From contig NZ_CACZDK010000002.1 of NCBI RefSeq assembly GCF_902779965.1, forward strand, positions 62,001-126,000: a stretch of DNA of 64,000 nt, written 5' to 3'. The notes under the pieces were generated by a model that was given only the letters and a program-made list of their open reading frames with translations, searched no databases and was not told the DNA's origin. Below, piece after piece: positions 1-64,000 of the stretch (positions are counted from its first letter, which is position 1; each line of letters opens with the position of its first letter). Source of the DNA: Fibrobacter succinogenes (GTDB taxonomy: Bacteria > Fibrobacterota > Fibrobacteria > Fibrobacterales > Fibrobacteraceae). The position numbers were made by a program, and so were the translations under genes.

Positions 1-450
1 TACCCCGAACGAGCCCTTGAGGACGCGGCCAGAAGGCGGCTTAGGCGGTTCCGAAAGGACGCTCTTGAGCACGCGTTTTGGGGTTCCTTCGGGCGCTGCT
101 TGTGCAATAATCTTCTTGACTTCGGCGTCTTCGGCCTTTGGTGCGCTTGCGTTTGTGGCGATTTTCTTCAAGATGCTGTTGATTTCGGCGTCTTTTTCGG
201 CTTCGCGCGATTCGGCTGTTTCCGGTTTGTTGTACTTGGCTACGAGCGAATTGAACTTGGCGTTTTCGTTTTTTTCCTTGAGCGCCATACGCTCACGCTT
301 GGACGGACGCCTTGCTCCGTTGTGCCTTTTGCCAACAAACTTTTTCTCTTTGCTTTCCGAGTTTCGGATAATTTCTTCGTCGGAAAGACCACGCAATTCG
401 GGCGGAACTTCAGTGATTTGAAGAGCCTCTTTTTTAGTGGAATCAGTCAT
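1..450 (-). CDS. hypothetical charged protein, partial (C-terminus off the window)
   Basis: The frame is open on the minus strand from an ATG at 450 to the first base of the window, giving 150 codons with no stop, so the 3' end is missing. The product starts MTDSTKKEALQITEVPPE and is very rich in Lys, Glu, Ala and Pro, with a basic stretch (KRHNGARRPSKRER) near residue 45 and helical charged segments after it. There is no signal peptide, membrane segment or Cys. I do not recognise a family; it looks like a cytosolic nucleic-acid-associated or scaffold-like protein, but that is only composition. It diverges from the AlkD-like gene across a 150-bp AT-rich gap with long A and T runs, which is likely to hold both promoters. 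Codon use is like that of neighbouring genes, supporting a real CDS. Confidence 0.7.
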   Translation of the reverse strand, partial: MTDSTKKEALQITEVPPELRGLSDEEIIRNSESKEKKFVGKRHNGARRPSKRERMALKEKNENAKFNSLVAKYNKPETAESREAEKDAEINSILKKIATNASAPKAEDAEVKKIIAQAAPEGTPKRVLKSVLSEPPKPPSGRVLKGSFGV

Positions 451-599
451 GATTTATGGGTCTTTTAACTGTTTTTTGGCTTTGTCAAGTTTTTTTTGCA
501 TTTTTTTTGCAAAAAATCTGAGAAAAATTTAAAAAAAATTGAAAAAAATGCTTGTCAAGGTCTAGAAAAAAAATTCTTTATGGACTATTTTTGGTGTAC

Positions 600-1262
600 A
601 TGCTTCGGTTTACACAAGAAATATCTCTCGCTTTGCGCTCTATCGCTAATGAAGAAGAGTCGCATGAAATGTCTAAGAAGGCTAGGGAGCAATTTGAATT
701 TCTCGGAATCAGATTGGTTCCCCGCCGTGAAGTCACGTACCCAATTTTCGACAAGTACCCGCCAAAGGACGGGGATGAACTTGTTTCGAGAGTTGAGGAT
801 ATGTGGGCACAGCCGTATAGGGAATTCCAGTACGCGGCCTGTGACTACTTGTTCCGTCATCGTGTGCTTCTCGGTGGCCAGCACCTTAATTTTTTGAAAA
901 AGCTCATTAAGACCAGAGCTTGGCGCGACACGGTCGATACCCTCGCTTCTTGCGTGTTGGGGGATTTGGCGCTCCGCTTGCCGGCTTTGCGTACAAAGAT
1001 TGCGTCATGGATTCGCGATCCGAACATCTGGGTTCGTCGTAGTGCAATTATCTTCCAAGTGCAGTACAAGGACCGCACGGACTGGCCGCTCTTGCGTCAG
1101 TTCTGCCTCACTTGCGCCAAGGACGATGATTACTACATCCGCAATGGCATTGGTCGTGCACTTTCGGAATACGCACGAATTAATCCGACGGAAGTACGCC
1201 GCTTTGTTCAAGACAACGCGTTTGCCGAACAAACTGCTCAGGAAATCCTGCGTTTAATCTAG
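600..1262 (+). CDS. AlkD-like DNA alkylation repair glycosylase (HEAT-like repeats)
   Basis: The 220-residue product fits the AlkD/AlkC family (PF08713), which excises alkylated purines such as N7-methylguanine or N3-methyladenine from DNA using stacked HEAT-like helices. Family landmarks are visible in order: QFEFLGI near residue 33, REFQYAACDYL near 76, WRDTVDTLA near 105 (Trp and catalytic-type Asp of the AlkD W..D..D region), and WVRRSAIIFQ near 144 (the conserved Arg). The position that is usually Trp in the GW.LREY motif reads GIGRALSEY here, so one aromatic lining residue of the classical pocket is replaced by Arg. The ATG at 600 is chosen because the homologous N-terminus (helix ending in ANEEESHEM) begins here; an upstream TTG in frame at 552 would add a tail in AT-rich non-coding-like sequence. 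No clear Shine-Dalgarno. A terminator follows directly. Confidence 0.82.
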   Translation: MLRFTQEISLALRSIANEEESHEMSKKAREQFEFLGIRLVPRREVTYPIFDKYPPKDGDELVSRVEDMWAQPYREFQYAACDYLFRHRVLLGGQHLNFLKKLIKTRAWRDTVDTLASCVLGDLALRLPALRTKIASWIRDPNIWVRRSAIIFQVQYKDRTDWPLLRQFCLTCAKDDDYYIRNGIGRALSEYARINPTEVRRFVQDNAFAEQTAQEILRLI

Positions 1263-1287
1263 TTTTGGTTCTATATCAGCAACTTTT

Positions 1288-1316
1288 AAAGACTCTCGAA
1301 AGGGAGTCTTTTTTTT
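1288..1316 (+). terminator. rho-independent terminator after the alkD-like gene
   Basis: An 8-bp stem AAAGACTC/GAGTCTTT with an 8-nt loop is followed by a run of T residues, 25 bp after the stop codon at 1262. A palindromic GTCATCCTCC..GGAGGATCC repeat follows immediately. Confidence 0.85.
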
Positions 1317-1345
1317 GTCATCCTCCGAAGGAGGATCCGTAAAGG

Positions 1346-1489
1346 CTATTTCTTTTCGGCTTTTTTCGCCTTTTCCTTTAGCGGAAAGGCGAACTTGCCT
1401 TGAAGAACGCAACCTTTGGCACCGGGGTCGCATTCCTGTTTGCGTTTTTCGCAAAACGTTTCGTTGAGGTATTTACATTCCCAGCTCAT
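1346..1489 (-). CDS. small conserved Cys-rich protein (47 aa)
   Basis: A 47-residue frame on the minus strand begins with ATG at 1489, preceded by a strong Shine-Dalgarno AAGGAG about 7 bases upstream (1495-1500), which is unusual in this window and supports translation. The product begins MSWECKYLNETFC and contains CDPGAKGCVLQGKFAFPL, giving four Cys in a C-x8-C-x6-C-x6-C pattern, then a Lys-rich tail. Short proteins with W-E-C near the start and a CDPG.KGCVL.GK core are, as I recall them, widespread in delta-proteobacteria and related anaerobes, with no known function; four Cys suggest a metal or Fe-S site, which is inference. It lies between two repeat-rich gaps and is transcribed towards the terminator of the alkD-like gene. 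Confidence 0.75.
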   Translation of the reverse strand: MSWECKYLNETFCEKRKQECDPGAKGCVLQGKFAFPLKEKAKKAEKK

Positions 1490-1872
1490 AAGCACTCCTT
1501 CTTAAAGTGGCTTGTCGCGCTCCATTTGATGTGGCATCTCTTTTAATTTAATCAAAAAGTAGGGGAATATCTTAATTTTTTTCATCGCTATCCTCGCGAA
1601 TGCGAGGATTCATAGCATTTGCCGCGGTATCTGTTTGTGGACGCTGCGACACTCGTTTGGGAGGAATGTTGGGCCATCTTGAGGTGGTTTGCGATTCTCG
1701 CCTTAATCAAAGTTGCGCTCCTGCGTAGCGCGTTTTGTGGCGGCTCGGTCATGGCAAATTGAGCAAGCTCATCTGCCGCGACGCTCGCCTTAATCAAAAT
1801 GGCGCTCCTACGTAGCGCGTTTTGGTCGGCTCGATCATGAAAACAAGCAAGCTTGTTTTCGCGATTCTCGCC
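1490..1872. repeat. repeat-rich gap; ~85-bp direct repeats running into mqnC
   Basis: This gap holds no gene that I can support. A hairpin repeat (TATCCTCGCGAATGCGAGGATTC) lies near 1588-1610. From 1691 three copies of a unit beginning GCGATTCTCGCCTTAATCAA recur at 1691, 1778 and 1861 (spacing 87 and 83 bp); the first two continue with GCGCTCCTRCGTAGCGCGTTTTG. The third copy contains the stop codon of mqnC (1873-1875), so the last residues of that protein, N-F-D, are written by the repeat. Confidence 0.7.
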
Positions 1873-2907
1873 TTAATCAAAATTTAGACTTCTGCGATAT
1901 GGTGTAAATCCGGCGTTTTTGATGAATGCTTCGGCTTGCTCGATGGTCGTGAGGCCGTGATTCTTAAGCACGTTCTCTTCGATGACTATGCTGTTGATAT
2001 CGTCGGCGCCGGCGTGCAACCCGAGTTCGCCGAGCGAAAGTCCCATGCCGAGGAGCGACACTTCGATGTGCGGGATGTTGTCGAGGTACAGGCGGCTGAG
2101 CGCAAGTAGCTTGAGGTATTCGTCGCCGCGCACATGGCGAATGGGGAATTTGTCGGTTTGCGGTTGAAACGTCCAGACGACAAAGCTCTTGAAGCCGCCT
2201 GCGATATCTTGCGTTTTTCGAACGTATTCCAAATGCTCAATGACTTCTTCAGCGGTTTCGGCGCTGCCAATGACGATGTTTGCGCTGCCGGGGAGGCCCT
2301 TCTTGTGGCAGGCGGCAAGCGTATCGCACCACTGCTGCGCGGGGAGCTTCTTTGGACTCAAAATTTGACGCATGCGATCGGAGAGAATTTCGGCGCCTGC
2401 GCCCGGGACAGAGCTGAGGCCAGCTTCTTTCAAAATGTCGAGCAGATCATCGAGCGCCATGCTGTTGAATTCGGCTATGCGTACAAGTTCTACCGGCGAA
2501 AAACCGCGCACCTTGACGCCCAATTCCTGAGTGAGCATTTTCAGAACATCGGTGTAATAGCTAAGAGGAATTTCCTTGTTGACGCCACCTTGCAGAAAAA
2601 TTTGGTCGGCGCCTTTGGCTTTTGCCTCACACGTTTTTTGGCGGATTTCGTCTAAACTCAAAACGTATGCTTCGGGGCTGTGGACGCTGCGGCAAAAACT
2701 GCAAAAACTACAAGTCACTTCGCAGACGTTCGTGTAGTTCACGATGCGGAATGCGGTGTAACCCACGCGGTTCCCGGGAAGTTTAGCATGACGCACTGAG
2801 TCTGCCGCCTCGACGACTTCTGTCCACGGCACGTTTCTCAAAATTTCGAGACCTTCCGCTGGTGTCAATCGTTCTTGAGCAATAGCTTTTTTTAGCAAAG
2901 AATTCAT
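1873..2907 (-). CDS. mqnC: cyclic dehypoxanthine futalosine synthase (MqnC), radical SAM
   Basis: The 344-residue protein is a radical SAM enzyme with the CxxxCxxC cluster motif (CEVTCSFC, near residue 62) followed by SFCRS, then QGGVN and the SPVE segment typical of the MqnC/MqnE/CofH group. MqnC cyclises dehypoxanthine futalosine in the futalosine route to menaquinone. MqnC rather than MqnE is favoured by the WTFQP motif near residue 252 and by GADD.....EENVL near the C-terminus (residue ~305). Length is normal for the family. The start ATG at 2907 gives the usual short N-terminus before the RVGYTAFRIVNYTN strand. No other menaquinone gene is in the window; the gene stands alone, with a heptad array 22 bp upstream. 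MqnE or another CofH-like enzyme is the alternative. Confidence 0.82.
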   Translation of the reverse strand: MNSLLKKAIAQERLTPAEGLEILRNVPWTEVVEAADSVRHAKLPGNRVGYTAFRIVNYTNVCEVTCSFCSFCRSVHSPEAYVLSLDEIRQKTCEAKAKGADQIFLQGGVNKEIPLSYYTDVLKMLTQELGVKVRGFSPVELVRIAEFNSMALDDLLDILKEAGLSSVPGAGAEILSDRMRQILSPKKLPAQQWCDTLAACHKKGLPGSANIVIGSAETAEEVIEHLEYVRKTQDIAGGFKSFVVWTFQPQTDKFPIRHVRGDEYLKLLALSRLYLDNIPHIEVSLLGMGLSLGELGLHAGADDINSIVIEENVLKNHGLTTIEQAEAFIKNAGFTPYRRSLNFD

Positions 2908-3270
2908 TGGTTAAATAATAGAAAAGGTTTTAGGTTACAGGTGTCAGGTATTAGGAAAAAAACATGCACTTTGTGCATCTGTATAAGGCTGTTTCGCCAC
3001 GAATAATAATCTAACTCCTAACCCCTAAAACCTAATACCTAATGCCCCATTGACTAATTATCCATGATACCGTGTTCGCGCCTTGTGACTTGGCGCACGG
3101 ATGAAGATATATTACAAGTAGGTTTAGTTAGGTAGAACACTGATGTGTTCATGCTTGGTTTTGCATAGCCACGCTGTTGTGTGGCGTATCTCCTTGCGTG
3201 TTTCAAATCAGTTTGGAGGACTTATCCCATCGGGAAAAGAGTTAGGAATGATACAAAAGGAGAACAGGGT
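2908..3270. other. intergenic: two heptad arrays and two leader hairpins
   Basis: No coding region recognised. A degenerate 7-bp array with consensus NNNNAGG lies at about 2928-2956, and a second, on the opposite strand, with CTAAYNC units at about 3011-3046. Upstream of the esterase are two perfect small inverted repeats: GAACAC-TGAT-GTGTTC (3135-3150) and GCCAC-8 nt-GTGGC (3168-3185), followed by about 85 bp before the start codon, consistent with a structured 5' leader. Confidence 0.55.
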
Positions 3271-4716
3271 ATGAAACACCTCGGTTTAAAATGTGCTGCT
3301 ATGGCTATCGCTATGGTGGCTTCGGCTCAAGCTTTTACTCTTACGGGTAAAGTAAGTGATGAAAGCGGCAAGGCTATTGATAAAGCCTCTGTTGAACTTT
3401 TAAAAAACGCTCTCAAGACAACGACTGATTCCAAAGGCGAATTCAAAATCGTCAAGGAAGATTCTACAATCGGTATTCGCACTGTCCGTCCGAGGCTCGG
3501 TTACGTGAGCGTGATGAATGGAGTTTTGTCGTATTCGCAGAGCACAAATGAACCTGTCCGCGTGCAGATCTTTGATGCCGTGGGTACTCGTGTCTTGAAC
3601 GAAACTGTTTACGGCTCGGGCACTTTAGATATGCAGTCTGTCGTGCGTTCGCAGGGGGCGTATTTTGCCCGCGTGAGCGTTGGCAGTGCACAGAGCAACT
3701 TCCGTTTCACATCTAATGGTAATTACAAAGCCTCATTCGGTGAAGCTGTTGCTCGTGGTCTTGCGAAAGAAGGCGAAGGCGACGAACTTCGCGTGATTGC
3801 TACGGATTATGATACGTTGACAGTTGCTCTTTCTAATTTGGATACAAACGTTACGCTCAAGCTCAAAAAAACGGTCAAGCAGCCGGAATACGCTTACGGT
3901 TGGGGCCTCAAGAACGATCCGGTTCCTACACGCGGTTGCGGCAAGGATACCAAGCTTGATTACAAGTATCGTGGCGATAAGCCTTACATTGAATTCAAGT
4001 GGAGCAAGGGCACTCGTACCGTGCGTATTGATATCCCGAAGAGCTATGACAAGAATAAACCGTACAAACTCATTTTCGGTATGCAGTGCATGGGAGGCTG
4101 GGCCGGTGGCGTGCAAGACGAAGGCTACTATGGCTTGAAACCGCTTGACAAGAACGAAACTGCAATCTTCGTTGCTCCGGAAGGTAACGGAAACCAAGCT
4201 CCGTGGGACCAAAACGACTACATTCTCTTTGATGAACTTTTGGCCATGCTCGAAGACAGCTTCTGCATTGACTCTTCCCGCGTGTTCTCGACGGGCTTTA
4301 GCTATGGCTCCATGTTCAGTAACGGACTTTCTTGGAACCATCAGGATGTGCTCCGCGCTGTTGCCGTGTACGAAACTGCCGAACGCAACATTTGGCTTCC
4401 GCAGCGTAAGCAGATGGGCATTGGCTGGATGGGCGTGCTTGGCCTCGATGATAACCTCTGCACTCCGGAAATGGGACGCAATGCCCGCGACATTATCTTG
4501 ACGCTCAACTCCGAAGGCGGTAAGGCAAAGAATGAGCGCGCCGAAGAAGCTCAGCGCAATGCCGCTCACAAGTGCTATGACTACACGACTGTCGAAGAAC
4601 GTTTCCCAGTTCGTTGGTGCACTCAGTCCGGTGGCCACATCTGGGACCACAAGGACCCGGGCCAGCAAAAATCTTGGGTGCCTGAAACCACTTGGGATTT
4701 CTTCAGCAAGTTCTAA
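3271..4716 (+). CDS. secreted CE1-type esterase (feruloyl/acetylxylan esterase-like)
   Basis: This 481-residue secreted protein has a signal peptide (residues 1-20, ending ASAQA), then a small beta domain resembling a carboxypeptidase-regulatory/CNA-B module (GKVSDESGKAIDKASVELL), then a linker domain, and from about residue 205 an alpha/beta-hydrolase of the CE1/LpqC polyhydroxybutyrate-depolymerase-like group. The nucleophile elbow is GFSYGS (G-x-S-x-G) near residue 345, and the likely catalytic His is in SGGHIWDH near 455. Enzymes of this type cleave ferulate or acetyl groups from xylan, which suits a plant-wall degrader; the exact substrate is inference. The ATG at 3271 is preceded by AAAAGGAG (3255-3262); a longer frame from 3181 has no ribosome site and would bury the signal peptide. 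A strong terminator follows. Confidence 0.85.
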   Translation: MKHLGLKCAAMAIAMVASAQAFTLTGKVSDESGKAIDKASVELLKNALKTTTDSKGEFKIVKEDSTIGIRTVRPRLGYVSVMNGVLSYSQSTNEPVRVQIFDAVGTRVLNETVYGSGTLDMQSVVRSQGAYFARVSVGSAQSNFRFTSNGNYKASFGEAVARGLAKEGEGDELRVIATDYDTLTVALSNLDTNVTLKLKKTVKQPEYAYGWGLKNDPVPTRGCGKDTKLDYKYRGDKPYIEFKWSKGTRTVRIDIPKSYDKNKPYKLIFGMQCMGGWAGGVQDEGYYGLKPLDKNETAIFVAPEGNGNQAPWDQNDYILFDELLAMLEDSFCIDSSRVFSTGFSYGSMFSNGLSWNHQDVLRAVAVYETAERNIWLPQRKQMGIGWMGVLGLDDNLCTPEMGRNARDIILTLNSEGGKAKNERAEEAQRNAAHKCYDYTTVEERFPVRWCTQSGGHIWDHKDPGQQKSWVPETTWDFFSKF

Positions 4717-4735
4717 AAAATTCCTCCTCACTAAG

Positions 4736-4766
4736 CTCCCGGTATAACAGCCGGGAGTTTTTTTTT
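4736..4766 (+). terminator. rho-independent terminator after the CE1 esterase
   Basis: A perfect 7-bp stem CTCCCGG/CCGGGAG with an 8-nt loop is followed by nine T, 20 bp after the stop codon. Confidence 0.92.
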
Positions 4767-4825
4767 GTTGAATTGTCCCTCAAAAAAAGCCGCGAAAAAG
4801 CAAAAAATTGAAAAAACGGCGTTTT

Positions 4826-5064
4826 TTACGTAAAATTTTGGCTTTTGGGGCACTTTTTTACGTAAAATTTTAACGTTGTCTGTATTTATTTGGCTGGTTT
4901 CATAATTTTTGCGCTGTATAACGCCCGAAAAATGACGTTAAAATGCTTTTTGAGTGGAAAAATGGGGGCGAAAAATGAAAAATGGTCATTGAAATTCAAG
5001 AATTTACTTACTTTGTACGAAAAATTACGTAAGATTTGGGCTGAAATTAACGTTTCTTACGTAA
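4826..5064. repeat. TTACGTAA four-box element, copy A
   Basis: Four perfect TTACGTAA palindromes start at 4826, 4858, 5025 and 5057, so the spacing is 32, 167 and 32 bp. The second box is followed by AATTTTAACGTTGTCTGTA, which is repeated almost exactly at 35971. The same four-box layout occurs at 35934-36170 with spacing 31, 166 and 32. The inner ~150 bp are different in the two copies. A 45-residue frame (ATG 4962 to stop 5099) overlaps the right half and resembles a frame at the same place in copy B. The element could be a small non-coding RNA gene, a MITE-like element or a protein-binding array; nothing here decides. Confidence 0.6.
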
Positions 5065-5099
5065 AAAAAGAGCAAAAAATCATTTTTTCGAAAATGTAA
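4962..5099 (+). CDS. possible small protein inside TTACGTAA element A
   Basis: A 45-residue frame begins MGAKNEKWSLKFKNLL and ends in KKEQKIIFSKM. The segment NLLTLYEKLRK plus SYVKKEQK aligns with NLVSLYENLRK plus SYVKIEQK read in the equivalent frame of the second element (ATG at 36083). Several of the base differences between the two copies over the 33 nt before and including the third box fall at third codon positions, which hints at coding constraint, but the sample is tiny and both copies are AT-rich. No good ribosome-binding site. The alternative, that this is a non-coding element, is equally likely. Confidence 0.25.
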   Translation: MGAKNEKWSLKFKNLLTLYEKLRKIWAEINVSYVKKEQKIIFSKM

Positions 5100-5137
5100 G
5101 GCTGTTTTTCTTTTGTTTGAATTGTAATTTGGGGAAT

Positions 5138-6553
5138 ATGAAAAAAATTTTGAAAATGCTGCTGGTCGTTGCCGCACCGCTTTTGCTTGTGGCTGCGTTT
5201 TACGGGTATCATTTTTATTGTGCAAAATCGTTAGAAAAAATGAGATATTCGGATGCGGATGTCTCTGCAGTCGATGCGGAACGTGCCGTAAGTATACTTA
5301 TCTATTCAATGGGTTTGGATAAGGGCATAAAATGCGAACCTACAGGATTAATTGAAGAAAATGTGAATGATTATTTGGAAGCAGGGATGACTGCAGATGT
5401 ATATGAGTTGGACACTATTATGGATCGCCGTATCGAAAAGGAACATGATGATTTAGGTAGAACGTCAATTGCTGTGTATAAGAAAAAACGTGATACTGGG
5501 TGCTTTGATAAAGTGAATTCTGTTATACTAAATGAAAATGCAGATTCCTTGTTTGGTGTGACTTGTAGTCTTTTTCCGGATAAAAATGTGCGACAGAAAT
5601 TTTATGTTGGAAAGCGTCGTAATGGTATTGTGACAGAATGTGAAATTTATTATCGATATGAGCCTAGTTTTAGTATGCCATTGAATTTGAACAGTGTGCA
5701 GCGGATGGAACTAGATTCTGTTTCTGGAAGAATAACCAAGTTTATTTCAAAAAAAGGAGAACGTATCCCTTATAAAATAAGGAAACTTTACGACTGGTTC
5801 TATTACGATTCGTTCATGTATGATGATTTGCTTCTAGACGCTAAGATGATTTTTGATAGCTTGGGGCGCCTTGTAAAATCAAATATGAAAGGAAAAGTTT
5901 TTCGTTATGAGCATTTGACGAATGATACCGCAAATCATAATGTGAAAATTTATAGTGAGTCTGGGAAAAATATCGGTTTTTACAAGAGGTCCTTTGATTA
6001 CAATGGAAACCTGCAGACTGTACGGTATGGAACAAATTTTTATGAAGTGAATGAAAAGCGCTATTATGAAAATGGCAAGTTAATCAAAGAAACATCGAAC
6101 GAAAATCGTTTTTATTTTAGCTTGCGTTCTCGGGTGAGACTTTTTGATTCTATGGAAAATGAAATTTTGGATTCCTCTTTTTATGAGCATACTTTTTTGC
6201 CGGGAACAAGATTTGGGGCTCGCTCGTATGTGGTCAAACGTGAATATGAAAATGGAAAATTAAAAAAGGACGAACGCTACGAGGAAATGTTTAGAAGGCC
6301 GTTGTCTTTTATATTTTCTTCAATGAAATCAAAGCAAATCAAAGAAGTCAAAAATTTGAGATTTGAGTATGATCAAATGGGAACGTTGATGTCTATGGTT
6401 GATGTTTTGCATGGGAAAAAAGTTCTCTTTTCGAAAGAAATGCAAGATAGTCTTCCGATGTGTTCTGATGATTTTTTTCGGTATTGGGGAATGAAAAAGT
6501 GCGAAAAAGGAATGGAAAATTCGATTCAAATGAAACCGTGGATGCCGAAATAA
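5138..6553 (+). CDS. hypothetical membrane-anchored protein with YENGKL repeats
   Basis: The 471-residue product has an uncleaved signal or N-terminal anchor (residues 4-25, LKMLLVVAAPLLLVAAFYGYHF) and a large extracytoplasmic part. No established family is recognised. The C-terminal half holds motifs such as YYENGKLIKE (near residue 310) and EYENGKLKKD (near 374) that resemble the short beta-hairpin repeats of MORN-variant/YwqK-type proteins. Codon use is more AT-rich than that of most neighbours (many TTT, AAA, GAT), which could reflect foreign origin or low expression. ATG at 5138 is chosen over a TTG 21 bp upstream because the hydrophobic segment starts directly after it; only a weak GGGGA precedes. 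It begins 70 bp downstream of the TTACGTAA element. Confidence 0.65.
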   Translation: MKKILKMLLVVAAPLLLVAAFYGYHFYCAKSLEKMRYSDADVSAVDAERAVSILIYSMGLDKGIKCEPTGLIEENVNDYLEAGMTADVYELDTIMDRRIEKEHDDLGRTSIAVYKKKRDTGCFDKVNSVILNENADSLFGVTCSLFPDKNVRQKFYVGKRRNGIVTECEIYYRYEPSFSMPLNLNSVQRMELDSVSGRITKFISKKGERIPYKIRKLYDWFYYDSFMYDDLLLDAKMIFDSLGRLVKSNMKGKVFRYEHLTNDTANHNVKIYSESGKNIGFYKRSFDYNGNLQTVRYGTNFYEVNEKRYYENGKLIKETSNENRFYFSLRSRVRLFDSMENEILDSSFYEHTFLPGTRFGARSYVVKREYENGKLKKDERYEEMFRRPLSFIFSSMKSKQIKEVKNLRFEYDQMGTLMSMVDVLHGKKVLFSKEMQDSLPMCSDDFFRYWGMKKCEKGMENSIQMKPWMPK

Positions 6554-6593
6554 AATTCGCCGAACTGCAATCCTTTTTTCTACATTTGCGGCC

Positions 6594-7994
6594 ATGGAAT
6601 TCAAACGTTTTGAAGCTCTTATCGAGATGTTCCCGCAGGTGCAGATTTTCAGCACCGAAGGCGAGGACTTGGACCGAGTCATCACTCATTTCTTGAACCA
6701 ACGTGAAAAAGTCTCCACGATGTCGGAGGCCTTGCAGCGCAAAATCCAGCACGCTCTTGCTCCGTTCTTCCAGCAGCGTTTTATCAGCTTGCACGATGCG
6801 GAAGCCCCGCTGGTGCGCAATCTGCTGTTGGATAAGAAGTTCTTTTTGCAGACGGACCGCTATATTGACGATATGGCGTGGCCGCTGACCGACCCGGAAA
6901 AGCTCGGCGAAGCTTTGAACATTGCTGACCTTGCCGAAGGGATTCTCGACCGCAAACTCTTGAGCCTTTCGAACGGTGAACTCCGCCGAGTGCTCCTCGC
7001 TCGCATGTGGATGGAAAAGCCGGAATGGGTTTACTTCAATGACTTGTTCGGCGGGCTTGATCCGGAGTACCGTGCACATTTGGCGGGCTCTGTGGCTGAC
7101 CTTGCAAAACGTCCGGGCTTGAAAGTCGTGGTGCGCCTCGCTCGCGAAGATGAACTGCTCCCGGAAATACCGGCGTTTGTTTATGCGGACAAGACGTTCA
7201 CGCAGTACGCGGGTGAACTCCCGAAAACCGCTGGAACCCCGAAGTTCAAGAAAGCCGAACTCAAGGATTATGAGATTGTTTCGCTCATACCTCAAAGCGA
7301 GCTTGCGAGCGACCCCATAGCCCATACCTCTTCAGAAATTCTCTTTGACCTGAAGCATGTGAATGTTCGCTTCGGCGATACGGATGTGCTCAAGGATTTG
7401 AACTGGACGGTTCGCAAGGGTGAACATTGGGCGGTGATGGGTGAGAATGGTGCAGGCAAGAGTACGCTTCTTGGCATGCTTACTGCTGACCATCCGCAGA
7501 TTTACAACAACGACATTACGCTCCTCGGTGAACGCCCAGGGCATGGCCTCAACATTTGGGACCACAAGGCAAAACTCGGATTCTTTTCGCCGGAAATGGC
7601 ACTCCAGTACCGTGAAGATTTGAGCCTTCTGGATGTGCTTTGCACGGGATTCACACCGAACCTCTGCCGTGCCGAAAACATTACGTGGGAAGAGAAGGCA
7701 AAAGCCCGCGAATGGCTGAACTACCTGGGTTTTGAAGATACCTCGATTTCAATCCGCAAGATTTCGCCCATTGATAAGCGCTTGGTGCTCATGGCGCGAG
7801 CCGCCATCCGCCCGCCGAAAGTGCTTTTGCTCGACGAACCGACGCAAGGCCTCAAGGGCGAGTATCGCGAAAAGTTGTTCCACCTGTTGCAACTGCTTTC
7901 GAAGGAAACAACGATCATCTTGGTCAGCCACTACGAAGAAGAATGGCCACCTTGCATGACGCACCTCCTTAGAATGCCGAAGTTCTCGCTGTAG
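6594..7994 (+). CDS. ModF/PhrA-type double ABC ATPase with one intact composite site
   Basis: The 466-residue protein contains two fused ABC domains without membrane segments, the layout of ModF/PhrA proteins. The second domain (residues ~240-460) has Walker A GENGAGKST near 282 and Walker B VLLLDEPTQG near 408, with the switch His in VSHYEEE, but its signature is degenerate (SPIDKRLVLMARA instead of LSGGQ). The first domain (1-220) lacks any Walker A, but has a good signature LSNGELRRVLLARM near residue 123. In ABC dimers each ATP binds between Walker A of one domain and the signature of the other, so exactly one composite site would remain. Function in E. coli is unclear; a molybdenum link there comes from its neighbours, which are not present here. 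crcB follows after 42 bp. Confidence 0.8.
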   Translation: MEFKRFEALIEMFPQVQIFSTEGEDLDRVITHFLNQREKVSTMSEALQRKIQHALAPFFQQRFISLHDAEAPLVRNLLLDKKFFLQTDRYIDDMAWPLTDPEKLGEALNIADLAEGILDRKLLSLSNGELRRVLLARMWMEKPEWVYFNDLFGGLDPEYRAHLAGSVADLAKRPGLKVVVRLAREDELLPEIPAFVYADKTFTQYAGELPKTAGTPKFKKAELKDYEIVSLIPQSELASDPIAHTSSEILFDLKHVNVRFGDTDVLKDLNWTVRKGEHWAVMGENGAGKSTLLGMLTADHPQIYNNDITLLGERPGHGLNIWDHKAKLGFFSPEMALQYREDLSLLDVLCTGFTPNLCRAENITWEEKAKAREWLNYLGFEDTSISIRKISPIDKRLVLMARAAIRPPKVLLLDEPTQGLKGEYREKLFHLLQLLSKETTIILVSHYEEEWPPCMTHLLRMPKFSL

Positions 7995-8001
7995 TAATTT
8001 C

Positions 8002-8036
8002 ACTTCTAACTTCCTACTTCCTACCGTCTACTATTT
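8002..8036. repeat. heptad array abutting the crcB start codon
   Basis: Five 7-bp units (ACTTCTA, ACTTCCT, ACTTCCT, ACCGTCT, ACTATTT) end exactly at the base before the ATG of crcB at 8037, occupying the place of a Shine-Dalgarno sequence. Confidence 0.8.
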
Positions 8037-8417
8037 ATGTCCTATCTATGCGTTGCTCTTGGCGGTGCTCTCGGTAGCGTGCTGCGCTACTTCCTTTCGG
8101 TTGTGATTCCGAAGTCATCGGGAATTGCGGCTGGTTTCCCGTGGCCGACGTTTGTGGTGAACGTTCTCGGTTGCCTTTGCATCGGGATTTTCTCGGGACT
8201 GTTCCTCAAGTGCGGATCGCTTTCGCCGAACCTCAAGCTGTTTTTGGTGACGGGCTTCTGCGGTGGCTTTACCACGTTCAGCACCTTCGCGAACGAGAAC
8301 CTCGCACTGCTGCAATCTGGAAAAATCGGAATGTTCGCGGTCTACGCGCTTGCTAGCTTTGTGCTTGGTGTAGCGGCCTGCGCCGCCGGCCTTTACCTCA
8401 TGGGTCTCAACCGTTAA
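8037..8417 (+). CDS. crcB: fluoride ion channel CrcB/FluC
   Basis: The 126-residue protein has four predicted membrane helices and the CrcB/Fluc signature: GGALGSVLRY near residue 8, the pore region WPTFVVNVLGC near residue 38 (conserved Asn), and GFCGGFTTFSTF near 80, which carries the phenylalanine/threonine track and Na+ site. Fluc channels work as antiparallel dimers in the inner membrane and export fluoride. Length is normal. No fluoride riboswitch can be seen upstream: the 42-bp gap after the ABC gene is filled largely by a heptad repeat array that runs into the start codon, so the gene probably shares the upstream transcript. Confidence 0.93.
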   Translation: MSYLCVALGGALGSVLRYFLSVVIPKSSGIAAGFPWPTFVVNVLGCLCIGIFSGLFLKCGSLSPNLKLFLVTGFCGGFTTFSTFANENLALLQSGKIGMFAVYALASFVLGVAACAAGLYLMGLNR

Positions 8418-8547
8418 ATTTATTTGTTAAAATTTGTATACAAACGTGCACTCTTGTAACGTTGGATGTATTTTGTAGCATTGGTCCTATGCTGTTTATA
8501 GGAGACAAAATAACATTCTTAAAATAACGTTTCTTAAGGAGTGCGTA

Positions 8548-9126
8548 ATGGCAAAGAAAGTCTTGCTTCTCTGTGGCGATTTTACCGAAGACTACGAAAC
8601 CATGGTCCCGTTCCAGTCGATGTCTATGCTTGGCTATCAGGTGGATGCTGTGTGCCCCGATAAAAAGGCCGGCGAAACTGTGGCTACTGCAATTCACGAT
8701 TTCTTGGGTGAACAGACTTATTCTGAATCCCGTGGTCATAACTTTGCCCTTACGGCGGATTTTGATGCGGTGAAGGTCAAGGATTACGAAGGTTTGTTCA
8801 TTACGGGCGGTCGTGCTCCGGAATACATCCGTTTGAATCCGCAGGTCATCAAGATCGTGAAGGAATTTTTCAAGGCTAAAAAGCCTGTGGCGGCTATTTG
8901 CCATGGTCCGCAGGTGCTTGCTGCGGCTGGCGTGCTGAAAGGTTACAAGGCAACGGCTTATCCTGCTGTTGGCCCGGATATCACTCTTGCCGGTGGTAAG
9001 TATGTGGCTGTGAACGCCGACGAAGCCGTTGTGGACCGCAACTTGGTTACAGCTCCGGCATGGCCTGGCGACACTGCTATTGTTCGCGAATTCGTGAAAC
9101 TCATGGGTGCAAAAATCAAGATTTAA
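8548..9126 (+). CDS. DJ-1/PfpI family protein
   Basis: The 192-residue protein belongs to the class I glutamine amidotransferase-like DJ-1/PfpI superfamily. The nucleophile elbow [13 protein letters not shown] (Cys near residue 117) and the glutamate of DFTEDYE (residue ~15) are present, as expected for PfpI/YhbO-type members. Proposed roles are stress-related glyoxal handling or protein deglycation; which applies cannot be told from sequence. A Shine-Dalgarno TTAAGGAG (8534-8541) sits 6 bp upstream of the ATG. The 130-bp gap before the gene is AT-rich and likely carries its own promoter; a terminator follows at 9176. The gene appears monocistronic. Confidence 0.88.
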
Positions 9127-9175
9127 TTTTCGCGCGCTTTTGCATTTTTAAGGCGCTAAGAAATTGCTTTCTCCA

Positions 9176-9210
9176 AAAAGACAAGTACCATTGGTATCTG
9201 TCTTTTTTTT
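9176..9210 (+). terminator. rho-independent terminator after the PfpI gene
   Basis: The stem formed by AAAGACAAGTACCA and GGTATCTGTCTTT (one mismatch) with a 2-4 nt loop is followed by eight T. Confidence 0.8.
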
Positions 9211-9338
9211 GTCATTCGGAATCCGAAAAATTCAGTCATAAAAAGTCTTGGATCTTTCGCGTTGCTCAGGATAACGGACTGCGATTTGTTAAATTAAAGC
9301 AAAAACATTTTTTATCCCATACCTCAAAGGTGTAGCCT

Positions 9339-9408
9339 CCTAACCACTGTTTACTAACCACTAACCACTTCTTACTTCCTACTGTCTACTTCCTACTTCT
9401 AACTAGCC
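9339..9408. repeat. heptad array (10 units) directly upstream of mrp
   Basis: Ten consecutive 7-bp units run from 9339 to 9408: CCTAACC, ACTGTTT, ACTAACC, ACTAACC, ACTTCTT, ACTTCCT, ACTGTCT, ACTTCCT, ACTTCTA, ACTAGCC. One base separates the array from the ATG of mrp at 9410. Confidence 0.88.
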
Positions 9409-9409
9409 T

Positions 9410-10537
9410 ATGCAACTGAACGAACAAAATATTTTAAGTGCTTTGCGAGCGGTCCAAGATCCTGACTTGCACAAGAATATTGTAGAACTAAACTTTGTTC
9501 AAAACCTGAAAATTGAAGGCACTAAGGTTTCTTTTGATTTGCGCCTTACGACTCCAGCATGCCCGATTCGCGACCGTTTCAAGGACCAGTGCGTTGCTAT
9601 TGTGAAAAGCCTTGGTGCAACCGAAGTCGAAGTGACGCTCACTTCTACGCAGGGCCGCGTGGGCGATGACAATTCCGCAGCTAAGGCTCCGCAGAATTCC
9701 CATATTGGCGAAGTGGCGCATGTGGTTGCTGTGGCGAGTGGCAAGGGCGGTGTTGGCAAATCAACCGTGACGGCGAACCTCGCCATGGCGCTCAGCCTTT
9801 CTGGAGCCCGCGTGGGTATTCTCGATGCAGACATTTACGGCCCTTCCATGGGCCTCATGTTCGGGATTGATAAAGCGCCTGAAGTTTTCGAAGACAATAC
9901 GATTGCTCCGGTCGAAGCAAAGGGCGGCATCAGCATCGTCTCCATGTGCATGTTCGCGGATTCTGACAAGGCGACCATTTGGCGTGGACCGATGGTATCG
10001 CAGATGATCCAGCATTTTATCCATCATGTGCGCTGGGGCAAACTCGATTACCTTCTCGTGGATTTTCCTCCTGGAACAGGTGACATCCAGCTCACGCTTA
10101 CGCAGAACTGCCCGATGGCTGGCGCTGTTGTTGTGACGACTCCGCAAGAGGTGGCTCTTGCCGACTGCCGCAAGGGGCTTGCCATGTTCGATAACGTTGG
10201 CGTGCCTGTAATCGGCGTTGTCGAGAACATGAGCTATTTCATTTGCGATGAGTGCGGAAAGCACCACAACATTTTCCCTGCCGGTGGTGGTCAGAAAATT
10301 GCTGAAAAGTGGGGCGTGCCGCTCATTGGCAAGGTCCCGCTAGAACCTGCCGTTGCGGGTTGCGGCGATGAAGGTACTCCTGCTGTGCTCCGTTATCCGA
10401 ACTCCGAATCGGCGAAGGTCTTTATGGATACAGCAGAAACGGTGGTCCGTACGCTTGCCGTTTTTGAATCCGAGGGCGATGGAGTTCTCAAAAACTTCAA
10501 TTACGATTTCGAACAGCTACCCGTGGAGGAAGTATGA
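9410..10537 (+). CDS. mrp: Mrp/NBP35-type Fe-S cluster carrier ATPase
   Basis: This 375-residue cytosolic protein has an N-terminal MIP18/DUF59 domain (residues 1-85; DLHKNIVELNFV, TTPACP) and a MinD-like P-loop ATPase domain with deviant Walker A SGKGGVGKST near residue 108, DADIYGPS near 134 and DFPPGTGD near 219. The CxxC motif that binds a bridging [4Fe-4S] cluster in the dimer is visible as CDECGKHHN near 281. Mrp/ApbC proteins pass Fe-S clusters to target enzymes. The gene overlaps the following DUF971 gene by 4 bp (ATGA), so the two are translationally coupled; the pairing of Mrp with DUF971 recurs in other bacteria, sometimes as a fusion. No Shine-Dalgarno is present because a 70-bp heptad array ends 1 bp before the start. 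Confidence 0.93.
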   Translation: MQLNEQNILSALRAVQDPDLHKNIVELNFVQNLKIEGTKVSFDLRLTTPACPIRDRFKDQCVAIVKSLGATEVEVTLTSTQGRVGDDNSAAKAPQNSHIGEVAHVVAVASGKGGVGKSTVTANLAMALSLSGARVGILDADIYGPSMGLMFGIDKAPEVFEDNTIAPVEAKGGISIVSMCMFADSDKATIWRGPMVSQMIQHFIHHVRWGKLDYLLVDFPPGTGDIQLTLTQNCPMAGAVVVTTPQEVALADCRKGLAMFDNVGVPVIGVVENMSYFICDECGKHHNIFPAGGGQKIAEKWGVPLIGKVPLEPAVAGCGDEGTPAVLRYPNSESAKVFMDTAETVVRTLAVFESEGDGVLKNFNYDFEQLPVEEV

Positions 10538-10830
10538 TCCAGCCAAAGAAAGTTTTCAGAACAAAAGACGGTAAACTTGGCTTTGAATGGAATGATGGAA
10601 CTCGCACCGCATGCAGTGTCCGCAAACTCCGCTTAGCTTGTCCGTGTGCGCTCTGTGTCGATGAACATACTGGTGAAAAACTCTTGGACGATTCGACCGT
10701 TCCCTTGGATGTAAAGCTTGAACATATCCAGTCGATTGGTCGCTATGCAGTAGGTCTTTCTTTTAGCGATGGGCATCGTTCGGGAATTTACCCATACGAT
10801 AAACTCAAGGAATTGACGGAAACTGCATAA
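10534..10830 (+). CDS. DUF971 (GBBH-like N-terminal) protein
   Basis: The 98-residue protein is a stand-alone DUF971/GBBH-like N-terminal domain. It shows the family features: a W-NDG start of the core (residues ~18-23), CPCALCVDEHTGEK with three Cys near residues 34-39, and the final segment GRYAVGLSFSDGHRSGIYPYD. The domain occurs at the N-terminus of gamma-butyrobetaine hydroxylases as a Zn-binding module and as separate small proteins next to Mrp. Its coupling to mrp through an ATGA overlap suggests a role in Fe-S assembly or delivery, which is inference from context. Confidence 0.88.
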   Translation: MIQPKKVFRTKDGKLGFEWNDGTRTACSVRKLRLACPCALCVDEHTGEKLLDDSTVPLDVKLEHIQSIGRYAVGLSFSDGHRSGIYPYDKLKELTETA

Positions 10831-10887
10831 AAAACCATATTTTAAACTGTCAATGGCGGTCTGTCCAAGACAAAAGGTGTTGTTTTT

Positions 10888-11736
10888 ATGAGTGATTTTA
10901 ACGAAGCTCTTTATTTTCGTGACTTGAATAGGTATCCTACGCTGACTCCGCAGGAGGAATCGGCGCTGTTGAAAATCATCAAGAACGGTGAAACCGAAGA
11001 AATTCGAAAGTCTGCCTTGCAGCGCCTTATCCGCGGTAACTTGCGATTTGTGGTGAGTGTCGCCCGCAAGTACCAGGGCCGCGGTCTCTCGCTTTTGGAC
11101 CTGATCAACGAAGGTAACCTTGGTCTATTCAAGGCTGCTAAGCGCTTTGACATGGACAAGGACGTGAAGTTCATCAGCTACGCCGTGTGGTGGATCCGCC
11201 AGTCCATCCAGAAGGCTTTGTTCGAACAGGTGGGCGCAGTCCGCATTCCGCCTAACAAGCTCGCTCTTGTGAACCGCTTCAAGCGCGCCTTGATGCAGAA
11301 CGGCGGTGACTACGATAAGACCATTTCGATGGAAGAATTTGCACCGTACGAACGCGATATCGTCGAAGTCATGGAAAAGATTGTGGATATCTCGCTCGAC
11401 GCTCCGATTGGCGATGATGCCGGTGTTTCCAGTGCTGACTCCGTGAGTACGCTTATGGACGTGCTCGGCAGCGACGGCAACCAGGACGAAGACATGGAAC
11501 GCGAAGAGCGCAAAAAGCTCATCCAGGAAACGCTTTCGTCACTTCCGCAGCGCGAAGAAGAAATTCTCCGCATGTTCTACGGCCTCGATACCGTCGAAGA
11601 CACTACGTTAAAAGACATTGGCGAAGATTTGAAACTCAGCCGTGAACGCGTTCGTCAGATTAAGAACAAGACTTTGCGCCGCTTGCAGAAGAGCAAGGAA
11701 CACAAAGAAAAACTGGCTGACTTTTTGGAAATTTAA
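10888..11736 (+). CDS. rpoD: RNA polymerase sigma-70 factor, short RpoD/SigA type
   Basis: The 282-residue sigma factor has region 1.2 (ALYFRDLNRYPTLTPQEE), region 2 (NLRFVVSVARKYQGRGLSLLDLINEGNLGL, then FDMDKDVKFISYAVWWIRQSI), region 3 and region 4 (LPQREEEILRMFYGL; LKDIGEDLKLSRERVRQIKNKTLRRL). It lacks the long region 1.1 and the non-conserved insert of proteobacterial RpoD. Primary sigma factors of Bacteroidetes and relatives have the same short form (~285 residues), so this may be the housekeeping factor; a group 2 (RpoS-like) factor is the alternative, and only the full genome would tell. The next gene starts 24 bp after the stop, suggesting co-transcription with the TPR genes. Confidence 0.88.
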   Translation: MSDFNEALYFRDLNRYPTLTPQEESALLKIIKNGETEEIRKSALQRLIRGNLRFVVSVARKYQGRGLSLLDLINEGNLGLFKAAKRFDMDKDVKFISYAVWWIRQSIQKALFEQVGAVRIPPNKLALVNRFKRALMQNGGDYDKTISMEEFAPYERDIVEVMEKIVDISLDAPIGDDAGVSSADSVSTLMDVLGSDGNQDEDMEREERKKLIQETLSSLPQREEEILRMFYGLDTVEDTTLKDIGEDLKLSRERVRQIKNKTLRRLQKSKEHKEKLADFLEI

Positions 11737-11760
11737 TTGGAACTCTAAATAGGGATTCTG

Positions 11761-13482
11761 ATGTCGAACACCTCATCTGCTTCTCGCACTGCTGCGTACC
11801 TGTTTCTGTTTTTTTTCTTTGGTGCGTTGATTGCATATGGTGGGTACAAGCTTTACAATAAATATGGTCCTTCGAAAGTTGTAGTGGGGGAAATCCCGTT
11901 TGGGCTTAAGGCTGGCTCGTCTATTTTGAACGGTGATGCTCCGGATTTCAAGGCGGATGTCGAACGACTTCCTGTGCAGGCTCAGGCTGAATTTCGCCGT
12001 GCGGGGGAACTTTCTCGGAGCGGAGCGACCAAGGCCGCTTACGAAATTTACGATGCGCTTGTGCTTTTATACCCGAATGTCGATGCGGCTGTTTGGGGCG
12101 AAGTCAATACGTTATTCCACATGGACTCCGTAACGGAATCCATGCGCGACCGCGCCGATCTTTTGATTGGACGCTTGATGTCGCGTTACCCGAGTACGGG
12201 AATCAGTTTTTATCTCGATAGCCGTAAGTCGTTGTTGGCTGGGAACTTGACTGTAGCACTTGAACTTGCCAAAATGGCAAGCAACCGCTCTCCGTCCATT
12301 TACGAAATCAGATTGTGGTATGCAGAGCTTTTGCTCAAGAATGGAAACATGAGCGAAGCGGCAAGCGAATGCCGTGCGGCCATCAGCCTTTCTTCGGGCG
12401 ACTCGCAGCGTGCCTTTGAACTTTTGGCAAAAATCTATCACGACGAAGGGGTACTGGACAGTGCGTCTCTCGTGATCGATTATGCATTGACGCAGTTCCC
12501 GCTTTCTTCGGATTTGCTCCTTTTGCGTGGATACCTCGCCGAATACAATGGCAAGTTTGACGAGGCTGAAAAAACGTACCAGCGCATAATTGCGTTCCGT
12601 CCCGATTACGAAAAGGCCCGCCGTGCAATGGCGACTATTGGTGAAAAGACCGCTCCAGGGAAGAATGGTTCTTATGCCGGGTCCTCCAGGGACCGTGCAC
12701 AGGTGGCATGCGACATTCTTGCACCGCTGGTAGAACGTTATCCCGAGAATTTGCCGCTCCGCGAAGCCCTGGGTATTGCTTATACGAAAGCTCACATGTT
12801 CGACATGGCCCGCCGCGAGTTCAACTACATCCTCAAGAACGACCCGGAATACCCGGATATCAAGTCTCGGATAAGTGAACTTGAACAAGTCCGTAAAGTT
12901 GCTATTGAGGAATACAATAACGGGCTTACCGCCAACTTGAACCGCGCCATTGATAGCCTCCGTGAATCGATGGCTCCCGAAAAGAAACATGATTTCTCGA
13001 CGAAACTTGGACATTATCTTGTTCGTTACGGTGCTTCTTCGCAGGAATTCTTTAGAAAGTACTCCCCAGCGAATTTTAAACAAGTGAAACGCTTTGTTTG
13101 GCAGGAATCTTTCTTTGAAAATCCTTACCACCACACTTATACGGTCGTTTTTGATTCGCAGAACCGCTTTAAAGAAGTTCATGTGGTTGTTTATGATTCC
13201 GCTTCGAGCTCGAATCATTTGGGCGTCGCTCCAGAAATTTTCTCGCGCTTGCTCAAGCAAAATTCTAGAATCTCGGGTATCAGCAACAACACTGGCGAAA
13301 CCGATTGCGGCAACGGGGTTGTCTTGGATGCTGCCGTTTGGGAAACTCGCGATAACTTCGAAATCCTTGCCCGTATCGTCGGAAAACCGGCCGAAGTGCG
13401 CATGGTTCGCCTTGATCGCAAAACTTTGCCCCCGTCAGGCATGAAACTTTGCGATTATCTGCCGCTTCTTATGGAATTTTAG
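11761..13482 (+). CDS. membrane-anchored TPR protein
   Basis: The 573-residue product has one N-terminal membrane helix (residues 12-30, AAYLFLFFFFGALIAYGGY) and a long region of tetratricopeptide repeats between about residues 70 and 400 (for example AKIYHDEGVLDSASLVIDYA and AEYNGKFDEAEKTYQRII). The C-terminal 150 residues are not recognised. TPR arrays mediate protein-protein contacts; with a single anchor the protein probably scaffolds an envelope complex. It is in a tight row with the sigma-factor gene upstream (24 bp) and the TPR lipoprotein downstream (26 bp). Partner and function are unknown. Confidence 0.82.
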   Translation: MSNTSSASRTAAYLFLFFFFGALIAYGGYKLYNKYGPSKVVVGEIPFGLKAGSSILNGDAPDFKADVERLPVQAQAEFRRAGELSRSGATKAAYEIYDALVLLYPNVDAAVWGEVNTLFHMDSVTESMRDRADLLIGRLMSRYPSTGISFYLDSRKSLLAGNLTVALELAKMASNRSPSIYEIRLWYAELLLKNGNMSEAASECRAAISLSSGDSQRAFELLAKIYHDEGVLDSASLVIDYALTQFPLSSDLLLLRGYLAEYNGKFDEAEKTYQRIIAFRPDYEKARRAMATIGEKTAPGKNGSYAGSSRDRAQVACDILAPLVERYPENLPLREALGIAYTKAHMFDMARREFNYILKNDPEYPDIKSRISELEQVRKVAIEEYNNGLTANLNRAIDSLRESMAPEKKHDFSTKLGHYLVRYGASSQEFFRKYSPANFKQVKRFVWQESFFENPYHHTYTVVFDSQNRFKEVHVVVYDSASSSNHLGVAPEIFSRLLKQNSRISGISNNTGETDCGNGVVLDAAVWETRDNFEILARIVGKPAEVRMVRLDRKTLPPSGMKLCDYLPLLMEF

Positions 13483-13508
13483 CTCGCAATTATCTATTTT
13501 GTAGCTAT

Positions 13509-15425
13509 ATGTTCCGTGCTCGTTTTTTAGCTCTTATTTTTTTCGCTGCGTTGTTGGATGGCTGCACTTGCTGCGCCTACTTGAATCACATGTTCAATGC
13601 AGAACGGCTTTATGAAGAAGCGACGGAACTGCGTACCGCCCGTTTGGATAGTGTTCCCGACGAAACCCAGTCCTACCCGGGTGGCGATGAATCTCAAAAG
13701 TACGAAAAAATTATTGAAAAAGGCTCCCGCGTGCTGGAGCGTTTCCCCAAAAATAAGAAGCGTACTGCCGAAGCCGTTTTCCTCATTGCTGAATCTTACA
13801 GGCATAAAGCCGATTGGCCCAAGGCTATTACTAAGTACGACGAATACGAACGCTATTTTGCCGATAACGATTCCATGCGTGCCGTGGAATACCAGCGTGC
13901 CTACTGCCTTTATCGCAACCAGGAGTTCAATATTAGCCGCTTTGCGCTAGAACCCGTAGTGGCCGATAAAAATCACCCGTATTATTTCCAGGGCTTGAAC
14001 CTCCTTTCGCTTTTGGATGAAAAATCCGAAGCTCCGGAGCAGGCGATTGCCGCTTTGGAAGCTGTGCTTGCCGATACGAGCGGAACCCCTTACATGAAGG
14101 GCAAGGCTCATTTCCGTTTGGCAGGGCTTTACTTCAAGATGGAAAACTGGGAAAAGGCGCACCATCACTATAACGCCAAGGAAATCGAAAACTTGAACGA
14201 TCGCGAACGCCAGACGGCGGGCGAGCAGTCGGCAGAATGCCTTGTGAACAGCAAGGAATACCTCAAGGCCGCTGATGAATTTAAGCAGCTTTACAAGAAC
14301 GAAGCTTATGCAGATAAGCGCTCGACATATTTAGTCCGCATCGGTGAAACGACGCTTTTGGCCGGGCGCAATGCCGATGCTTATGTGATTTTCAATAAGG
14401 TCAATACTGAGTATCCCAAGACAGAACCGTCTTCGCGCAGTTACTTTAACATGGGCGATTATGAACAGACCAAGACGCTGAATTACGACCTTGCCATGTC
14501 TTATTACGACAGCAGTTATATTGCAAGATCGATTAGCGAATATGGTAGAAAGTCCCGTGAACGCCGTAACGCATTGAGAAACCTCGTTTCTATGCGTGAC
14601 CGCAACGAGGAAATTCTTCAAAGCAAAGATTCTGTCCCCAATATGAAGTCGTTCTTCAAGAACGAGTTTATGATTGCGGAACTCTTTTTGCTCAAGCTTT
14701 CCGAGGCGGATAGCGCCCTTGCAAGGCTTACGAATGTGATTGAAAAGTCCGACGACACGGCAAGCGTGATGCGTGCTTCTTATGCACGAGCTTTTATCTA
14801 TGATGAATTTTTGCATGATCCGGATACGGCCGAAGAACTGTACAAGGAAATTATCGAGAAGTATCCGAATACCGAATATGCCAAACAAGCTCAGGCAAAT
14901 ATTGGCATGCGCGTGACGATGAAAACGCGTGAAGACGAAGCTCGTGATCGTTACATGGAGGCAGAAAGCCTGTGGACTGTGGCTTCGGAAATGCCGGTGA
15001 ACAAGATGGAGTTGGTGGACTCCGCTTATGCCTCTGCGTTTAATGCTTTCGATAATGTCTATAAAGATTATCCGCAGACGCAGTCCGGTGTGCAGGCTCT
15101 TTACATGAAGGCCATTTATTTCCAGATGAACCCGGAACGGTTGGACAGCGCTGTCGCCATTTATCGGCAGCTCCGTGATTACCATGGCCAGACTGCATGG
15201 GGGCAACGTGCTGCTTATGTGCTGAATACGCGCCTTACTACAACGGATGATGACCTCGCCAAGTTGCGCAAGCGTACAGCAAAAACGATCGAGAATTTGG
15301 AAAAGAATTCTGCAAAATATTACGAAGATTTGAAAGCCAAGCCCGAAGAAAAGAAAGCTGAAATCATAAACAAAGAAGACGAAATCCTCGAAAATACGTA
15401 TAACAGCATGTACGATTTTGAGTAG
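13509..15425 (+). CDS. TPR-rich lipoprotein
   Basis: The 638-residue protein starts with a lipoprotein signal (MFRARFLALIFFAALLDGC; lipobox LLDGC, acylated Cys at residue 19). The mature part is almost entirely helical, with TPR-like repeats such as AEAVFLIAESYRHKADWPKAITKYDEYERYF and DTAEELYKEIIEKYPNTEYAKQA, the spacing seen in BamD/YbgF-type outer-membrane lipoproteins but far longer. ATG 13509 is chosen since it gives the lipoprotein signal; the upstream frame overlaps the previous gene. The 3-bp gap to rlpA shows an operon. Roles in outer-membrane protein assembly or polysaccharide export are possible; no specific function can be assigned. Confidence 0.85.
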   Translation: MFRARFLALIFFAALLDGCTCCAYLNHMFNAERLYEEATELRTARLDSVPDETQSYPGGDESQKYEKIIEKGSRVLERFPKNKKRTAEAVFLIAESYRHKADWPKAITKYDEYERYFADNDSMRAVEYQRAYCLYRNQEFNISRFALEPVVADKNHPYYFQGLNLLSLLDEKSEAPEQAIAALEAVLADTSGTPYMKGKAHFRLAGLYFKMENWEKAHHHYNAKEIENLNDRERQTAGEQSAECLVNSKEYLKAADEFKQLYKNEAYADKRSTYLVRIGETTLLAGRNADAYVIFNKVNTEYPKTEPSSRSYFNMGDYEQTKTLNYDLAMSYYDSSYIARSISEYGRKSRERRNALRNLVSMRDRNEEILQSKDSVPNMKSFFKNEFMIAELFLLKLSEADSALARLTNVIEKSDDTASVMRASYARAFIYDEFLHDPDTAEELYKEIIEKYPNTEYAKQAQANIGMRVTMKTREDEARDRYMEAESLWTVASEMPVNKMELVDSAYASAFNAFDNVYKDYPQTQSGVQALYMKAIYFQMNPERLDSAVAIYRQLRDYHGQTAWGQRAAYVLNTRLTTTDDDLAKLRKRTAKTIENLEKNSAKYYEDLKAKPEEKKAEIINKEDEILENTYNSMYDFE

Positions 15426-15428
15426 GCT

Positions 15429-15854
15429 ATGGTTTCCCGCGGTTTTCTTGTAGTTCTTTTGTGCTTGCTGTTCGCCTTTTCGGGGTGCAGTGGCGCCTCG
15501 CACCGCAAAGGCTATGTTCGCGTGACAAAATCGTCTCGTGTTCAGAAAAAGGCTGAAATCGGTTACACTTTTTCGGGTGATGCCAGTTATTATGGCAAGG
15601 GTTTTGATGGAAAGAAAACTGCAAGCGGTGAAATCTTTGACCGAGATGATTTTACATGCGCGCATCGTTCGCTCCCGTTCGGGACAAAGTTAAAGGTGAC
15701 TCGCATAAAGACGGGCGCTTCTGTTGTTGTGCGTGTCAATGACCGTGGACCTTATGCTAAAAAGCGTGTCTTGGATTTGAGCGAAGCCGCGGGGAAAGTT
15801 CTCGGTTTGGATAAGGCTGGCCACGCGCAGGTCACTGCGACTGTGATAGAATAG
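15429..15854 (+). CDS. rlpA: RlpA-like septal/cell-wall lipoprotein (DPBB domain)
   Basis: The 141-residue protein has a lipoprotein signal (lipobox FSGC, Cys near residue 20) and a double-psi beta-barrel domain. RlpA hallmarks are ASYYGKGFDGKKTASGE (near 52), AHRSLPFGTKLKVT, the VNDRGPY motif with the catalytic-type Asp (near 105) and DLSEAAGKVLG. RlpA proteins are lytic transglycosylases acting on denuded peptidoglycan at septa, or inactive relatives; the His of AHRSLPFG and Asp of NDRGP, both conserved in active enzymes, are present. There is no SPOR domain, unlike E. coli RlpA, although a separate small SPOR protein is encoded at 43959. The gene closes the sigma-TPR-TPR-rlpA row. Confidence 0.9.
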   Translation: MVSRGFLVVLLCLLFAFSGCSGASHRKGYVRVTKSSRVQKKAEIGYTFSGDASYYGKGFDGKKTASGEIFDRDDFTCAHRSLPFGTKLKVTRIKTGASVVVRVNDRGPYAKKRVLDLSEAAGKVLGLDKAGHAQVTATVIE

Positions 15855-15883
15855 TTGTTGCGAGTGTAAATACCGCGCCCACC

Positions 15884-15975
15884 GTCATCCTCCGTTAGGA
15901 GGATCCATACAGTTCTGAATACGCTTGTATATTCTTTGAATCCAGCCAAGGAGTTGGGGCTTTAGCCTCGTCCTG
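15884..15975. repeat. hairpin repeat GTCATCCTCC..GGAGGATCC plus composite tail
   Basis: A short palindrome GTCATCCTCCGTTAGGAGGATCC is followed by CATACAGTTC and a segment ending AGGAGTTGGGGCTTTAGCC, related to the 107-bp repeats at 16318 and 16856 but with a divergent middle. Confidence 0.65.
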
Positions 15976-16071
15976 TCAAATTTTTTTATAAAATATGAAA
16001 ATGTCATCTTCTGACATCTTGTGATTCTATATTAGTGCACGTAATAACACTAAATGCCAAAAGGTGAAAAA

Positions 16072-16308
16072 ATGAATCGCAAAGTAGTTAAAGTAAATAA
16101 GCATGTAGTCGAAATCCCTGAACAAAACCTTTGGGATATGCCTTCGCGAGATTCCGGCTTTTCCATTTTCAAACGCCGCATTGGGGAACTGATGCAATTG
16201 AACGGTAACGACGATACCGCAATAGACGACGATGACTTGATTTCGTTTTACCGTATGGGTGAAAGCGAAACATTCGTTCTCTCAGCTCTCGGCTGCACTG
16301 GATATTGA
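16072..16308 (+). CDS. hypothetical acidic small protein (78 aa)
   Basis: The product begins MNRKVVKVNKHVVEIPEQ, has a helical middle (IFKRRIGELMQ) and a strongly acidic run (NGNDDTAIDDDDL) and ends with LSALGCTGY. I recognise no family. ATG 16072 is preferred over one at 16054 because AAAAGGTG lies about 8 bp before it. The single Cys three residues from the C-terminus, after an acidic leader-like body, recalls the shape of some ribosomally made peptide precursors, but no modifying enzyme is encoded nearby, so this is only a resemblance. It lies just upstream of the repeat-flanked GIY-YIG gene. Confidence 0.5.
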   Translation: MNRKVVKVNKHVVEIPEQNLWDMPSRDSGFSIFKRRIGELMQLNGNDDTAIDDDDLISFYRMGESETFVLSALGCTGY

Positions 16309-16317
16309 TATTGTGCC

Positions 16318-16424
16318 GTCATCCTCCGCTAGGAGACTCCCTTCAAGGCGAGCGTCGCGGTCATACTTGTATGGACATGACCGAGCCTAAGGGGAGGGGC
16401 TTTTTGCCCCATCCATACAGTCCT
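16318..16424. repeat. 107-bp direct repeat, copy 1 (left of GIY-YIG gene)
   Basis: From GTCATCCTCCGCTAGGAG to CCATACAGTCCT. It differs from copy 2 at 16856-16962 at three positions by eye. Inside are an inverted repeat GGTCAT/ATGACC and GGGGC-TTTTT-GCCCC. Confidence 0.88.
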
Positions 16425-16450
16425 TATTAAATTTCAAAAAAAGAGTGTAT

Positions 16451-16738
16451 ATGAAAAAGGGGTATGCATATATTTTATTCAGTCATCGCAAAGGAACATT
16501 GTATGTAGGTGTGACTTCTGATTTAAAAAGACGCGTGTCTGAACACAAAGGAAAAGTAAAGCCTGGTTTTACCGAAAAATATGATGTTGATAAATTAGGT
16601 TACTACGAAGAATATCCTTCGATAAGGGATGCTATAGAACGAGAAAAGAAATTAAAACATCTTTATCGTTCAGAAAAACTGAAATTGATTGAGTCTAGCA
16701 ATCCTAATTGGGGGGATTTGTTTTATAATCTTTTTTAG
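16451..16738 (+). CDS. GIY-YIG nuclease family protein
   Basis: The 95-residue protein is a single GIY-YIG (URI) nuclease domain of the YhbQ/COG2827 type. The two core strands read YAYILFS (residues 5-11) and LYVGVTSDLKRRVSEH (19-34), with the conserved Arg in KRRVSEH and the conserved Glu in AIEREKKLK near 65; the C-terminal SNPNWGDLF is typical. Free-standing members are of uncertain role in DNA processing; many spread by horizontal transfer. The start is ATG 16451 rather than the GTG at 16445. Composition is AT-rich compared with prmC next to it. The gene sits alone between two nearly identical 107-bp direct repeats, consistent with insertion or excision as a unit. Confidence 0.88.
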   Translation: MKKGYAYILFSHRKGTLYVGVTSDLKRRVSEHKGKVKPGFTEKYDVDKLGYYEEYPSIRDAIEREKKLKHLYRSEKLKLIESSNPNWGDLFYNLF

Positions 16739-16855
16739 CGCAATATGAACATTATGGATTCTCCTTCGGAGAATGACATATTCGCCGTCATCTATGCATT
16801 GAAAGAGTCCAAACGGAATGCAAACCGTCATTCTCGAAGCGGAATTCCTCGACCT

Positions 16856-16962
16856 GTCATCCTTCGTTAGGAGACTCCCTTCAAGGCGGGCGTCGCGGTC
16901 ATACTTGTATGGACATGACCGAGCCTAAGGGGAGGGGCTTTTTGCCCCATCCATACAGTCCT
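16856..16962. repeat. 107-bp direct repeat, copy 2 (right of GIY-YIG gene)
   Basis: Matches copy 1 at 16318 with three differences. Its right end reaches the stop codon of prmC (16961-16963 on the minus strand). Confidence 0.88.
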
Positions 16963-17941
16963 ACTTCGCCTTGTAGCTTACAAAGCGTACGTTGTTGCAA
17001 AAGTCTTTGTGAATGCCTGTAAATTCCAACCACGGATATTTTTCGGCTTCGGCTTTGAGCATTTCGCCCTGTTCCGATCCGATTTCAAGCAAGATTGAAG
17101 CGCTGGGCTTGAGTTTGCCTTCGGTCTGTTGCAAAAGCTTGCGAACAAGGTCAAGGCCATCGGCTCCGCCGAACAAGGCAAGTGCTGGGTCGTACTTTGC
17201 GACTTCGGGTTGGAGTTTGTCCTTTTCGCCGTCCGGAATGTAGGGGAGGTTGGCGATAAGGCAATCGATTTTTGGTAAGGTCGCTGAGCTGGTATGCTGA
17301 GCCTGCCGAAGCACTGCCGAAGCGCCGGTGGCGTTTGCGATAACGTCTGCGGTCACGGCGTCCAGCAAGTCTCCCTGTGCGAAGGTCAATGTGCTTGCGG
17401 CGGTTTGCGAATCCGCGCTTTCTGCGTCAGAATTGCCCGCGAGGCCGTTCGCTTCAGCATTTGTACGTGCGAGCGTCAAAGCGTCTTCGGAAACGTCTGT
17501 TGCAAGAACGCGCGCGCCCTTGATTTCCTTGGCGCAAGCAATCGAGATTGCGCCTGTGCCCGTACCGATTTCAACGATGAATGGATTCTCGATGCCTTTC
17601 AAGCAGTCTGCCGCCATGTCCACAAGCGATTCTGTTTCCGGGCGCGGGATAAGCGCACGGCGGTCGCACTTGATAATGAACCCGCGGAAGCTTGTATCGC
17701 CGATGATATGCTGCAGCGGCTCACGCGTTGCCCTGCGGGCAACCATCGTGCGAAGCACGTCCAGCTCTGCTGGCGTGAGCGGCTTCTCGAAGTTCAGGTA
17801 CAAGTCCATGCGGTTCTTCATCTTGAGACCGTAGCTGATGATGTACTCGGCATCGAGACGTGCATCAGGAATGCCCTTCTTTTCAAAGAAGACTTTGGTG
17901 CGGTTCAAAATTTCAAGAACTGTCATCTGCGGCTGTGGCAT
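16961..17941 (-). CDS. prmC: release factor glutamine methyltransferase PrmC (with repeat-derived insert)
   Basis: The 326-residue protein methylates the Gln of the GGQ motif of release factors, using S-adenosylmethionine. The N-terminal helical domain (1-75) is followed by a Rossmann methyltransferase fold with IPRPETE (near 103), VEIGTGTGAIS motif I (near 122) and the substrate-binding NLPYIP (near 233), a common variant of NPPY. The family is usually about 280 residues; the excess lies between motif III and NLPYIP (about residues 170-225), where low-complexity Ala/Ser/Thr sequence includes SAVLRQAQHTSSATLPK, a translation of an intergenic-type GCTGAGCCTGCCGAAGCAC repeat. prfA lies directly upstream on the same strand with a 60-bp gap, the usual prfA-prmC operon, so enzyme and substrate are made together. 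Confidence 0.93.
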   Translation of the reverse strand: MPQPQMTVLEILNRTKVFFEKKGIPDARLDAEYIISYGLKMKNRMDLYLNFEKPLTPAELDVLRTMVARRATREPLQHIIGDTSFRGFIIKCDRRALIPRPETESLVDMAADCLKGIENPFIVEIGTGTGAISIACAKEIKGARVLATDVSEDALTLARTNAEANGLAGNSDAESADSQTAASTLTFAQGDLLDAVTADVIANATGASAVLRQAQHTSSATLPKIDCLIANLPYIPDGEKDKLQPEVAKYDPALALFGGADGLDLVRKLLQQTEGKLKPSASILLEIGSEQGEMLKAEAEKYPWLEFTGIHKDFCNNVRFVSYKAK

Positions 17942-17965
17942 TGGACTTTCCTTATGGACGGGGCT

Positions 17966-17997
17966 TTGTCATTCCCGCCTCCGAGCGGGAATCTCCC
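17966..17997. repeat. hairpin repeat between prfA and prmC
   Basis: GTCATTCCCGCCTCCGAGCGGGAATCTCCC forms an 8-bp stem. Close copies lie at 44428-44457 and 63742-63770 (as GTCATGCCCGC..GCGGGCATCTCC). Confidence 0.75.
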
Positions 17998-18001
17998 TTA
18001 C

Positions 18002-19069
18002 TTATGCGTTGAACTTTCCGAGCTTTTCCTGGGCGTTCGCCATCTGGAGGCCGTTGATGATTTCATCAAGTTCGCCTGTGACAACCTTGTCCAAGTTGTA
18101 AACGGTGAGGCCAATGCGATGGTCCGTCACGCGGTTCTGCGGATAGTTGTAAGTGCGGATCTTGGCAGAACGGTCGCCAGTACCCACCAAAGCCTTACGG
18201 TTTGCTGCTTCTTCCTTTTCCTTCTTCGCGATGACCGCGTCAAGAATCTTGGAACGCAACATTTCCATAGCGTGCAAGCGGTTTTGCAACTGGCTACGTT
18301 CGGTCTGGCAGCTCACCACCACACCTGTCGGGATATGCGTCAAACGCACGGCGGAGTCCGTCTTGTTGATGTACTGACCGCCTGCACCCGAAGAACGGTA
18401 GGTATCCATGTGGATGTCGGCTTCGCGGATTTCCACGTCGACTTCTTCAGCTTCCGGGAGGATTGCCACCGTTGCCGCAGATGTATGCACACGGCCCTGC
18501 GTTTCCGTTTCCGGCACGCGCTGCACGCGGTGAACACCACTTTCGAACTTGAGCGTTCCATAGACGCTGTCGCCTTCGATGAATACGCGGATTTCCTTGT
18601 AGCCACCCACCGTGCCTTCGCTCAAGTCCTGGATGGTCATCTTCCAGCCCATCTTGTCGCAGTAGCCGCGGTACATGCGGAACAGGTCGCCTGCGAAAAG
18701 TGCGGATTCGTCACCGCCCGTACCGCCACGAATTTCGAGCGTTGCGTTGCGGAAGTCCCACGGATCCTTCGGCACCATCAAAATTTGCAATTCGTCTGTC
18801 ACTTCGGGGAGCTTCTTTTCGATTTCCGAAATTTCAGCCTTTGCCATTGCGACCATTTCTGGGTCGGAATCGCCGAGGGCGGCCTTGTATTCGTCAAGGT
18901 CGTCCATCATCTGCAGGTATTCCTTGGCCTTCAAAACAGCCTTTTCGATACCCTTGTATTGCTTGTGGATCTTGTTGTAACGAGCCTGATCTCCGAGAAC
19001 ATCCGGATTTCCGAGTTCCGATTCCAGTTCTTCGTACTTTTCAATGAGTTTTTTTGCCTTTTCTTTCAT
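18002..19069 (-). CDS. prfA: peptide chain release factor 1
   Basis: The 355-residue protein is RF1. The GGQ motif that enters the peptidyl transferase centre reads GAGGQYINKT (near residue 228), and the stop-codon recognition tripeptide of RF1 (PxT) reads PET in HRVQRVPETETQG, rather than SPF of RF2. The N-terminal coiled domain begins KEKAKKLIEKYEELE. ATG 19069 is taken as the start because it gives the family N-terminus; the frame continues upstream for 61 codons, but that part is translated from tandem repeats at 19087-19272 and is not conserved-looking. prmC follows after 60 bp. Confidence 0.95.
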   Translation of the reverse strand: MKEKAKKLIEKYEELESELGNPDVLGDQARYNKIHKQYKGIEKAVLKAKEYLQMMDDLDEYKAALGDSDPEMVAMAKAEISEIEKKLPEVTDELQILMVPKDPWDFRNATLEIRGGTGGDESALFAGDLFRMYRGYCDKMGWKMTIQDLSEGTVGGYKEIRVFIEGDSVYGTLKFESGVHRVQRVPETETQGRVHTSAATVAILPEAEEVDVEIREADIHMDTYRSSGAGGQYINKTDSAVRLTHIPTGVVVSCQTERSQLQNRLHAMEMLRSKILDAVIAKKEKEEAANRKALVGTGDRSAKIRTYNYPQNRVTDHRIGLTVYNLDKVVTGELDEIINGLQMANAQEKLGKFNA

Positions 19070-19086
19070 CGTGCCCAAAGATAGAA

Positions 19087-19272
19087 AAAGTGCGCAAGGC
19101 GAGTGAAGCGGGGTTGCTTGCAAACCCATTTTCGAGCCGTAGCCACGGACGCCAAGGGCGTCAAAAAGTGAGCAAGGCGAGTGAAGCGGGGTTGCTTGCA
19201 AACCCATTTTCGAGCCGTAGCCACGGACGCCCAAGGCGTCAAAAGTGAGCAAGGCGAGAGATGCGGGGCTGG
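19087..19272. repeat. ~78-bp tandem repeat upstream of prfA (2.4 units)
   Basis: Units starting AAAAGTGCGCAAGGCGAGTG (19087) and AAAAAGTGAGCAAGGCGAGTG (19164) are nearly identical over about 78 bp, and a third, partial unit starts at 19242. Each includes GCGGGGTTGCTTGCAAACCC and ends in CACGGACGCC..GGCGTC. They occupy the promoter/leader region of prfA. Confidence 0.85.
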
Positions 19273-19294
19273 CTTTTTTACTTCCTCTAGCCGC

Positions 19295-19642
19295 TTAAAT
19301 CCCGTCGAGCAAACTTCCGACGATTGACCCGGCGACATCGACGGCGGCGCTTGCAGCAGCCCCCGCGGCATCAGCAGCTGCACTCGCGGCAGAACCGGCT
19401 ACATCAGCGGCAGCGCTTGCCGCGGAACCTGCGACATCCATGACCGTATCGACGGCGGCTCCGGCATTGTCGATGACCGAATTCGCGATAGGCTTGGCGA
19501 CATTGATGACTTTGTCGAATGCGGATTCAAAGACTTCGTCTATAGCGTGATCCGCTACGGATTCAAAAAACTGCCCCACAATAGATTGATCGTTAGAGGC
19601 GGTTTGCGTCTGATTTTGAATTTCAATAGGATCGTTTTGCAT
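19295..19642 (-). CDS. hypothetical protein with Ala/Gly/Ser repeats
   Basis: From ATG 19642 the product is 115 residues; the same frame can be extended to 19759, but the added part is AT-rich and looks non-coding. The N-terminal half (MQNDPIEIQNQTQTASNDQ, then GQFFESVADHAIDEVFESAFDKV) is helical, and the C-terminal half is built of repeats of the type AGSAASAAADV, about five copies of 10-11 residues. There is no signal peptide. Such small-residue heptad-like stretches can form amphipathic or membrane-inserting helices; no family is recognised and function is unknown. No Shine-Dalgarno is seen at either start. Confidence 0.55.
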   Translation of the reverse strand: MQNDPIEIQNQTQTASNDQSIVGQFFESVADHAIDEVFESAFDKVINVAKPIANSVIDNAGAAVDTVMDVAGSAASAAADVAGSAASAAADAAGAAASAAVDVAGSIVGSLLDGI

Positions 19643-19823
19643 ATAATTTGAAATTACGAAATTTTGATTGTTAAGTTGTATTTCTCCCTGTAATTTTATG
19701 TAAATCAAACCCTTCAGTACATCCTCGCTGATGCCGTTTATAGGTACAAAACTTCGCATCCATGGTTTGCTTTGCTGTAACGTTTTTGTATATTTCTGAC
19801 AGCACCGTTAAATTGGAGTTTAA

Positions 19824-20891
19824 ATGCACAAGTTAGGAGTTCTTGCCGGAGTCTTTTCTATTTTGAGTTTTGGTGTGTTGGGGTGCAGCGAAAATCCGGC
19901 AAACATAATAGATACAGAAGGTGGGGTGAAAGGCGAAATTTCTTCGTCCTCGGTCCAGGATTCCTTGGACTCCGGCGAAAATTTGAATTCCCTCACCGAA
20001 AAAAATTCTTCCAGTTCCGTAAAGAACACTTCAAGTGAAGTTGGACAAACCTCTAGTTCGGTTAGTTCCTCTTCTTCCGAAGCCGTAAGTTCTTCTTCTC
20101 GTCCTTTTGTAAGGACTTTTATACCTGAATCCTCAAGTTCCGATGCTCCTGTCGAAACAAAAAGTTGGTATGGCCATACAACATACACAACTGCAAAAGT
20201 TGTTGCCGCCAATGCAGATGAACTCGAATGCAACGAGTCTACTGTTGCTGACAATTTGAATGGCTATGACGTGGCGTATGAATTTAATTTACAGCGCGAT
20301 TTAGGGCGAGATTCTTTTGGCAAACATCCTGCGTATATCGACAATACGGTTAATCCGGTATCGGCTGAATGCGGAAGCATTATTTTTGACGGCTTGAACG
20401 GACTGATAATTCCTTTGGATGAAATTTTTAAGAGCAGAGGCTTTGTTGCCGAAGTTCGCTTTATGCCTACAAAAGAAGGCAATATGGCGAATATATTTGT
20501 GGCAGAACCTCCTGGATCTGGCAAAACAGGGTGGCAAATACGATTGGATGGCACGGACGTGGTGTTCCATATGCGAGACCCGGAAGTTCGTAAGCAAAAA
20601 AATTGGGAATCCATTACCTTGGGCGAAGTTTCACTGAATGAGTGGCATGTTGTCCGTATTAAAATATTCCCGAAAAAATCGGAATTAACAGGGAAAATCG
20701 CCTATACATTCAATGCGTTTTTGGATGGAAAAATGCGACGCTCGTCGGAATATAATGCCGATGTTTCTAACATCGAGTATGGCTTAGGAATAGGCTATGA
20801 TTCGATGTATCAAACCCTCCATAACGACCGTTACTTTACGGGTAAAATCGATTATATCCGCTACGGAAAAATCACCGAAGACGGTCTGTAA
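19824..20891 (+). CDS. lipoprotein with poly-Ser linker and LamG-like domain
   Basis: The 355-residue protein has a lipoprotein signal (lipobox VLGC, Cys near residue 21), a Ser/Thr-rich linker between about residues 40 and 112 (runs such as SSSVSSSSSEAVSSSSR), and a C-terminal beta-rich domain (about 150-355) resembling a concanavalin-A/laminin-G fold: IIFDGLNGLIIPLDEIF, VAEVRFMPTKEGNMANIF, WQIRLDGTDVVFHMRD, NEWHVVRIKIFPKK and FNAFLDGKMRRSSEYN. Such domains often bind carbohydrate. The Ser linker is typical of Fibrobacter surface proteins. A glycan-binding role at the outer membrane is inferred. trmO starts 2 bp after the stop. Confidence 0.82.
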   Translation: MHKLGVLAGVFSILSFGVLGCSENPANIIDTEGGVKGEISSSSVQDSLDSGENLNSLTEKNSSSSVKNTSSEVGQTSSSVSSSSSEAVSSSSRPFVRTFIPESSSSDAPVETKSWYGHTTYTTAKVVAANADELECNESTVADNLNGYDVAYEFNLQRDLGRDSFGKHPAYIDNTVNPVSAECGSIIFDGLNGLIIPLDEIFKSRGFVAEVRFMPTKEGNMANIFVAEPPGSGKTGWQIRLDGTDVVFHMRDPEVRKQKNWESITLGEVSLNEWHVVRIKIFPKKSELTGKIAYTFNAFLDGKMRRSSEYNADVSNIEYGLGIGYDSMYQTLHNDRYFTGKIDYIRYGKITEDGL

Positions 20892-20893
20892 AA

Positions 20894-21694
20894 ATGATTC
20901 CCATCGGTACATTTTTTGGTGATGCCGTTTACAAGTATGACGCTCCTCGACAGGGGCGCCTTTTTGCCGGACATCCGGGCCGAATTGTGCTGAATCCGGG
21001 GCAGAATTTTGAGATGGCGCTTCGCGATCTCGACGGCTTCGAACGCATTTGGGTGATTTTCCTGTTTCACGAAAACGCTGGTTGGCGACCGACAACGCGC
21101 CCGCCGGTGCCGCCGAAAGGCAAAGACCGCGTAGGCACTTTTGCAAGCCGCAGCCCTTACCGCCCGAATCCGATTGGGCTTTCCTGCGTTCGCTTGTTGA
21201 AAATTGATGGACTTACGTTGTACGTAGACGAAGCGGACCTCTTGAACGAAACGCCGATTCTCGATATCAAACCGTACGTCCCGATGGCCGATGCATTCCC
21301 GAATGCAAAAGCGGGCTGGGTCGAAGAACAAGTGGGCGACCTGTGGACAATCGAAGAATCCGAAGATTTTGCCGCACAAAATCACTGGATTGCCGAACGC
21401 AGCGCTTTTGACTTGCTCAGTTTTGCCCAAGTGCAACTTTCTCGCGGAAATTTTTCGAAGGATGTTTTCGACAGTTCGCGCCGTCGCTTGACGCTGGATG
21501 AAAATGTAAAAACAGGAATCCTTGCTTACCGCACGTTCCGCATCCATTTTTGCTATGACGAATCTTCGCGCACGGTCTGTTTGCAAAAAATCGCAAGCGG
21601 CTACACTGCCGAAGACCTCAAAGAAAATTCCGAAGATAAGTACGGCGACAAGCAACTTCACCGCGATTTCGTGAAAATTTTTGCGATTCCTTAA
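20894..21694 (+). CDS. trmO: tRNA (N6-threonylcarbamoyladenosine37-N6)-methyltransferase TrmO
   Basis: The 266-residue protein matches the TsaA/YaeB/TrmO family, which methylates N6 of t6A37 in some tRNAs with a distinct beta-barrel SAM-binding fold. Visible landmarks are PRQG near residue 18, the DGFERIWVIFLFHEN strand near 50, the diagnostic RSPYRPNPIGLS near 93-104 (SAM and dimer site) and LDIKPYVP near 135. The last 110 residues form a second domain, also found in other long TrmO proteins. The gene lies just 2 bp downstream of the LamG-like lipoprotein, although the functions seem unrelated. Confidence 0.92.
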   Translation: MIPIGTFFGDAVYKYDAPRQGRLFAGHPGRIVLNPGQNFEMALRDLDGFERIWVIFLFHENAGWRPTTRPPVPPKGKDRVGTFASRSPYRPNPIGLSCVRLLKIDGLTLYVDEADLLNETPILDIKPYVPMADAFPNAKAGWVEEQVGDLWTIEESEDFAAQNHWIAERSAFDLLSFAQVQLSRGNFSKDVFDSSRRRLTLDENVKTGILAYRTFRIHFCYDESSRTVCLQKIASGYTAEDLKENSEDKYGDKQLHRDFVKIFAIP

Positions 21695-21919
21695 GTTCAT
21701 GGGTTGTGTGTGCTGTAATCCAAATCAGAATATTACTTGTGAATACGCCACGCGAAAACATCTCTTGTGGGTGGTTTTTCCTTTAAAAAACGTATTTTTG
21801 AATGCTTTTTGCGGGTGATTCAGCGCACAGATACCATTCTGTGAATTTTCGTTTTTCCTATTGGGCAAAAAAAGATTAATTTTCTAATACAATGACTTAA
21901 TAATGTTCGGGAGCGCATT

Positions 21920-24370
21920 ATGGAAAATGGAAGTCTGATTACTTTTATTTCAATATCGATTGTTGTTGTTGCGGCTGCACTGTATGTTGGGGTAGCTTCG
22001 ATTAAATCCAAAAAAAGTGAATTTAAATGGATTGCAACCAGTGCTGGCTTGGGTGTTTTGTCGGTTGTATTTTACATCTGCCGGATTTTTGTCGAAGAAC
22101 GCGGTTTGTTTATGGCGTTTTCGTCACTTTGCTTTATTTGCATCCCGTTGTCGTTGTATTTCTATATGCGATTCGTGAATGTTTACGCCCTCACGTCAGA
22201 TGTTTATTGGATCCGTTTGCTGCTTCGAGTCTCTTTTATTGCAGTGCTTTTTGATGTAGTTGTCTGGCTTGTGAATCCGTTTTATGCTTGGGTTTTGGAG
22301 TGCGAATTGGAAACGGGCTTCATGAATTATCAAATAGTTTACAAGGGCGTCCTTTATTATTACCACCATTTGATATGCCGGTTGATTTTCCTTTTTTCGA
22401 TGGGACTTTTATTTTACCGATTCTTACAAGCCCCGAGGGTTTTTCGCAAGCGTTATCAAGGTGTAATCATCTCGGTGGCGTTTTTCATTATGTTGAATTA
22501 CTTGCTTGACAAGTTTATTGCCGTCAAACTTGAATATTCGATTCATTTCTATTGTTGGCTTCCCGTTTGCACGTATTTGTCTTGCCGGTATGCGGTAATG
22601 GACATGTTGAATTACTTTAAGGACAATGTGTTTGAAAATATTGAACAGGGAATTGTTCTGTTTGATTTCAAGGGTTCGCTGATTTTCCACAATCTAAAAG
22701 CCGAAAAACTCCTTGTCGGTATGAAGTTCCGCGAATCGCTTCACCAAGACGATTTTTTAAAAATGCTCGACTTAAATCTTGTGGATTCTGGCGATGCCTG
22801 TTCGATGCCTTGTTACGTTGCGCAAAGTGGAAAAATAATGCGCTGTGATTTTCGCAAGATTAAAGAGAAAAAGGGACAAACAATAGGTATTTTGTTTGTA
22901 TTCTCTGATACGGTGATGAAGACGGACTTGTTGACTGGCTTCCGTAGTTGGGATAGTTTCGTGGTTTTTGCGACAAAGGATTCAGCAGAATTCTCGTACC
23001 CAATGACTGTGGTCCTTTGTGACCTCAATAACCTTTCTAGCTTGAACAGTGCTAAGGGGCGCAATGTTGGTGATGGCTTGTTGCGCGATTTTGCTACGGC
23101 TCTAAAAAATAATTTCCCAGAAGATTCTTATTTTGTTCGTGGTGAAGATGCAAAGCTTATCGTTCTCTGCGCCCGCATGGAACTTAGCAAGATCGATAAA
23201 ATCATGAAGCAAATAAAACCTTTGATTAACTGCAAGTTCCAATATGCCGTTGACGAGGTCTTGTCGCAGAATTCGAGTATTATTGATGCTATAACCTCTG
23301 CAAGACAAACGCTAAACCAGAAAAAGTTGATGGATAAGGGCTCTGCGCATTCCGAACTTTTGACTTCGCTCGAAAGGGCCTTGCAAGAATGCGATAGCGA
23401 TACCGAAGCGCATGTCCGCCGTACCCAGCGCATGGGAGCGGCCCTCGGAAAACGCATTGGACTCACCGATAAACAACAGAGTAGCCTTTCGCTCCTTTGC
23501 TTGCTGCACGATATCGGTAAAATTGGTGTGCCGCTCGATATCTTGAACAAGCCGGGTAAGCTAACTGACGAAGAATGGAACTACATCAAGACTCACGTGC
23601 ACAAGGGCTACCAGATTGCAAAGAGTTCCAAGGGCCTGAACGAAATTTCCGATATGATTTTGCACCATCATGAACGTTGGGATGGCAAGGGCTACCCGGA
23701 TGGACTCAAGCAAGAAGAAATCCCGCTGCTTTCTAGAATTATTAGCGTTGTCGATGCGTTCGATGCGATGGTGAGCAATCGTTCTTACAGGGCCGCAAAG
23801 TCTGTAGACGAGGCCGTAGCCGAGTTGGAACGTTGTTCTGGAACGCAGTTTGACCCGATGCTAGTCAAGGAGTTTGTGCCGATTTGCCGCAACATGGTCG
23901 GGAATGTTATCCCTGACGAAGACAAGGTGAGGATGCCGGCAGACGTTGTGGCCGAAAAGAGCAGGGCCATGAAGTCTAAATTTAACGGGACTGAGCATAA
24001 TGTCCATCCGGTGATGTATAGCCATTATGTATTGAACTCGCGCAATGAAATTATCAAGATCGATGATAATTTTGAAACGATGACAGGCTATTCTTGGGAT
24101 GATATCAAGGACAAAACAATGGAACAGCAAGATTTGATTCCCGATGAAGACGTGACGGAATACCTTTGCTTTGTCTCGGAAGCTTTGGCGAAAAAGCCCA
24201 TTGCGTATTGCGAACATCGCCTCAAACGCAAGGACGGTAAGATTATTAACGTGATTTGCTTGGGCAAGGTCGTTTACGATTCTGCAAGCCACGAAACTCG
24301 TTCCGAAATTATTGTTTCGAATAGTCCGGAATCTTCAGCTAAGCCTAAGCTTCGAAATAAAGCCGTTTGA
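21920..24370 (+). CDS. membrane sensor with degenerate GGDEF, HD-GYP and C-terminal PAS
   Basis: The 816-residue protein has an N-terminal block of about seven membrane helices (1-225), a PAS-like linker (~232-330), a GGDEF-type domain (~335-455), an HD-GYP domain (~490-680) and a PAS domain (~695-805). The GGDEF active site reads RGEDA, so cyclase activity is unlikely. The HD-GYP part is intact: LLHDIGKIG near 530, HHHERWDGKGYPDGL near 577, and DAFDAM near 612, as expected for a cyclic-di-GMP phosphodiesterase. A PAS domain after the HD-GYP is uncommon. The gene likely senses a membrane or small-molecule signal and lowers c-di-GMP. It stands alone with 225 bp of AT-rich sequence upstream. 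Confidence 0.88.
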   Translation: MENGSLITFISISIVVVAAALYVGVASIKSKKSEFKWIATSAGLGVLSVVFYICRIFVEERGLFMAFSSLCFICIPLSLYFYMRFVNVYALTSDVYWIRLLLRVSFIAVLFDVVVWLVNPFYAWVLECELETGFMNYQIVYKGVLYYYHHLICRLIFLFSMGLLFYRFLQAPRVFRKRYQGVIISVAFFIMLNYLLDKFIAVKLEYSIHFYCWLPVCTYLSCRYAVMDMLNYFKDNVFENIEQGIVLFDFKGSLIFHNLKAEKLLVGMKFRESLHQDDFLKMLDLNLVDSGDACSMPCYVAQSGKIMRCDFRKIKEKKGQTIGILFVFSDTVMKTDLLTGFRSWDSFVVFATKDSAEFSYPMTVVLCDLNNLSSLNSAKGRNVGDGLLRDFATALKNNFPEDSYFVRGEDAKLIVLCARMELSKIDKIMKQIKPLINCKFQYAVDEVLSQNSSIIDAITSARQTLNQKKLMDKGSAHSELLTSLERALQECDSDTEAHVRRTQRMGAALGKRIGLTDKQQSSLSLLCLLHDIGKIGVPLDILNKPGKLTDEEWNYIKTHVHKGYQIAKSSKGLNEISDMILHHHERWDGKGYPDGLKQEEIPLLSRIISVVDAFDAMVSNRSYRAAKSVDEAVAELERCSGTQFDPMLVKEFVPICRNMVGNVIPDEDKVRMPADVVAEKSRAMKSKFNGTEHNVHPVMYSHYVLNSRNEIIKIDDNFETMTGYSWDDIKDKTMEQQDLIPDEDVTEYLCFVSEALAKKPIAYCEHRLKRKDGKIINVICLGKVVYDSASHETRSEIIVSNSPESSAKPKLRNKAV

Positions 24371-24388
24371 TGCTTGAACGTCAAATCG

Positions 24389-24430
24389 TTACAAATGATT
24401 TTTTATATTATGCAGCGAAATCATTTGTAA
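24389..24430. promoter_or_regulatory. perfect 13-bp inverted repeat around a -10-like box
   Basis: TTACAAATGATTT (24389-24401) and AAATCATTTGTAA (24418-24430) are exact inverted copies separated by 16 bp that contain TATATTAT. The right arm ends 13 bp before the start of the first outer-membrane paralogue. There is no T-run after it, so it reads better as a paired operator over a promoter or a leader hairpin than as a terminator. Confidence 0.5.
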
Positions 24431-24443
24431 TGGATTTGAGTTT

Positions 24444-25187
24444 ATGAAAAATATAATCGCAATTCTCGTTCTTTGTGTCGCAGGAATTGCTTCTGCTGAT
24501 TCCCCTTCTGTTGGCAAGACTGTTGCTCACGAACACCGTGGCTTTTATAGCAATATGTCGTTCGCTTTTGCTCATAATTGGTACAAAAATAGCCGTGAAG
24601 ATTTTGGCCGCCGTTATGATTTTGATGGAACGCTTAAATATGTAGACTATTATGATTACAGTGGTTATACCTTTCCGATGTCGGAATTTAAGTTCGGTGT
24701 CGGTATAGGGAACCTTGCTGCAATTCATTTTGTATTCAATATTGGATTTATCTCCGGTACAATGGACTATAAGTATGAGGTGTACCAAAGGCCGTGCCCT
24801 CTAGGGGTTAAATGTGCAGAAATCTTGGACGAGTCCCGCAATATCGACGAAAAATCGAAGGATGCATATAGCTTTAGGACATTCTTTGGTCTGGGATCGA
24901 CCTTCTATCCTATTCAAGATAAAACATCGCCTTTGAACGGACTTTTTGTAGGCGCTTCTGTTGGATATACGCTTTTCGCTACCATGATAAATGCGTGTAA
25001 CGAAGAGGCTACAGGGAATGGTGGCGTGAGTTTTCAATTGGAACTTGGCAAGGAATGGTGGATAAGCGACCATGTTTCTATGGGCTTTGGTTTGGGCTTC
25101 GCTCATACCGGGTTAATTTGGCAAACTGTTGATTCGCATAGTTCCGATAACGTGTTATCACTTTCGTTCCGTTTAACGCATGGCTAG
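24444..25187 (+). CDS. outer-membrane beta-barrel-like protein, paralogue 1 of 3
   Basis: The 247-residue secreted protein has a signal peptide (MKNIIAILVLCVAGIASA) and a beta-rich mature part. Landmarks shared with the next two genes are EHRGFYSNMSFAFAHNW after the signal, LGNLAAIHFVFNIG-like strands, TFYPIQDKTSPLNGLFVGASVGY near 155, LELGKEWWISDHVSMGFGLGFAH near 200, and the final LSLSFRLTHG. Alternating hydrophobic residues and a C-terminal aromatic strand suggest a small barrel in the outer membrane. I recognise no named family. Two paralogues follow at 17 and 6 bp, so the three are one operon made by tandem duplication. Confidence 0.78.
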   Translation: MKNIIAILVLCVAGIASADSPSVGKTVAHEHRGFYSNMSFAFAHNWYKNSREDFGRRYDFDGTLKYVDYYDYSGYTFPMSEFKFGVGIGNLAAIHFVFNIGFISGTMDYKYEVYQRPCPLGVKCAEILDESRNIDEKSKDAYSFRTFFGLGSTFYPIQDKTSPLNGLFVGASVGYTLFATMINACNEEATGNGGVSFQLELGKEWWISDHVSMGFGLGFAHTGLIWQTVDSHSSDNVLSLSFRLTHG

Positions 25188-25204
25188 TATCTGGGGATGA
25201 ATTT

Positions 25205-25936
25205 ATGAAAAAAGTATTTGCAATTCTTGTTTTGTGTGCTGTAGGCCTTACGTTTGCTCAGTCCCCCTCTTTAGCGGAGCCCGCTCCGCGAGAACATCGT
25301 GGCTTTTACAACAGCATGTCTTTTGGCTTTGCTATGAATTGGTTCGATAATAGCATGGAAGACCTTGACAAAGATGGTGACAAGATAAACTATCGCGATA
25401 TTCATTTTTATGAGTATTTCGGCACCACCAGTATGCTGGGTGAATTTAAGTTTGGTTATGCTCTCGGTAATTTGGTGGCGCTTCATACAGTCTTTAACAT
25501 AGCCCTTTATAATGGAACGGTCGATCATTATGAGGAACATTATCGTTCTGTTTGTAATAGTGAGGGAATGTGCATTGAAATTCCTAATCCAGATAGGCGT
25601 GATGACGAAGTAACTTCTAGCGATGGATATAACATTAGGACTTATTTGGGCTTTGGTGCGACTTTCTACCCGTTCCGCGACAAGAACTCTCCGCTCAATG
25701 GAGCTTTTGTAGGCGGCTCTGTCGGATCCATACTTTTTGTTGAGGTTGGCTCTAGAGAATCTGGAAATGGCGGTGTCGGCTTTGAATTGGAATTAGGTAA
25801 GGAATGGTGGTTGAACAATCGTCTCTCTATCGGATTTGGGCTTGGCTTTGCTCATTTCGGTCTTGTGTGGAGCACCGTCGAATCTCATCGTTCCGACAAT
25901 GTTTTGTCTCTTTCGTTTCGTTTAACGCGTGGGTAA
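25205..25936 (+). CDS. outer-membrane beta-barrel-like protein, paralogue 2 of 3
   Basis: The 243-residue protein is the closest relative of the gene before it (EHRGFYNSMSFGFAMNW; TFYPFRDKNSPLNGAFVGGSVG; ELGKEWWLNNRLSIGFGLGFAH; final LSLSFRLTRG). Signal peptide MKKVFAILVLCAVGLTFAQ. Both have a short Cys-containing loop near residue 115 (here CNSEGMCIE, in paralogue 1 CPLGVKCAE), a plausible disulfide in an exposed loop. The function is unknown; loops differ most between paralogues and barrel-like strands least, as is usual for surface proteins that vary under selection. Confidence 0.78.
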   Translation: MKKVFAILVLCAVGLTFAQSPSLAEPAPREHRGFYNSMSFGFAMNWFDNSMEDLDKDGDKINYRDIHFYEYFGTTSMLGEFKFGYALGNLVALHTVFNIALYNGTVDHYEEHYRSVCNSEGMCIEIPNPDRRDDEVTSSDGYNIRTYLGFGATFYPFRDKNSPLNGAFVGGSVGSILFVEVGSRESGNGGVGFELELGKEWWLNNRLSIGFGLGFAHFGLVWSTVESHRSDNVLSLSFRLTRG

Positions 25937-25942
25937 TTGACT

Positions 25943-26755
25943 ATGAAAATTTTTAGTAAATTTATCTGTATTTTTGCTTTTGCTGCTGTTGCTCTTGTGC
26001 ATGCTGATGTCGTTGAAAATAAAATGGCGTCAAGTGCGGGAAAGTCTATTTTCCCGAGAGAACATCGCAGCTCCTATTTTAGCGTTAATTGGGGGCTTTC
26101 GTATTTGAGTTCCGAAAGAATATCTTCCGATTTTGGTTTCTCTTCTTCTATAGGATCTACCAGGCTTGATGGGCGATATGAACGTTTAGAACAATACGGA
26201 CAACATGACGAACAAGAGAGTTTTAGCGCTTGGGGATTTCCTACTTTAGACATTCGCTTTGGAAGGGCTTTTGGAAACATGGTCGCGGTGCATTTCTCCT
26301 TTGGTGGTGGATTGTTCAGTGGCGAAGGAAAAAGGCATAAGCAAGACTATGCTGTGCACAGAAGTGTTGTAGATAATGTTATCGAGTCCGAAGAAAAGGA
26401 ACTTAATGGAATCATGGATGAAACAATTGATTCCTATGGAATCTATGGCTCGCTTGGATTTGGTTTTACCGTTTATCCGATCCGTAACCCAGCTTCTCTA
26501 TTGAATGGGCTTTTTGTGGGACTTGCGGGTGGTATTCAAGGCTCTTTGGCAAGAGATGATGTTTATGCTACGGATTATTGTACGGTAGGTGGCGTTTTTA
26601 CCCGCTATGAACTTGGCAAGGATTGGTGGGTAAGCGATACCTGGTCTGTCGGTGTCGGATTATCTTTTTCTAAAGTTGTATATACCTTCGTGGATGAAGG
26701 TGAAAATTCAAAACATCATGTTGTAAGTCTTTTCTTCCGACTGACTCGCGGATAA
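25943..26755 (+). CDS. outer-membrane beta-barrel-like protein, paralogue 3 of 3
   Basis: The 270-residue third member keeps the shared frame (EHRSSYFSVNWGLSY; TVYPIRNPASLLNGLFVGLAGG; ELGKDWWVSDTWSVGVGLSF; final LFFRLTRG) but is the most diverged, has longer loops and lacks the paired-Cys loop. Signal peptide residues 1-21 (ending VALVHA). ATG 25943 is used; a TTG two codons earlier also lies in frame. The stop is only 2 bp from the stop of the convergent reductase-like gene, so transcripts probably overlap there. Confidence 0.75.
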   Translation: MKIFSKFICIFAFAAVALVHADVVENKMASSAGKSIFPREHRSSYFSVNWGLSYLSSERISSDFGFSSSIGSTRLDGRYERLEQYGQHDEQESFSAWGFPTLDIRFGRAFGNMVAVHFSFGGGLFSGEGKRHKQDYAVHRSVVDNVIESEEKELNGIMDETIDSYGIYGSLGFGFTVYPIRNPASLLNGLFVGLAGGIQGSLARDDVYATDYCTVGGVFTRYELGKDWWVSDTWSVGVGLSFSKVVYTFVDEGENSKHHVVSLFFRLTRG

Positions 26756-26757
26756 CG

Positions 26758-27837
26758 CTATAGTTTTGTATCAATCCCGTTGACAAGTAAATTGGTGATG
26801 GCTTCGTCGCTTCCCATTTTGCTCTTGTCCGTAATGTTGCGACCAAAGGTTTTGTGCCAGTCGAAACTATCGGGCACAAGCCAATCGAATACCGGCCATG
26901 GCTTGATAAAGCCGGGCGGCAATAATTTGTAAAGCTTTTCGGAATTAATCGTCAAGTCGCCGACACGTGGAGGCATTGGGCCGCCTTCGATGCGCGGCAC
27001 GCCATGTAGGAGCTCGGCGGGGTAGCCGCCGACCGCGTTTACGATTTGCCCTACGTTGTACAGCGAAACGCTACGCGGGCCGCCGCAGTTGTAAATGCCT
27101 GCGGGAAATTCATGCTCCAAGATGTATTGTACGGTGCGGCAAAGGTCCGGGCCCGAGAGCGGGTTTCGATATTCGTCCGTGAACAAGGTCGCTGGGCGAC
27201 CGGGGCGGAACCGGTATGTAATCCAGTCGATTGCGCCGGCGCATCCGCCGGGCGCATAGTCCATCGGGAGCGGCACGCGCAAAATCACGGCGTCGGGCTT
27301 GATGGCGCTGATGGCATCTTCGGCTTCGGCCTGGTGCTTGCCGTAATTGTGGATCGGATCTTTCGGGTCGGTTTCGATGTAAGGGCGGTTTGGCTTTGTC
27401 TTTTCGTTGCCGCTAAAGACCATGTCGGCGGAAATGCGGATGAGTGTTGCGTTGTAGCGGGCGGCGAATGTGGCGGCATCGACACCTTGGCTTACGTTTA
27501 AAAGCCTGCTTCGGGCGGGGTCGCATTCGCAAGCCTTGAGCGCGCAGTTTCCGCTCGCGTCTATGACCGTGCCAAAGCGAAAACGTTCAAAGAGTTCGCC
27601 CAAGCGTTCTGTTTCTTCGGCGTCAATTCCAAAAACGTTGTCGCCAAAAACGCAAGGATGTTTGATCGGGCGTATGCCGATAACGCCCGGCACTTTTTCG
27701 TGCGCAAATCCCTGGGTCGATGCGGAGTCTGGAACTACCGCGCACGCCCCGTATAGTTTATTGAAGTGCCTGAACAGCGCAAAACCGGGAACGCCGTTCA
27801 ACCCGAGAATCAAAATCGGGAGTCGAATCGCCCGCAT
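26758..27837 (-). CDS. extended SDR, RmlD-like sugar-nucleotide reductase/epimerase
   Basis: The 359-residue protein is an extended short-chain dehydrogenase related to dTDP-4-dehydrorhamnose reductase. Visible are the nucleotide-binding GLNGVPGFALF near residue 12, VIDASGN near 88, the strand ISADMVFSGN near 134 (RmlD has STDYVFDG) and the catalytic YGKHQAE (Y-x3-K) near 160. Later segments GIYNCGGP and LTINSEKLYKLL fit the substrate domain. It may act on a sugar nucleotide for surface polysaccharide; the substrate cannot be given. ATG 27837 is used because it gives the normal N-terminus, 14 bp after the Nudix stop; the two genes form an operon. Confidence 0.75.
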   Translation of the reverse strand: MRAIRLPILILGLNGVPGFALFRHFNKLYGACAVVPDSASTQGFAHEKVPGVIGIRPIKHPCVFGDNVFGIDAEETERLGELFERFRFGTVIDASGNCALKACECDPARSRLLNVSQGVDAATFAARYNATLIRISADMVFSGNEKTKPNRPYIETDPKDPIHNYGKHQAEAEDAISAIKPDAVILRVPLPMDYAPGGCAGAIDWITYRFRPGRPATLFTDEYRNPLSGPDLCRTVQYILEHEFPAGIYNCGGPRSVSLYNVGQIVNAVGGYPAELLHGVPRIEGGPMPPRVGDLTINSEKLYKLLPPGFIKPWPVFDWLVPDSFDWHKTFGRNITDKSKMGSDEAITNLLVNGIDTKL

Positions 27838-27851
27838 CTTGAGCGGGTATT

Positions 27852-28715
27852 TTACTTCTGAGTCAGTTTCCACTTGAAGTAGCCTGCAATTTGAAGCGGA
27901 TGGTCGAATGTGCCGTCTGCAATCTTTGCCTGAAATTCTTCGTCCGTGTACAAGAACGTCTCGATGTCTTCAGTTTCGTCAAAATGCGTTTTGCCCAGGC
28001 GTTCTACGCCATCGATAAACACCACATGGAACCTTCCGCGATGCCTATCCGGATTCACCGGAAAATTCCCGACATACATCACTCCGTTATTGTCATTCTT
28101 GGCTAAGGTCGCTGCCTGTGCTGAGCAAGGCTGAAGCGAGCCAGCCGAAGCGTCGGCATCGCTTTCAGACGTCATCCTGAGTGGCGAAGCCACGAAGGAT
28201 CCAGTCATTTTCTTTATCAAGACTTTACTGGATGCATCGGCTGTGCCTCTGCATGACGATGAAGAAACCGTTTCACATCTCTCGTCTCTCGTCTTTGGAT
28301 TATCGCTTCGCTCTAATCCCAAATGCTGAGCCTCGGTCTTGTCAAAGCTTGCTTTGCCGCGACTCTCGGCTTTTGCATTTGTCGTCTGTAGCCGCGTTGC
28401 GGCGTTCTCTCGTCTTACTCCGTACCCGCATTCTTCTTGCAATTCTCTGACGGCCGCTTCTTCTGGCGTTTCGCCTTTATCGATAATTCCGGCTGGGAAT
28501 TCGAGCGCAATCTTTCCTGTTCCGTGGCGGTACTGTTCTGTCATGACCCATTTGCCTTCTTTTGTGCGGGCGAGAATCAGCACCCAATTCGGTTGCCATA
28601 ACGTATAAAAGTCGTCGATGACTTTGCCGTTTGGCAATTCGCACTTTTCCTTGGCGACTTTCAGCCACGGTGCGTCTACCAAAAATTCCGAATCCAACAA
28701 TTTCCACGGTTTCAT
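27852..28715 (-). CDS. Nudix hydrolase (ADP-ribose pyrophosphatase-like) with ~105-aa repeat-derived insert
   Basis: The 287-residue protein is an ADP-sugar pyrophosphatase-like Nudix enzyme. The Nudix box is complete, GIIDKGETPEEAAVRELQEECGYG (in pattern Gx5Ex7REUxEExGU, residues ~79-101). Family members are about 180 residues; here about 105 residues (~103-207) lie between the box and the strand VMYVGNFPVNPDRHRGRFHVVF. The insert is low in hydrophobic order and is the translation of intergenic-type repeats: 28171-28204 is a GTCATCCTGAG..GAAGGATCCAG hairpin repeat and 28279-28299 is a three-unit heptad array. The frame stays open throughout. ATG 28715 is chosen over an upstream TTG. Activity may survive if the insert loops out. 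Confidence 0.82.
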   Translation of the reverse strand: MKPWKLLDSEFLVDAPWLKVAKEKCELPNGKVIDDFYTLWQPNWVLILARTKEGKWVMTEQYRHGTGKIALEFPAGIIDKGETPEEAAVRELQEECGYGVRRENAATRLQTTNAKAESRGKASFDKTEAQHLGLERSDNPKTRDERCETVSSSSCRGTADASSKVLIKKMTGSFVASPLRMTSESDADASAGSLQPCSAQAATLAKNDNNGVMYVGNFPVNPDRHRGRFHVVFIDGVERLGKTHFDETEDIETFLYTDEEFQAKIADGTFDHPLQIAGYFKWKLTQK

Positions 28716-29070
28716 GTCCAAAATTTAGAAAAAGCATTGTCTCCCTCGGTCTCGTCATCCTCGAAGCGAAGCGTAGGGGATCCATACAGTTCTAATCTTG
28801 TCATTCCCCACTTGATGGGGAATCCCCCTCTCGTATTACGTCAAAGAATCTCTCTAAGTTCTAAGCTCTAAGTTCTGCCAGCTAGAATCTTGCAACAGTA
28901 GTGATCACTCCCTGATTCATTTATACTTTCTACTGATTCATTAAATTTTAAAAATTTTCGAAATTTTAAAAATTTGCGTATTTCTGCAAAAAATTACAAA
29001 CTTTGTATCATTTTATCTATTGCGAGATATTTGCGAATGAGGTATATTTGGGTTCTTAAGGAGGTCATAA
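28716..29070. other. intergenic: hairpin repeats, heptad array, promoter of TIGR02147 pair
   Basis: No gene seen. It holds a hairpin repeat CGTCATCCTCGAAGCGAAGCGTAGGGGATCC (28753-28783), a second (GTCATTCCCCACTTGATGGGGAATCC, 28799-28824), and a four-unit heptad array CTCTAAG/TTCTAAG/CTCTAAG/TTCTGCC (28852-28879). From 28920 the sequence is very AT-rich and probably contains the promoter, ending with AAGGAGGT (29058-29065) before the ATG at 29071. Confidence 0.6.
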
Positions 29071-29409
29071 ATGAAACCGATAACCGAATATCAAGATTAC
29101 CGAAGGTACATGCTTGATTACTTCGAATGGCGAAAGAGGAATTCTGCGTTCTCATGGCGTAAATTCTCCAAGCAAGCCGGGTTCGCATCACCGTCATATT
29201 TAAAACTTGTATGTGACGGCAAAGGAGTTCTGAGTCGTGTGGGTGTTCCGCAAGTGGCACGAGCCATGGATCTTTGCGAATACGAATGTGAGTACTTCAA
29301 GTACATGGTTGATTTCACAAATGTAACGGACAACGGCCAGAAAAAAGAAGCCTTCCGCAAAATGGAAATGTTGCGTGAGCCGTTCCGTAGAGGTCTTGTT
29401 TTATGGTAG
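29071..29409 (+). CDS. truncated TIGR02147/DUF4423 protein (HTH-like domain only)
   Basis: The 112-residue product covers only the N-terminal third of the TIGR02147 family, a group found in many copies in Fibrobacter. It is close to the N-terminus of the next gene: both begin MKPITEYQDYR and share YMLDYF.WRK, SAFSWR.FSK.AGF.SPSYLKLVCDGK and LSRVGVP. The SWRKFSKQAGFASPSYLKLVCDGKG segment has the shape of a Cro/Xre-type helix-turn-helix (recognition helix in SPSYLKLV). After residue ~95 it leaves the alignment (REPFRRGLVLW) and stops. A perfect AAGGAGGT ribosome site precedes it, so it is probably made, perhaps as a stand-alone DNA-binding unit. Confidence 0.78.
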   Translation: MKPITEYQDYRRYMLDYFEWRKRNSAFSWRKFSKQAGFASPSYLKLVCDGKGVLSRVGVPQVARAMDLCEYECEYFKYMVDFTNVTDNGQKKEAFRKMEMLREPFRRGLVLW

Positions 29410-29417
29410 GGGGAAGT

Positions 29418-30233
29418 ATGAAACCAATAACCGAATATCAAGATTACCGAAAGTACATGCTTGATTATTTTGACTGGCGAAAGAAAAGTTCTGCGTTCTC
29501 ATGGCGCGAATTTTCCAAGCTTGCCGGATTCTCATCGCCATCGTACTTGAAACTTGTATGCGATGGCAAAAGCTCGCTGAGCCGCGTTGGCGTCCCGCTT
29601 GTGGCTGCTGCGATAGGTCTGAATGAATTTGAACAGGAGTATTTCAAGCTCATGGTCGAATTCACGAATGCCAAAGACGATGACAAGAAAAAAGAAGTGT
29701 TCCTCAAAATGAAGGGCCTTGCAAATGAACAGCGTGCTCGAGTGTTGGAAGCTGATGCGTTTGACTACTACGAATCGGCAGTAAATTCCGTTGTTCGTGA
29801 ACTTGCACCGTTGATGCCTGGCGCACTTCCGGGTGAAATTGCCAAGAAAATCAAGCACACCTTCACGGCACAGCAAGTCCGTGATTCGTTAAAACTCTTG
29901 GTAAAACTCGATTTGCTCAAGATACTTGGCGAAAACGTCTACGAGCAAACAGACAAAGTCATTACAGGTTCGGGCGAAGCGCTTAAGCTTGCACTCCGCT
30001 CCATGAACGGTCAGATGATTGACCTTGCCCGCGAAGCCATCGAAAAAATTGTTCCGGGTGAACGCAACATCTCGGGCGTAACAATCGGTGTCGAAGATTC
30101 GGCCGTGCAACGCATCTCCGAAGAGGTGAACCGTTTCCGCAAACAAGTTATTGCCATCGCCGGCGAATCCAAGAAAATCAACCAAGTTTATCGTTTAAAT
30201 TTACAGCTTTTCCCACTAACGGAAAAAGTGTAA
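29418..30233 (+). CDS. TIGR02147/DUF4423 family protein, full length
   Basis: The 271-residue protein is a full member of the TIGR02147 family: N-terminal HTH-like region (1-65), a linker, and the DUF4423 C-terminal part with winged-helix-like segment (FTAQQVRDSLKLLVKLDLLKIL near 147) and the family strand EKIVPGERNISGVTIGV followed by a long helix ending in YRLNLQLFPLTEKV. The pairing of an Xre-like domain with a winged-helix-like region suggests a transcription regulator; this is inference as the family is uncharacterised. ATG 29418 is chosen over 29403 because GGGGGAAG precedes it. A lipoprotein gene follows after 12 bp with a strong ribosome site, an arrangement that suggests the regulator and lipoprotein are one operon. 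Confidence 0.88.
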   Translation: MKPITEYQDYRKYMLDYFDWRKKSSAFSWREFSKLAGFSSPSYLKLVCDGKSSLSRVGVPLVAAAIGLNEFEQEYFKLMVEFTNAKDDDKKKEVFLKMKGLANEQRARVLEADAFDYYESAVNSVVRELAPLMPGALPGEIAKKIKHTFTAQQVRDSLKLLVKLDLLKILGENVYEQTDKVITGSGEALKLALRSMNGQMIDLAREAIEKIVPGERNISGVTIGVEDSAVQRISEEVNRFRKQVIAIAGESKKINQVYRLNLQLFPLTEKV

Positions 30234-30245
30234 GGAGGAATACCT

Positions 30246-31094
30246 ATGAATACAAAAAAAATCATTCCGCTTTCGTTCGCGATCATGAGCGTGATGGGCG
30301 CCTTTACCGCTTGTTCCGATAATAAGGTGGTGGGGGCTGATGAACAGCCTAGTACCGTGGCGGTGTCGCTGCCGTTAGATGCGACTTCAGCAGAAAAGAG
30401 CGCTGCTCTTATGGCTAAGATGAACGAAGTGTCTAGGCCAAATAGGGCGACGGCTGTTTTCCTGACAAGCGCTATTGCTGGGGTTCAAGGGGGACAGTAT
30501 GTTTTGACTTATGACACGGTTAATGCTCGCCAGACTTATGAAGATGCGATGCAAACTCTGATCAATAATGATGTTATTGATACTTCATACCTAAATGGTA
30601 ATGGTTGGATATGCTCGAAGACTGAAGATGGAACTTGCGGTAGTTCTTATCGTAAGTTTGGTGACGTATATACAATGCAAGATGAAAATGGTGCCCTGTA
30701 TGGGGAAATCTTTGTGGATGAGGCTGCTTGGGGAAGCCGGTCTCAGCTGAAAACGATCTATTGTTTTAACGAAGTTCATTGGCTTACTGTAGAGAATGAA
30801 CTATTCCAATTCGATGAACATTTCCGAATTTCGATTGACAAGAAATATGTTGAGATGGAATTTGAAACACGGGATTCCTTGATTACGGAACAGTTTATTC
30901 AAGATTGTGCTGCTGAAAATGGACAAATTTCAAATATGGCAGGAGCTAGGATTACTATTAATGGTGTTACTCAAAAAGATCCTGTAGTGAAGTGTAGTAT
31001 TTCTAGGGAACAGTATAGATATTCCAATCCTTACCAAAATCCCTATTGGAAAAAATACGCCGCGTATGTTGTCAATAATTGTAAATCGAATTAG
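30246..31094 (+). CDS. hypothetical lipoprotein (family with the 31226 gene)
   Basis: The 282-residue protein has a lipoprotein signal (MNTKKIIPLSFAIMSVMGAFTAC; lipobox FTAC, Cys at residue 23) and no recognised domain. Five Cys occur in the mature part, and the end reads NPYQNPYWKKYAAYVVNNC, matching the end of the next gene (VYYDPYWKKWVSKIIDHC). It starts with AAGGAGG (30233-30239) 6 bp upstream and is separated from the TIGR02147 gene by only 12 bp. Codon use is more AT-rich in the second half. Surface location by lipidation is likely; function unknown. Confidence 0.8.
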   Translation: MNTKKIIPLSFAIMSVMGAFTACSDNKVVGADEQPSTVAVSLPLDATSAEKSAALMAKMNEVSRPNRATAVFLTSAIAGVQGGQYVLTYDTVNARQTYEDAMQTLINNDVIDTSYLNGNGWICSKTEDGTCGSSYRKFGDVYTMQDENGALYGEIFVDEAAWGSRSQLKTIYCFNEVHWLTVENELFQFDEHFRISIDKKYVEMEFETRDSLITEQFIQDCAAENGQISNMAGARITINGVTQKDPVVKCSISREQYRYSNPYQNPYWKKYAAYVVNNCKSN

Positions 31095-31126
31095 AACTAA
31101 TCCAAGAACTCCTTAAATAAAGCAGG

Positions 31127-31160
31127 CTCCCGCTCAGTTCAACACCGAGCGGGAGTTTTT
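31127..31160 (+). terminator. rho-independent terminator after the lipoprotein gene
   Basis: A perfect 9-bp stem CTCCCGCTC/GAGCGGGAG with an 11-nt loop followed by five T. Confidence 0.9.
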
Positions 31161-31225
31161 AACCCCTATCAACCGAACAAGAAGCCTGCTCCGATCGTTG
31201 TGGGCTTTCTTTGAATACAAATTTT

Positions 31226-31937
31226 ATGAATCAGTCCAAACGCATTCTTCTTTTGATTGTAGTGTTGAGTGTTGTTGCGGTATTCTGTGCTTGTTCCGAT
31301 CAGGGAAATACAGCTCCAGAAATGCTGAATGATATTTATAAAGCTCAATCTGGTAAAGCCTATACTCAGGGATGCATAGGCAGTCAGAAATTTATTGATT
31401 CTGCTAATGCTCAAGAATCCTATAATAGATTGATTCAGTCGTTTTTGGAAAATGGTTTTGTCGATTCTTGTATGTCTTGCGAACCGAGTCCGGTTGATAA
31501 CCCTGATTTTGATCCGCTGTATTACTTTTCTTTTGTCGCGATGAAGGAAGAATCTGGTGTTGTTCATTTGCCAGTGGAAATGACAAGTTTTGCATCATTA
31601 AAAGAATTTAGATGTAGTCTGAAATTTGAGCTTGAAAAAAAAACAGCCAAAATCGTATCGGCTTGGTACGATCGCTACAACGGATGGAGTCGTCTTTTAC
31701 AAGTCGTTGTATACTTACGATTTTGACGATGAAACGGAATTCAAGGCGGATTGTATTATCGAAAACGGCTCTTATTCAGAATCTACAGTAGGGCGGGTTG
31801 ATCTTGATGATGGAACCTTTAGAGCGAATGCTGTTTGCAAAGTTTTAGCGAAAACGAATGTCTATTATGACCCTTATTGGAAAAAATGGGTTTCAAAGAT
31901 TATTGATCATTGTAAAACCGAAGAGGAAACCCTCTAA
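31226..31937 (+). pseudogene. lipoprotein paralogue split by a frameshift near an A9 run
   Basis: The first frame (ATG 31226, stop 31726) encodes a lipoprotein signal (lipobox FCAC) and about 135 plausible residues, then a terminal part (RYNGWSRLLQVVVYLRF) unlike the paralogue. A second frame overlaps it and runs to 31937 with TYDFDDETEFKADC and VYYDPYWKKWVSKIIDHC, which matches the C-terminus of the 30246 gene. The two frames meet around 31636-31700, where GAAAAAAAAAC (nine A) is a typical slippage or sequencing-error site. One base change would rejoin them into a protein of about 235 residues. So it is either a recent pseudogene, a phase-variable or slippage-controlled gene, or a sequencing error. 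Confidence 0.72.
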
Positions 31938-31954
31938 GAATTCCTTGAAAACAA

Positions 31955-31983
31955 AGAAGCCCGCTCCGATTGGAGCGGGCTTT
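31955..31983. terminator. terminator hairpin between convergent genes
   Basis: A perfect 11-bp stem AAGCCCGCTCC/GGAGCGGGCTT with a 4-nt loop lies 17 bp after the lipoprotein frame and 24 bp after the convergent deacetylase stop; short T/A tracts on both sides make it potentially bidirectional. Confidence 0.8.
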
Positions 31984-32006
31984 CCCTAAACCACAATTTT
32001 TTTGAA

Positions 32007-33311
32007 TTACTTGATATTCAAGGTCCAAGCCTTGCTGCCGACTTTCACGACATACATGCCCTTGGCGCCAGAGAATACCTTCTGTTCGCAACCGATGCCC
32101 TTGGTGGAGCGGACAACGTTACCGAGGCTGTTGAACACGGTGATGTTCAAGCCCTGGGCGTTCTGAACGGTGATGTAGCCGCTTGCATCCACGTATGCTG
32201 AGGTATGGCGGTCGTCAAGTGCAACCGAGTGGATTGCGCTTGTGCCGCTGGAGCTCGATTCCTCAATGGCGCTAGAGCTGGAACTTTCCGGTTCTGCACT
32301 GGAGCTAGATTCCGGAGCCGGAGCGTCTGCGTTCTTCACGACAATCTTGCCTGCGTTCGGAACTGCATCGAAGTAGATGTAGCCACCATCAATCTTGGAT
32401 TCGAGGGCAGCACCGTCCTGCGTGACTTCGACCTTCTTCCAATCGCTCTTCACGCGGATAGAAAGCGGATAGTCGTACTTGGAAATGTTGTCTGCAATCG
32501 AGTGCTTGAGCTCAAACGTCATCGTTCCTTCTGCACCGCCGTCCACAGCTTCGATCTTGGAGGCCTTGCGTTCCTTGATGTACATGGTTGCGCTGCGGAA
32601 CGTGGTTACCCAGATATCCTTGTCGTTCTGGTTAGCCCATTTGAGTGCGCCCTTGATTGCATTGAGGTCCGTTGGAGAATAGTTGGCGTTGCCGTTGTTA
32701 CCTGCGTTTGAAAATCCATGCGTGAGGAACATGACCCAGCCGCCCTTCTGGATGGCTTGCTGCATGGCGCCGGTGAATGCGTTCGTGTTGTTGAAACTGC
32801 CGGTACTTCCGGTCATGTGAGCAGGCACTCTGAACCAGTCGCTCGGACCGTCCTTGCCCATGACTTCTTGACCATTTCCGCAAATACGGCCTGCGATGTA
32901 GTTTGCTTTCAAGGCGTCCATGCCAGGAACGTTGCAGTTCGGGTAGGCAACCGTGATGGTTCCGTATTTCTGCTTGATTTTGCCTTCGATGCTCTTCTTG
33001 GAAGAAGCTTCTTCGCCACTCATGTTCTGACCGTGGGTATTGCTGTGGCTTGCAATTTCATGGCCATTGTCGGCCATCTTCTGGAAACCGCTCCAGTCGG
33101 GGTTCCAGTTCACCACCAGGTTGAATGTTGCCTTGTAGCCGTATTCGTCAAAAGCCGGCGCGGCGTGAGTCACATGGTTCGGAGCGTTGTCATCGAACGT
33201 GAATGACGTGGCGGCCTTGCGGAAACCAGCCCATGTGCCAATTTCGGCGGTTTGGGCCCAACCCATTGTGCTGCCAAGTGCCAGCGCGAGTGAAATTTTT
33301 GTATAGTTCAT
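32007..33311 (-). CDS. secreted polysaccharide deacetylase (CE4) with Ser linker and C-terminal sorting-like domain
   Basis: The 434-residue protein has a signal peptide (ending MGWAQ, ~20 residues), a NodB/CE4 domain (25-230) with TFDD (motif 1, near 37) and HSNTH (motif 2, near 92) for metal binding, then a beta domain (~235-325), a linker with SSSSAEPESSSSSAIEESSSS (about 330-350, given in part), and a last ~75 residues (AYVDASGYITVQNAQ..LNITVFNSLGNVV.....GMYVVKVGSKAWTLNIK) resembling the T9SS type A C-terminal domain. CE4 enzymes remove acetyl groups from xylan, chitin or peptidoglycan; xylan is plausible in this organism. ATG 33311 is used, with AAGGTG upstream; a GTG two codons earlier is possible. 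Confidence 0.88.
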   Translation of the reverse strand: MNYTKISLALALGSTMGWAQTAEIGTWAGFRKAATSFTFDDNAPNHVTHAAPAFDEYGYKATFNLVVNWNPDWSGFQKMADNGHEIASHSNTHGQNMSGEEASSKKSIEGKIKQKYGTITVAYPNCNVPGMDALKANYIAGRICGNGQEVMGKDGPSDWFRVPAHMTGSTGSFNNTNAFTGAMQQAIQKGGWVMFLTHGFSNAGNNGNANYSPTDLNAIKGALKWANQNDKDIWVTTFRSATMYIKERKASKIEAVDGGAEGTMTFELKHSIADNISKYDYPLSIRVKSDWKKVEVTQDGAALESKIDGGYIYFDAVPNAGKIVVKNADAPAPESSSSAEPESSSSSAIEESSSSGTSAIHSVALDDRHTSAYVDASGYITVQNAQGLNITVFNSLGNVVRSTKGIGCEQKVFSGAKGMYVVKVGSKAWTLNIK

Positions 33312-33741
33312 ATCCACACCTTATTTAGATATATTATGTAACTCTAATCTACCATTATCCATTTATAATGGGCATTGTAAATTTTCTTTTTGTTGTATTC
33401 TGTTGTAACAGCGACTGCGTCATCCTCGCGAAGCCGAGACAACCATGCAAGGCGGGCGTTGCAGACCGTCATCCTCGCGAAGCGAGAATCCATGATTTCT
33501 TAAAAATAACGCAACTCTGCAACAGACCGTCATCCTCGCGAAGCGAGGATCCATACAATTCGTATAACAATGTTTTGTCGAGATATAACCGAGCTGCCTA
33601 GGTTGGGGCTTCGCTTGCGGTATTGTATGGAATTTCCTTCGGAGAATGACCGCCAGCTAACCTCAACTCACTCCGAAATATCTAGTAACTAGTGGCTATT
33701 AACTAGTAACTAAAAGTACCCAACTAACTATATTTAGCCTC
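33312..33741. repeat. intergenic: tandem hairpin repeats, composite repeat and heptad array
   Basis: No gene seen. Three hairpin-repeat copies of the CGTCATCCTCGCGAAG..CGAGGATCC type occur near 33419, 33468 and 33528, part of a composite repeat (AAGGCGGGCGTTGCAG near 33450; GATATAACCGAGCTGCCTAGGTTGGGGCTT near 33581), and a five-unit heptad array with core CTAGTAA at 33682-33716, 25 bp before the next gene. Confidence 0.7.
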
Positions 33742-35049
33742 ATGGATTTACAGTCGATTCTTTCTTCCGTTCTAGACGAAGTTTACGAAAAAAATGAGTA
33801 TCCGGCACTTGCCGCGCTCGAAAGCGAATGGGCGTACTCGCGACCGTTTGATGGCCTCCGTGTGCTTGTGGCGACTCCGATTTACCGCAATACGATGACG
33901 CAGTATCGTGCCCTTTTGGCGGGTGGTGCTTCAATTTTGGTCGGATTTTCGGGGATGAATGACCCTGAAGTTGTCGAATTTTTAAAAGATTGGGGCATTT
34001 CAGTCGTGACTCCGGCGGAAATGCTCGAAGCGGAGTCTCGTGGAGAATTTGTGGACTTGGTGCTCGACTGTGCGGGCCCTTTTGCTGAATTACACCCGAA
34101 AATTGGCTTTGTGGAACTCACGCGTTCGGGCGTTCAGTACTACAAAAACGCAAAAAAGCCGGTTTATGTCGCCGATAGCGGGATTGTGAAACGGATCGAA
34201 ACGTCCCTGGGCACGGGGGACGGCTATTTCAGGGCGCTCGAAAAGCTTGGCTTTGGTAAAAATGCGCCCGATGCAGGCGAAAATGCGTCCGGTGCCGGTT
34301 TCGAAGGCGAAATGTTGGTTGTTTTTGGTAGTGGCAAGGTTGGTTCAGGAATTGCGCTTCAGGGCGTGCGTCGCGGTTGTGCAGTTTCTGTTGTGACGGA
34401 CTTGAAACGTTTCGCGCAGTCTGAAAATGCGGCGGGCTCCGCGCTGTCTTCGGCTGGTTCTGCGGCTGGGGGCGAGTGTGCTGCAAATTCGATGCCAGCG
34501 GGTGATTTTTCGGCGGTTCTGGAGCAAAATGGTGTAAATGTTGTCGATTGCCATGACTATGCGGCCGTATCTGCCTTGATTGAAAACGCTGATTTTGTGG
34601 TGACCGCAACGGGTGTGAAAAATGCTTTGGCCGCTCCGGAATTGACGGCGGCGCTTCTCTCGACCAAGGCAATTCTTGCTAACATGGGCGTTGAAGATGA
34701 ATACGGAGAGGCTATCCCTGCCGAAAAAGTGCTCAATGCTAAGGGACCTTTGAATTTTATTCTCGAAGAGCCGACGCATCTCAAGTACATCGATACTTCG
34801 CTTGCGCTTCATGCCGCGCTTGCCGAACTCCTTGTGCAAGAAAAATCGTTGGCAGAGCGCGCGAATCTCAAAGGGCGTGCGACTCTTGACGATTGTGAAA
34901 ATGTCGAAGAGGCTGCGGCAACTTCGGTTGGCCTTCGTTTCCCGCCGCAAGAACTCGAACAGCGTTTGCTCTCCATCGCGATTCAAAATGGCGTTATCGG
35001 CCCAGAAATTTGCAGCATGCTCGGCGGCCTTCCCGCCGAAATGGACTAG
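33742..35049 (+). CDS. S-adenosylhomocysteine hydrolase-like NAD-binding protein
   Basis: The 435-residue protein resembles the SAH hydrolase superfamily in its Rossmann domain: LVVFGSGKVGSGIALQGVRRGCAV near residue 193 (NAD-binding), ADFVVTATGVKNAL near 285, AILANMGVEDEYGEAIP near 310, and THLKYIDTSLALHAALAEL near 352. The N-terminal domain (DGLRVLVATPIYRNTMTQYRALLAGGASILVG; LVLDCAGPFAEL) also fits loosely. Key residues of true SahH are not all present, so another adenosyl-type or dehydrogenase-like activity is possible. Ala/Gly/Ser-rich low-complexity stretches interrupt the domain near residues 175-185 and 235-255. The NAT-like gene begins 8 bp after the stop, suggesting joint function. 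Confidence 0.55.
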   Translation: MDLQSILSSVLDEVYEKNEYPALAALESEWAYSRPFDGLRVLVATPIYRNTMTQYRALLAGGASILVGFSGMNDPEVVEFLKDWGISVVTPAEMLEAESRGEFVDLVLDCAGPFAELHPKIGFVELTRSGVQYYKNAKKPVYVADSGIVKRIETSLGTGDGYFRALEKLGFGKNAPDAGENASGAGFEGEMLVVFGSGKVGSGIALQGVRRGCAVSVVTDLKRFAQSENAAGSALSSAGSAAGGECAANSMPAGDFSAVLEQNGVNVVDCHDYAAVSALIENADFVVTATGVKNALAAPELTAALLSTKAILANMGVEDEYGEAIPAEKVLNAKGPLNFILEEPTHLKYIDTSLALHAALAELLVQEKSLAERANLKGRATLDDCENVEEAAATSVGLRFPPQELEQRLLSIAIQNGVIGPEICSMLGGLPAEMD

Positions 35050-35057
35050 GTGCGCCG

Positions 35058-35873
35058 ATGACTCCCGAAAACATGAAAAAGGTCGTAGACCTCTGCAATC
35101 AAATCTCGAATATCACCTACGAGAATTTGACGAAAATCATCCGTCTGGAACAGACGGGGAGTGCGACCGGCGCCCGCAAACTCGACGACAGCGACCAGAA
35201 CGATATCGATTCTTGGATGGGCGGGGGCACCTGCTTTAGCATGACGTGGCACCTCTATCAGACGCTCACCGACATGGGCTTTAAACCGCGGCTGGTCATG
35301 GGCCACAAGCGCAAAGAAAGGAACATCCACTGCGCGCTCATCTTGCCCGATTCCGATGCAGAAAACAATGTCACTCCTCTTTCGTCTTTCGTCTCTCGTC
35401 TTTCGTCTAATGAGTACCTCCTAGATCCCGGTTACCTGATTTTCGACCCGCTCCCGATGCCGCTTCCGCAGCCATTTGGCACTGGCGAAGCCTTTTTCCC
35501 GCTTTCCCCGAATTGTGTTCGGCTCGTGCGTCCGACCATGGAATCCATGGAACTCTGGACGGGTGGCGCAGGCGCGCCCATGAAGCTTCGCTTCGAATAT
35601 CCCGTCGAAGGCGTTTCCGTCGAAGAATTCAAACACCACTGGAACGAAAGTTTCTACCGCGAAATGATGACTTACCCGGTATTGAATCGCCTCGACCGCG
35701 AAAAGGGCGTTCAGTATTATTATCAGAAGGGCAACCTCGTCGTCCGTAACGCAACAGGCTCGAAAATGACTAAAATCGAGCCGGCCGACCGCGTTCAAAC
35801 CCTCAGCGATATCTTCAAACTGTCGCCAGATATCATTGAACGTGCGCTGAATATCTTGGAAAAACGAAAATAA
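35058..35873 (+). CDS. arylamine N-acetyltransferase/transglutaminase-like protein
   Basis: The 271-residue protein shows the Cys-His-Asp layout of arylamine N-acetyltransferases: GGGTCFSMTWHLYQTL with the nucleophile Cys near residue 58, NIHCALIL with His near 92, and YLLDPGYL with Asp near 120. Between His and Asp lies an extra stretch NNVTPLSSFVSRLSS written by a four-unit heptad array (35379-35406), which lengthens the loop before the Asp strand. The sequence is otherwise distant from classical NATs, so acyl donor and acceptor are unknown. It follows the SAH-hydrolase-like gene by 8 bp. ATG 35058 is used as the earlier part of the frame overlaps that gene. Confidence 0.65.
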   Translation: MTPENMKKVVDLCNQISNITYENLTKIIRLEQTGSATGARKLDDSDQNDIDSWMGGGTCFSMTWHLYQTLTDMGFKPRLVMGHKRKERNIHCALILPDSDAENNVTPLSSFVSRLSSNEYLLDPGYLIFDPLPMPLPQPFGTGEAFFPLSPNCVRLVRPTMESMELWTGGAGAPMKLRFEYPVEGVSVEEFKHHWNESFYREMMTYPVLNRLDREKGVQYYYQKGNLVVRNATGSKMTKIEPADRVQTLSDIFKLSPDIIERALNILEKRK

Positions 35874-35933
35874 ACAAAATTTAATTTGTTTGCACTGTTC
35901 TAAAAAGTCCTGATTTTCAAAAAATGACGAATT

Positions 35934-36170
35934 TTACGTAAAAATCAAAAAATAGCGGCTGTTTTTACGTAAAATTTTAATGTTGTCTGTAAAAAGTTCT
36001 GAAAAATGCAAGTTTTGATGGCGGTGGCGTTCGTTTTTTCCCGGATAATCCGCTTTTGGTCTGGAAAACGTCCAAAAACCAGATGGGAAAACTTGATTTT
36101 TTAGAAAATTTGGTTAGTTTATATGAAAATTTACGTAAGAAAACGAATTTTTCCTCAATTTCTTACGTAA
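35934..36170. repeat. TTACGTAA four-box element, copy B
   Basis: TTACGTAA palindromes start at 35934, 35965, 36131 and 36163 (spacing 31, 166 and 32), almost the same as copy A (32, 167, 32). Flanking identity is high next to the second box (AATTTTAAYGTTGTCTGTA) and around the right pair (TACGTAAG; TTTCTTACGTAAAAA..GAGCAAAAA), but the middle differs. This copy lies between the 3' ends of two convergent genes, so it is not their promoter. A frame from ATG 36083 reads LYENLRK and SYVKIEQK, as in copy A. Confidence 0.6.
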
Positions 36171-36229
36171 AAATCGAGCAAAAACTCGCAACAACTCATA
36201 AAATCGAGCAAAACCGCTCAAAAGCCGAG

Positions 36230-36287
36230 CGACAATTCGCGCAACCGCACGAAAACTTGCTGCAATTCGCGCAACCGCGCGAAAACA
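36230..36287. repeat. short tandem repeat beside the MATE gene 3' end
   Basis: CAATTCGCGCAACCGCACGAAAACTTG is followed by CAATTCGCGCAACCGCGCGAAAAC, two units of about 27 bp, ending at the stop region of the convergent MATE gene. Confidence 0.7.
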
Positions 36288-36289
36288 GT

Positions 36290-37675
36290 TTATTTCAGCT
36301 TCTTGAGTTCGTGCATCATCATCGCCATACCAATGACGGCGGCGCCTGTATCGGCAATGGGCTGTGCCAAGAACACGCCTTTCAGTTCAAAGTAGTGCGG
36401 CAAAACGAGCAGGAACGGAATCAACAGGATCACTTGACGGCACGCGTTCAAGAACATGGCTCTGAGCGCCTTTCCTGTTCCCTGGAAAAAGTTTCCCGAC
36501 ACCATGCCGAAGGGGATCATGAAAAATGCGGCGGTAAAGATTCGCATGGCCCAAGCGGAGACCTGTTGCAATTCGAGATCGTTCGGGGCGAACGGGGCCA
36601 CAAACGCTTCAGCCTTCCACATCACGGCAGCCCAGCAAATGAACATGAACGCGCCCGCATAAATGAACGAGAACTTGAGCGTTTCCTTGACGCGACCGTT
36701 GAGCCTTGCGCCGTAATTGTAGCCGATAATCGGTTGCGTTCCGTGGACAAAACCCAAAAGCGGAAGCACGATAATCGAAACCACGCTGTTGATAATGCCG
36801 AATGCCGAAATCGCCAAATCGCCACCCGAAAGAACCCCGCTTGGCTTGATGCTGATGTTGCCGTAAGTCGTGAGGCTCCAGGCTAAAATCGCGTTCATAA
36901 GGCTGTTGCAAATCTGCATCACCGAAGGCGGCAATCCCAAAATGTAAATCTTGCGCACATAAGCGGCATGCAATTTCATGTGACGCCAGCGGATCTTGAT
37001 CGGCGAAGACTTTTTCACGAAGAATTGCGTAATCAAGCTGCTGGCGACCAACTGCGAACAAATGGTAGCCCAAGCGGCGCCTTCGATTCCCCAATGGAAC
37101 TTCATAATGAACAGCCAGTCCAAAATAATGTTGGTCACGGCGCCTGCGATTTCGCGGAACATGGCCGTTTTGGGGTGGCCCATCGAGCGGATAAAGTGGT
37201 TCATGCCGGGCGCAATCGTCTGGAATACGGCGCCGCACAGCAAAATGCGCATGTAGCTTTCGGCAACGGGGAGCGTCTGCTCACTCGCTCCGAACAACTT
37301 CAGGAGCGGTGTCATGAAAACCTCGCCAAAAGTAAAAGCGAGAATCGCCATGATAATCAAAAGCGAAAACGAGTTGTTTAAAATGATGCTCGCTTGGATG
37401 TACTTCTTTTGCCCAAGGCGAATGGCAAAGAGCGTGTTGCCGCCCACGCCGACCATCATCGATAATGCCATGATGAAAAGGCAAATCGGGAAGCAGAGCG
37501 TAATGCCTGCAATACCCAAGCTTCCGACGCCCTGCCCCACAAAAAAACGGTCTACAATATTGTAGAGGGCATTCACGCACATGCTGATGATGGCGGGAAC
37601 TGAAAACTGCAAGACAAGCTTCGGGATGCTTGCCGTGCCAAAGGAATTCAGGCGTTCGGAGTAAAATTCACTCAT
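36290..37675 (-). CDS. MATE family efflux transporter
   Basis: The 461-residue inner-membrane protein has twelve predicted helices in two similar halves, as in MATE multidrug/Na+ or H+ antiporters. Family segments include IPKLVLQFSVPAIISMCVNALYNIVDRFFVGQGVG (helix 1 region), MGHPKTAMFREIAGAVTNIILDWLFI, and LPLLGFVHGTQPIIGYNYGA (about residue 285). It is closest in style to the DinF/NorM-like bacterial groups with a YNIVDR motif; substrate unknown. ATG 37675 is used, six codons inside the longest frame. The upstream 60 bp hold a composite repeat (GGCGAGTGTAGCGCCAATACTTGTATTGGC..ACCGAGCC). Confidence 0.92.
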   Translation of the reverse strand: MSEFYSERLNSFGTASIPKLVLQFSVPAIISMCVNALYNIVDRFFVGQGVGSLGIAGITLCFPICLFIMALSMMVGVGGNTLFAIRLGQKKYIQASIILNNSFSLLIIMAILAFTFGEVFMTPLLKLFGASEQTLPVAESYMRILLCGAVFQTIAPGMNHFIRSMGHPKTAMFREIAGAVTNIILDWLFIMKFHWGIEGAAWATICSQLVASSLITQFFVKKSSPIKIRWRHMKLHAAYVRKIYILGLPPSVMQICNSLMNAILAWSLTTYGNISIKPSGVLSGGDLAISAFGIINSVVSIIVLPLLGFVHGTQPIIGYNYGARLNGRVKETLKFSFIYAGAFMFICWAAVMWKAEAFVAPFAPNDLELQQVSAWAMRIFTAAFFMIPFGMVSGNFFQGTGKALRAMFLNACRQVILLIPFLLVLPHYFELKGVFLAQPIADTGAAVIGMAMMMHELKKLK

Positions 37676-37689
37676 TGCGCCCAAATATA

Positions 37690-37770
37690 GCAAAAGGCGA
37701 GTGTAGCGCCAATACTTGTATTGGCATTACCGAGCCGAGCTATATGCGTTCCGAAGGAACGCTCAATTAG
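37690..37770. repeat. composite repeat upstream of the MATE gene
   Basis: AAGGCGAGTGTAGCGCCAATACTTGTATTGGCATTACCGAGCC shares the frame of the repeats at 16342 and 62572 (GGCGAGYGTNGC..ACTTGTAT..ACCGAGCC), but with a different stem sequence (GCCAAT/ATTGGC); GCGTTCCGAAGGAACGC is a second hairpin. Confidence 0.65.
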
Positions 37771-37853
37771 TAATTTTTTACCATTTTCGGTAGAGCGGAT
37801 TATGCGTCCGCCGTGACTCCTGTCACCCTTACATTGTCAGGTTTTGCCAGCTT

Positions 37854-38732
37854 TTAGTCTGTTGCTACTTGATTCTTGCCGCAGTTCTTGGCCACATACA
37901 GCAAACGGTCGCTTTCGGCAATAAGCTCGTTTATTTGCGTCACGTTGCTACCTTCTTGCGATACAAGCCCAAGGGAAATCGTCACCGGGATAATCGTATC
38001 CATCCACGAGAAAATGTGGCGTTCAATCGTCGAACGCAATTTTTCGGCGCGTTTCTTTGCGTCTTCGGGCGAGATTCCACTCATGAGCAGCAGAAATTCT
38101 TCGCCGCCGTAGCGGCAAAGCAAGTCGGAATCGCGCTTTTCATCGTTCAACTGTCGGGCGACTTCTTTTAGAATAAGATCACCGCATTGGTGCCCCCAAG
38201 AGTCATTGACTCGCTTAAAGTCATCGACGTCGATCATTATGATGTGGATAAAAGAATTGTTGCGGCGCGCGAATACAAGTTCGCCAGCGGAGCGGTCCAT
38301 GAACGCCTTGCGGTTTAAAATGCCTGTCAGCGAGTCCATCGTGGCAGCCTCGTAAAGCTCGCGGCTAAACGCCTCTTCGCTCGGGTCCTTGTAGGCGACC
38401 TTTAGCACCATCTTGCCGATTTGGAGCCTGTTGTCGGAATCAAGAATTTGTTTGTGAACAAAATTCCCGTCGACGAAGGTGCCGTTTGTACTGCCGAGGT
38501 CTTCTACGGTAACGTTCTGGCCGTCAAAAGAAAGGGCGCAATGCCTGCGGCTCACCAGCTCGTCATCGAAACGGATGTCGGCTCCTTGGCCACGTCCGAG
38601 AATTATGGTTCCTTTTTCGAGCGGAATCTGCGTGAACTCGCTTTGTGGGTACAGGACTATCAAGTACGGATGAATGACCATTTGGTTGAACCTGATGACG
38701 TTGTCGTTGTTGATGATGGTTTCATCTTCCAT
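37854..38732 (-). CDS. FHA-domain diguanylate cyclase
   Basis: The 292-residue cytosolic protein joins an N-terminal FHA domain (residues ~25-105; IILGRGQGADIRFDD, SRRHC, DLGSTNGTF) to a C-terminal GGDEF domain (~130-290). The active site reads RYGGEEF near 210 with the expected spacing, and an RxxD inhibitory site (RDSD) lies five residues before it, so it should make cyclic di-GMP and be product-inhibited. FHA domains bind phosphothreonine peptides, so a Ser/Thr kinase probably controls it. It stands alone between repeats and is divergent from the fibro-slime gene across 356 bp. Confidence 0.93.
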   Translation of the reverse strand: MEDETIINNDNVIRFNQMVIHPYLIVLYPQSEFTQIPLEKGTIILGRGQGADIRFDDELVSRRHCALSFDGQNVTVEDLGSTNGTFVDGNFVHKQILDSDNRLQIGKMVLKVAYKDPSEEAFSRELYEAATMDSLTGILNRKAFMDRSAGELVFARRNNSFIHIIMIDVDDFKRVNDSWGHQCGDLILKEVARQLNDEKRDSDLLCRYGGEEFLLLMSGISPEDAKKRAEKLRSTIERHIFSWMDTIIPVTISLGLVSQEGSNVTQINELIAESDRLLYVAKNCGKNQVATD

Positions 38733-39088
38733 AATAATCCCTCGCGTTAACGCTTACCCAACACCAAATATAGGATAGTTTCTGGTTTGACGTTCCTGTA
38801 ACCATTAAGTTCAGTCAACGAAGCTCTGCCAATTAAAACCTATATAATACAATTATGATACACCTTGTCTGTAAGTAAAAATTTACACTGCGCGGGCTGA
38901 ATTTTAAAACGTAAATTATTTGTTGAAATAATGTGAATAAATACGTTGATTTACAAACATAAATTTTTTTTCACATTTCTTTAATAGAAAAAATTTCCTT
39001 TTTTCAATTAAAAAAGTAGATTTCATGCGGTGTAGTATATCGAGGAGGATTGTCTTCTTGATGTTCTGCGTGGTCAGAGAGAACCAAA
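38733..39088. promoter_or_regulatory. AT-rich divergent promoter region (FHA-GGDEF / fibro-slime gene)
   Basis: The gap separates two divergent genes and has no repeats of the families seen elsewhere. It is very AT-rich from 38930 to 39030. A ribosome-binding sequence AGGAGG (39043-39048) precedes a possible 11-codon leader frame (ATG 39061 to TAG 39096) that overlaps the start of the large gene at 39089 by 8 bases, a pattern compatible with translational coupling. Confidence 0.4.
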
Positions 39089-42000
39089 ATGGATAGAAAT
39101 ACAATGAAGAACACAATGAAATCCTTAAAATTATGGGTATTGGGCTGTGTTATGCTCTTTGCTGGTGTCCAAAGTGCATCAGCAGCACTTAAAGGGTGTG
39201 AGGGCACCGTTTATCTTAAACTTCCGGATGGCTGGACTACCGCTTTTACAGCTGCCGGTGGCAACTTTAATCCCTTTAAGAAGAGTACTACGTACCCCAG
39301 CTGGTATGAAATTTCTACGGCACAAATTGGTGGTACCAATAATCCGGATTTTTTCCACATCTCCGTTGCTAGAGATGACTATGGTCAGGCGGGTGGTATT
39401 ACTCGTACCCAGATTGGCAAGAACGTCCAGTTTCAGGAAGCAAGTGGTTTTACCTGCAAGGATTTTGGAAGTAAAAACGAACTTTGGATTCAGCCAAGTT
39501 TTGATGATCCTACCAAAACCTTCTTCAAGGGCGATGCTCCTCAAGTAAAGTATTTCTATGTCTTCTTGCCGGACAATGGTATTTGGAAGAGTGCTACGCC
39601 GGTGATTAATGAAGATGGCAAAGAAAGCCCAATGGATATCGACAACGATCACTGTGGCTGGTATTACAAACGCTATGTTGATGTTAAAGAGCTTCCGACA
39701 AAGGTCTTTATCCGTAGGGATGATGATGAAGATATGAAGGAGGCTATCGGTTTCGGTGGCGAAAAAGCTGCCAAAGAAGGTAAAGCTCCTGAAGCAATTG
39801 ACTTAGAAAAGATGTTTAAAATTTATGACAATCAGTTAGGTACTGATGAAAAAATTCTATACTTTGTTGCTGATGAAAAGCAGGCCGCTGCACTTGATGG
39901 TGTTGATTTTGGTTGGTATGTAGCTGACCCTGGAATTTCGGGGACATGCACGTATAGTATTGCTGCTGTTATTTATGATACCGATGCTCAATTGCACCCG
40001 GCATTCTCTTGCTATGGTGGAAATGGTGATCCCCAACCGCACGATCCGAATCCAAGTCATGATGAATGCCAAAAGGTGAATCAGACAAACGCTACTAAAG
40101 GGGTTGACGAGAAAACGGCTCTTAGGGCTATTTATGAATGTATTGGCGTGACTCCGGGTGTTGTTGAAAAAACTTTGGATAGGGCTACTCAAAAACCGAA
40201 ACTTTCGGCTGCCGGTAAAAAATGCTTTATTGATGAAAAGTATTTCAATATGCTCTTCAATTATACTGAAGGTGTGAATGAAATGAGTTGCTTTGATTTA
40301 CCGTTTAATCGTGCTGACGATGGCAAGTGGGAATTTAATTCTGATACCTATACGAGTGGACGTCTTAAGAACCCGACTGTGGGTGGTTTTTATCCTGTAG
40401 AAGATACGCAACCAACTGATCTTGAAGAGGCTTTGCCGGGGCAGACTCCTGCTCCGTTAGCTCGAACCAAAAGAAAGGCTGAGGGGCCTGTCCACTATGG
40501 TCCTGTTTTCCGTGAAATTGATTCTAAAGAAAACGCTCCTTTAATTGATATTATGTGTAATGGACCCGGTTGGAATAAAGGTATCAAGTGTGATAATCTC
40601 TTTGTTGGTAATAACGATGATGAGACAATGGTTGATATGCTGAAACTCCCTACCGGTACGTGCATGTACGGTTGGAGTTGTCCGGATAAGGCTCCTGCGG
40701 ATTGGACTTTCTTCAAGGACGGTACGGATACTGTTTCTACAGCAGCTAGCGCAAGTTATCGTTGGACTTCTGACCCTGCTACAGATACTAAGGGTAATGG
40801 CGGTCGTAACCAGCATTTCTGCTTTGAATCTAAAGGTCAATTCCGCTTTAAGAAGGGCCTCAAGTTCAGCTTCCGTGGTGATGACGATATTTGGGTTTAT
40901 ATTGACTATAAGCTTGCTGTGGACCTTGGTGGTACCCACCTTGCAGCTCCGGGCTATGTTGATTTGGATACGTTTATGCCTGATGCAAAGCTTGATTCGA
41001 TGTATGATATTCATATCTTCTTCTGTGACCGTCGTACGACGATGAGTAACGTCCGTATCAAGACGAACATGTTCATCGATCAAAATACATCTGCTGACGC
41101 AGATCGTGTAGGTAATACTATGAAAGATGGGTATATTCAGTATGAACTTATCTATCGTGAATCAGGCGGTAAAGGCTGTGCTTCTTTAATGAAGAAAGAT
41201 TCTATAATACGTGGTGATGAAATTCTTAAGAAGAATCACAAGGTTTCTTACATCTTTGCGCACGATAAGGCTGGTACAGACGTTATTTGTTCTGAAGAAA
41301 TGTTTGCTGCACAAAAGGGTTGTGTGGAACAAAATGGTAAATACCTGATTGATATTTCTGACCTAACTCATCCGATTGTATATGGAGACAAGCTTTTGAA
41401 TGGAGCTCTTCTCCCAGGTAATTACTATTTAATTTATAAGATTGACGATGATAAGGAAATCTTGTGGGATACCCAGATCAAGGGATCTGTCGGTGTGGTT
41501 ACTCGTAATGCTGTTATTATTGATGGTAGTACTACGAGCTCAGAAATTAAGTTCAAGTCTTCTGCAATGGGGTCTGCAAACGTTCCGACTATAGAGCAGA
41601 TGATTCCTATCTATATCGGTGCTATTAATGATGAGTGTGGTTCTGATGAAGCTTGTAAGGCTACGAAACCGCTCCAGTTGTTGCCTTCTCCTAATGATAA
41701 ATATTCCTTGGAGGTTACTGATTCCACTGGTGCTGATGTTTCAAAGATTGTTAATTTCTATCAATTGAGTAAAGGTCAACTCTCTATGGTTAATCCGAAG
41801 AATCTCACAATTGGTCCTGGTGGTATTGATACCCTTTATGTTACGATTCCGTTATCTCTATTCCGCAGTGCGAACAGGGAAAATATTGTTGTCAATGTTG
41901 CTAAGAGTGGTTTCAAGGCTAAACTTAACTTCTTTATTCCTACACTTGTCTTTGTAGAATCTGATTCTACTTTTGTCACAAAAAGTTCTGATTCTGACGA

Positions 42001-43852
42001 TCAAAAGCCTCACATGATGAATTCTGAAGTTGTTAAGTTCTACCTGGTCGCTCTTGATGGAAATACTCCGTGTGGCTCCAGATGTAATTTTAATGTGACC
42101 GCTAATGGTTCTAAGACTTCTGCGGGTTTGATTGTGGATTATGGTGAAAGTACGGATAGCACCATCAAGGTTGTTGATGGCCGTGCTACGATTTCTATCA
42201 TTTCGACGAAAAAGTTCGAATCAACGATGCCGTATGCTCAATGTGGCACGCCCAGCTGTAATGGTACGGCGACAGTCCATGTGAAGGGTCCGAACTTATA
42301 TATGGAGGCTCTTTATGTCAACTTGCAGTTTGAAGAACCGCCGGTTCCGACCCCGATTATGGCTGACATCTTTGACGTTCATGGAGAACTCCCGACTTCC
42401 AAGATGAATATTGGTAAGGAAGGTGATGGTTACTTTAGCATGCAGACGGAATACCTTGATGGTATCGGTGACTCACTTGCTGTTTACTACTATCGTAAGT
42501 TCCATAAAGACTCCCTCCCGGAAAAGATTGCGGTCTTCTGGGATGAAGATGAAAAGGACTCTGTGGTGTTTGAAAAGGCCGAAGTTGCAGCCGGTGCTAC
42601 TTGTGGTGCAGCCGCTGGCCTTGCCGACTCGCTTTGCTCTCCTGTAATCACGTTGGGTGGTAAGAAACTGTCGAAGAACGTGAAAACAGCGGGTACTGGA
42701 AAATTCAAGTCTTGGGCAACGTATAAATATAAAGGAAAGACTGTCACAGAGCCTTTCACATGTAACTACGTTCTAGACCGAATTGCTCCAGTTATTATCT
42801 CTGCTAGAGCTTCGTCAGATGAATCTTCTGCTAAACTTAAGATTGAGTTCTCTGAACCTGTTCAGAAGACTACGGATGGTATCAGTAAGGGTGATGCAGT
42901 GCTTTCGTTCTACATCAATAATGGCAAGAATCCGCAGTTTACTGAATATATTCCGTTGAAAACGGGTGCTTCGATTCCGGCTGAAGCTCGTACGGGTGTC
43001 ATGAACTTGTTCTATAACCCGGATGGCTTGTTCCCGCAATCTGGTGACTATATCCACTTCGGTAGTATTGCTGGTGTTGGATTCTTTACGGATTCGTCTA
43101 ACTATGCGAAAGTAATTCCTGGTTCTGATACTCTTCGTCCGGCGGACGATGCTGATTACAAGTGGAATGTGGCTCCTGGCTATAACGCTACAGAGCGTCG
43201 CCCGTCACCGTGGGTTTTGATTTCTGGTGAAGTTAGCTCTTACGCTGTCAGAATTATTCCTTCTGCAGTGGGTGGCATTCCGAGAACTCCGAGTGAATCT
43301 GCTGATTTGGATCCGTTTGATATCTTTACTTATGACGCTACCAAGGATGAAACTGACTTTAGAAATGATATCCGTGGTGGTCAGGGCGAATTTACTAAAT
43401 ACGGTTTCGTTCCTCAGGGCTGGTTTGTCAAGAGCGATATGGGTGCCTTGATTGAATCTAAGGAAGAGTATGTTGACGTCGATAAGAAGAATGTGTTCTT
43501 TAACTATGAATTCTCCTTGTATACGAACTTGGGTACTCATGTCGGTACAAAGAAGGGACGCATCTACTGCGATGACGACAAAAACAAAGAAGTCAATAAT
43601 AGATACTTCTTTGGTGGTGCTGGTCAAGACTGCGTTGGCAAGCGCATGAACTTCTTTGTCCTGTGGAACATGAAGTCTGGCAAGAAGCGCTTGGTGGGTT
43701 CTGGTGCCTATGTTTCGAAGCTTAAGACTTACGTGCAGCTTGACAACTTCGGTAAGAAGAACAAGTTCGACAAGAGCGAAATGTGGGGCGTCCGCCATAA
43801 CGCAAAGGTGCTTGGCAGCTACTTCCCGATTATCAAGACTAATAATCCGTAA
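39089..43852 (+). CDS. giant secreted fibro-slime domain protein
   Basis: The 1587-residue protein has a signal peptide (ending SASA near residue 32) and a fibro-slime/PA14-like domain (about residues 575-665): FCFESKGQFRFKKGLKFSF, RGDDDIWVYIDYKLAVDLGGTH and YDIHIFFCDRRTTMSNVRIKTN, the family pattern found in Fibrobacter and slime moulds. The N-terminal 450 residues hold paired Cys; further on there are beta-sandwich-like segments (~860-1130) and a region with DAFDVHGELPTSKMNIGKEGDGYF-type start (given in part; ~1095 onward). Fibro-slime proteins have been found among cellulose-associated outer-membrane proteins of F. succinogenes, so adhesion to plant fibre is the likely role; this is known for the family, not shown here. 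Preceded by a long leader, followed by a strong terminator; apparently monocistronic. Confidence 0.9.
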   Translation: MDRNTMKNTMKSLKLWVLGCVMLFAGVQSASAALKGCEGTVYLKLPDGWTTAFTAAGGNFNPFKKSTTYPSWYEISTAQIGGTNNPDFFHISVARDDYGQAGGITRTQIGKNVQFQEASGFTCKDFGSKNELWIQPSFDDPTKTFFKGDAPQVKYFYVFLPDNGIWKSATPVINEDGKESPMDIDNDHCGWYYKRYVDVKELPTKVFIRRDDDEDMKEAIGFGGEKAAKEGKAPEAIDLEKMFKIYDNQLGTDEKILYFVADEKQAAALDGVDFGWYVADPGISGTCTYSIAAVIYDTDAQLHPAFSCYGGNGDPQPHDPNPSHDECQKVNQTNATKGVDEKTALRAIYECIGVTPGVVEKTLDRATQKPKLSAAGKKCFIDEKYFNMLFNYTEGVNEMSCFDLPFNRADDGKWEFNSDTYTSGRLKNPTVGGFYPVEDTQPTDLEEALPGQTPAPLARTKRKAEGPVHYGPVFREIDSKENAPLIDIMCNGPGWNKGIKCDNLFVGNNDDETMVDMLKLPTGTCMYGWSCPDKAPADWTFFKDGTDTVSTAASASYRWTSDPATDTKGNGGRNQHFCFESKGQFRFKKGLKFSFRGDDDIWVYIDYKLAVDLGGTHLAAPGYVDLDTFMPDAKLDSMYDIHIFFCDRRTTMSNVRIKTNMFIDQNTSADADRVGNTMKDGYIQYELIYRESGGKGCASLMKKDSIIRGDEILKKNHKVSYIFAHDKAGTDVICSEEMFAAQKGCVEQNGKYLIDISDLTHPIVYGDKLLNGALLPGNYYLIYKIDDDKEILWDTQIKGSVGVVTRNAVIIDGSTTSSEIKFKSSAMGSANVPTIEQMIPIYIGAINDECGSDEACKATKPLQLLPSPNDKYSLEVTDSTGADVSKIVNFYQLSKGQLSMVNPKNLTIGPGGIDTLYVTIPLSLFRSANRENIVVNVAKSGFKAKLNFFIPTLVFVESDSTFVTKSSDSDDQKPHMMNSEVVKFYLVALDGNTPCGSRCNFNVTANGSKTSAGLIVDYGESTDSTIKVVDGRATISIISTKKFESTMPYAQCGTPSCNGTATVHVKGPNLYMEALYVNLQFEEPPVPTPIMADIFDVHGELPTSKMNIGKEGDGYFSMQTEYLDGIGDSLAVYYYRKFHKDSLPEKIAVFWDEDEKDSVVFEKAEVAAGATCGAAAGLADSLCSPVITLGGKKLSKNVKTAGTGKFKSWATYKYKGKTVTEPFTCNYVLDRIAPVIISARASSDESSAKLKIEFSEPVQKTTDGISKGDAVLSFYINNGKNPQFTEYIPLKTGASIPAEARTGVMNLFYNPDGLFPQSGDYIHFGSIAGVGFFTDSSNYAKVIPGSDTLRPADDADYKWNVAPGYNATERRPSPWVLISGEVSSYAVRIIPSAVGGIPRTPSESADLDPFDIFTYDATKDETDFRNDIRGGQGEFTKYGFVPQGWFVKSDMGALIESKEEYVDVDKKNVFFNYEFSLYTNLGTHVGTKKGRIYCDDDKNKEVNNRYFFGGAGQDCVGKRMNFFVLWNMKSGKKRLVGSGAYVSKLKTYVQLDNFGKKNKFDKSEMWGVRHNAKVLGSYFPIIKTNNP

Positions 43853-43875
43853 TAGCGCTCTTTAATGATTTTTTA

Positions 43876-43903
43876 AAGTCTCCCTTCGGGGAGGCTTTTT
43901 TTA
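43876..43903 (+). terminator. rho-independent terminator after the fibro-slime gene
   Basis: An 8-bp stem AGTCTCCC/GGGAGGCT with a stable TTCG-type loop followed by seven T. Confidence 0.9.
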
Positions 43904-43958
43904 TCTACCGTCTCAGTTTTAAAGTCTATATTTGCACTTTATTTCTATATTTAAAGAC

Positions 43959-44357
43959 ATGCGAAAGTTTATAATTGCAGCTTCTTTATGCGCTATGGCT
44001 TGGGCCGGATCGCCAACTGATATGGATTCTCTTTTCCGTGGTAACGAGTACAAGCCGACGCTTAGTGCATCGCTTCGCGATACGACGAGTTCTGTAGTGC
44101 CTGCCAAGGTCACTGGCAAGAATGACAAGGGGGATGGTTTCTACATGCTTCAGTTCGAAGCTGTTGGCGATTTTGACGCCGCTCAAAGGCGCAAGGCCCA
44201 GCTCTCTGCAAGCACCGGCTATACCATCCAGGTTGTGTTCGATACGCCGTTCTACAAACTTCGCGGTGGTGGATGGAACAAGCGCAAGGTCGCCGAAGAC
44301 AAGGCTCGTGAGCTCTCTGCGTATAACATCAACGCTTTTGTCGTGAAGATTCGATAG
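43959..44357 (+). CDS. secreted SPOR-domain protein
   Basis: The 132-residue protein has a signal peptide (MRKFIIAASLCAMAWA) and a SPOR domain in its second half: GFYMLQFEAVGDFDAAQRRKAQLSAS, TGYTIQVVFDTPFYKLRGGGW, KRKVAEDKARELSAYNINAFVVKI. SPOR domains bind peptidoglycan stripped of stem peptides at septa. The protein has no other domain, so it may act with a partner such as the RlpA-like protein encoded at 15429, which lacks a SPOR domain; that is inference. ATG 43959 gives the clean signal peptide. Confidence 0.85.
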   Translation: MRKFIIAASLCAMAWAGSPTDMDSLFRGNEYKPTLSASLRDTTSSVVPAKVTGKNDKGDGFYMLQFEAVGDFDAAQRRKAQLSASTGYTIQVVFDTPFYKLRGGGWNKRKVAEDKARELSAYNINAFVVKIR

Positions 44358-44382
44358 CGCTAGTCTGAGCGCTTAATGCACA

Positions 44383-44412
44383 AAGAGCAGGTTCTTGACC
44401 TGCTCTTGTTGT
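44383..44412 (+). terminator. hairpin terminator after the SPOR gene
   Basis: A perfect 10-bp stem AAGAGCAGGT/ACCTGCTCTT with a 5-nt loop. The T tract after it is interrupted (GTTGTATTTGTT), so termination strength is uncertain. Confidence 0.6.
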
Positions 44413-44427
44413 ATTTGTTCTCCCTTG

Positions 44428-44457
44428 TCATTCCCGCCTCCGAACGGGAATCTCCCT
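44428..44457. repeat. hairpin repeat (GTCATTCCCGC..GCGGGAAT-type copy)
   Basis: GTCATTCCCGCCTCCGAACGGGAATCTCCC, nearly identical to the copy between prfA and prmC. Confidence 0.75.
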
Positions 44458-44520
44458 TCTATAAAAGAAAATGCCCGCTTTTGCAGGCATGACATAGGAA
44501 AAAAGCATCCTTATTACATA

Positions 44521-44625
44521 GTCTACTGTCTACTTCCCACTGTCTACTTCCTACTTCCTACTTCCTACCGCCTACTTCCTACTGCCTACTTCCTACTGCC
44601 TACTTCCTACTTCCCACTTCCCACT
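44521..44625. repeat. heptad array of exactly 15 units next to the pseudo-helicase stop
   Basis: Fifteen consecutive 7-bp units fill 105 bp: GTCTACT x2, TCCCACT, GTCTACT, TCCTACT x2, TCCTACC, GCCTACT, TCCTACT, GCCTACT, TCCTACT, GCCTACT, TCCTACT, TCCCACT x2. Consensus KYCYACT. It ends 2 bp before the stop codon of the convergent giant gene (44628). Confidence 0.92.
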
Positions 44626-44627
44626 AT

Positions 44628-47600
44628 TTACATCACGCCGAGTATTTGCTTCATGCTGTGGTCGTCGAGCTTGATGAGGGCGCGTTCTTCTGGTGGCACG
44701 TAAGCCATCTTGCGCTCGTTGTCGGGCCTCTTGGAGCGGTCGCGGAGCACAATTTCTTTGTTCGTGCGCGAATAGAAGAATGGCCCTGTCTTGATGAACT
44801 GTTTTTGGTGCAGAGCCTGCTTAATGGCTTCGTTCAAGGCGGCGGTCATCTTGGGTGTTGGATGGTCTATGTGGTGCAGTTCCAGAAGTCTCAGCACCAA
44901 CAATTCCCCATGGATAGGCGATTCGCTATCGACGTAGAACTTTAGCTGCTTGATGAGCTTGTCTATCGGCTGTTCTTGAATGTCCGAAGAATCATCGCCA
45001 GCATAATGGACTACTTTATAGGGCTCTGCTTGAACTCTGCTATTTTGTTCCGCCTCATCGAGAGAATCGTCTTCTTGTGGTGGCGGTGCGACGCTTTGCT
45101 CAATCGCTATCGTTGCGATGAGGTTTTCTCTTTCATCGGCATTTGAAATGTTCCAAAGCGGGAGCCACATGTTCAAAACGGTCCAACCGAACCTCGAAAG
45201 CATGGTCGGGCGAATGTATTCGCGGTCTTCGATGGATTCGTTGTAGGTGCCATAGTTACAGTCACTTTCAATAACAGCGAGATAGTGCTTGGGATTGTTG
45301 GCGTCAATGACAACCGGCCCCACTGGAATGTTGCCCGGTGCAATATAATCTTTAAACGCAATAGATTCTTTTTTGAGCGCTTCTTTAATTTGTTCGTTGA
45401 ATGTGGATTCTTGCGCGGTTAAATCTATTGGCGCGTTGTCAAAAGATGGTTTTGTTTTGAGCGACTGGACCCATTCCTGGAATAGGCTTGGCTTTGCGTT
45501 TGTTAGTTTTTCGGCTTCATCGTTCGTCATGAACAAGCAAAGGCTTTGCTTTGCAAGAGTTGTGCAAATGGCAAGCTTGCTGATTTCGCTAGCGCCTTTT
45601 TCGCTATTGGCGTCTGCACATACGAATATGACGTCTCGGTATAAATCAACGGCGCGTTCAACGGTCTTGATGTAGAATTTGTTTTGCAAATTCCCTTGAG
45701 TAAAGAACCTTTGGGCGTTCTGATTTTTTTCGAAAAGCTTTTGCAGCGCCGCTTCAATTTCTTTGCATTGCGATTGGTTCGATGCGACAATGCCGAGAGT
45801 TTGGCCCGGATTCTTTGTGGCGTGTTGTACCGCTTTTTCCGCAATGGCCGCAATCTTATCTTGCGCCAATTTGAGCGTTTGCAGCTTGTTTGTTGTGTGT
45901 ACCGAATTCGGGAATTGTGCTATTTCGTTGTAGTAAATTCGATTATTCGCGAAACTGAATAGCGTTGGATTTGCGTACTGCGCTGTGTACCCGATAACGC
46001 GTGTGGGAACACCTTTTCGGAGCGATGCCGAAAGTACGTTGTCCTTAAAGAAAATGGAAGGCGACGAAATTTCCATGTTGCAGGCGTCTATTGAGAGTGC
46101 TTCCAACATGGGTGCATATGGATTTCCTAAAAGAATAACTTTTTTCGAATGATAAATTCCAGGCATGACTTCGGCAATGGTCATGCAGTCGGCATCCAAG
46201 AATAATGTTACATCGAAGGTTTCAAAATTTGAATCGTAGGATTGAGCTAAAGTAATGTTCTGGAACGAAGCGGGATTTTTTTCGGCGACTTCGTGTGCGG
46301 CACGGAAGTTCGCGTTGCAGAATTGATCCAGCAAGGTCCTGTATTGCTTGCTCTTCTGTTTTCGATTTTTCGAAGATTGGCTGAACAACTCCGGACATCT
46401 TGTGCTTGCGGCCTGCATTTGGCCATTTGTCCAAGCGCGGATAAATGCCAAGGGAAGATCCTTGTTCGCGTTGTTTGAATCTTCCACAAATTCTGCGAGA
46501 TTTTCACATGGCGAGTCGTTGATGTTTTCCATGTGTTCGCGAAGTTGCAGATAAACGTTTTGCTTGTTCCATTGCGTTGCCAAACGTTCTATTTGGCCAA
46601 ACCACAAATCTACACTCGGAATTTCCAAGGATTCGGTTAAAATAAGTGATTTGCTGATGCTTTGGATTTTATGTTGTAGTTCCTTAACTCGTAACCGGAT
46701 GTTGTCAAAGTCTTCGAAGAAAGGCTTGAACAAATACCATTTTTCAAGTAGCTGCATCAGGTAATCGTATTGATCGCTGTTCTTGATGCGTGCGCGGAAG
46801 ACGTAGTATTGTCTGATTTTATCAGCTAGATCGTTCCAGTCTGTTTTTTCAAATTTCCAGTCTTTACCCAGCAAGCGTGCGGCAAGTACAGAAGAATCCT
46901 TGTATTTGCGCTTGTATTCCTGAATTTCGATAAGCTTGTTTATTTCCTCAATGAGCATGTCATCGGAGGTGATGCTCTTGGGATTCTTGAATACGCTGAG
47001 CAGAAGGCGCTTGGGTCTGCGGTAGTGGTCCGAAAGCGATTTGAGAGTGGAATTGAGACTTTCGGCAAATTCGTCACGAGCCGCAATAACGTTCTTGTCC
47101 ACGGCATCGTCGGTGAATACGTCAGAACCTTTACGTCGGTAATCGGTCCAGCGAGCGCCTGCACTGGGAAACTCGTTCAGATCGTCTTGATAGGCGACCC
47201 ATCCGCTTGAATGCAAGTTCCATTCTTCAAAAGCGGGAGTGCCGTTGTCGAAATATTTCTTAAGTACTTCTATCAATCCCAGAATGTCGGCAAGCCTTGT
47301 TCCTGATGGATAGAGATTTGATTTGATAATGTTATCCGAGAACGGCTTGATGGCTTCGATTAAAAGTTTAGCTTGTTCAAGTTCCTTGCCGATAGCGTTT
47401 TTGCGTTCTTTCGAAACGGCGGGCAACATGATTCCTTGGAACGCATTGTAGATTTCTATTCCGTTTTCGCTGAAGAATAGTTCCTCTATCTTTTCAAGGC
47501 TCGAAAGCATGGACTTGAATTTGTCGTAGCGGACATTTTCGATGCCCGTGAAAAGTTCGCTTTCGAATTTTGTTTTAAACGGTTTTAAATTCGAAATCTT

Positions 47601-48710
47601 GTCAAAAAGCTCCGAGAGCTTTATTCCGCTTGGCTTGAGCGGAAAGTTGACGGAGTCGTAGTAGGTGCGTAGCTTTGAACGGATCTCGATGAGCGAGTTC
47701 TTGAGTGTGCTGCGCTCGGGGCCCTGGAATGAACGATATGGCGGTTTCCAGGTGTTATCAAAATTGAATTTTGTGATGGCCCTGCGGCTTATAACGCAAA
47801 CTTTTTTCTTTTTCAGTAAACAATCTGCGGCGATGTTTACTGCCACTTTCGCTTTTTCTGCACCGGGAAGCGTTTGTATGGCAAAGGCAAAGTTTTCGTC
47901 GTTAAGTGCGTCGATGACGGCCTTGTTTGTTTGCGAATCTGTTATGTAAGGAAAGTAATGATCGACTGGATTGAAAATGTGATCGTAGGGAACGTTGTCG
48001 AATAGTGAAGGATGTGGCAAGAATCCTTCGTTCCCGATAGTCGCTATGAAAAATGCGTTGTTTGCTGCTTTCGATGTTGTCCAACAGTCGTCTATGAGTC
48101 TCTTCTTGAGAAGCAGGCTGTTGGTGCTGTAGAACGTGATGCAGAAACCATTGCGTGTAAATTGCCAATCGTTTCTGGGGGCAATCCTTTTTTCGAGTGT
48201 GTCAAAAAATTTTTGAAGATCAAATGTTCCGTTTTTGTAAAAGTCTTCTGCAAGCGGATACTTGATTCTTTTGTCGAGGGCTTGGAGCGCAATGTTTTCG
48301 ACGGGCGCACGAGCCGAAATGGCTACGGTATCGTGTCCAGCGTCGTAGGTCAGTGGAACCAAGAGCGCAGGGGCGAGCATTTTATCACCATGCTTGATAA
48401 ATCCCTTGGCCATGAACAAGTCTTGGTTGCAGAAATCTTCAGTTTTTGATTTTAATATTTTGCGGAACGCTTCGAGGTCGGCGGTTTGTTTTTCTTGATT
48501 GTATTTTGTGGAAATAGGAAAGAACTGCGCCAGCGCACGAGGCTTTTGTTCTTTTTGCCAAGCTTCGAAAAAATCGTCTCCGTTGTCTAAAAGTAACGGG
48601 GATTGAATATGGTTCTTTTGCGTAAAACAGAGTAGGCGGTCTTTGCTGTCAAAGGCGGCCGCTTCTTCGCGAATATTTTCTATAGTAGTAGACACAGACG
48701 TTGCAGTCAT
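44628..48710 (-). CDS. giant DUF4011-type helicase homologue with dead ATP site, Vsr-like and DUF3320-like parts
   Basis: The 1360-residue protein follows the order of DUF4011 SF1-helicase/nuclease proteins: N-terminal part, helicase core, a Vsr/MTES_1575-like nuclease segment ([25 protein letters not shown].....[10 protein letters not shown], near 1150) and DUF3320 (~1240-1345). But every helicase motif is altered: Walker A is TLPGAEKAK (near 280; expected GPPGTGKS), motif II is FLDADCM (near 838; expected DEASQ), motif III is LLGNPYAP (expected GDPKQLPP), and the late NVALTRA motif reads LAICTTLAK (near 1052). The frame is nevertheless intact. Relatives with active motifs occur in anti-phage defence; here a structural or regulatory role is more likely. 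ATG 48710 is used; an upstream TTG lies in frame. gluQ starts upstream on the same strand 35 bp away. Confidence 0.72.
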
Positions 48711-48744
48711 ACCACGAATATAAATTTTTTTTTGCAATTTGCGG

Positions 48745-49629
48745 TTATAGCCGCTCCATAATTATAGACATTGCGTCAACGAGTGTGATGGGTTTATCAC
48801 TTTCGGTCATACGAGCCTTGTAACAGACGCGTCCGAAAAGCATTTCGGGAGTGATTCCCGCCTCCTTGTCTTGCCTTAGGCTGTGGGCGAGTTCCCGCTT
48901 GGAAAGCTTCTTGTTGTTCTCGTCGACGATTAACGGGTGGTGCAGGTAAATCGGGCGTTCTGTGCGGCCTAGAGCTTCCATCAAAGCGATTTGTCGGGCC
49001 GTAGAATTGCGGATATCTTCGCCACGTACGATATGTGTAATATTTTCGTCAATATCATCGACGCACACGGCAAATTGGTAGGTCCATTGGTTGTCGCGAT
49101 CGCGGATAGGGAAATCCCCGCATTGGAGTTTAGGGTTCTCGTGGAAGTCTCCCAAACGGAGGTCGTGCCAGTCGATGAATTTATCAGGAACGATAAAGCG
49201 CAAATTGTGCGGCACAGTATCGATACTTCCGACTTCCGACTTCCGACTTCCTACTACATTAAAGCACTTTCCCTGATAAACTATCTCACCAGTTTCGCTT
49301 TGAGGATTCTCGGCGAGGAGTTGCTTGCGACTGCAATAGCATGGATAAACTAACGACTTTTCTTCGAGTTTTTGCAGCGCTGCCTTATAAATCTCGTTTC
49401 GCGCACTTTGTATGCTTTCGGAATCATAATGAAATCCCAACCAGGCTAAATCTTCGCGGATGCCCTCGATATAAGCGGGACGCGCTCGGCTCTGGTCGTG
49501 GTCTTCTATTCTCAAGTGGATCTTTAAGTTCCATTTTTTTGCCGCTGCCCACACATAAAGTGCCGAAAGCAAATGGCCTTCGTGGAGGTAGCCTGTGGGG
49601 CTTGGAGCAAATCGAATTTTTCCTGACAT
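48745..49629 (-). CDS. gluQ: glutamyl-Q tRNA(Asp) synthetase
   Basis: The 294-residue protein is GluQ-RS, a truncated GluRS lacking the anticodon domain, which attaches Glu to queuosine at position 34 of tRNA(Asp). Visible are FAPSPTGYLHEGH (HIGH-type motif, residues 6-18), the zinc-site CYCSRKQL near 99, and KKLSKR (KMSKS-type) near 240. Between the zinc region and the RFIVPDKF strand is an insert GSRKSEVGS coded by a five-unit heptad array (49225-49259); the frame is kept. ATG 49629 gives the normal N-terminus. The promoter region is shared with the divergent gene at 49794. Confidence 0.92.
   Translation of the reverse strand: MSGKIRFAPSPTGYLHEGHLLSALYVWAAAKKWNLKIHLRIEDHDQSRARPAYIEGIREDLAWLGFHYDSESIQSARNEIYKAALQKLEEKSLVYPCYCSRKQLLAENPQSETGEIVYQGKCFNVVGSRKSEVGSIDTVPHNLRFIVPDKFIDWHDLRLGDFHENPKLQCGDFPIRDRDNQWTYQFAVCVDDIDENITHIVRGEDIRNSTARQIALMEALGRTERPIYLHHPLIVDENNKKLSKRELAHSLRQDKEAGITPEMLFGRVCYKARMTESDKPITLVDAMSIIMERL
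49225..49259. repeat. heptad array inside gluQ
   Basis: Units ACTTCCG x3, ACTTCCT, ACTACAT on the plus strand (35 bp). Translated on the minus strand as part of V-V-G-S-R-K-S-E-V-G-S. Confidence 0.9.
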
Positions 49630-49793
49630 GTTGCATTTGTAAGACACATCACAAATATAAGTTGTAAAATTGTTACTAAAGTCACATATTTTCAATGAAA
49701 AAACGTAAATATTTTGTTTTTTTCGAAAAAAACGATTTTGTTATGTATATTATTGCAGTAAAAAGGGATGTCTCCCTGGAATACGGAGTAATT

Positions 49794-50381
49794 ATGGGTG
49801 GAATGAAACTTCTTTCTAGAGCCTGCACGGCTCTTGTCTTTGCGTTTGCAGTTGATGCGTTCGCAGCGGATGTCGTAGCGACAGCTTCTAATGGAGCGAT
49901 GGTCGTTTTACATGACAACGGTCGATGGGAATATCATCAGAACAACAGTAAAATTCGCGACGTGCGTGAAAGTGCTATCCCCGAAGATGCTAAATTCAAT
50001 GTCATGGTTGAATACGAGACTCCGGAACGTGCGCGCAGAAATGTACGACTTGCAATGGAAGCGGAATTCGCTACGGAAGAAGAAATCAGGGATAGCCTGA
50101 GAAATGTGCCGAAGGGCGGCTACATTTATTTTCAGGTGAAGACTTCCCAAATCAAGAAGGGCATGCCTCGCAAGTTGACATATAGCTTGTACGATGGCAG
50201 TAAAAAGCCTATATTCAAGAAAACAGCTTTTGATACCGAAGCAGTCCCGAGCGAACAGAGAGGTGTTTCTAATTTGCTCGTTGTTCCTGTTTATGGCCAC
50301 CCCAAGTCCAATGTTATGTTGGCTCGTGTCGAGGCTCGTGACGGGATGGAAACGCTGGATATCGATATCCCCGTTAGGTAA
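49794..50381 (+). CDS. hypothetical secreted/periplasmic protein
   Basis: The 195-residue protein has a signal peptide (MGGMKLLSRACTALVFAFAVDAFA) followed by VVATASNGAMVVLHDNGRWEYHQ, a pattern seen at the N-terminus of DUF3157-like or SH3-like periplasmic proteins, and a beta-rich remainder (PKGGYIYFQVKTSQIKKGMPRKLTYSLYDG, given in part). I do not assign a family. ATG 49794 is preceded by CGGAG at 5-9 bp; ATG 49803 is a good alternative. The exonuclease gene starts 7 bp after the stop, so they probably share a transcript. Confidence 0.7.
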   Translation: MGGMKLLSRACTALVFAFAVDAFAADVVATASNGAMVVLHDNGRWEYHQNNSKIRDVRESAIPEDAKFNVMVEYETPERARRNVRLAMEAEFATEEEIRDSLRNVPKGGYIYFQVKTSQIKKGMPRKLTYSLYDGSKKPIFKKTAFDTEAVPSEQRGVSNLLVVPVYGHPKSNVMLARVEARDGMETLDIDIPVR

Positions 50382-50387
50382 TTTGCA

Positions 50388-50972
50388 TTGCTAAAATTTG
50401 CGGTAGTCGATCTGGAAACGACCGGCGGACATGGTGAAGATAATCGGATAATGGAAATCGGAATCGCCCTGATGGACGGTTCCAAAGTTGTTGGTACGTA
50501 TCACTCGCTTGTGGACCCTGGGCAACCGATTTCGCCGTTTGTCCGAGAACTGACGGGGATTACCGACGAGATGGTCGAAGGCCAACCGCAATTTGGCGCC
50601 ATTGCAGAACATGTGGCGGAACTTTTGCGGGACCGCATTTTTGTGGCGCACAATGTTCTGTTCGATAACAAGTTCATGACAGCGGAATTGAAGCGCTGTT
50701 GCATCAAGTTTAACCCGCCGAGACTTTGTACGGTGAAGCTTGCGAGAAAAGTGTTCCCCGGGCAACCGAGCTATAGTTTACACAAACTAACAGAATCGTT
50801 GGGCTTGCCTGATTTTAATCACCACCGTGCACTTGACGATACGATGGCTGCGGCTGCTATTTTGAAAGCTGCACTTGAAAAAGTAGGTGAGGCTGGCGTT
50901 ATGAAAAATGTGGTGAACTTGTCGAATGCGAAAAAGCAAGCCGTCGGCGCCGCAAGTGTGTCGTCATGCTGA
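50388..50972 (+). CDS. DnaQ-like 3'-5' exonuclease
   Basis: The 194-residue protein is a DEDDh exonuclease related to the epsilon subunit of DNA polymerase III. Exo I reads VVDLETTG (residues 6-13, Asp and Glu), Exo II HNVLFDNKFM near 88 (Asp), and Exo III HHRALDDTMAAA near 145 (His and Asp), so the catalytic set is complete. The start is a TTG at 50388; the codon three before it is a stop in frame (TAA), and no ATG or GTG lies before the conserved strand, so the TTG must be used. Only a single exonuclease domain is present; it could be a proofreading subunit or a separate nuclease. Confidence 0.88.
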   Translation: MLKFAVVDLETTGGHGEDNRIMEIGIALMDGSKVVGTYHSLVDPGQPISPFVRELTGITDEMVEGQPQFGAIAEHVAELLRDRIFVAHNVLFDNKFMTAELKRCCIKFNPPRLCTVKLARKVFPGQPSYSLHKLTESLGLPDFNHHRALDDTMAAAAILKAALEKVGEAGVMKNVVNLSNAKKQAVGAASVSSC

Positions 50973-51143
50973 GCTGTGAGGTTGCTCGCAAGTTCGCTTT
51001 GAGTCGTGAGTAACAATGTCACCCTGGAGCACCGCGATAGGGTCTATTATTTCTTGTCTGCATGGATCCTATCAGTCGCCTATGGCTCCTTCCAGGATGA
51101 CAATGCAATCGTCATTCTGAACCCCGAAGGGGTGAAGAATCCA

Positions 51144-52679
51144 TTATTTCTTCAACAGACCCATTTTATACTTGAGCTTTAAAATGCGGGCGGCGGATTC
51201 TTCGATGTGGCGCTTGTATTTGGAATTCTTTTCGGAAAGCTCCATCATGATGTCTAACATGTCTTTTGCTTTGGACGTGTAAGAAATCATGAGCATATCG
51301 TTACCTGCGTCAATGAGAGCAGAGACGAGGCGCTTGAAATCTTTATCTGGGTAGGCTTTGCGCGGTGAAATTTGCGTTTTGCCACTGGCCCAGGTGCGAA
51401 GCGAAGTGCCCCAGATGTCGTCGGTAAGCGTGACCATGTCCGGGAATCCGCGACGGGCCATTTTTACAATGTTGGCGTCAAAGACGGCGGGACGGCTGGA
51501 AATGCGCAAGAAGTGAACGCTTGACACCATCGTGACGGGGATGTCTTTGGATAGCGTTCTGAAAAAGCTTATGTTCTTGTCAATGGTTTCTTTGGGCGAG
51601 GCGCTGATAGCGATTTGCGAGTCACTGTTGGTCCAGGAGTCGTAACCGGGGAAGTGCTTTGAAACGCAGACGATGCCGTTGTCGCGCATGCCGTTGACAA
51701 ATGCTCTTACTTTATATGCGTTTGATGTGTCGTTGCCCCACGAGCGGCGGCCCTCTTCCATGAAAGAATTGGATCCGCGGTGGTCCTTGGACGGGTCCAA
51801 AACAGGCGCTAGATTCATATTGATCTTGATGCTTTTTAGGGTTTGTCCGATTTTTGTAGAAATCTTGCGGATTTTTACGGAATCCATATAGCGCATTTCG
51901 CGGGCGCTTGGGGTGTTTCGCCAATGGTCGGAATACGATGACAATCGGTTGACGAGACCGCCTTCTTGGTCGGTGGCGACTAACAGTGGAATTTTAATGT
52001 TGCTGTCGATGTGGTTCATTCGCTCCATGTAACTGTCAACACTGCGGAGGTGCTTGCCAGTGATGAGTACGCCGCCGAGCTCGTTTTCAATGACGAATTG
52101 GGACGAGGTGAGGAACACCATAATCATTTGCCCCGCTTTTTGGCGGAGATTCATGGATTCCCATAAAGGCATAAGTGCGTTTGGCAAACCGTAAGGATTT
52201 TTGCCTTTGTAGGCGGCGCTTGACGACGATGTTGCTGCTGAAGATGAGCTAAACTGCGCGGCACTTGACTGCGCTGGGCTAGATAACTGCGAAGCGCTTG
52301 ATTGCGCTATTGTTGTGGAGGACCGCGTCGCACTTGAGGATTGCACAGAACTTGAAGACGGCGCGCTTTCGGCGGAAGATTGCGCGATGGATGAAGAAGA
52401 CTGTGTGGTTGCCGAAGATGAACTAAATGGCGCGGCACTTGATAACTGCGCTTTGGCCGATGAATACTGCGCAATGGCAGATGAAGACTGTGCTATTGCC
52501 GATGAAGACTGAGCAAAACTTGCAGAGTCTTTGATGGCGCGGATTGGCGAAGTGGCTTGTTGTTTGACGGAATCTGCTAATGGATTTATGAGGGTAAAGC
52601 GGCTTTCGGGCAAACCGTCAGAATGGGCTATCGAAAAAGCTCCCAAAAACGCAATGATAAATAAAATCCTTAGGTACAT
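51144..52679 (-). CDS. secreted GH3 (NagZ-like) protein lacking the usual catalytic His
   Basis: The 511-residue protein has a signal peptide (MYLRILFIIAFLGAFSIAHS), a Ser/Ala-rich linker of about 110 residues (~50-160) and a single GH3 barrel (~165-510). NagZ-type features are GGVLITGKHLRS, PLLVATDQEGGLVNRL, APVLDPSKDHRGSNSF, KHFPGYDSWTNSDSQ and the nucleophile Asp of MVTLTDDIWG. In NagZ the general acid-base is the His of the DSH motif in KHFPGHG....DSH; here that reads DSQ, and KHFPGH reads KHFPGY. No second GH3 domain is present to supply another acid. So activity is altered or lost. The Ser linker suggests surface display. A hairpin-type GTCATTCTGAACCCC repeat follows the stop. Confidence 0.82.
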   Translation of the reverse strand: MYLRILFIIAFLGAFSIAHSDGLPESRFTLINPLADSVKQQATSPIRAIKDSASFAQSSSAIAQSSSAIAQYSSAKAQLSSAAPFSSSSATTQSSSSIAQSSAESAPSSSSVQSSSATRSSTTIAQSSASQLSSPAQSSAAQFSSSSAATSSSSAAYKGKNPYGLPNALMPLWESMNLRQKAGQMIMVFLTSSQFVIENELGGVLITGKHLRSVDSYMERMNHIDSNIKIPLLVATDQEGGLVNRLSSYSDHWRNTPSAREMRYMDSVKIRKISTKIGQTLKSIKINMNLAPVLDPSKDHRGSNSFMEEGRRSWGNDTSNAYKVRAFVNGMRDNGIVCVSKHFPGYDSWTNSDSQIAISASPKETIDKNISFFRTLSKDIPVTMVSSVHFLRISSRPAVFDANIVKMARRGFPDMVTLTDDIWGTSLRTWASGKTQISPRKAYPDKDFKRLVSALIDAGNDMLMISYTSKAKDMLDIMMELSEKNSKYKRHIEESAARILKLKYKMGLLKK

Positions 52680-52813
52680 GCTTTAGAGGTATGAGGTATG
52701 GGGTCGCGACTTTGTCGCTTTGAGGTGAGAGATGTTTAAAAGTCTTGTGAATTTTGCCTTTGACTCAGAGTGCGAAGCACGACCTCATTCCTCAAAGGCT
52801 CGTAGAGCCGACC

Positions 52814-55342
52814 TCACTCCTCTTTTTTCTTCACGAATCGGCGCGGTTTGAATTCTCGTGGCGGGAACTCAAATTTGAGCTTGCCTTTGACAAGTGTGAG
52901 GTAAGCATCAAACAGGCGGCGAGTCTTGTTGCTGCGGAAACCCTTGATAAGCGAAGTCTTTTCGCCGGCGAGCAATTTCTTGATTTCGTCCAGCGGGAGT
53001 TCCTTGCCCAAAAGAATTTTTGGGAGCGTGATGCCGCTCGGTTCCTTTTTTACGTAGCTTTCGGAGACATAACCCGTGAGCGTTTCGTAGACGTCGGAAC
53101 CGTCAACAGGTGACTTGCCGATAACTTCACCGAGTTCAATTTCTTCGGGCTTTTCGTCAAAGACGAATTCGATTTTGTTTTCGTCGTTGATGGTCAGCAC
53201 TGCAGAAAATTCGGCGCCCTTCTTACTGCGGAATCCGGTAAGCGGTCCGATTTTGCGCTTGGTCAAAAGCTCGATGATTTCGCTTTCGCTAAGGTGCTTG
53301 CCGCCGACAATCTTTCGGATCACGATGCCATCTTCTGTCCTGTAGCGGCTCACTGTTTCGAAGACTTTTTTGCCGTTCACGGGGCTAAAGCTTGCTTCGT
53401 TTTCGGTATCGTCTTCCTTGAATCCTTTGATGTTTTTCACCATGGTCTTGGTCATTTCGACGATGCCGTTCATGAACGCTTCGCGCGATTCCTTGCCCTT
53501 GCTGATGAGGTCCATCTTGTATTCCCATTCGCCGGTGAGTTCTGGGCTGGTGAGGGCTTCGCAGTTCATGGCAGAAAGGACTTTGATGAGGTCGAATGCC
53601 TTTGCGGTCGGGATCATTTCCTTGCCGTCGCGGATAACGTACTTGTCGCTCACGAGCTTTTCGATAATGGCGGCTCGTGTGGCCGGCGTTCCAAGGCCGC
53701 GTTCCTTCATGGCGTCGCGCAGTTCGTCATCTTCGACGAGCTTACCGGCGCTTTCCATCATCGACAAAAGCGTGCTTTCGGTGTAGTGTGCAGGCGGCTT
53801 GGTGAAGTCTTCCTTGGCGTCAATTTCGAGCGTCTTGGCGGTGTTGCCGTTCAGCTTCGGGATGTTGGAATCTTCGTCGGATTCCTTGCCGTATATCGCT
53901 TTGAATCCCGGATCCACGAGAATCTTGCCTTCGGTAATGAACGTTTCATTTTCGACGGTTGTGATGCGGGTTGTGTTCAAGTACTGTGCCGGCGGGAAGA
54001 ATACAGCGATAAAGCGCTGGCAAATCATCGTGTAGATTTTTTCTTCGGCTTCGCTTAAGCCCTTTGGTGCAACACCTGTCGGGATAATGGCAAAGTGGTC
54101 CGAAATTTTGGAATTGTCAAAGACCTTTGGCGTGCGCTTCACGTAGTTCTTGTCGAGCGCTTCCTGGGCGAACTTGGCGAGCGGGCCTTCGATTTTTCCG
54201 AGTGTTGCCTTCACTGGTGCCACGTAGTCTTCGGGCAGGCAGCGGCTGTCGGTACGCGGGTATGTGGTCGCTTTGTAATGTTCGTAAAGCGATTGCGCAA
54301 TCGAGAGCGTCGTCTTGGCGCTGAATCCAAAGCGATTGTTTGCTTCGCGCTGGAGCGTGGTGAGGTCGTAAAGCTGTCCGCATTTTTGCTGGCTCGGGGC
54401 GGTGGTCTCTTCGATGGAGCCAGTCTTCCCCTTGCACTTCGCGAGGATTTCTTGAGCGCGGGTCTCGTCAAAAATCTGCTTGATGCGATCCTTGCCGTTT
54501 TCTTTATCGGTGGCGAACCACTTGCCTTGGTAACCGGCGCCTGCGTTGTCGAATTCGGCTTCGATGGTCCAGAACTTTTGCGGTTTAAAGCGGTTGCGTT
54601 CTTCTTCGCGCTTTACGATGATGGCTAGTGTCGGCGTCTGCACGCGGCCGCACGGCGTAATCTGGAACCCGCCCATGGAACTATTGTAGGCGGTGAGGCC
54701 GCGACTTCCGTTCATGCCTACAAGCCAGTCGGCTTCGCTGCGGCAAAGGGCGGCGTTGCGCAAGTTCACCATGTCTTCTTCGGTGCGCAGGTGCTCGAAT
54801 GCATCCTGGATGGCTGCTGGCGTCATGCTCTGCATCCAAAGTCTCTTGAACGTCTTGCCCTTGAAGTTCCCCTTGAGGATGTAATCCACAATGTAGTAGA
54901 AAATCAGTTCACCTTCGCGGCCCGCATCGCACGCGTTAATAATAGTCGTCACGTCCTTGCGCTTGATGAGTTTTCCTAAAGCGCTGAGGTGCGCCTTGGT
55001 GGTGGGGAGGGCTACAAGCGGGAATTTTTCGGGGAGCATGGGGAGCGTTTTCATGTCCCATGCTTTGTAGCGTTCGTCAATATCTTTGGGATCGGCAATT
55101 CCAACAAGATGGCCAATCGCATGGCTAACGATGGTCGAATCACTTTCGTAGTAGGCGGTTTCTTTCTTGAATGTCTTGGCGCCGAGTACTTTGACCAAGT
55201 CTGCTGCTACGCTTGGTTTTTCTGCGATAATAAGGGTCTTGCCTTCAGCAGCTGGTTTTGCAACTCTTGTTGCTGTCTTGGTGGCGGTCTTCTTTGTAGT
55301 GGTCTTGGTTGTCGCCTTTGTTGTCGTTTTAGTCGTTGCCAT
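52814..55342 (-). CDS. topB: DNA topoisomerase III-type, type IA
   Basis: The 842-residue type IA topoisomerase relaxes or decatenates DNA by single-strand passage. After a 35-residue Ala/Thr/Lys tail come the TOPRIM motifs IIAEKPSVA (near 38) and DAGREGELIF (near 140), and the active-site region TTYPRTDSR (Tyr near residue 337). The C-terminus lacks zinc ribbons and instead has topoisomerase C-terminal repeats: GKKVFETVSRYRTEDG...GFRSKKGAEFSA and GSDVYETLTGYVSESY...GFRSNKTRRLFD. The ATG at 55342 lies 2 bp after the glycosyltransferase stop, with TGGAAATAA before it, so translation is coupled. The Lys-rich tail probably aids DNA binding. Confidence 0.93.
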   Translation of the reverse strand: MATTKTTTKATTKTTTKKTATKTATRVAKPAAEGKTLIIAEKPSVAADLVKVLGAKTFKKETAYYESDSTIVSHAIGHLVGIADPKDIDERYKAWDMKTLPMLPEKFPLVALPTTKAHLSALGKLIKRKDVTTIINACDAGREGELIFYYIVDYILKGNFKGKTFKRLWMQSMTPAAIQDAFEHLRTEEDMVNLRNAALCRSEADWLVGMNGSRGLTAYNSSMGGFQITPCGRVQTPTLAIIVKREEERNRFKPQKFWTIEAEFDNAGAGYQGKWFATDKENGKDRIKQIFDETRAQEILAKCKGKTGSIEETTAPSQQKCGQLYDLTTLQREANNRFGFSAKTTLSIAQSLYEHYKATTYPRTDSRCLPEDYVAPVKATLGKIEGPLAKFAQEALDKNYVKRTPKVFDNSKISDHFAIIPTGVAPKGLSEAEEKIYTMICQRFIAVFFPPAQYLNTTRITTVENETFITEGKILVDPGFKAIYGKESDEDSNIPKLNGNTAKTLEIDAKEDFTKPPAHYTESTLLSMMESAGKLVEDDELRDAMKERGLGTPATRAAIIEKLVSDKYVIRDGKEMIPTAKAFDLIKVLSAMNCEALTSPELTGEWEYKMDLISKGKESREAFMNGIVEMTKTMVKNIKGFKEDDTENEASFSPVNGKKVFETVSRYRTEDGIVIRKIVGGKHLSESEIIELLTKRKIGPLTGFRSKKGAEFSAVLTINDENKIEFVFDEKPEEIELGEVIGKSPVDGSDVYETLTGYVSESYVKKEPSGITLPKILLGKELPLDEIKKLLAGEKTSLIKGFRSNKTRRLFDAYLTLVKGKLKFEFPPREFKPRRFVKKKEE

Positions 55343-55344
55343 TT

Positions 55345-56475
55345 TTATTTCCACTTGAATCGTCCGAACAGTCCGAACAGTACGGCCAGTACGGTAAAGG
55401 GGGCGTGTATGAATTCAACTGGGATGCACCACTTGAGGAGGTGTTCTTGCTTGAATATTTTGAGCCCGCGAATAATGAGTACCATGTCGCCGATGCATTT
55501 GCAAATTATCGCAATCAATGTGGCGACGAATATTTTAAAGCTGAATATCGAAAGCACCGCAGTTAAGCAGAGCATTACGAGGAACATGAATACCATCGAA
55601 AGTACAAAGACGATTTTCGGGGTATAGTAGATAGTCTTTGATGCCCAGCGTTTGCGTTGTTCCCAAAGAGCCTTGAGCGTTTCCTTGCCGCTTGTGGTGA
55701 CGAACGTGGTGGGTGTGATGCAGTAGCGCATGGCCCAAGGGCGGTCAGCGGCGAGTTTTTGCATCAACAGGTCGTCGTCTCCGCTTTGGATTTTGATGAC
55801 GCCTGTGAATCCATTCACGCTCTTGAAAAAGCTTTTGCGGTAGGCGAGGTTATTGCCTGTACTTGTGAGCGGGAGGTGCATGGCGAGGCCTGCGGTCCCT
55901 GCGATGCGGTAGATGAGCGTTTCCACTGCCTGCATGCAAATAATGAACGGCGATTTGCTGTCGGTTGGGATGTAGGAATGCCCTGCGACAAGTTCAATGC
56001 CAGGCTCGAATTCCTTGACGATGCCCTTAATCCAAGAAGGCTGCACGATGCAGTCCGCATCCGTAAGACAAAGAATTTCTCCATCGCATGCGTCGATGAG
56101 TTTGGAGAGCGCTTGCTTTTTCGGGCTCACGCCTTCGGGGAGGGAATCAATTGTTAGGACATGCAGTTTGTCGAACTTAGCTTCATATTCGGCGAGAATC
56201 TTCGGGGTGTCGTCCGTCGAGCGGTCGTCTGCCACCCAGACCTCCCATTCGCCTGCGTAATCTTGCGCCAAAACGGAGTTGAGCGTTTCGCGGATGCCCT
56301 CGGATTCGTTGCGGGCTGCAATCAAAACGCTCACCTTCGGCTGCGGTTCTGCATCGGCATAGCCTTCGCGCACTTGCCCGAGTGCACGATAAAAGCGCAC
56401 TTCTAACCCGAGATAGAAGAGGGCAAGGGCTGCCAAAAGCCCGATAATCACGTATGTCAAAACCGTAAGGAACAT
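55345..56475 (-). CDS. membrane glycosyltransferase family 2
   Basis: The 376-residue protein has an N-terminal membrane helix (1-25), a cytosolic GT2 domain (~48-275) and three C-terminal helices. GT-A motifs seen are VSVLIAARNES (48-58), VADDRSTDDTP near 81, the metal-binding LTDADC near 136, GDDDLLMQK near 228, and QRKRW near 272, the arrangement of processive or lipid-linked GT2 enzymes. It probably makes a cell-surface polysaccharide or glycolipid; the sugar is unknown. topB follows by 2 bp in the same operon, a pairing without obvious functional link. Confidence 0.88.
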   Translation of the reverse strand: MFLTVLTYVIIGLLAALALFYLGLEVRFYRALGQVREGYADAEPQPKVSVLIAARNESEGIRETLNSVLAQDYAGEWEVWVADDRSTDDTPKILAEYEAKFDKLHVLTIDSLPEGVSPKKQALSKLIDACDGEILCLTDADCIVQPSWIKGIVKEFEPGIELVAGHSYIPTDSKSPFIICMQAVETLIYRIAGTAGLAMHLPLTSTGNNLAYRKSFFKSVNGFTGVIKIQSGDDDLLMQKLAADRPWAMRYCITPTTFVTTSGKETLKALWEQRKRWASKTIYYTPKIVFVLSMVFMFLVMLCLTAVLSIFSFKIFVATLIAIICKCIGDMVLIIRGLKIFKQEHLLKWCIPVEFIHAPFTVLAVLFGLFGRFKWK

Positions 56476-56759
56476 TTTTCTTCGGCAAAATGTAATAACG
56501 TTTTTTTGAAAGTCAAAATCTGAGTGTGCGTTTGGTCGCAGATTTTTGCACCCGTAATATAATGGTAAGAATTTTTGTGTTTTACTCTATAAATATATAG
56601 ATAAGTGAACAAATGTTCATTTTCCAGTAGAAAACGGACATCGATACCTCTTTGTACGTCTGAATGTGCTACTTTCAATGGCTCCAAGACTCGTTCAATT
56701 TTGATCACGTTTTGGAATCTGAAAAATGGATGTCGCGTAGTCCTTTGAAAAAAAAACAT

Positions 56760-56777
56760 ATGTGATGATTCTCACAT
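56760..56777. promoter_or_regulatory. perfect CRP/FNR-type palindrome
   Basis: ATGTGA-TGATTC-TCACAT: two exact 6-bp arms with a 6-bp spacer, matching the CRP consensus TGTGA-N6-TCACA at every conserved position. It lies 150 bp upstream of the GGDEF gene and 285 bp upstream of the divergent GT2 gene. A Crp/Fnr-family regulator is implied; none is encoded in the window. Confidence 0.5.
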
Positions 56778-56790
56778 CGTAATTTCAAAG

Positions 56791-56806
56791 TTCCATATAT
56801 ATGGAA
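56791..56806. promoter_or_regulatory. perfect 16-bp palindrome
   Basis: TTCCATAT/ATATGGAA, 14 bp downstream of the CRP-type site. It could be an operator or simply the AT-rich core of the promoter. Confidence 0.35.
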
Positions 56807-56927
56807 TATCACCCAAAAAACTGCGTTTTTGTTTACGTTTTTCCAACTTTTTACGAACTTTTCTCCATTTTGGTTTTAAAATGTTAGTTTTCATCTTCAA
56901 ATAAAAATTCGGAGTCTGGGGTGACTT

Positions 56928-58739
56928 ATGGAGATGCTTCTTAACTTTGATGATGCCGCAGCAGCGCTTTCACTCGATTACGTGTGCGTGTTTTATGTCG
57001 ATGTCAAGACAAGTGACTACGTCATGCTTGATTTTTACGGAAAGCTTGCTAAACTGAATTTACAGCATACCCATAATTTTTGGGCCGATATTTCAGCCAT
57101 TTCGGATGTCCTTGTGTATTCCGAAGATAAAAATTCCTTTATGGAATTGGTCAAAAGGGCTTCGGTCGGGAATTCTGGTCAAAATGACCAAGTCATTAAC
57201 TATAAGGGTCGCCTTATGGTCGAGGGCGAAGCCGTATGGTTCATGATCAGGGCTGCTATTACGCATTCTCGTGGCCGTGACTTTTTCTTTATCGGTGTAG
57301 GTAACATCGATAAGCAGGAACGTGAGCAGATTGAACTGAAAAGTAAAGCATCGAAAAGCGAAACTTATAGCCAGATAGCAATGGCTCTTTCATCTCGATT
57401 TGATGCCTTGTACATGGTGAATTTAAAAACAAATCATTTTGCGATGTACAAGTATGAACGTACGTTCAGTGAATTGAAGGTTGGACTAGAAGGTAATGAT
57501 TTCTTCAGCAGGATGATTAACGATGCCGCTAAGTTTGTTTATAAGGATGATTACGCGTTGGTGGCGGAATCCCTTAAAGAGGAACGCTTGTTGAAGGAAC
57601 TGGACGAATATGGCACTTTTACGTTGACATTCCGTTCGAATTCTGCAAAAGGGCCGGTTTATGTAAAATTGATTGCTGCATATACCGACAAAGAGCATGT
57701 TGCCATAAGCATTACCGATGTGGATGCGCAAGTTCGTCGTGAACAGAGCCTTAGAACCACGATTTCTCAGAATGAAGTCTATGGACAAATCGTAATGGCT
57801 CTCGCAGAACGCTACGATGCTTTGTACATGTTGGACTTGGATACGGATCACTATTCGCTGTACAGGTCTGAACGCATGTTCAGTAAGGTGGATGTTGCCG
57901 ATGAAGGTGAAGACTTCTTTAATCAGTTGCAGAAAGATGCTGAGCAAGTTGTCTATGCCGAAGATGTTCATCTGGTACAGTCCGCTCTTTTAAAGGAATC
58001 TTTCTTAAAGGAACTCGATGAAAACGGCATGTTCATGCTGAAGTATAGGCTGAATTCGCCAACAGGACCAATCTATGTGAGCTTGGAAGCTGTTTATTCA
58101 GACAAGAAGCATGTTGTGATCAGTGTGACCAATGTCGATGCTCAGGTGCGCCGCGAACAACGAATCAGGGCCGAAGCCGAAGAAGCTCATCAGAAAGCCT
58201 GTCGAGATGATTTGACGGGAATCAAGAATAAGAATGCTTATGGCGAGTTTGAACGCCGGATGAATAGTCAGATTATGTCTGGTCAAATCGGACCTTTTGC
58301 TATAGCAGTTTGTGATGTGAACGGACTCAAGACCGTGAACGACACGCTTGGGCATAAAGCCGGCGATGAATATATCAAGGCCGCTTCGAAGATTGTTTGC
58401 GATACGTTCAAACACAGTCCTGTGTTCCGCGTCGGTGGCGATGAATTTGTAGCTATCTTGAAGGGCGATGATTTTGAATCTCGCGATGACCTCGCCAAAA
58501 CGTTTATGAATATCGCAAAACACAATGCCGAAGAAGAAAAGGTGGTTGTCGCTTGTGGCATTTCCGTTTTCGATAAAATGCATGACAATAGCGTTTCGGT
58601 GGTGTTCGAACGTGCTGATGCCCTCATGTACAAGAACAAAATTGCGCTGAAGAGCTGCCGTGAAGAAATCCTGAATGCGGCAAACCGCGCCCGCGCCATT
58701 GATACCCAAATGACGGCCGAGTTTAGTATAGTTTCTTGA
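56928..58739 (+). CDS. diguanylate cyclase with three tandem PAS-like sensor repeats
   Basis: The 603-residue soluble protein has three repeated sensor-like units and a C-terminal GGDEF domain (~435-590). Repeats 2 and 3 are clearly alike: ETYSQIAMALSSRFDALYMV near 145 and EVYGQIVMALAERYDALYML near 285, each continuing to VAISITDVDAQVRREQ or VVISVTNVDAQVRREQ; repeat 1 (DYVCVFYVDVKTSDYVML) is more distant. The GGDEF site is RVGGDEF near 505, complete; no RxxD site is seen at the usual distance. It should make cyclic di-GMP in response to a signal bound by the PAS-like units. It is preceded by a 450-bp control region with a CRP-type site. Confidence 0.88.
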   Translation: MEMLLNFDDAAAALSLDYVCVFYVDVKTSDYVMLDFYGKLAKLNLQHTHNFWADISAISDVLVYSEDKNSFMELVKRASVGNSGQNDQVINYKGRLMVEGEAVWFMIRAAITHSRGRDFFFIGVGNIDKQEREQIELKSKASKSETYSQIAMALSSRFDALYMVNLKTNHFAMYKYERTFSELKVGLEGNDFFSRMINDAAKFVYKDDYALVAESLKEERLLKELDEYGTFTLTFRSNSAKGPVYVKLIAAYTDKEHVAISITDVDAQVRREQSLRTTISQNEVYGQIVMALAERYDALYMLDLDTDHYSLYRSERMFSKVDVADEGEDFFNQLQKDAEQVVYAEDVHLVQSALLKESFLKELDENGMFMLKYRLNSPTGPIYVSLEAVYSDKKHVVISVTNVDAQVRREQRIRAEAEEAHQKACRDDLTGIKNKNAYGEFERRMNSQIMSGQIGPFAIAVCDVNGLKTVNDTLGHKAGDEYIKAASKIVCDTFKHSPVFRVGGDEFVAILKGDDFESRDDLAKTFMNIAKHNAEEEKVVVACGISVFDKMHDNSVSVVFERADALMYKNKIALKSCREEILNAANRARAIDTQMTAEFSIVS

Positions 58740-58774
58740 GTTGCTAGGGCTGCTTCGCGGCAGTTGTGAGTTTC

Positions 58775-58830
58775 AACTAGTAACTATCAACTATTAACTA
58801 GTAACTCATAACTAGTAACTTATAAACACT
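58775..58830. repeat. heptad array of 8 units (AACTAGT type)
   Basis: AACTAGT, AACTATC, AACTATT, AACTAGT, AACTCAT, AACTAGT, AACTTAT, AAACACT: 56 bp, period 7, with another consensus than the array at 44521. Confidence 0.9.
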
Positions 58831-58872
58831 AACCTTGACCCAATTTCCCCATTTTACTACATTTGTGCCACT

Positions 58873-59400
58873 TTGAGAATAGATATCGCACAAAAACTTA
58901 CTGATTCCGAAGACCAACGAGTGGTCTGGTCCCATGCCGACGCTCCTGAAATCTTCGACGAACTGCACCTCAAGGGCGATCTGGTAGCCGAGGTGCTGGT
59001 TAGCCCCGAAGGCAACGGCAAGTGCCTTGTGACTGGTACCCTCTCTGGAGTGCAAACACTCACCTGTGTCCGTAGCCTGGACCTTTTTGACCGTCCGTTC
59101 AAAACCGAGATTGTTGTCGAGGTGGAACGCGGTGCATGCGCCCAGCAGGAACTCCATGACGACGACGATGACGTTTTCGCCTACACGATTCCGCAGACAC
59201 AGGACTTCGTAGATGTTTCCGAGTGCGTCCGACAGCTGGTGACCCTACAGGAACCCATTGCGCCCGTGAAAAATCCTGACGAAGATTTTATCTTTGTAAC
59301 AAACAATCAAGCTGGCGATGGTGCCGAAGCTGAAAAGCCTCTCGACCCCCGCTGGGAAAAACTCAAAGCTCTTAAGAGCAAAATGGAAAACAGGAGTTAA
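58873..59400 (+). CDS. yceD: YceD/DUF177 family protein (23S rRNA accumulation)
   Basis: The 175-residue protein belongs to the DUF177/YceD family, required in plants and E. coli for normal 23S rRNA levels. It has the usual features: an early [27 protein letters not shown] barrel region (given in part, ~33-60), the conserved C.R.L region ([13 protein letters not shown]) and a C-terminal [16 protein letters not shown] followed by a [11 protein letters not shown] tail. The single-Cys CVR...C pattern differs from the paired Cys in many relatives. The start is TTG 58873; no ATG or GTG in frame precedes the conserved strand. rpmF follows by 2 bp, the classical yceD-rpmF-plsX order. Confidence 0.88.
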
Positions 59401-59402
59401 AA

Positions 59403-59591
59403 ATGGCAGTACCTAAAAGAAAAACCTCGACCGCCCGTCGTGACAAGCGCCGCACCCACTGGAAGATGGAAGTGCCGGCTATGGCTACCTGCGATCATTG
59501 CGGTTCCGTAAAGCGTCCGCATCGCGTGTGCCCGGTTTGCGGCTTCTACAACGGTGTGGAAGTTGTTGATATGAAGGGTGCCGAAGCTTAA
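59403..59591 (+). CDS. rpmF: 50S ribosomal protein L32
   Basis: The 62-residue protein begins [17 protein letters not shown], the L32 signature, and carries a zinc ribbon with CDHC (30-33) and CPVC (43-46). It lies between yceD and plsX as in most bacteria. Stop and next start are 14 bp apart. Confidence 0.97.
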
Positions 59592-59605
59592 TCTAGGAGG
59601 AATCC

Positions 59606-60589
59606 GTGATCAAAGTTGCACTGGATGCCATGGGTGGCGATTACGCCCCGAGTGTTTGTATTGAAGGCGCTGTTAACGCAGTCAAGAAAAACCCCAATAT
59701 TCATGTGGTTCTCTGCGGACCGGAGGCCGAGGTCAAGGCTTCTCTCGAGAAGCTTGGCTATGCCGGCAACCAGATTTCCGTGGTAGATGCCCCGGATCCC
59801 GTGGCGATGGATGAACATCCTGTCATGGTGGTCAAGAAGAAGCAACATTCTGGCTTGGTGACTTGCGTTGCCTTGCAGAAGAAAGGTCTTGTCGATGCTT
59901 CCGTCAGTGCCGGTAACTCTGGCGCTATGATGGCGAGCTGCCTCATGATTCTCGGTAAGTCTTGCGACGAGTTCTCTCGTCCGCCTATCGGGGTTGCACT
60001 TCCGACAAAGGATCGCCGCATTGTGTTGGTCGATGGCGGTGCTAACGTTGATGAACGCGCTTCTACTCTTGTTGACTTCGCTATTGCAGGTTCTGCATTC
60101 GCCGAAGCTTTCCTCGGAATCGAAAATCCGAAGGTTGGGCTCTTGAACATGGGCGAAGAAGAACACAAGGGCCCGGCAGTTCTTCAGGAAACATACCAGC
60201 TCCTCAAGTCTGCTCCGGTTAACTTTATGGGCAACATCGAAGGCCGCGACCTCATCGCAGGCAAGGCTGACGTTGTTGCAACTTCTGGCTATACGGGTAA
60301 CGTCGTGCTCAAGCTCCTGGAAGGCTTCTTTGAAATGCACCAGGAAATGTTTGGCACGATCGATACTCCGGCTGGCAAGCGCTTTGCCGAAATGTGGGAC
60401 TATCGTGCCACGGGTGGCGCTTTGTTGCTCGGCCTCAATGGTATTGGTATCATCGCTCATGGCCGTTCCGATGCTATTGCAATCGAAAAGGCTGTGGATG
60501 CAGCAGCCAAGTATGCCGAAGCTGACGTTGCTAACAAGGTTAACGCACGCCTCGCTGCAATCAAGTCCGAGGAAGCTCCTAAAGCATAG
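59606..60589 (+). CDS. plsX: phosphate acyltransferase PlsX
   Basis: The 327-residue protein converts acyl-ACP to acyl-phosphate for phospholipid synthesis. Characteristic segments: IKVALDAMGGDYAP (2-15), SAGNSGAMMA near 105, DGGANVDERAS near 142, GLLNMGEEEHKG near 172, NIEGRDL near 207 and SGYTGNVVLK near 227. The start codon is GTG 59606, with TAGGAGG (59594-59600) 5 bp upstream. Next to rpmF in the standard lipid/ribosome cluster. A strong terminator ends the row at 60624, so fabG-acpP-rnc, separated by 820 bp of repeats, forms a second unit. Confidence 0.96.
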   Translation: MIKVALDAMGGDYAPSVCIEGAVNAVKKNPNIHVVLCGPEAEVKASLEKLGYAGNQISVVDAPDPVAMDEHPVMVVKKKQHSGLVTCVALQKKGLVDASVSAGNSGAMMASCLMILGKSCDEFSRPPIGVALPTKDRRIVLVDGGANVDERASTLVDFAIAGSAFAEAFLGIENPKVGLLNMGEEEHKGPAVLQETYQLLKSAPVNFMGNIEGRDLIAGKADVVATSGYTGNVVLKLLEGFFEMHQEMFGTIDTPAGKRFAEMWDYRATGGALLLGLNGIGIIAHGRSDAIAIEKAVDAAAKYAEADVANKVNARLAAIKSEEAPKA

Positions 60590-60623
60590 CTTTTGTCTGC
60601 ATTAAGACTTTAGTTGCAATTAG

Positions 60624-60656
60624 ACGGATCTAGTGAACGCTAGGTCCGTTTTTTTT
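60624..60656 (+). terminator. rho-independent terminator after plsX
   Basis: A 10-bp stem ACGGATCTAG/CTAGGTCCGT (one G-T pair) with a 6-nt loop, followed by seven T. Confidence 0.9.
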
Positions 60657-60659
60657 AGA

Positions 60660-61300
60660 CGAAAGAACGCCCTTTGGGCTACAGACGAGAGAGTAGTGAT
60701 TTAGCACTGTCATCCTGAACGTAGTGAAGGATCCAGTGAAATGGGCTATGGGCACGGACCTACGGTCTTTTGACGTCTTCGGCGTCTGCGGCTGCACTCG
60801 GTCATATCGTCAAGCAAGCTTGACGCTGCGACGCTCGTTTTTGCACGCTTCTGAGGTATGAGGTTTAGAATCGCACCATTGGTGCCTAACTTCATCCCCA
60901 AAAGGCTTGTGAAACAAACCGAACTCATAGCTCAAAGCCTTGCAAAGCAAGGCGACCCCACCGCCTACTTCCTACTTCTAACTTCCTACTAAGTTCTACC
61001 AACTAAGTTCTGCCTACCATTAATCACTATTAGAAATCACTGGATTCTTCACTCCACTTTGTTCCGTTCAGAATGACGCGTCCTTTCTACTGCTTACTGT
61101 CTACTTCCTACTTCTAACTTCCTACTAAGTTCTACCAACTAAGTTCTGCCAACCATTAATCACTATTAGAAATCACTGGATTCTTCACTCCACTTCGTTT
61201 CGTTCAGAATGACGCATCCTTCTTACTGCCTACTAACCCCTAACCACTGTCTACTTCCTACTTCCTACTTCCTACTAATTTATTATCTTGAATAACAAAT
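60660..61300. repeat. repeat-filled gap splitting plsX from fabG, with a 136-bp tandem duplication
   Basis: No gene is supported between plsX and fabG. A hairpin repeat GTCATCCTGAACGTAGTGAAGGATCCAG lies at 60709, a segment with GCTGCGACGCTCG at 60826, and from 60965 a 136-bp unit occurs twice (60965-61100 and 61101-61236). Each unit consists of a heptad array (CCTACTT, CTAACTT, CCTACTA, AGTTCTA, CCAACTA, AGTTCTG) and CACTGGATTCTTCACTCCACTT..TTCAGAATGACGC. A further heptad array (CCTACTT units) runs from about 61236 to 61275. Confidence 0.85.
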
Positions 61301-61410
61301 AAATATGCTTTGGACGAACCGTCTGGCACCGGTGGTGTGACGGCTATTCTAAGCTTAAATCATTTGTATTCACCCATGACAGTTAATGTCATACAGGAGG
61401 TCAATTTATA

Positions 61411-62139
61411 ATGCCTACGAAGTCTATTGTGACTGGCGCATCTCGCGGTATCGGTCTTGCCATTGCAAGAGAACTTGCGGCTCGCGGTTCTGATGTTGTG
61501 CTTATTTCCCGCGGCGGCTGCCCGGAACAGGCCGAAGCGATTGCAAAGGAATTCGGCGTCAAGACGTTCACATTCGCATGCGACGTGAGCAACTCCGAAT
61601 CCGTGAAGGACGCTTTCAAACAAGCTATCGACGCACTGGGTGGCGTGGACTGCCTCGTGAACAACGCTGGCATCACCCGTGACGGTCTCGTACTTCGCAT
61701 GAAGGACGAAGATTTCGATAACGTTATCGCAACGGACCTCCGCTCGACGTTCCTTTGCACCAGAGCCGTCCTCAGAACTATGATGGGCGCCCGCAAAGGT
61801 AGCATCGTGAATATCGCAAGTTTGAACGGTATCAGAACTCAGGCTGGCCAGGCCAACTACGCAGCTGCTAAGGCAGGCGTTATCGGCATGACCAAGTCCA
61901 ACTCCATGGAATTCGGCTCTCGCGGCATTACTGTGAATGCTGTTGCTCCGGGATTCATCGATACGGACATGACGGCTGCCATGAGCGAAGAAACCCGCGC
62001 AAAATATGCCGCCCAGATTCCGCTTGGTCGTCTCGGTCAGCCGGAAGATGTCGCTAAGGCTGTAGCATTTTTAGCTTCCGACGATGCCAAATACATTACC
62101 GGACAGGTAATTGGTGTCGATGGGGGCTTGAACGCTTAA
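61411..62139 (+). CDS. fabG: 3-oxoacyl-ACP reductase FabG
   Basis: The 242-residue SDR reduces 3-oxoacyl-ACP with NADPH in fatty-acid elongation. Seen are TGASRGIG (8-15, cofactor), NNAG near 85, the catalytic Ser in NIASLNG near 134, YAAAK (Y-x3-K) near 150 and PGFIDTDMT near 183. A CAGGAGG ribosome site (61395-61401) precedes the ATG. acpP follows after 47 bp, the usual fabG-acpP order. Confidence 0.93.
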   Translation: MPTKSIVTGASRGIGLAIARELAARGSDVVLISRGGCPEQAEAIAKEFGVKTFTFACDVSNSESVKDAFKQAIDALGGVDCLVNNAGITRDGLVLRMKDEDFDNVIATDLRSTFLCTRAVLRTMMGARKGSIVNIASLNGIRTQAGQANYAAAKAGVIGMTKSNSMEFGSRGITVNAVAPGFIDTDMTAAMSEETRAKYAAQIPLGRLGQPEDVAKAVAFLASDDAKYITGQVIGVDGGLNA

Positions 62140-62186
62140 AAACATTTTATTAAATTTGGACAAAACTTTTTCCCATGGAGAAAAAA

Positions 62187-62426
62187 ATGAACGAAGAAAT
62201 TTTCAAGAAGGTCACTGACGTGATCGTTGCTAAGTTGGAAGTCAAGGCTGAAGATGTCAAGCCCGAATCTGAATTCGGTAATGACCTCGGTGCAGACTCC
62301 CTGGACCGTGTTGAACTCGTTATGGCTCTCGAAGACGAATTCGATGTCGAAATCCTCGATTCCGACGCTGAAAAGTTCCAGAAGGTTTCTGACGTTGTTG
62401 CTTTCCTCGAAGCACACAAGAAGTAA
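62187..62426 (+). CDS. acpP: acyl carrier protein
   Basis: The 79-residue acidic protein has the phosphopantetheine site GADSLDRVELVM, with the modified Ser near residue 38, and the family helices. ATG 62187 gives the typical ACP length and has GGAG 7 bp upstream; an ATG at 62175 would add four residues. Substrate carrier for FabG and acyl donor for PlsX, both encoded next to it. A strong terminator follows. Confidence 0.96.
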   Translation: MNEEIFKKVTDVIVAKLEVKAEDVKPESEFGNDLGADSLDRVELVMALEDEFDVEILDSDAEKFQKVSDVVAFLEAHKK

Positions 62427-62475
62427 TCTAGTTTTACTTTAGCCCGCAACAGTTGGGCAAAGATTGAGCTTTGGG

Positions 62476-62504
62476 TCCCCGGTTCCGCCGGGGATTCTTT
62501 TTTT
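62476..62504 (+). terminator. rho-independent terminator after acpP
   Basis: A 7-bp stem TCCCCGG/CCGGGGA with a 5-nt loop followed by a T-rich tract (TTCTTTTTTT). Confidence 0.9.
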
Positions 62505-62507
62505 ACC

Positions 62508-62810
62508 GTCATCCTCGGAGCCTGTCATCCTAGAACTGTCATCCTCGGAGCGAAGCGTAGGGACAACTTCAAAAGGCGAGCGTTGCAGCTATGCTTGCAT
62601 AGATATAACCGAGCCTAAGAGGTTGGGGCTTGCCCCCATCCATTATTTCTTGAACTCGCTTTTATTCCGGCATCGCCTTCTCGTTTATGAAAAGGAGGTG
62701 CTCGTTCTATGACGGATCGATTGGTGACTGTTGGCAAAAGACCTTGACCACAGACCAAAATCAGTTTATCTAGTAACTCAGAACTGGTAATTAGGAACTA
62801 GATTTTTTAA
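62508..62810. repeat. intergenic repeats between acpP and rnc
   Basis: No gene seen. GTCATCCTCGGAGC, GTCATCCTAGAACT and GTCATCCTCGGAGCGAAGC lie in a row from 62508, followed by a composite repeat (AAGGCGAGCGTTGCAGCTATGCTTGCATAGATATAACCGAGCC near 62572), and a degenerate heptad array (TCTAGTA, ACTCAGA, ACTGGTA, ATTAGGA, ACTAGAT) near 62768-62802. Confidence 0.72.
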
Positions 62811-62846
62811 TTTATGTCTGCATTTTAACCATATAAGGAGAATCTG

Positions 62847-63659
62847 TTGGAAGATCAAAATCTGCTCCACAAAATCCTAAAACTCTGGTTTCGCCAGAAG
62901 TCCGGTGACGGGCTTGAGGCTAAGCTTGGGTATAGGTTCCGCGATCCTGAACTGCTGGCTCATGCTCTTGTGCACCGCTCGTTTCTTGTCGGCAAGGATG
63001 TGCCTTACGCAAGCAATAACGAACGTTTGGAATTTTTAGGTGATTCTGTGCTCAACATGCTCACGACGGAATACTTGTACAAGACATATCCGTTGGATCC
63101 GGAAGGCGAGCTTTCAAAGCGCAAGAGCGCGATTGTTTCTGGACATGCCTGTGCTCAGTCATCCAAGGAATGGAATCTCAGCGAGTATGTGAAAATCGGA
63201 AAGTCCGAAGCCAAGATGGGCGGTCGCGGTAAGGAAAGCATTCTTGCAGATGCCTACGAAGCTGTGCTTGGCGCCGTGTATCTCGATGGTGGCCTCGAAG
63301 AAGTCCGTGCTATTTTGAACAAGTTTCATTTTCCGCGCGTACAAGAAATCATCAGCGCGACCGATTTTGTGAATTACAAGAGCGAACTTCTGGAATTTTG
63401 CCAGGGCAAGCTGCGCTGTTCTCCGGAGTACGTGATTGTCGGCGAAGAAGGCCCGGAACACCAAAAAGTGTTTACGGTCGAAGTGGTCGTGAACGGCAAG
63501 ACTTATGCTCGCGGTCAAGGCCCGAACAAGAAGAAGGCCGAACAAGAAGCGTCTCGCTTATCGCTCGAAACGCTCAAGGCTGAAGCCGCCGAAGCAGAAC
63601 AGAAAAAAGCCGAAACCCCGAAAATCAAGCAGCCCGCACACCACGTTGGATTGCCGTGA
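62847..63659 (+). CDS. rnc: ribonuclease III
   Basis: The 270-residue protein has an RNase III domain with the signature NERLEFLGDSVL (near residue 58; catalytic Glu and Asp) and the second metal site DAYEAVLGAVYLDGG near 137, then a dsRNA-binding domain (~175-245; YKSELLEFCQGKL, KTYARGQGPNKKKAEQEAS). It matures rRNA and cuts dsRNA. An unusual Ala/Glu/Lys/Pro tail follows the dsRBD (~250-270). The start is a TTG at 62847 with AAGGAG (62835-62840) 6 bp upstream. The fabG-acpP-rnc order is common, here interrupted by a terminator and 420 bp of repeats. Confidence 0.95.
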   Translation: MEDQNLLHKILKLWFRQKSGDGLEAKLGYRFRDPELLAHALVHRSFLVGKDVPYASNNERLEFLGDSVLNMLTTEYLYKTYPLDPEGELSKRKSAIVSGHACAQSSKEWNLSEYVKIGKSEAKMGGRGKESILADAYEAVLGAVYLDGGLEEVRAILNKFHFPRVQEIISATDFVNYKSELLEFCQGKLRCSPEYVIVGEEGPEHQKVFTVEVVVNGKTYARGQGPNKKKAEQEASRLSLETLKAEAAEAEQKKAETPKIKQPAHHVGLP

Positions 63660-63662
63660 TTT

Positions 63663-63698
63663 TAGTAGACTGTAGGAAGTAGACCGTAGGAAGTGGTT
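63663..63698. repeat. heptad array after rnc (reverse orientation)
   Basis: AGTAGAC, TGTAGGA, AGTAGAC, CGTAGGA, AGTGGTT: the reverse complement of the CTACTTCCTAC type, period 7. Confidence 0.8.
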
Positions 63699-63741
63699 CG
63701 TATGTAGAGCCTGCGTTGTCACCCCGGCTAGAGCCTATGTT

Positions 63742-63776
63742 GTCATGCCCGCCTCCGAGCGGGCATCTCCTTTTTA
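63742..63776. repeat. hairpin repeat GTCATGCCCGC..GCGGGCATCTCC
   Basis: An 8-bp stem ATGCCCGC/GCGGGCAT followed by CTCCTTTTTATT. It belongs to the family of 17966 and 44428, and may also act as a terminator for rnc. Confidence 0.7.
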
Positions 63777-63790
63777 TTATCTTATCCTGC

Positions 63791-64000
63791 ATGAAAACTT
63801 TCTCCCTCCGTACTTTACTTGCACTGCCGATGGCGGCGGCTCTCGCTTTTGCTCTTTCCGCCTGCAATGAATCCGGCGATTCTAAATCCGGCCAATCTTC
63901 GAAAAAAGGTACCGCCGTTTCCGAAGCGGATTGCCCGATTCTCCCGCTCGATTCTACTGCGACTGGCGAATTCGACCCGATTGCTTCCAAGGATGCCCGT
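63791..64000 (+). CDS. lipoprotein, partial (runs off the window)
   Basis: The open frame from ATG 63791 gives 70 residues before the edge. The start is a lipoprotein signal (MKTFSLRTLLALPMAAALAF, then ALSAC; Cys near residue 25), followed by a Ser/Gly/Lys-rich spacer and EADCPILPLDSTATGEFDPIASKDAR. The DPIASKDAR segment resembles the entry to some peptide-binding (SBP family 5-like) lipoproteins, but too little is present to assign it. Confidence 0.75.
   Translation, partial: MKTFSLRTLLALPMAAALAFALSACNESGDSKSGQSSKKGTAVSEADCPILPLDSTATGEFDPIASKDAR

Follow-up and report, generated by a model that had tools for sequence, protein, structure and literature searches.

Why should four short palindromes in a bacterial genome keep their mutual distances at a second locus where the sequence between them is different? 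The window analysed here, 64,000 nucleotides of Fibrobacter succinogenes DNA (positions 62001-126000 of contig 2 in a genome of 4.09 Mb, termed G000), contains the box TTACGTAA eight times, against 0.72 occurrences expected from dinucleotide shuffles, none of which reached eight, and all eight belong to two four-box elements, copies A and B (Table 1). The spacings given in a preliminary description of this DNA, 32/167/32 bp in copy A and 31/166/32 bp in copy B, are exact. That description had proposed a genome search for spaced box pairs, in which the pattern TTACGTAA-N15..35-TTACGTAA is now found 30 times versus zero times for a reversed control pattern. The pairs of G000 form 16 complete four-box elements and one with two degenerate boxes, about 17 in total, and single boxes outside of elements show no enrichment (102 versus 94 for the control in G000). 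It had also been considered that the element might have no further copies in any Fibrobacter genome, or that the box might be so frequent as to render its spacing trivial; many Fibrobacter genomes carry copies, and the frequency of the box is too low to account for the match. The elements of G000 are all intergenic, in tandem, convergent and divergent gene contexts, and their neighbours are unrelated genes coding, for example, for an S1-domain protein, RNase D, a tRNA synthetase and an rRNA methyltransferase.

Anatomy and helical spacing of the unit

Logos derived from 37 oriented elements define a non-coding unit of about 300 bp, which is built from two inverted box pairs (three in some families). 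In its left half, an outer flank (...GAAAAAATGGCGATTT) is followed by box 1, by a linker of 24 bp whose edges are A-rich and T-rich, by box 2 and by motif A (AATTTTWAYGTTGTMTGTAATA). The middle is occupied by about 100 bp of filler that is different in each copy, and the right half is composed of motif B (TTAnTTTGTAYGAAAWT), box 3, a linker, box 4 and an outer flank mirroring the first, with a model of this half detecting elements throughout the genus. The perfect palindromes originally described are a property of TTACGTAA in this clade but not of the boxes in its relatives, two of which together make up an inverted repeat (TTACGTGA/TCACGTAA, TTACGTCA/TGACGTAA or TTACGGGA/TCCCGTAA). Since the boxes of relatives are inverted arms, the true symmetry is that of the inverted pair, and TTACGTAA is a special case with a self-palindromic arm. 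An TTACGTGA element found in G069 (C3:230624-230910, L164) and in L153 contains an extra pair within its filler that carries the box of another family (TGCTACAA...TTGTAGCA), as if one unit served two families.

Table 1. Coordinates of the two four-box elements in the window and of their parts.
Feature	Position	Strand	Basis
Element copy A, whole unit with conserved outer flanks	4792..5090 (edges approximate)	+	Logos of 37 elements; orthologs in RUG10790 and RUG12208
Copy A, box 1, outer arm of pair 1 (TTACGTAA)	4826..4833	+	
Copy A, box 2, inverted arm of pair 1	4858..4865	-	Inverted orientation visible in relatives
Copy A, motif A (AATTTTAACGTTGTCTGTATTT), at fixed distance from box 2	4866..4887	+	91% identity between orthologs
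Copy A, motif B (TTAnTTTGTAYG type), immediately before box 3, in the direction of motif A	5000..5024	+	
Copy A, box 3, first arm of pair 2; pair 2 begins 199 bp (19 turns) after pair 1	5025..5032	+	
Copy A, box 4, inverted arm of pair 2	5057..5064	-	
Element copy B, whole unit with outer flanks	35900..36196 (edges approximate)	+	
Copy B, box 1	35934..35941	+	
Copy B, box 2	35965..35972	-	
Copy B, motif A (AATTTTAATGTTGTCTGTAAAA)	35973..35994	+	
Copy B, motif B (AATTTGGTTAGTTTATATGAAAATT region)	36106..36130	+	
Copy B, box 3	36131..36138	+	
Copy B, box 4	36163..36170	-	

The suspicion that selection acts on the geometry of the element, and that its boxes lie on one face of the DNA, is supported by the quantisation of distances in the wider collection. 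Among 101 elements, the distance from pair to pair is only ever 168, 177-180, 188-191, 197-201, 209-211, 220-221 or 232 bp, a ladder that corresponds to 16 to 22 turns of 10.5 bp and in which many members are orthologs, so that the independent events are fewer. The 39 elements outside the modal distance show a vector strength R of 0.91 at 10.5 bp, where p-values for helical phase ignore shared ancestry, and 20 quartets of other, unrelated box families yield an R of 0.85, with 10.5 bp being the best among all periods from 6 to 20 bp. Orthologous elements either differ in length by about two helical turns (148 vs 167 bp) or hold it by compensating indels, and whole turns separate the sites also in unrelated copies, as in known looping sites. 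Because the distances between pairs are multiples of 10.5 bp, the spacing indicates that the unit would act as a protein-bridged DNA loop and not as an RNA, and the initial suggestion of a protein-binding site fits with these data.

Between orthologs, identity amounts to 94.6% in the boxes, 91% in motif A and 78% in the filler; at the level of sequence, the units are thus shown to be inherited over long times, with the boxes retained while the filler drifts. In the clade of G025, copies with 74-84% similar filler are located in unrelated flanks and have common ends, GGAGATAATTTT...AAGATCTCC (GGAGAT...ATCTCC). Since some copies have common filler but different flanks, the unit, as judged from this comparison, has been mobile, which suits the earlier proposal of a mobile MITE-like element. 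No consistent target duplication was found beside the GGAGAT ends of these copies. At the locus C_GCAxxG_C_C, we encountered remnants or collapsed single pairs instead of a clean empty site with a target duplication, and the absence of the unit at this place looks like deletion. Solo pairs in L237 and L216 keep both outer flanks and resemble the product of a collapse by recombination of pair 1 with pair 2. A single element with mutated boxes is left in G093.

The partner protein and its boxes

In G000, a gene encoding a protein of 277 residues is located on the opposite strand (C4:145165-145995), flanked by two elements. The same arrangement, with the gene placed between two elements, is found in six genomes (G000, RUG10790, SRR10912533_bin.48, G004, G075 and the distant G025), in the last of which the elements are of the TTACGGGA type and the protein is 47% identical. 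The family of proteins of about 277 residues comprises up to eight paralogs per genome. An agnostic scan, which searches for two inverted 8-mer pairs with no box sequence given, revealed quartets of the same geometry adjacent to many of the divergent paralogs, each with a box of its own (GGCGGTGA, GGCGGTGG, TTGGGGAT, TGGGTACC, TGCTACCA, and further TGCTACTA, GGTTACTA, TAGGACTA, YGTACAGG, GGCGGTGR and others). Applied blind to 20 paralog loci not seen before, the scan detected a quartet beside ten in its strict and beside 13 in its relaxed version; it had no match in 148 kb of control DNA and none in shuffles, and in the window it returned the two known elements only. A comparison of the protein tree with the box sequences reveals that box type tracks protein phylogeny. 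The TGCTACNA family, which was checked genome-wide, is present in multiple copies (up to 22 pairs) in genomes encoding its protein, often as units in which three pairs are spaced by 84/95/179 bp (8, 9 and 17 turns); it is absent from G000, which is devoid of that protein. Several independent box families coexist per genome. No close protein of the TTACG type was found in G001 and G101, two incomplete MAGs with many elements; G069, G071 and G014 are without this protein yet have two to three remaining elements with nearly intact boxes. Near several elements, at L085 6807-7679, L093 5048-5881 and L196 8323-9273, we also observed genes that resemble the paralogous TIGR02147 family of Fibrobacter.

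The protein of about 277 residues has no match among Pfam, NCBIfam or PHROG families. Its last 115 or so residues match the end of the PDC-S68 proteins, candidate defence proteins of PADLOC, with an E-value of 3.5e-23, but those models extend over about 1,220 residues, whereas in the partner protein the homologous domain is joined to a different N-terminal part of about 150 residues and the protein is linked to DNA units. A structure model (mean pLDDT 87.6, pTM 0.61) contains an N-terminal helix-strand-helix part and a mixed alpha/beta C-terminal domain. Its fold matches are weak and include several PD-(D/E)XK enzymes, with none in the PDB reaching an E-value of 0.001. The residues E168, D204 and E219-x-H, the latter a non-canonical motif, are predicted to be catalytic and are invariant in 30 paralogs, and the C-terminal domain is predicted to be PD-(D/E)XK-like. 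At G000:C20:52206-52484, an open frame of about 1,218 residues contains a stretch related to the C-terminal domain that the partner protein shares with PDC-S68.

Proposed system and alternatives

The reading that we favour, with a probability of about 0.6, assigns the element as the DNA half of a two-component system, the partner of which would be the protein of about 277 residues. The unit, its helical phase, its dispersal, the maintenance of its boxes and their co-divergence with the protein can all be read directly from the genomes, and from these features we infer protein binding and looping, together with either DNA cleavage by a nuclease activity or copying. In the proposed mechanism, one or two subunits of the protein would bind to the boxes of each three-turn pair, and the proteins on both pairs would come into contact by looping the DNA between them, about 16-22 turns in length, which is why the pairs would have to face the same side of the helix. 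At that complex, the PD-(D/E)XK-like C-terminal domain may act on DNA, most likely by copying or moving the unit. Copies that consist of the unit only would be non-autonomous passengers, and a loss of the protein would lead to the loss or decay of copies.

Such a system would be analogous to REPINs served by RAYT proteins, but double-stranded and with another enzyme fold. Both comprise short non-coding intergenic units of inverted repeats with many copies per genome and long vertical persistence, whose sequence type is matched to a cognate protein gene and whose copies are more numerous where that gene is present. RAYT belongs to the Y1 (HUH) tyrosine transposases and has single-stranded hairpins as its substrate (PMC8049555), whereas the protein of the Fibrobacter unit is unrelated and PD-(D/E)XK-like by prediction, and the spacing of its sites follows the double helix. 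As in REPINs, two short inverted repeats enclose a variable spacer in the unit, but this arrangement is present two or three times per unit, with whole turns between the pairs. The Y1_Tnp domain (PF01797) is absent from the element carriers G000, G075, G062, G025 and G014 and present in genomes without elements, and an assignment to REPIN-RAYT was rejected.

It is also conceivable, although unlikely, that the protein is a sequence-specific regulator which bridges the pairs and governs promoters located at motifs A and B, that of its own gene among them, and whose nuclease-like domain is no longer catalytic. Such a role would account for the occurrence of both motifs, which resemble a -10 element (TAnTTT), at fixed places beside the pairs of several unrelated box families, and for the location of many units directly 5' of the gene for this protein. 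Looping repressors such as LacI and GalR typically form loops of 150-240 bp in which whole turns separate the sites, and they share with the unit paired palindromic or inverted sites at a distance of about three turns and/or whole-turn loops, a likeness that extends to paired NrdR boxes. However, the Fibrobacter units are dedicated and dispersed instead of being operators of one gene, their box is not enriched outside of units and the fold of the protein differs from that of these repressors. The -10 element enriched in Fibrobacter is CTATnTTTG, to which motif B shows no match, and upstream regions of genes show no enrichment of the exact motif, which led us to reject the view that motifs A and B are housekeeping promoters of the ordinary kind. 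At the G000 locus and several others, both motifs are directed away from the gene or lie antisense to it, units adjoin genes of every orientation, and the invariance of the predicted catalytic residues is at odds with a loss of catalysis.

A role of the units as dispersed anchor points of a dedicated DNA-bridging protein, in chromosome organisation or segregation, appears distinctly improbable. Phased inverted repeats can serve partition, as in P1 parS and SopC, and a set of 15-25 copies that are dispersed between genes and strongly conserved in their binding geometry would be in line with such a function, but the variation from 0 to about 25 copies between complete genomes of one genus and the presence of several independent box families per genome would hardly be tolerable if it were essential.

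Very improbable is a dead MITE family of an ordinary transposase, in which the conservation of boxes would be a by-product of recent spread. Bacterial MITEs are likewise non-coding, have a size of about 300 bp, inverted ends and dispersed copies with sharp edges, and the inverted terminal sequences of the unit and the copies of the G025 clade, which share their interior in different flanks, conform to this description. Still, no parent transposase with the same ends was found in the loci examined, no target duplication was seen and the protein beside the units does not belong to the known transposases. In most copies the filler is unalignable, yet none of the four boxes is lost and helical phase is preserved, the latter in orthologous copies by compensating indels, and the internal four-box geometry of the unit, unlike that of MITEs, appears to be under selection.

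A small RNA or RNA hairpin, in line with the paired RNA ends initially considered, is hardly credible. Steps of 10.5 bp that persist across diverged filler without pairing are characteristic of B-DNA in its double-stranded form. Each pair could fold into a hairpin with arms of 8-12 bp; many linkers lack self-complementarity. An Rfam search retrieved only a neighbouring tRNA and no match to the element.

Occurrence outside the genus

Within the phylum, the protein is found in three genera of one family, and in another genus, G165, no quartet was found beside its two full-length copies. A scan of 84,980 species for the DNA pattern identified Fibrobacter MAGs and the Clostridiales lineage UBA1779, besides apparently unrelated single matches. 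In UBA1779 (L051, L056, L059, L065, L075), TTACGTAA-like boxes form arrays of up to about 1 kb with alternating distances of 29 and 33 bp and with filler that is unrelated between contigs, and a homolog of the partner protein (33% identity, E 1e-33) is encoded between two TTACGTAA arrays (L051 2678-3424). As the box was the search criterion, its sharing was selected for, which does not apply to the presence of the protein.

We consider it likely that these elements belong to a previously undescribed class of protein-plus-repeat systems in Fibrobacterota and at least one Clostridiales lineage, in which each PD-(D/E)XK-like paralog would maintain its own population of phased multi-box units and in which specificity and box would co-diverge into many independent families, several per genome. 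A search of the open-access literature, with subscription journals outside its scope, retrieved nothing relevant on Fibrobacter repeats, PDC-S68 or bacterial TTACGTAA repeats. If correct, the lifestyle of a protein that maintains short intergenic repeats as a population, best known from REPIN-RAYT, would have been invented independently with a different enzyme fold and with a double-helix geometry that is plainly readable in the genome sequence. The approximately 20 natural pairs of protein and box constitute a ready data set for a code of DNA recognition, the ladder of 16-22 turns a natural experiment on DNA looping, and the rule of phased inverted quartets adjoining the gene of the partner protein finds new families whose box sequence is not known beforehand.

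A viral or plasmid origin was rejected, as full-geometry patterns in viral contigs led to unrelated periodic repeats or to nothing, and protein searches of plasmids and phages to domain-only matches and one gut contig. A full-length homolog (31% identity) is encoded on L294 (MT839528.1), an unannotated human-gut contig labelled as phage, where nine GTTGC/GCAAC motifs are found within 379 bp after the homolog gene (3834-4212; 0.74 expected at equal base frequencies). Finally, in L060 and L077, MAGs of Lachnospiraceae/Clostridium, TTACGTAA boxes surround a TTGACA/TATTAT promoter and a ribosome-binding site and are probably an unrelated repressor operator.
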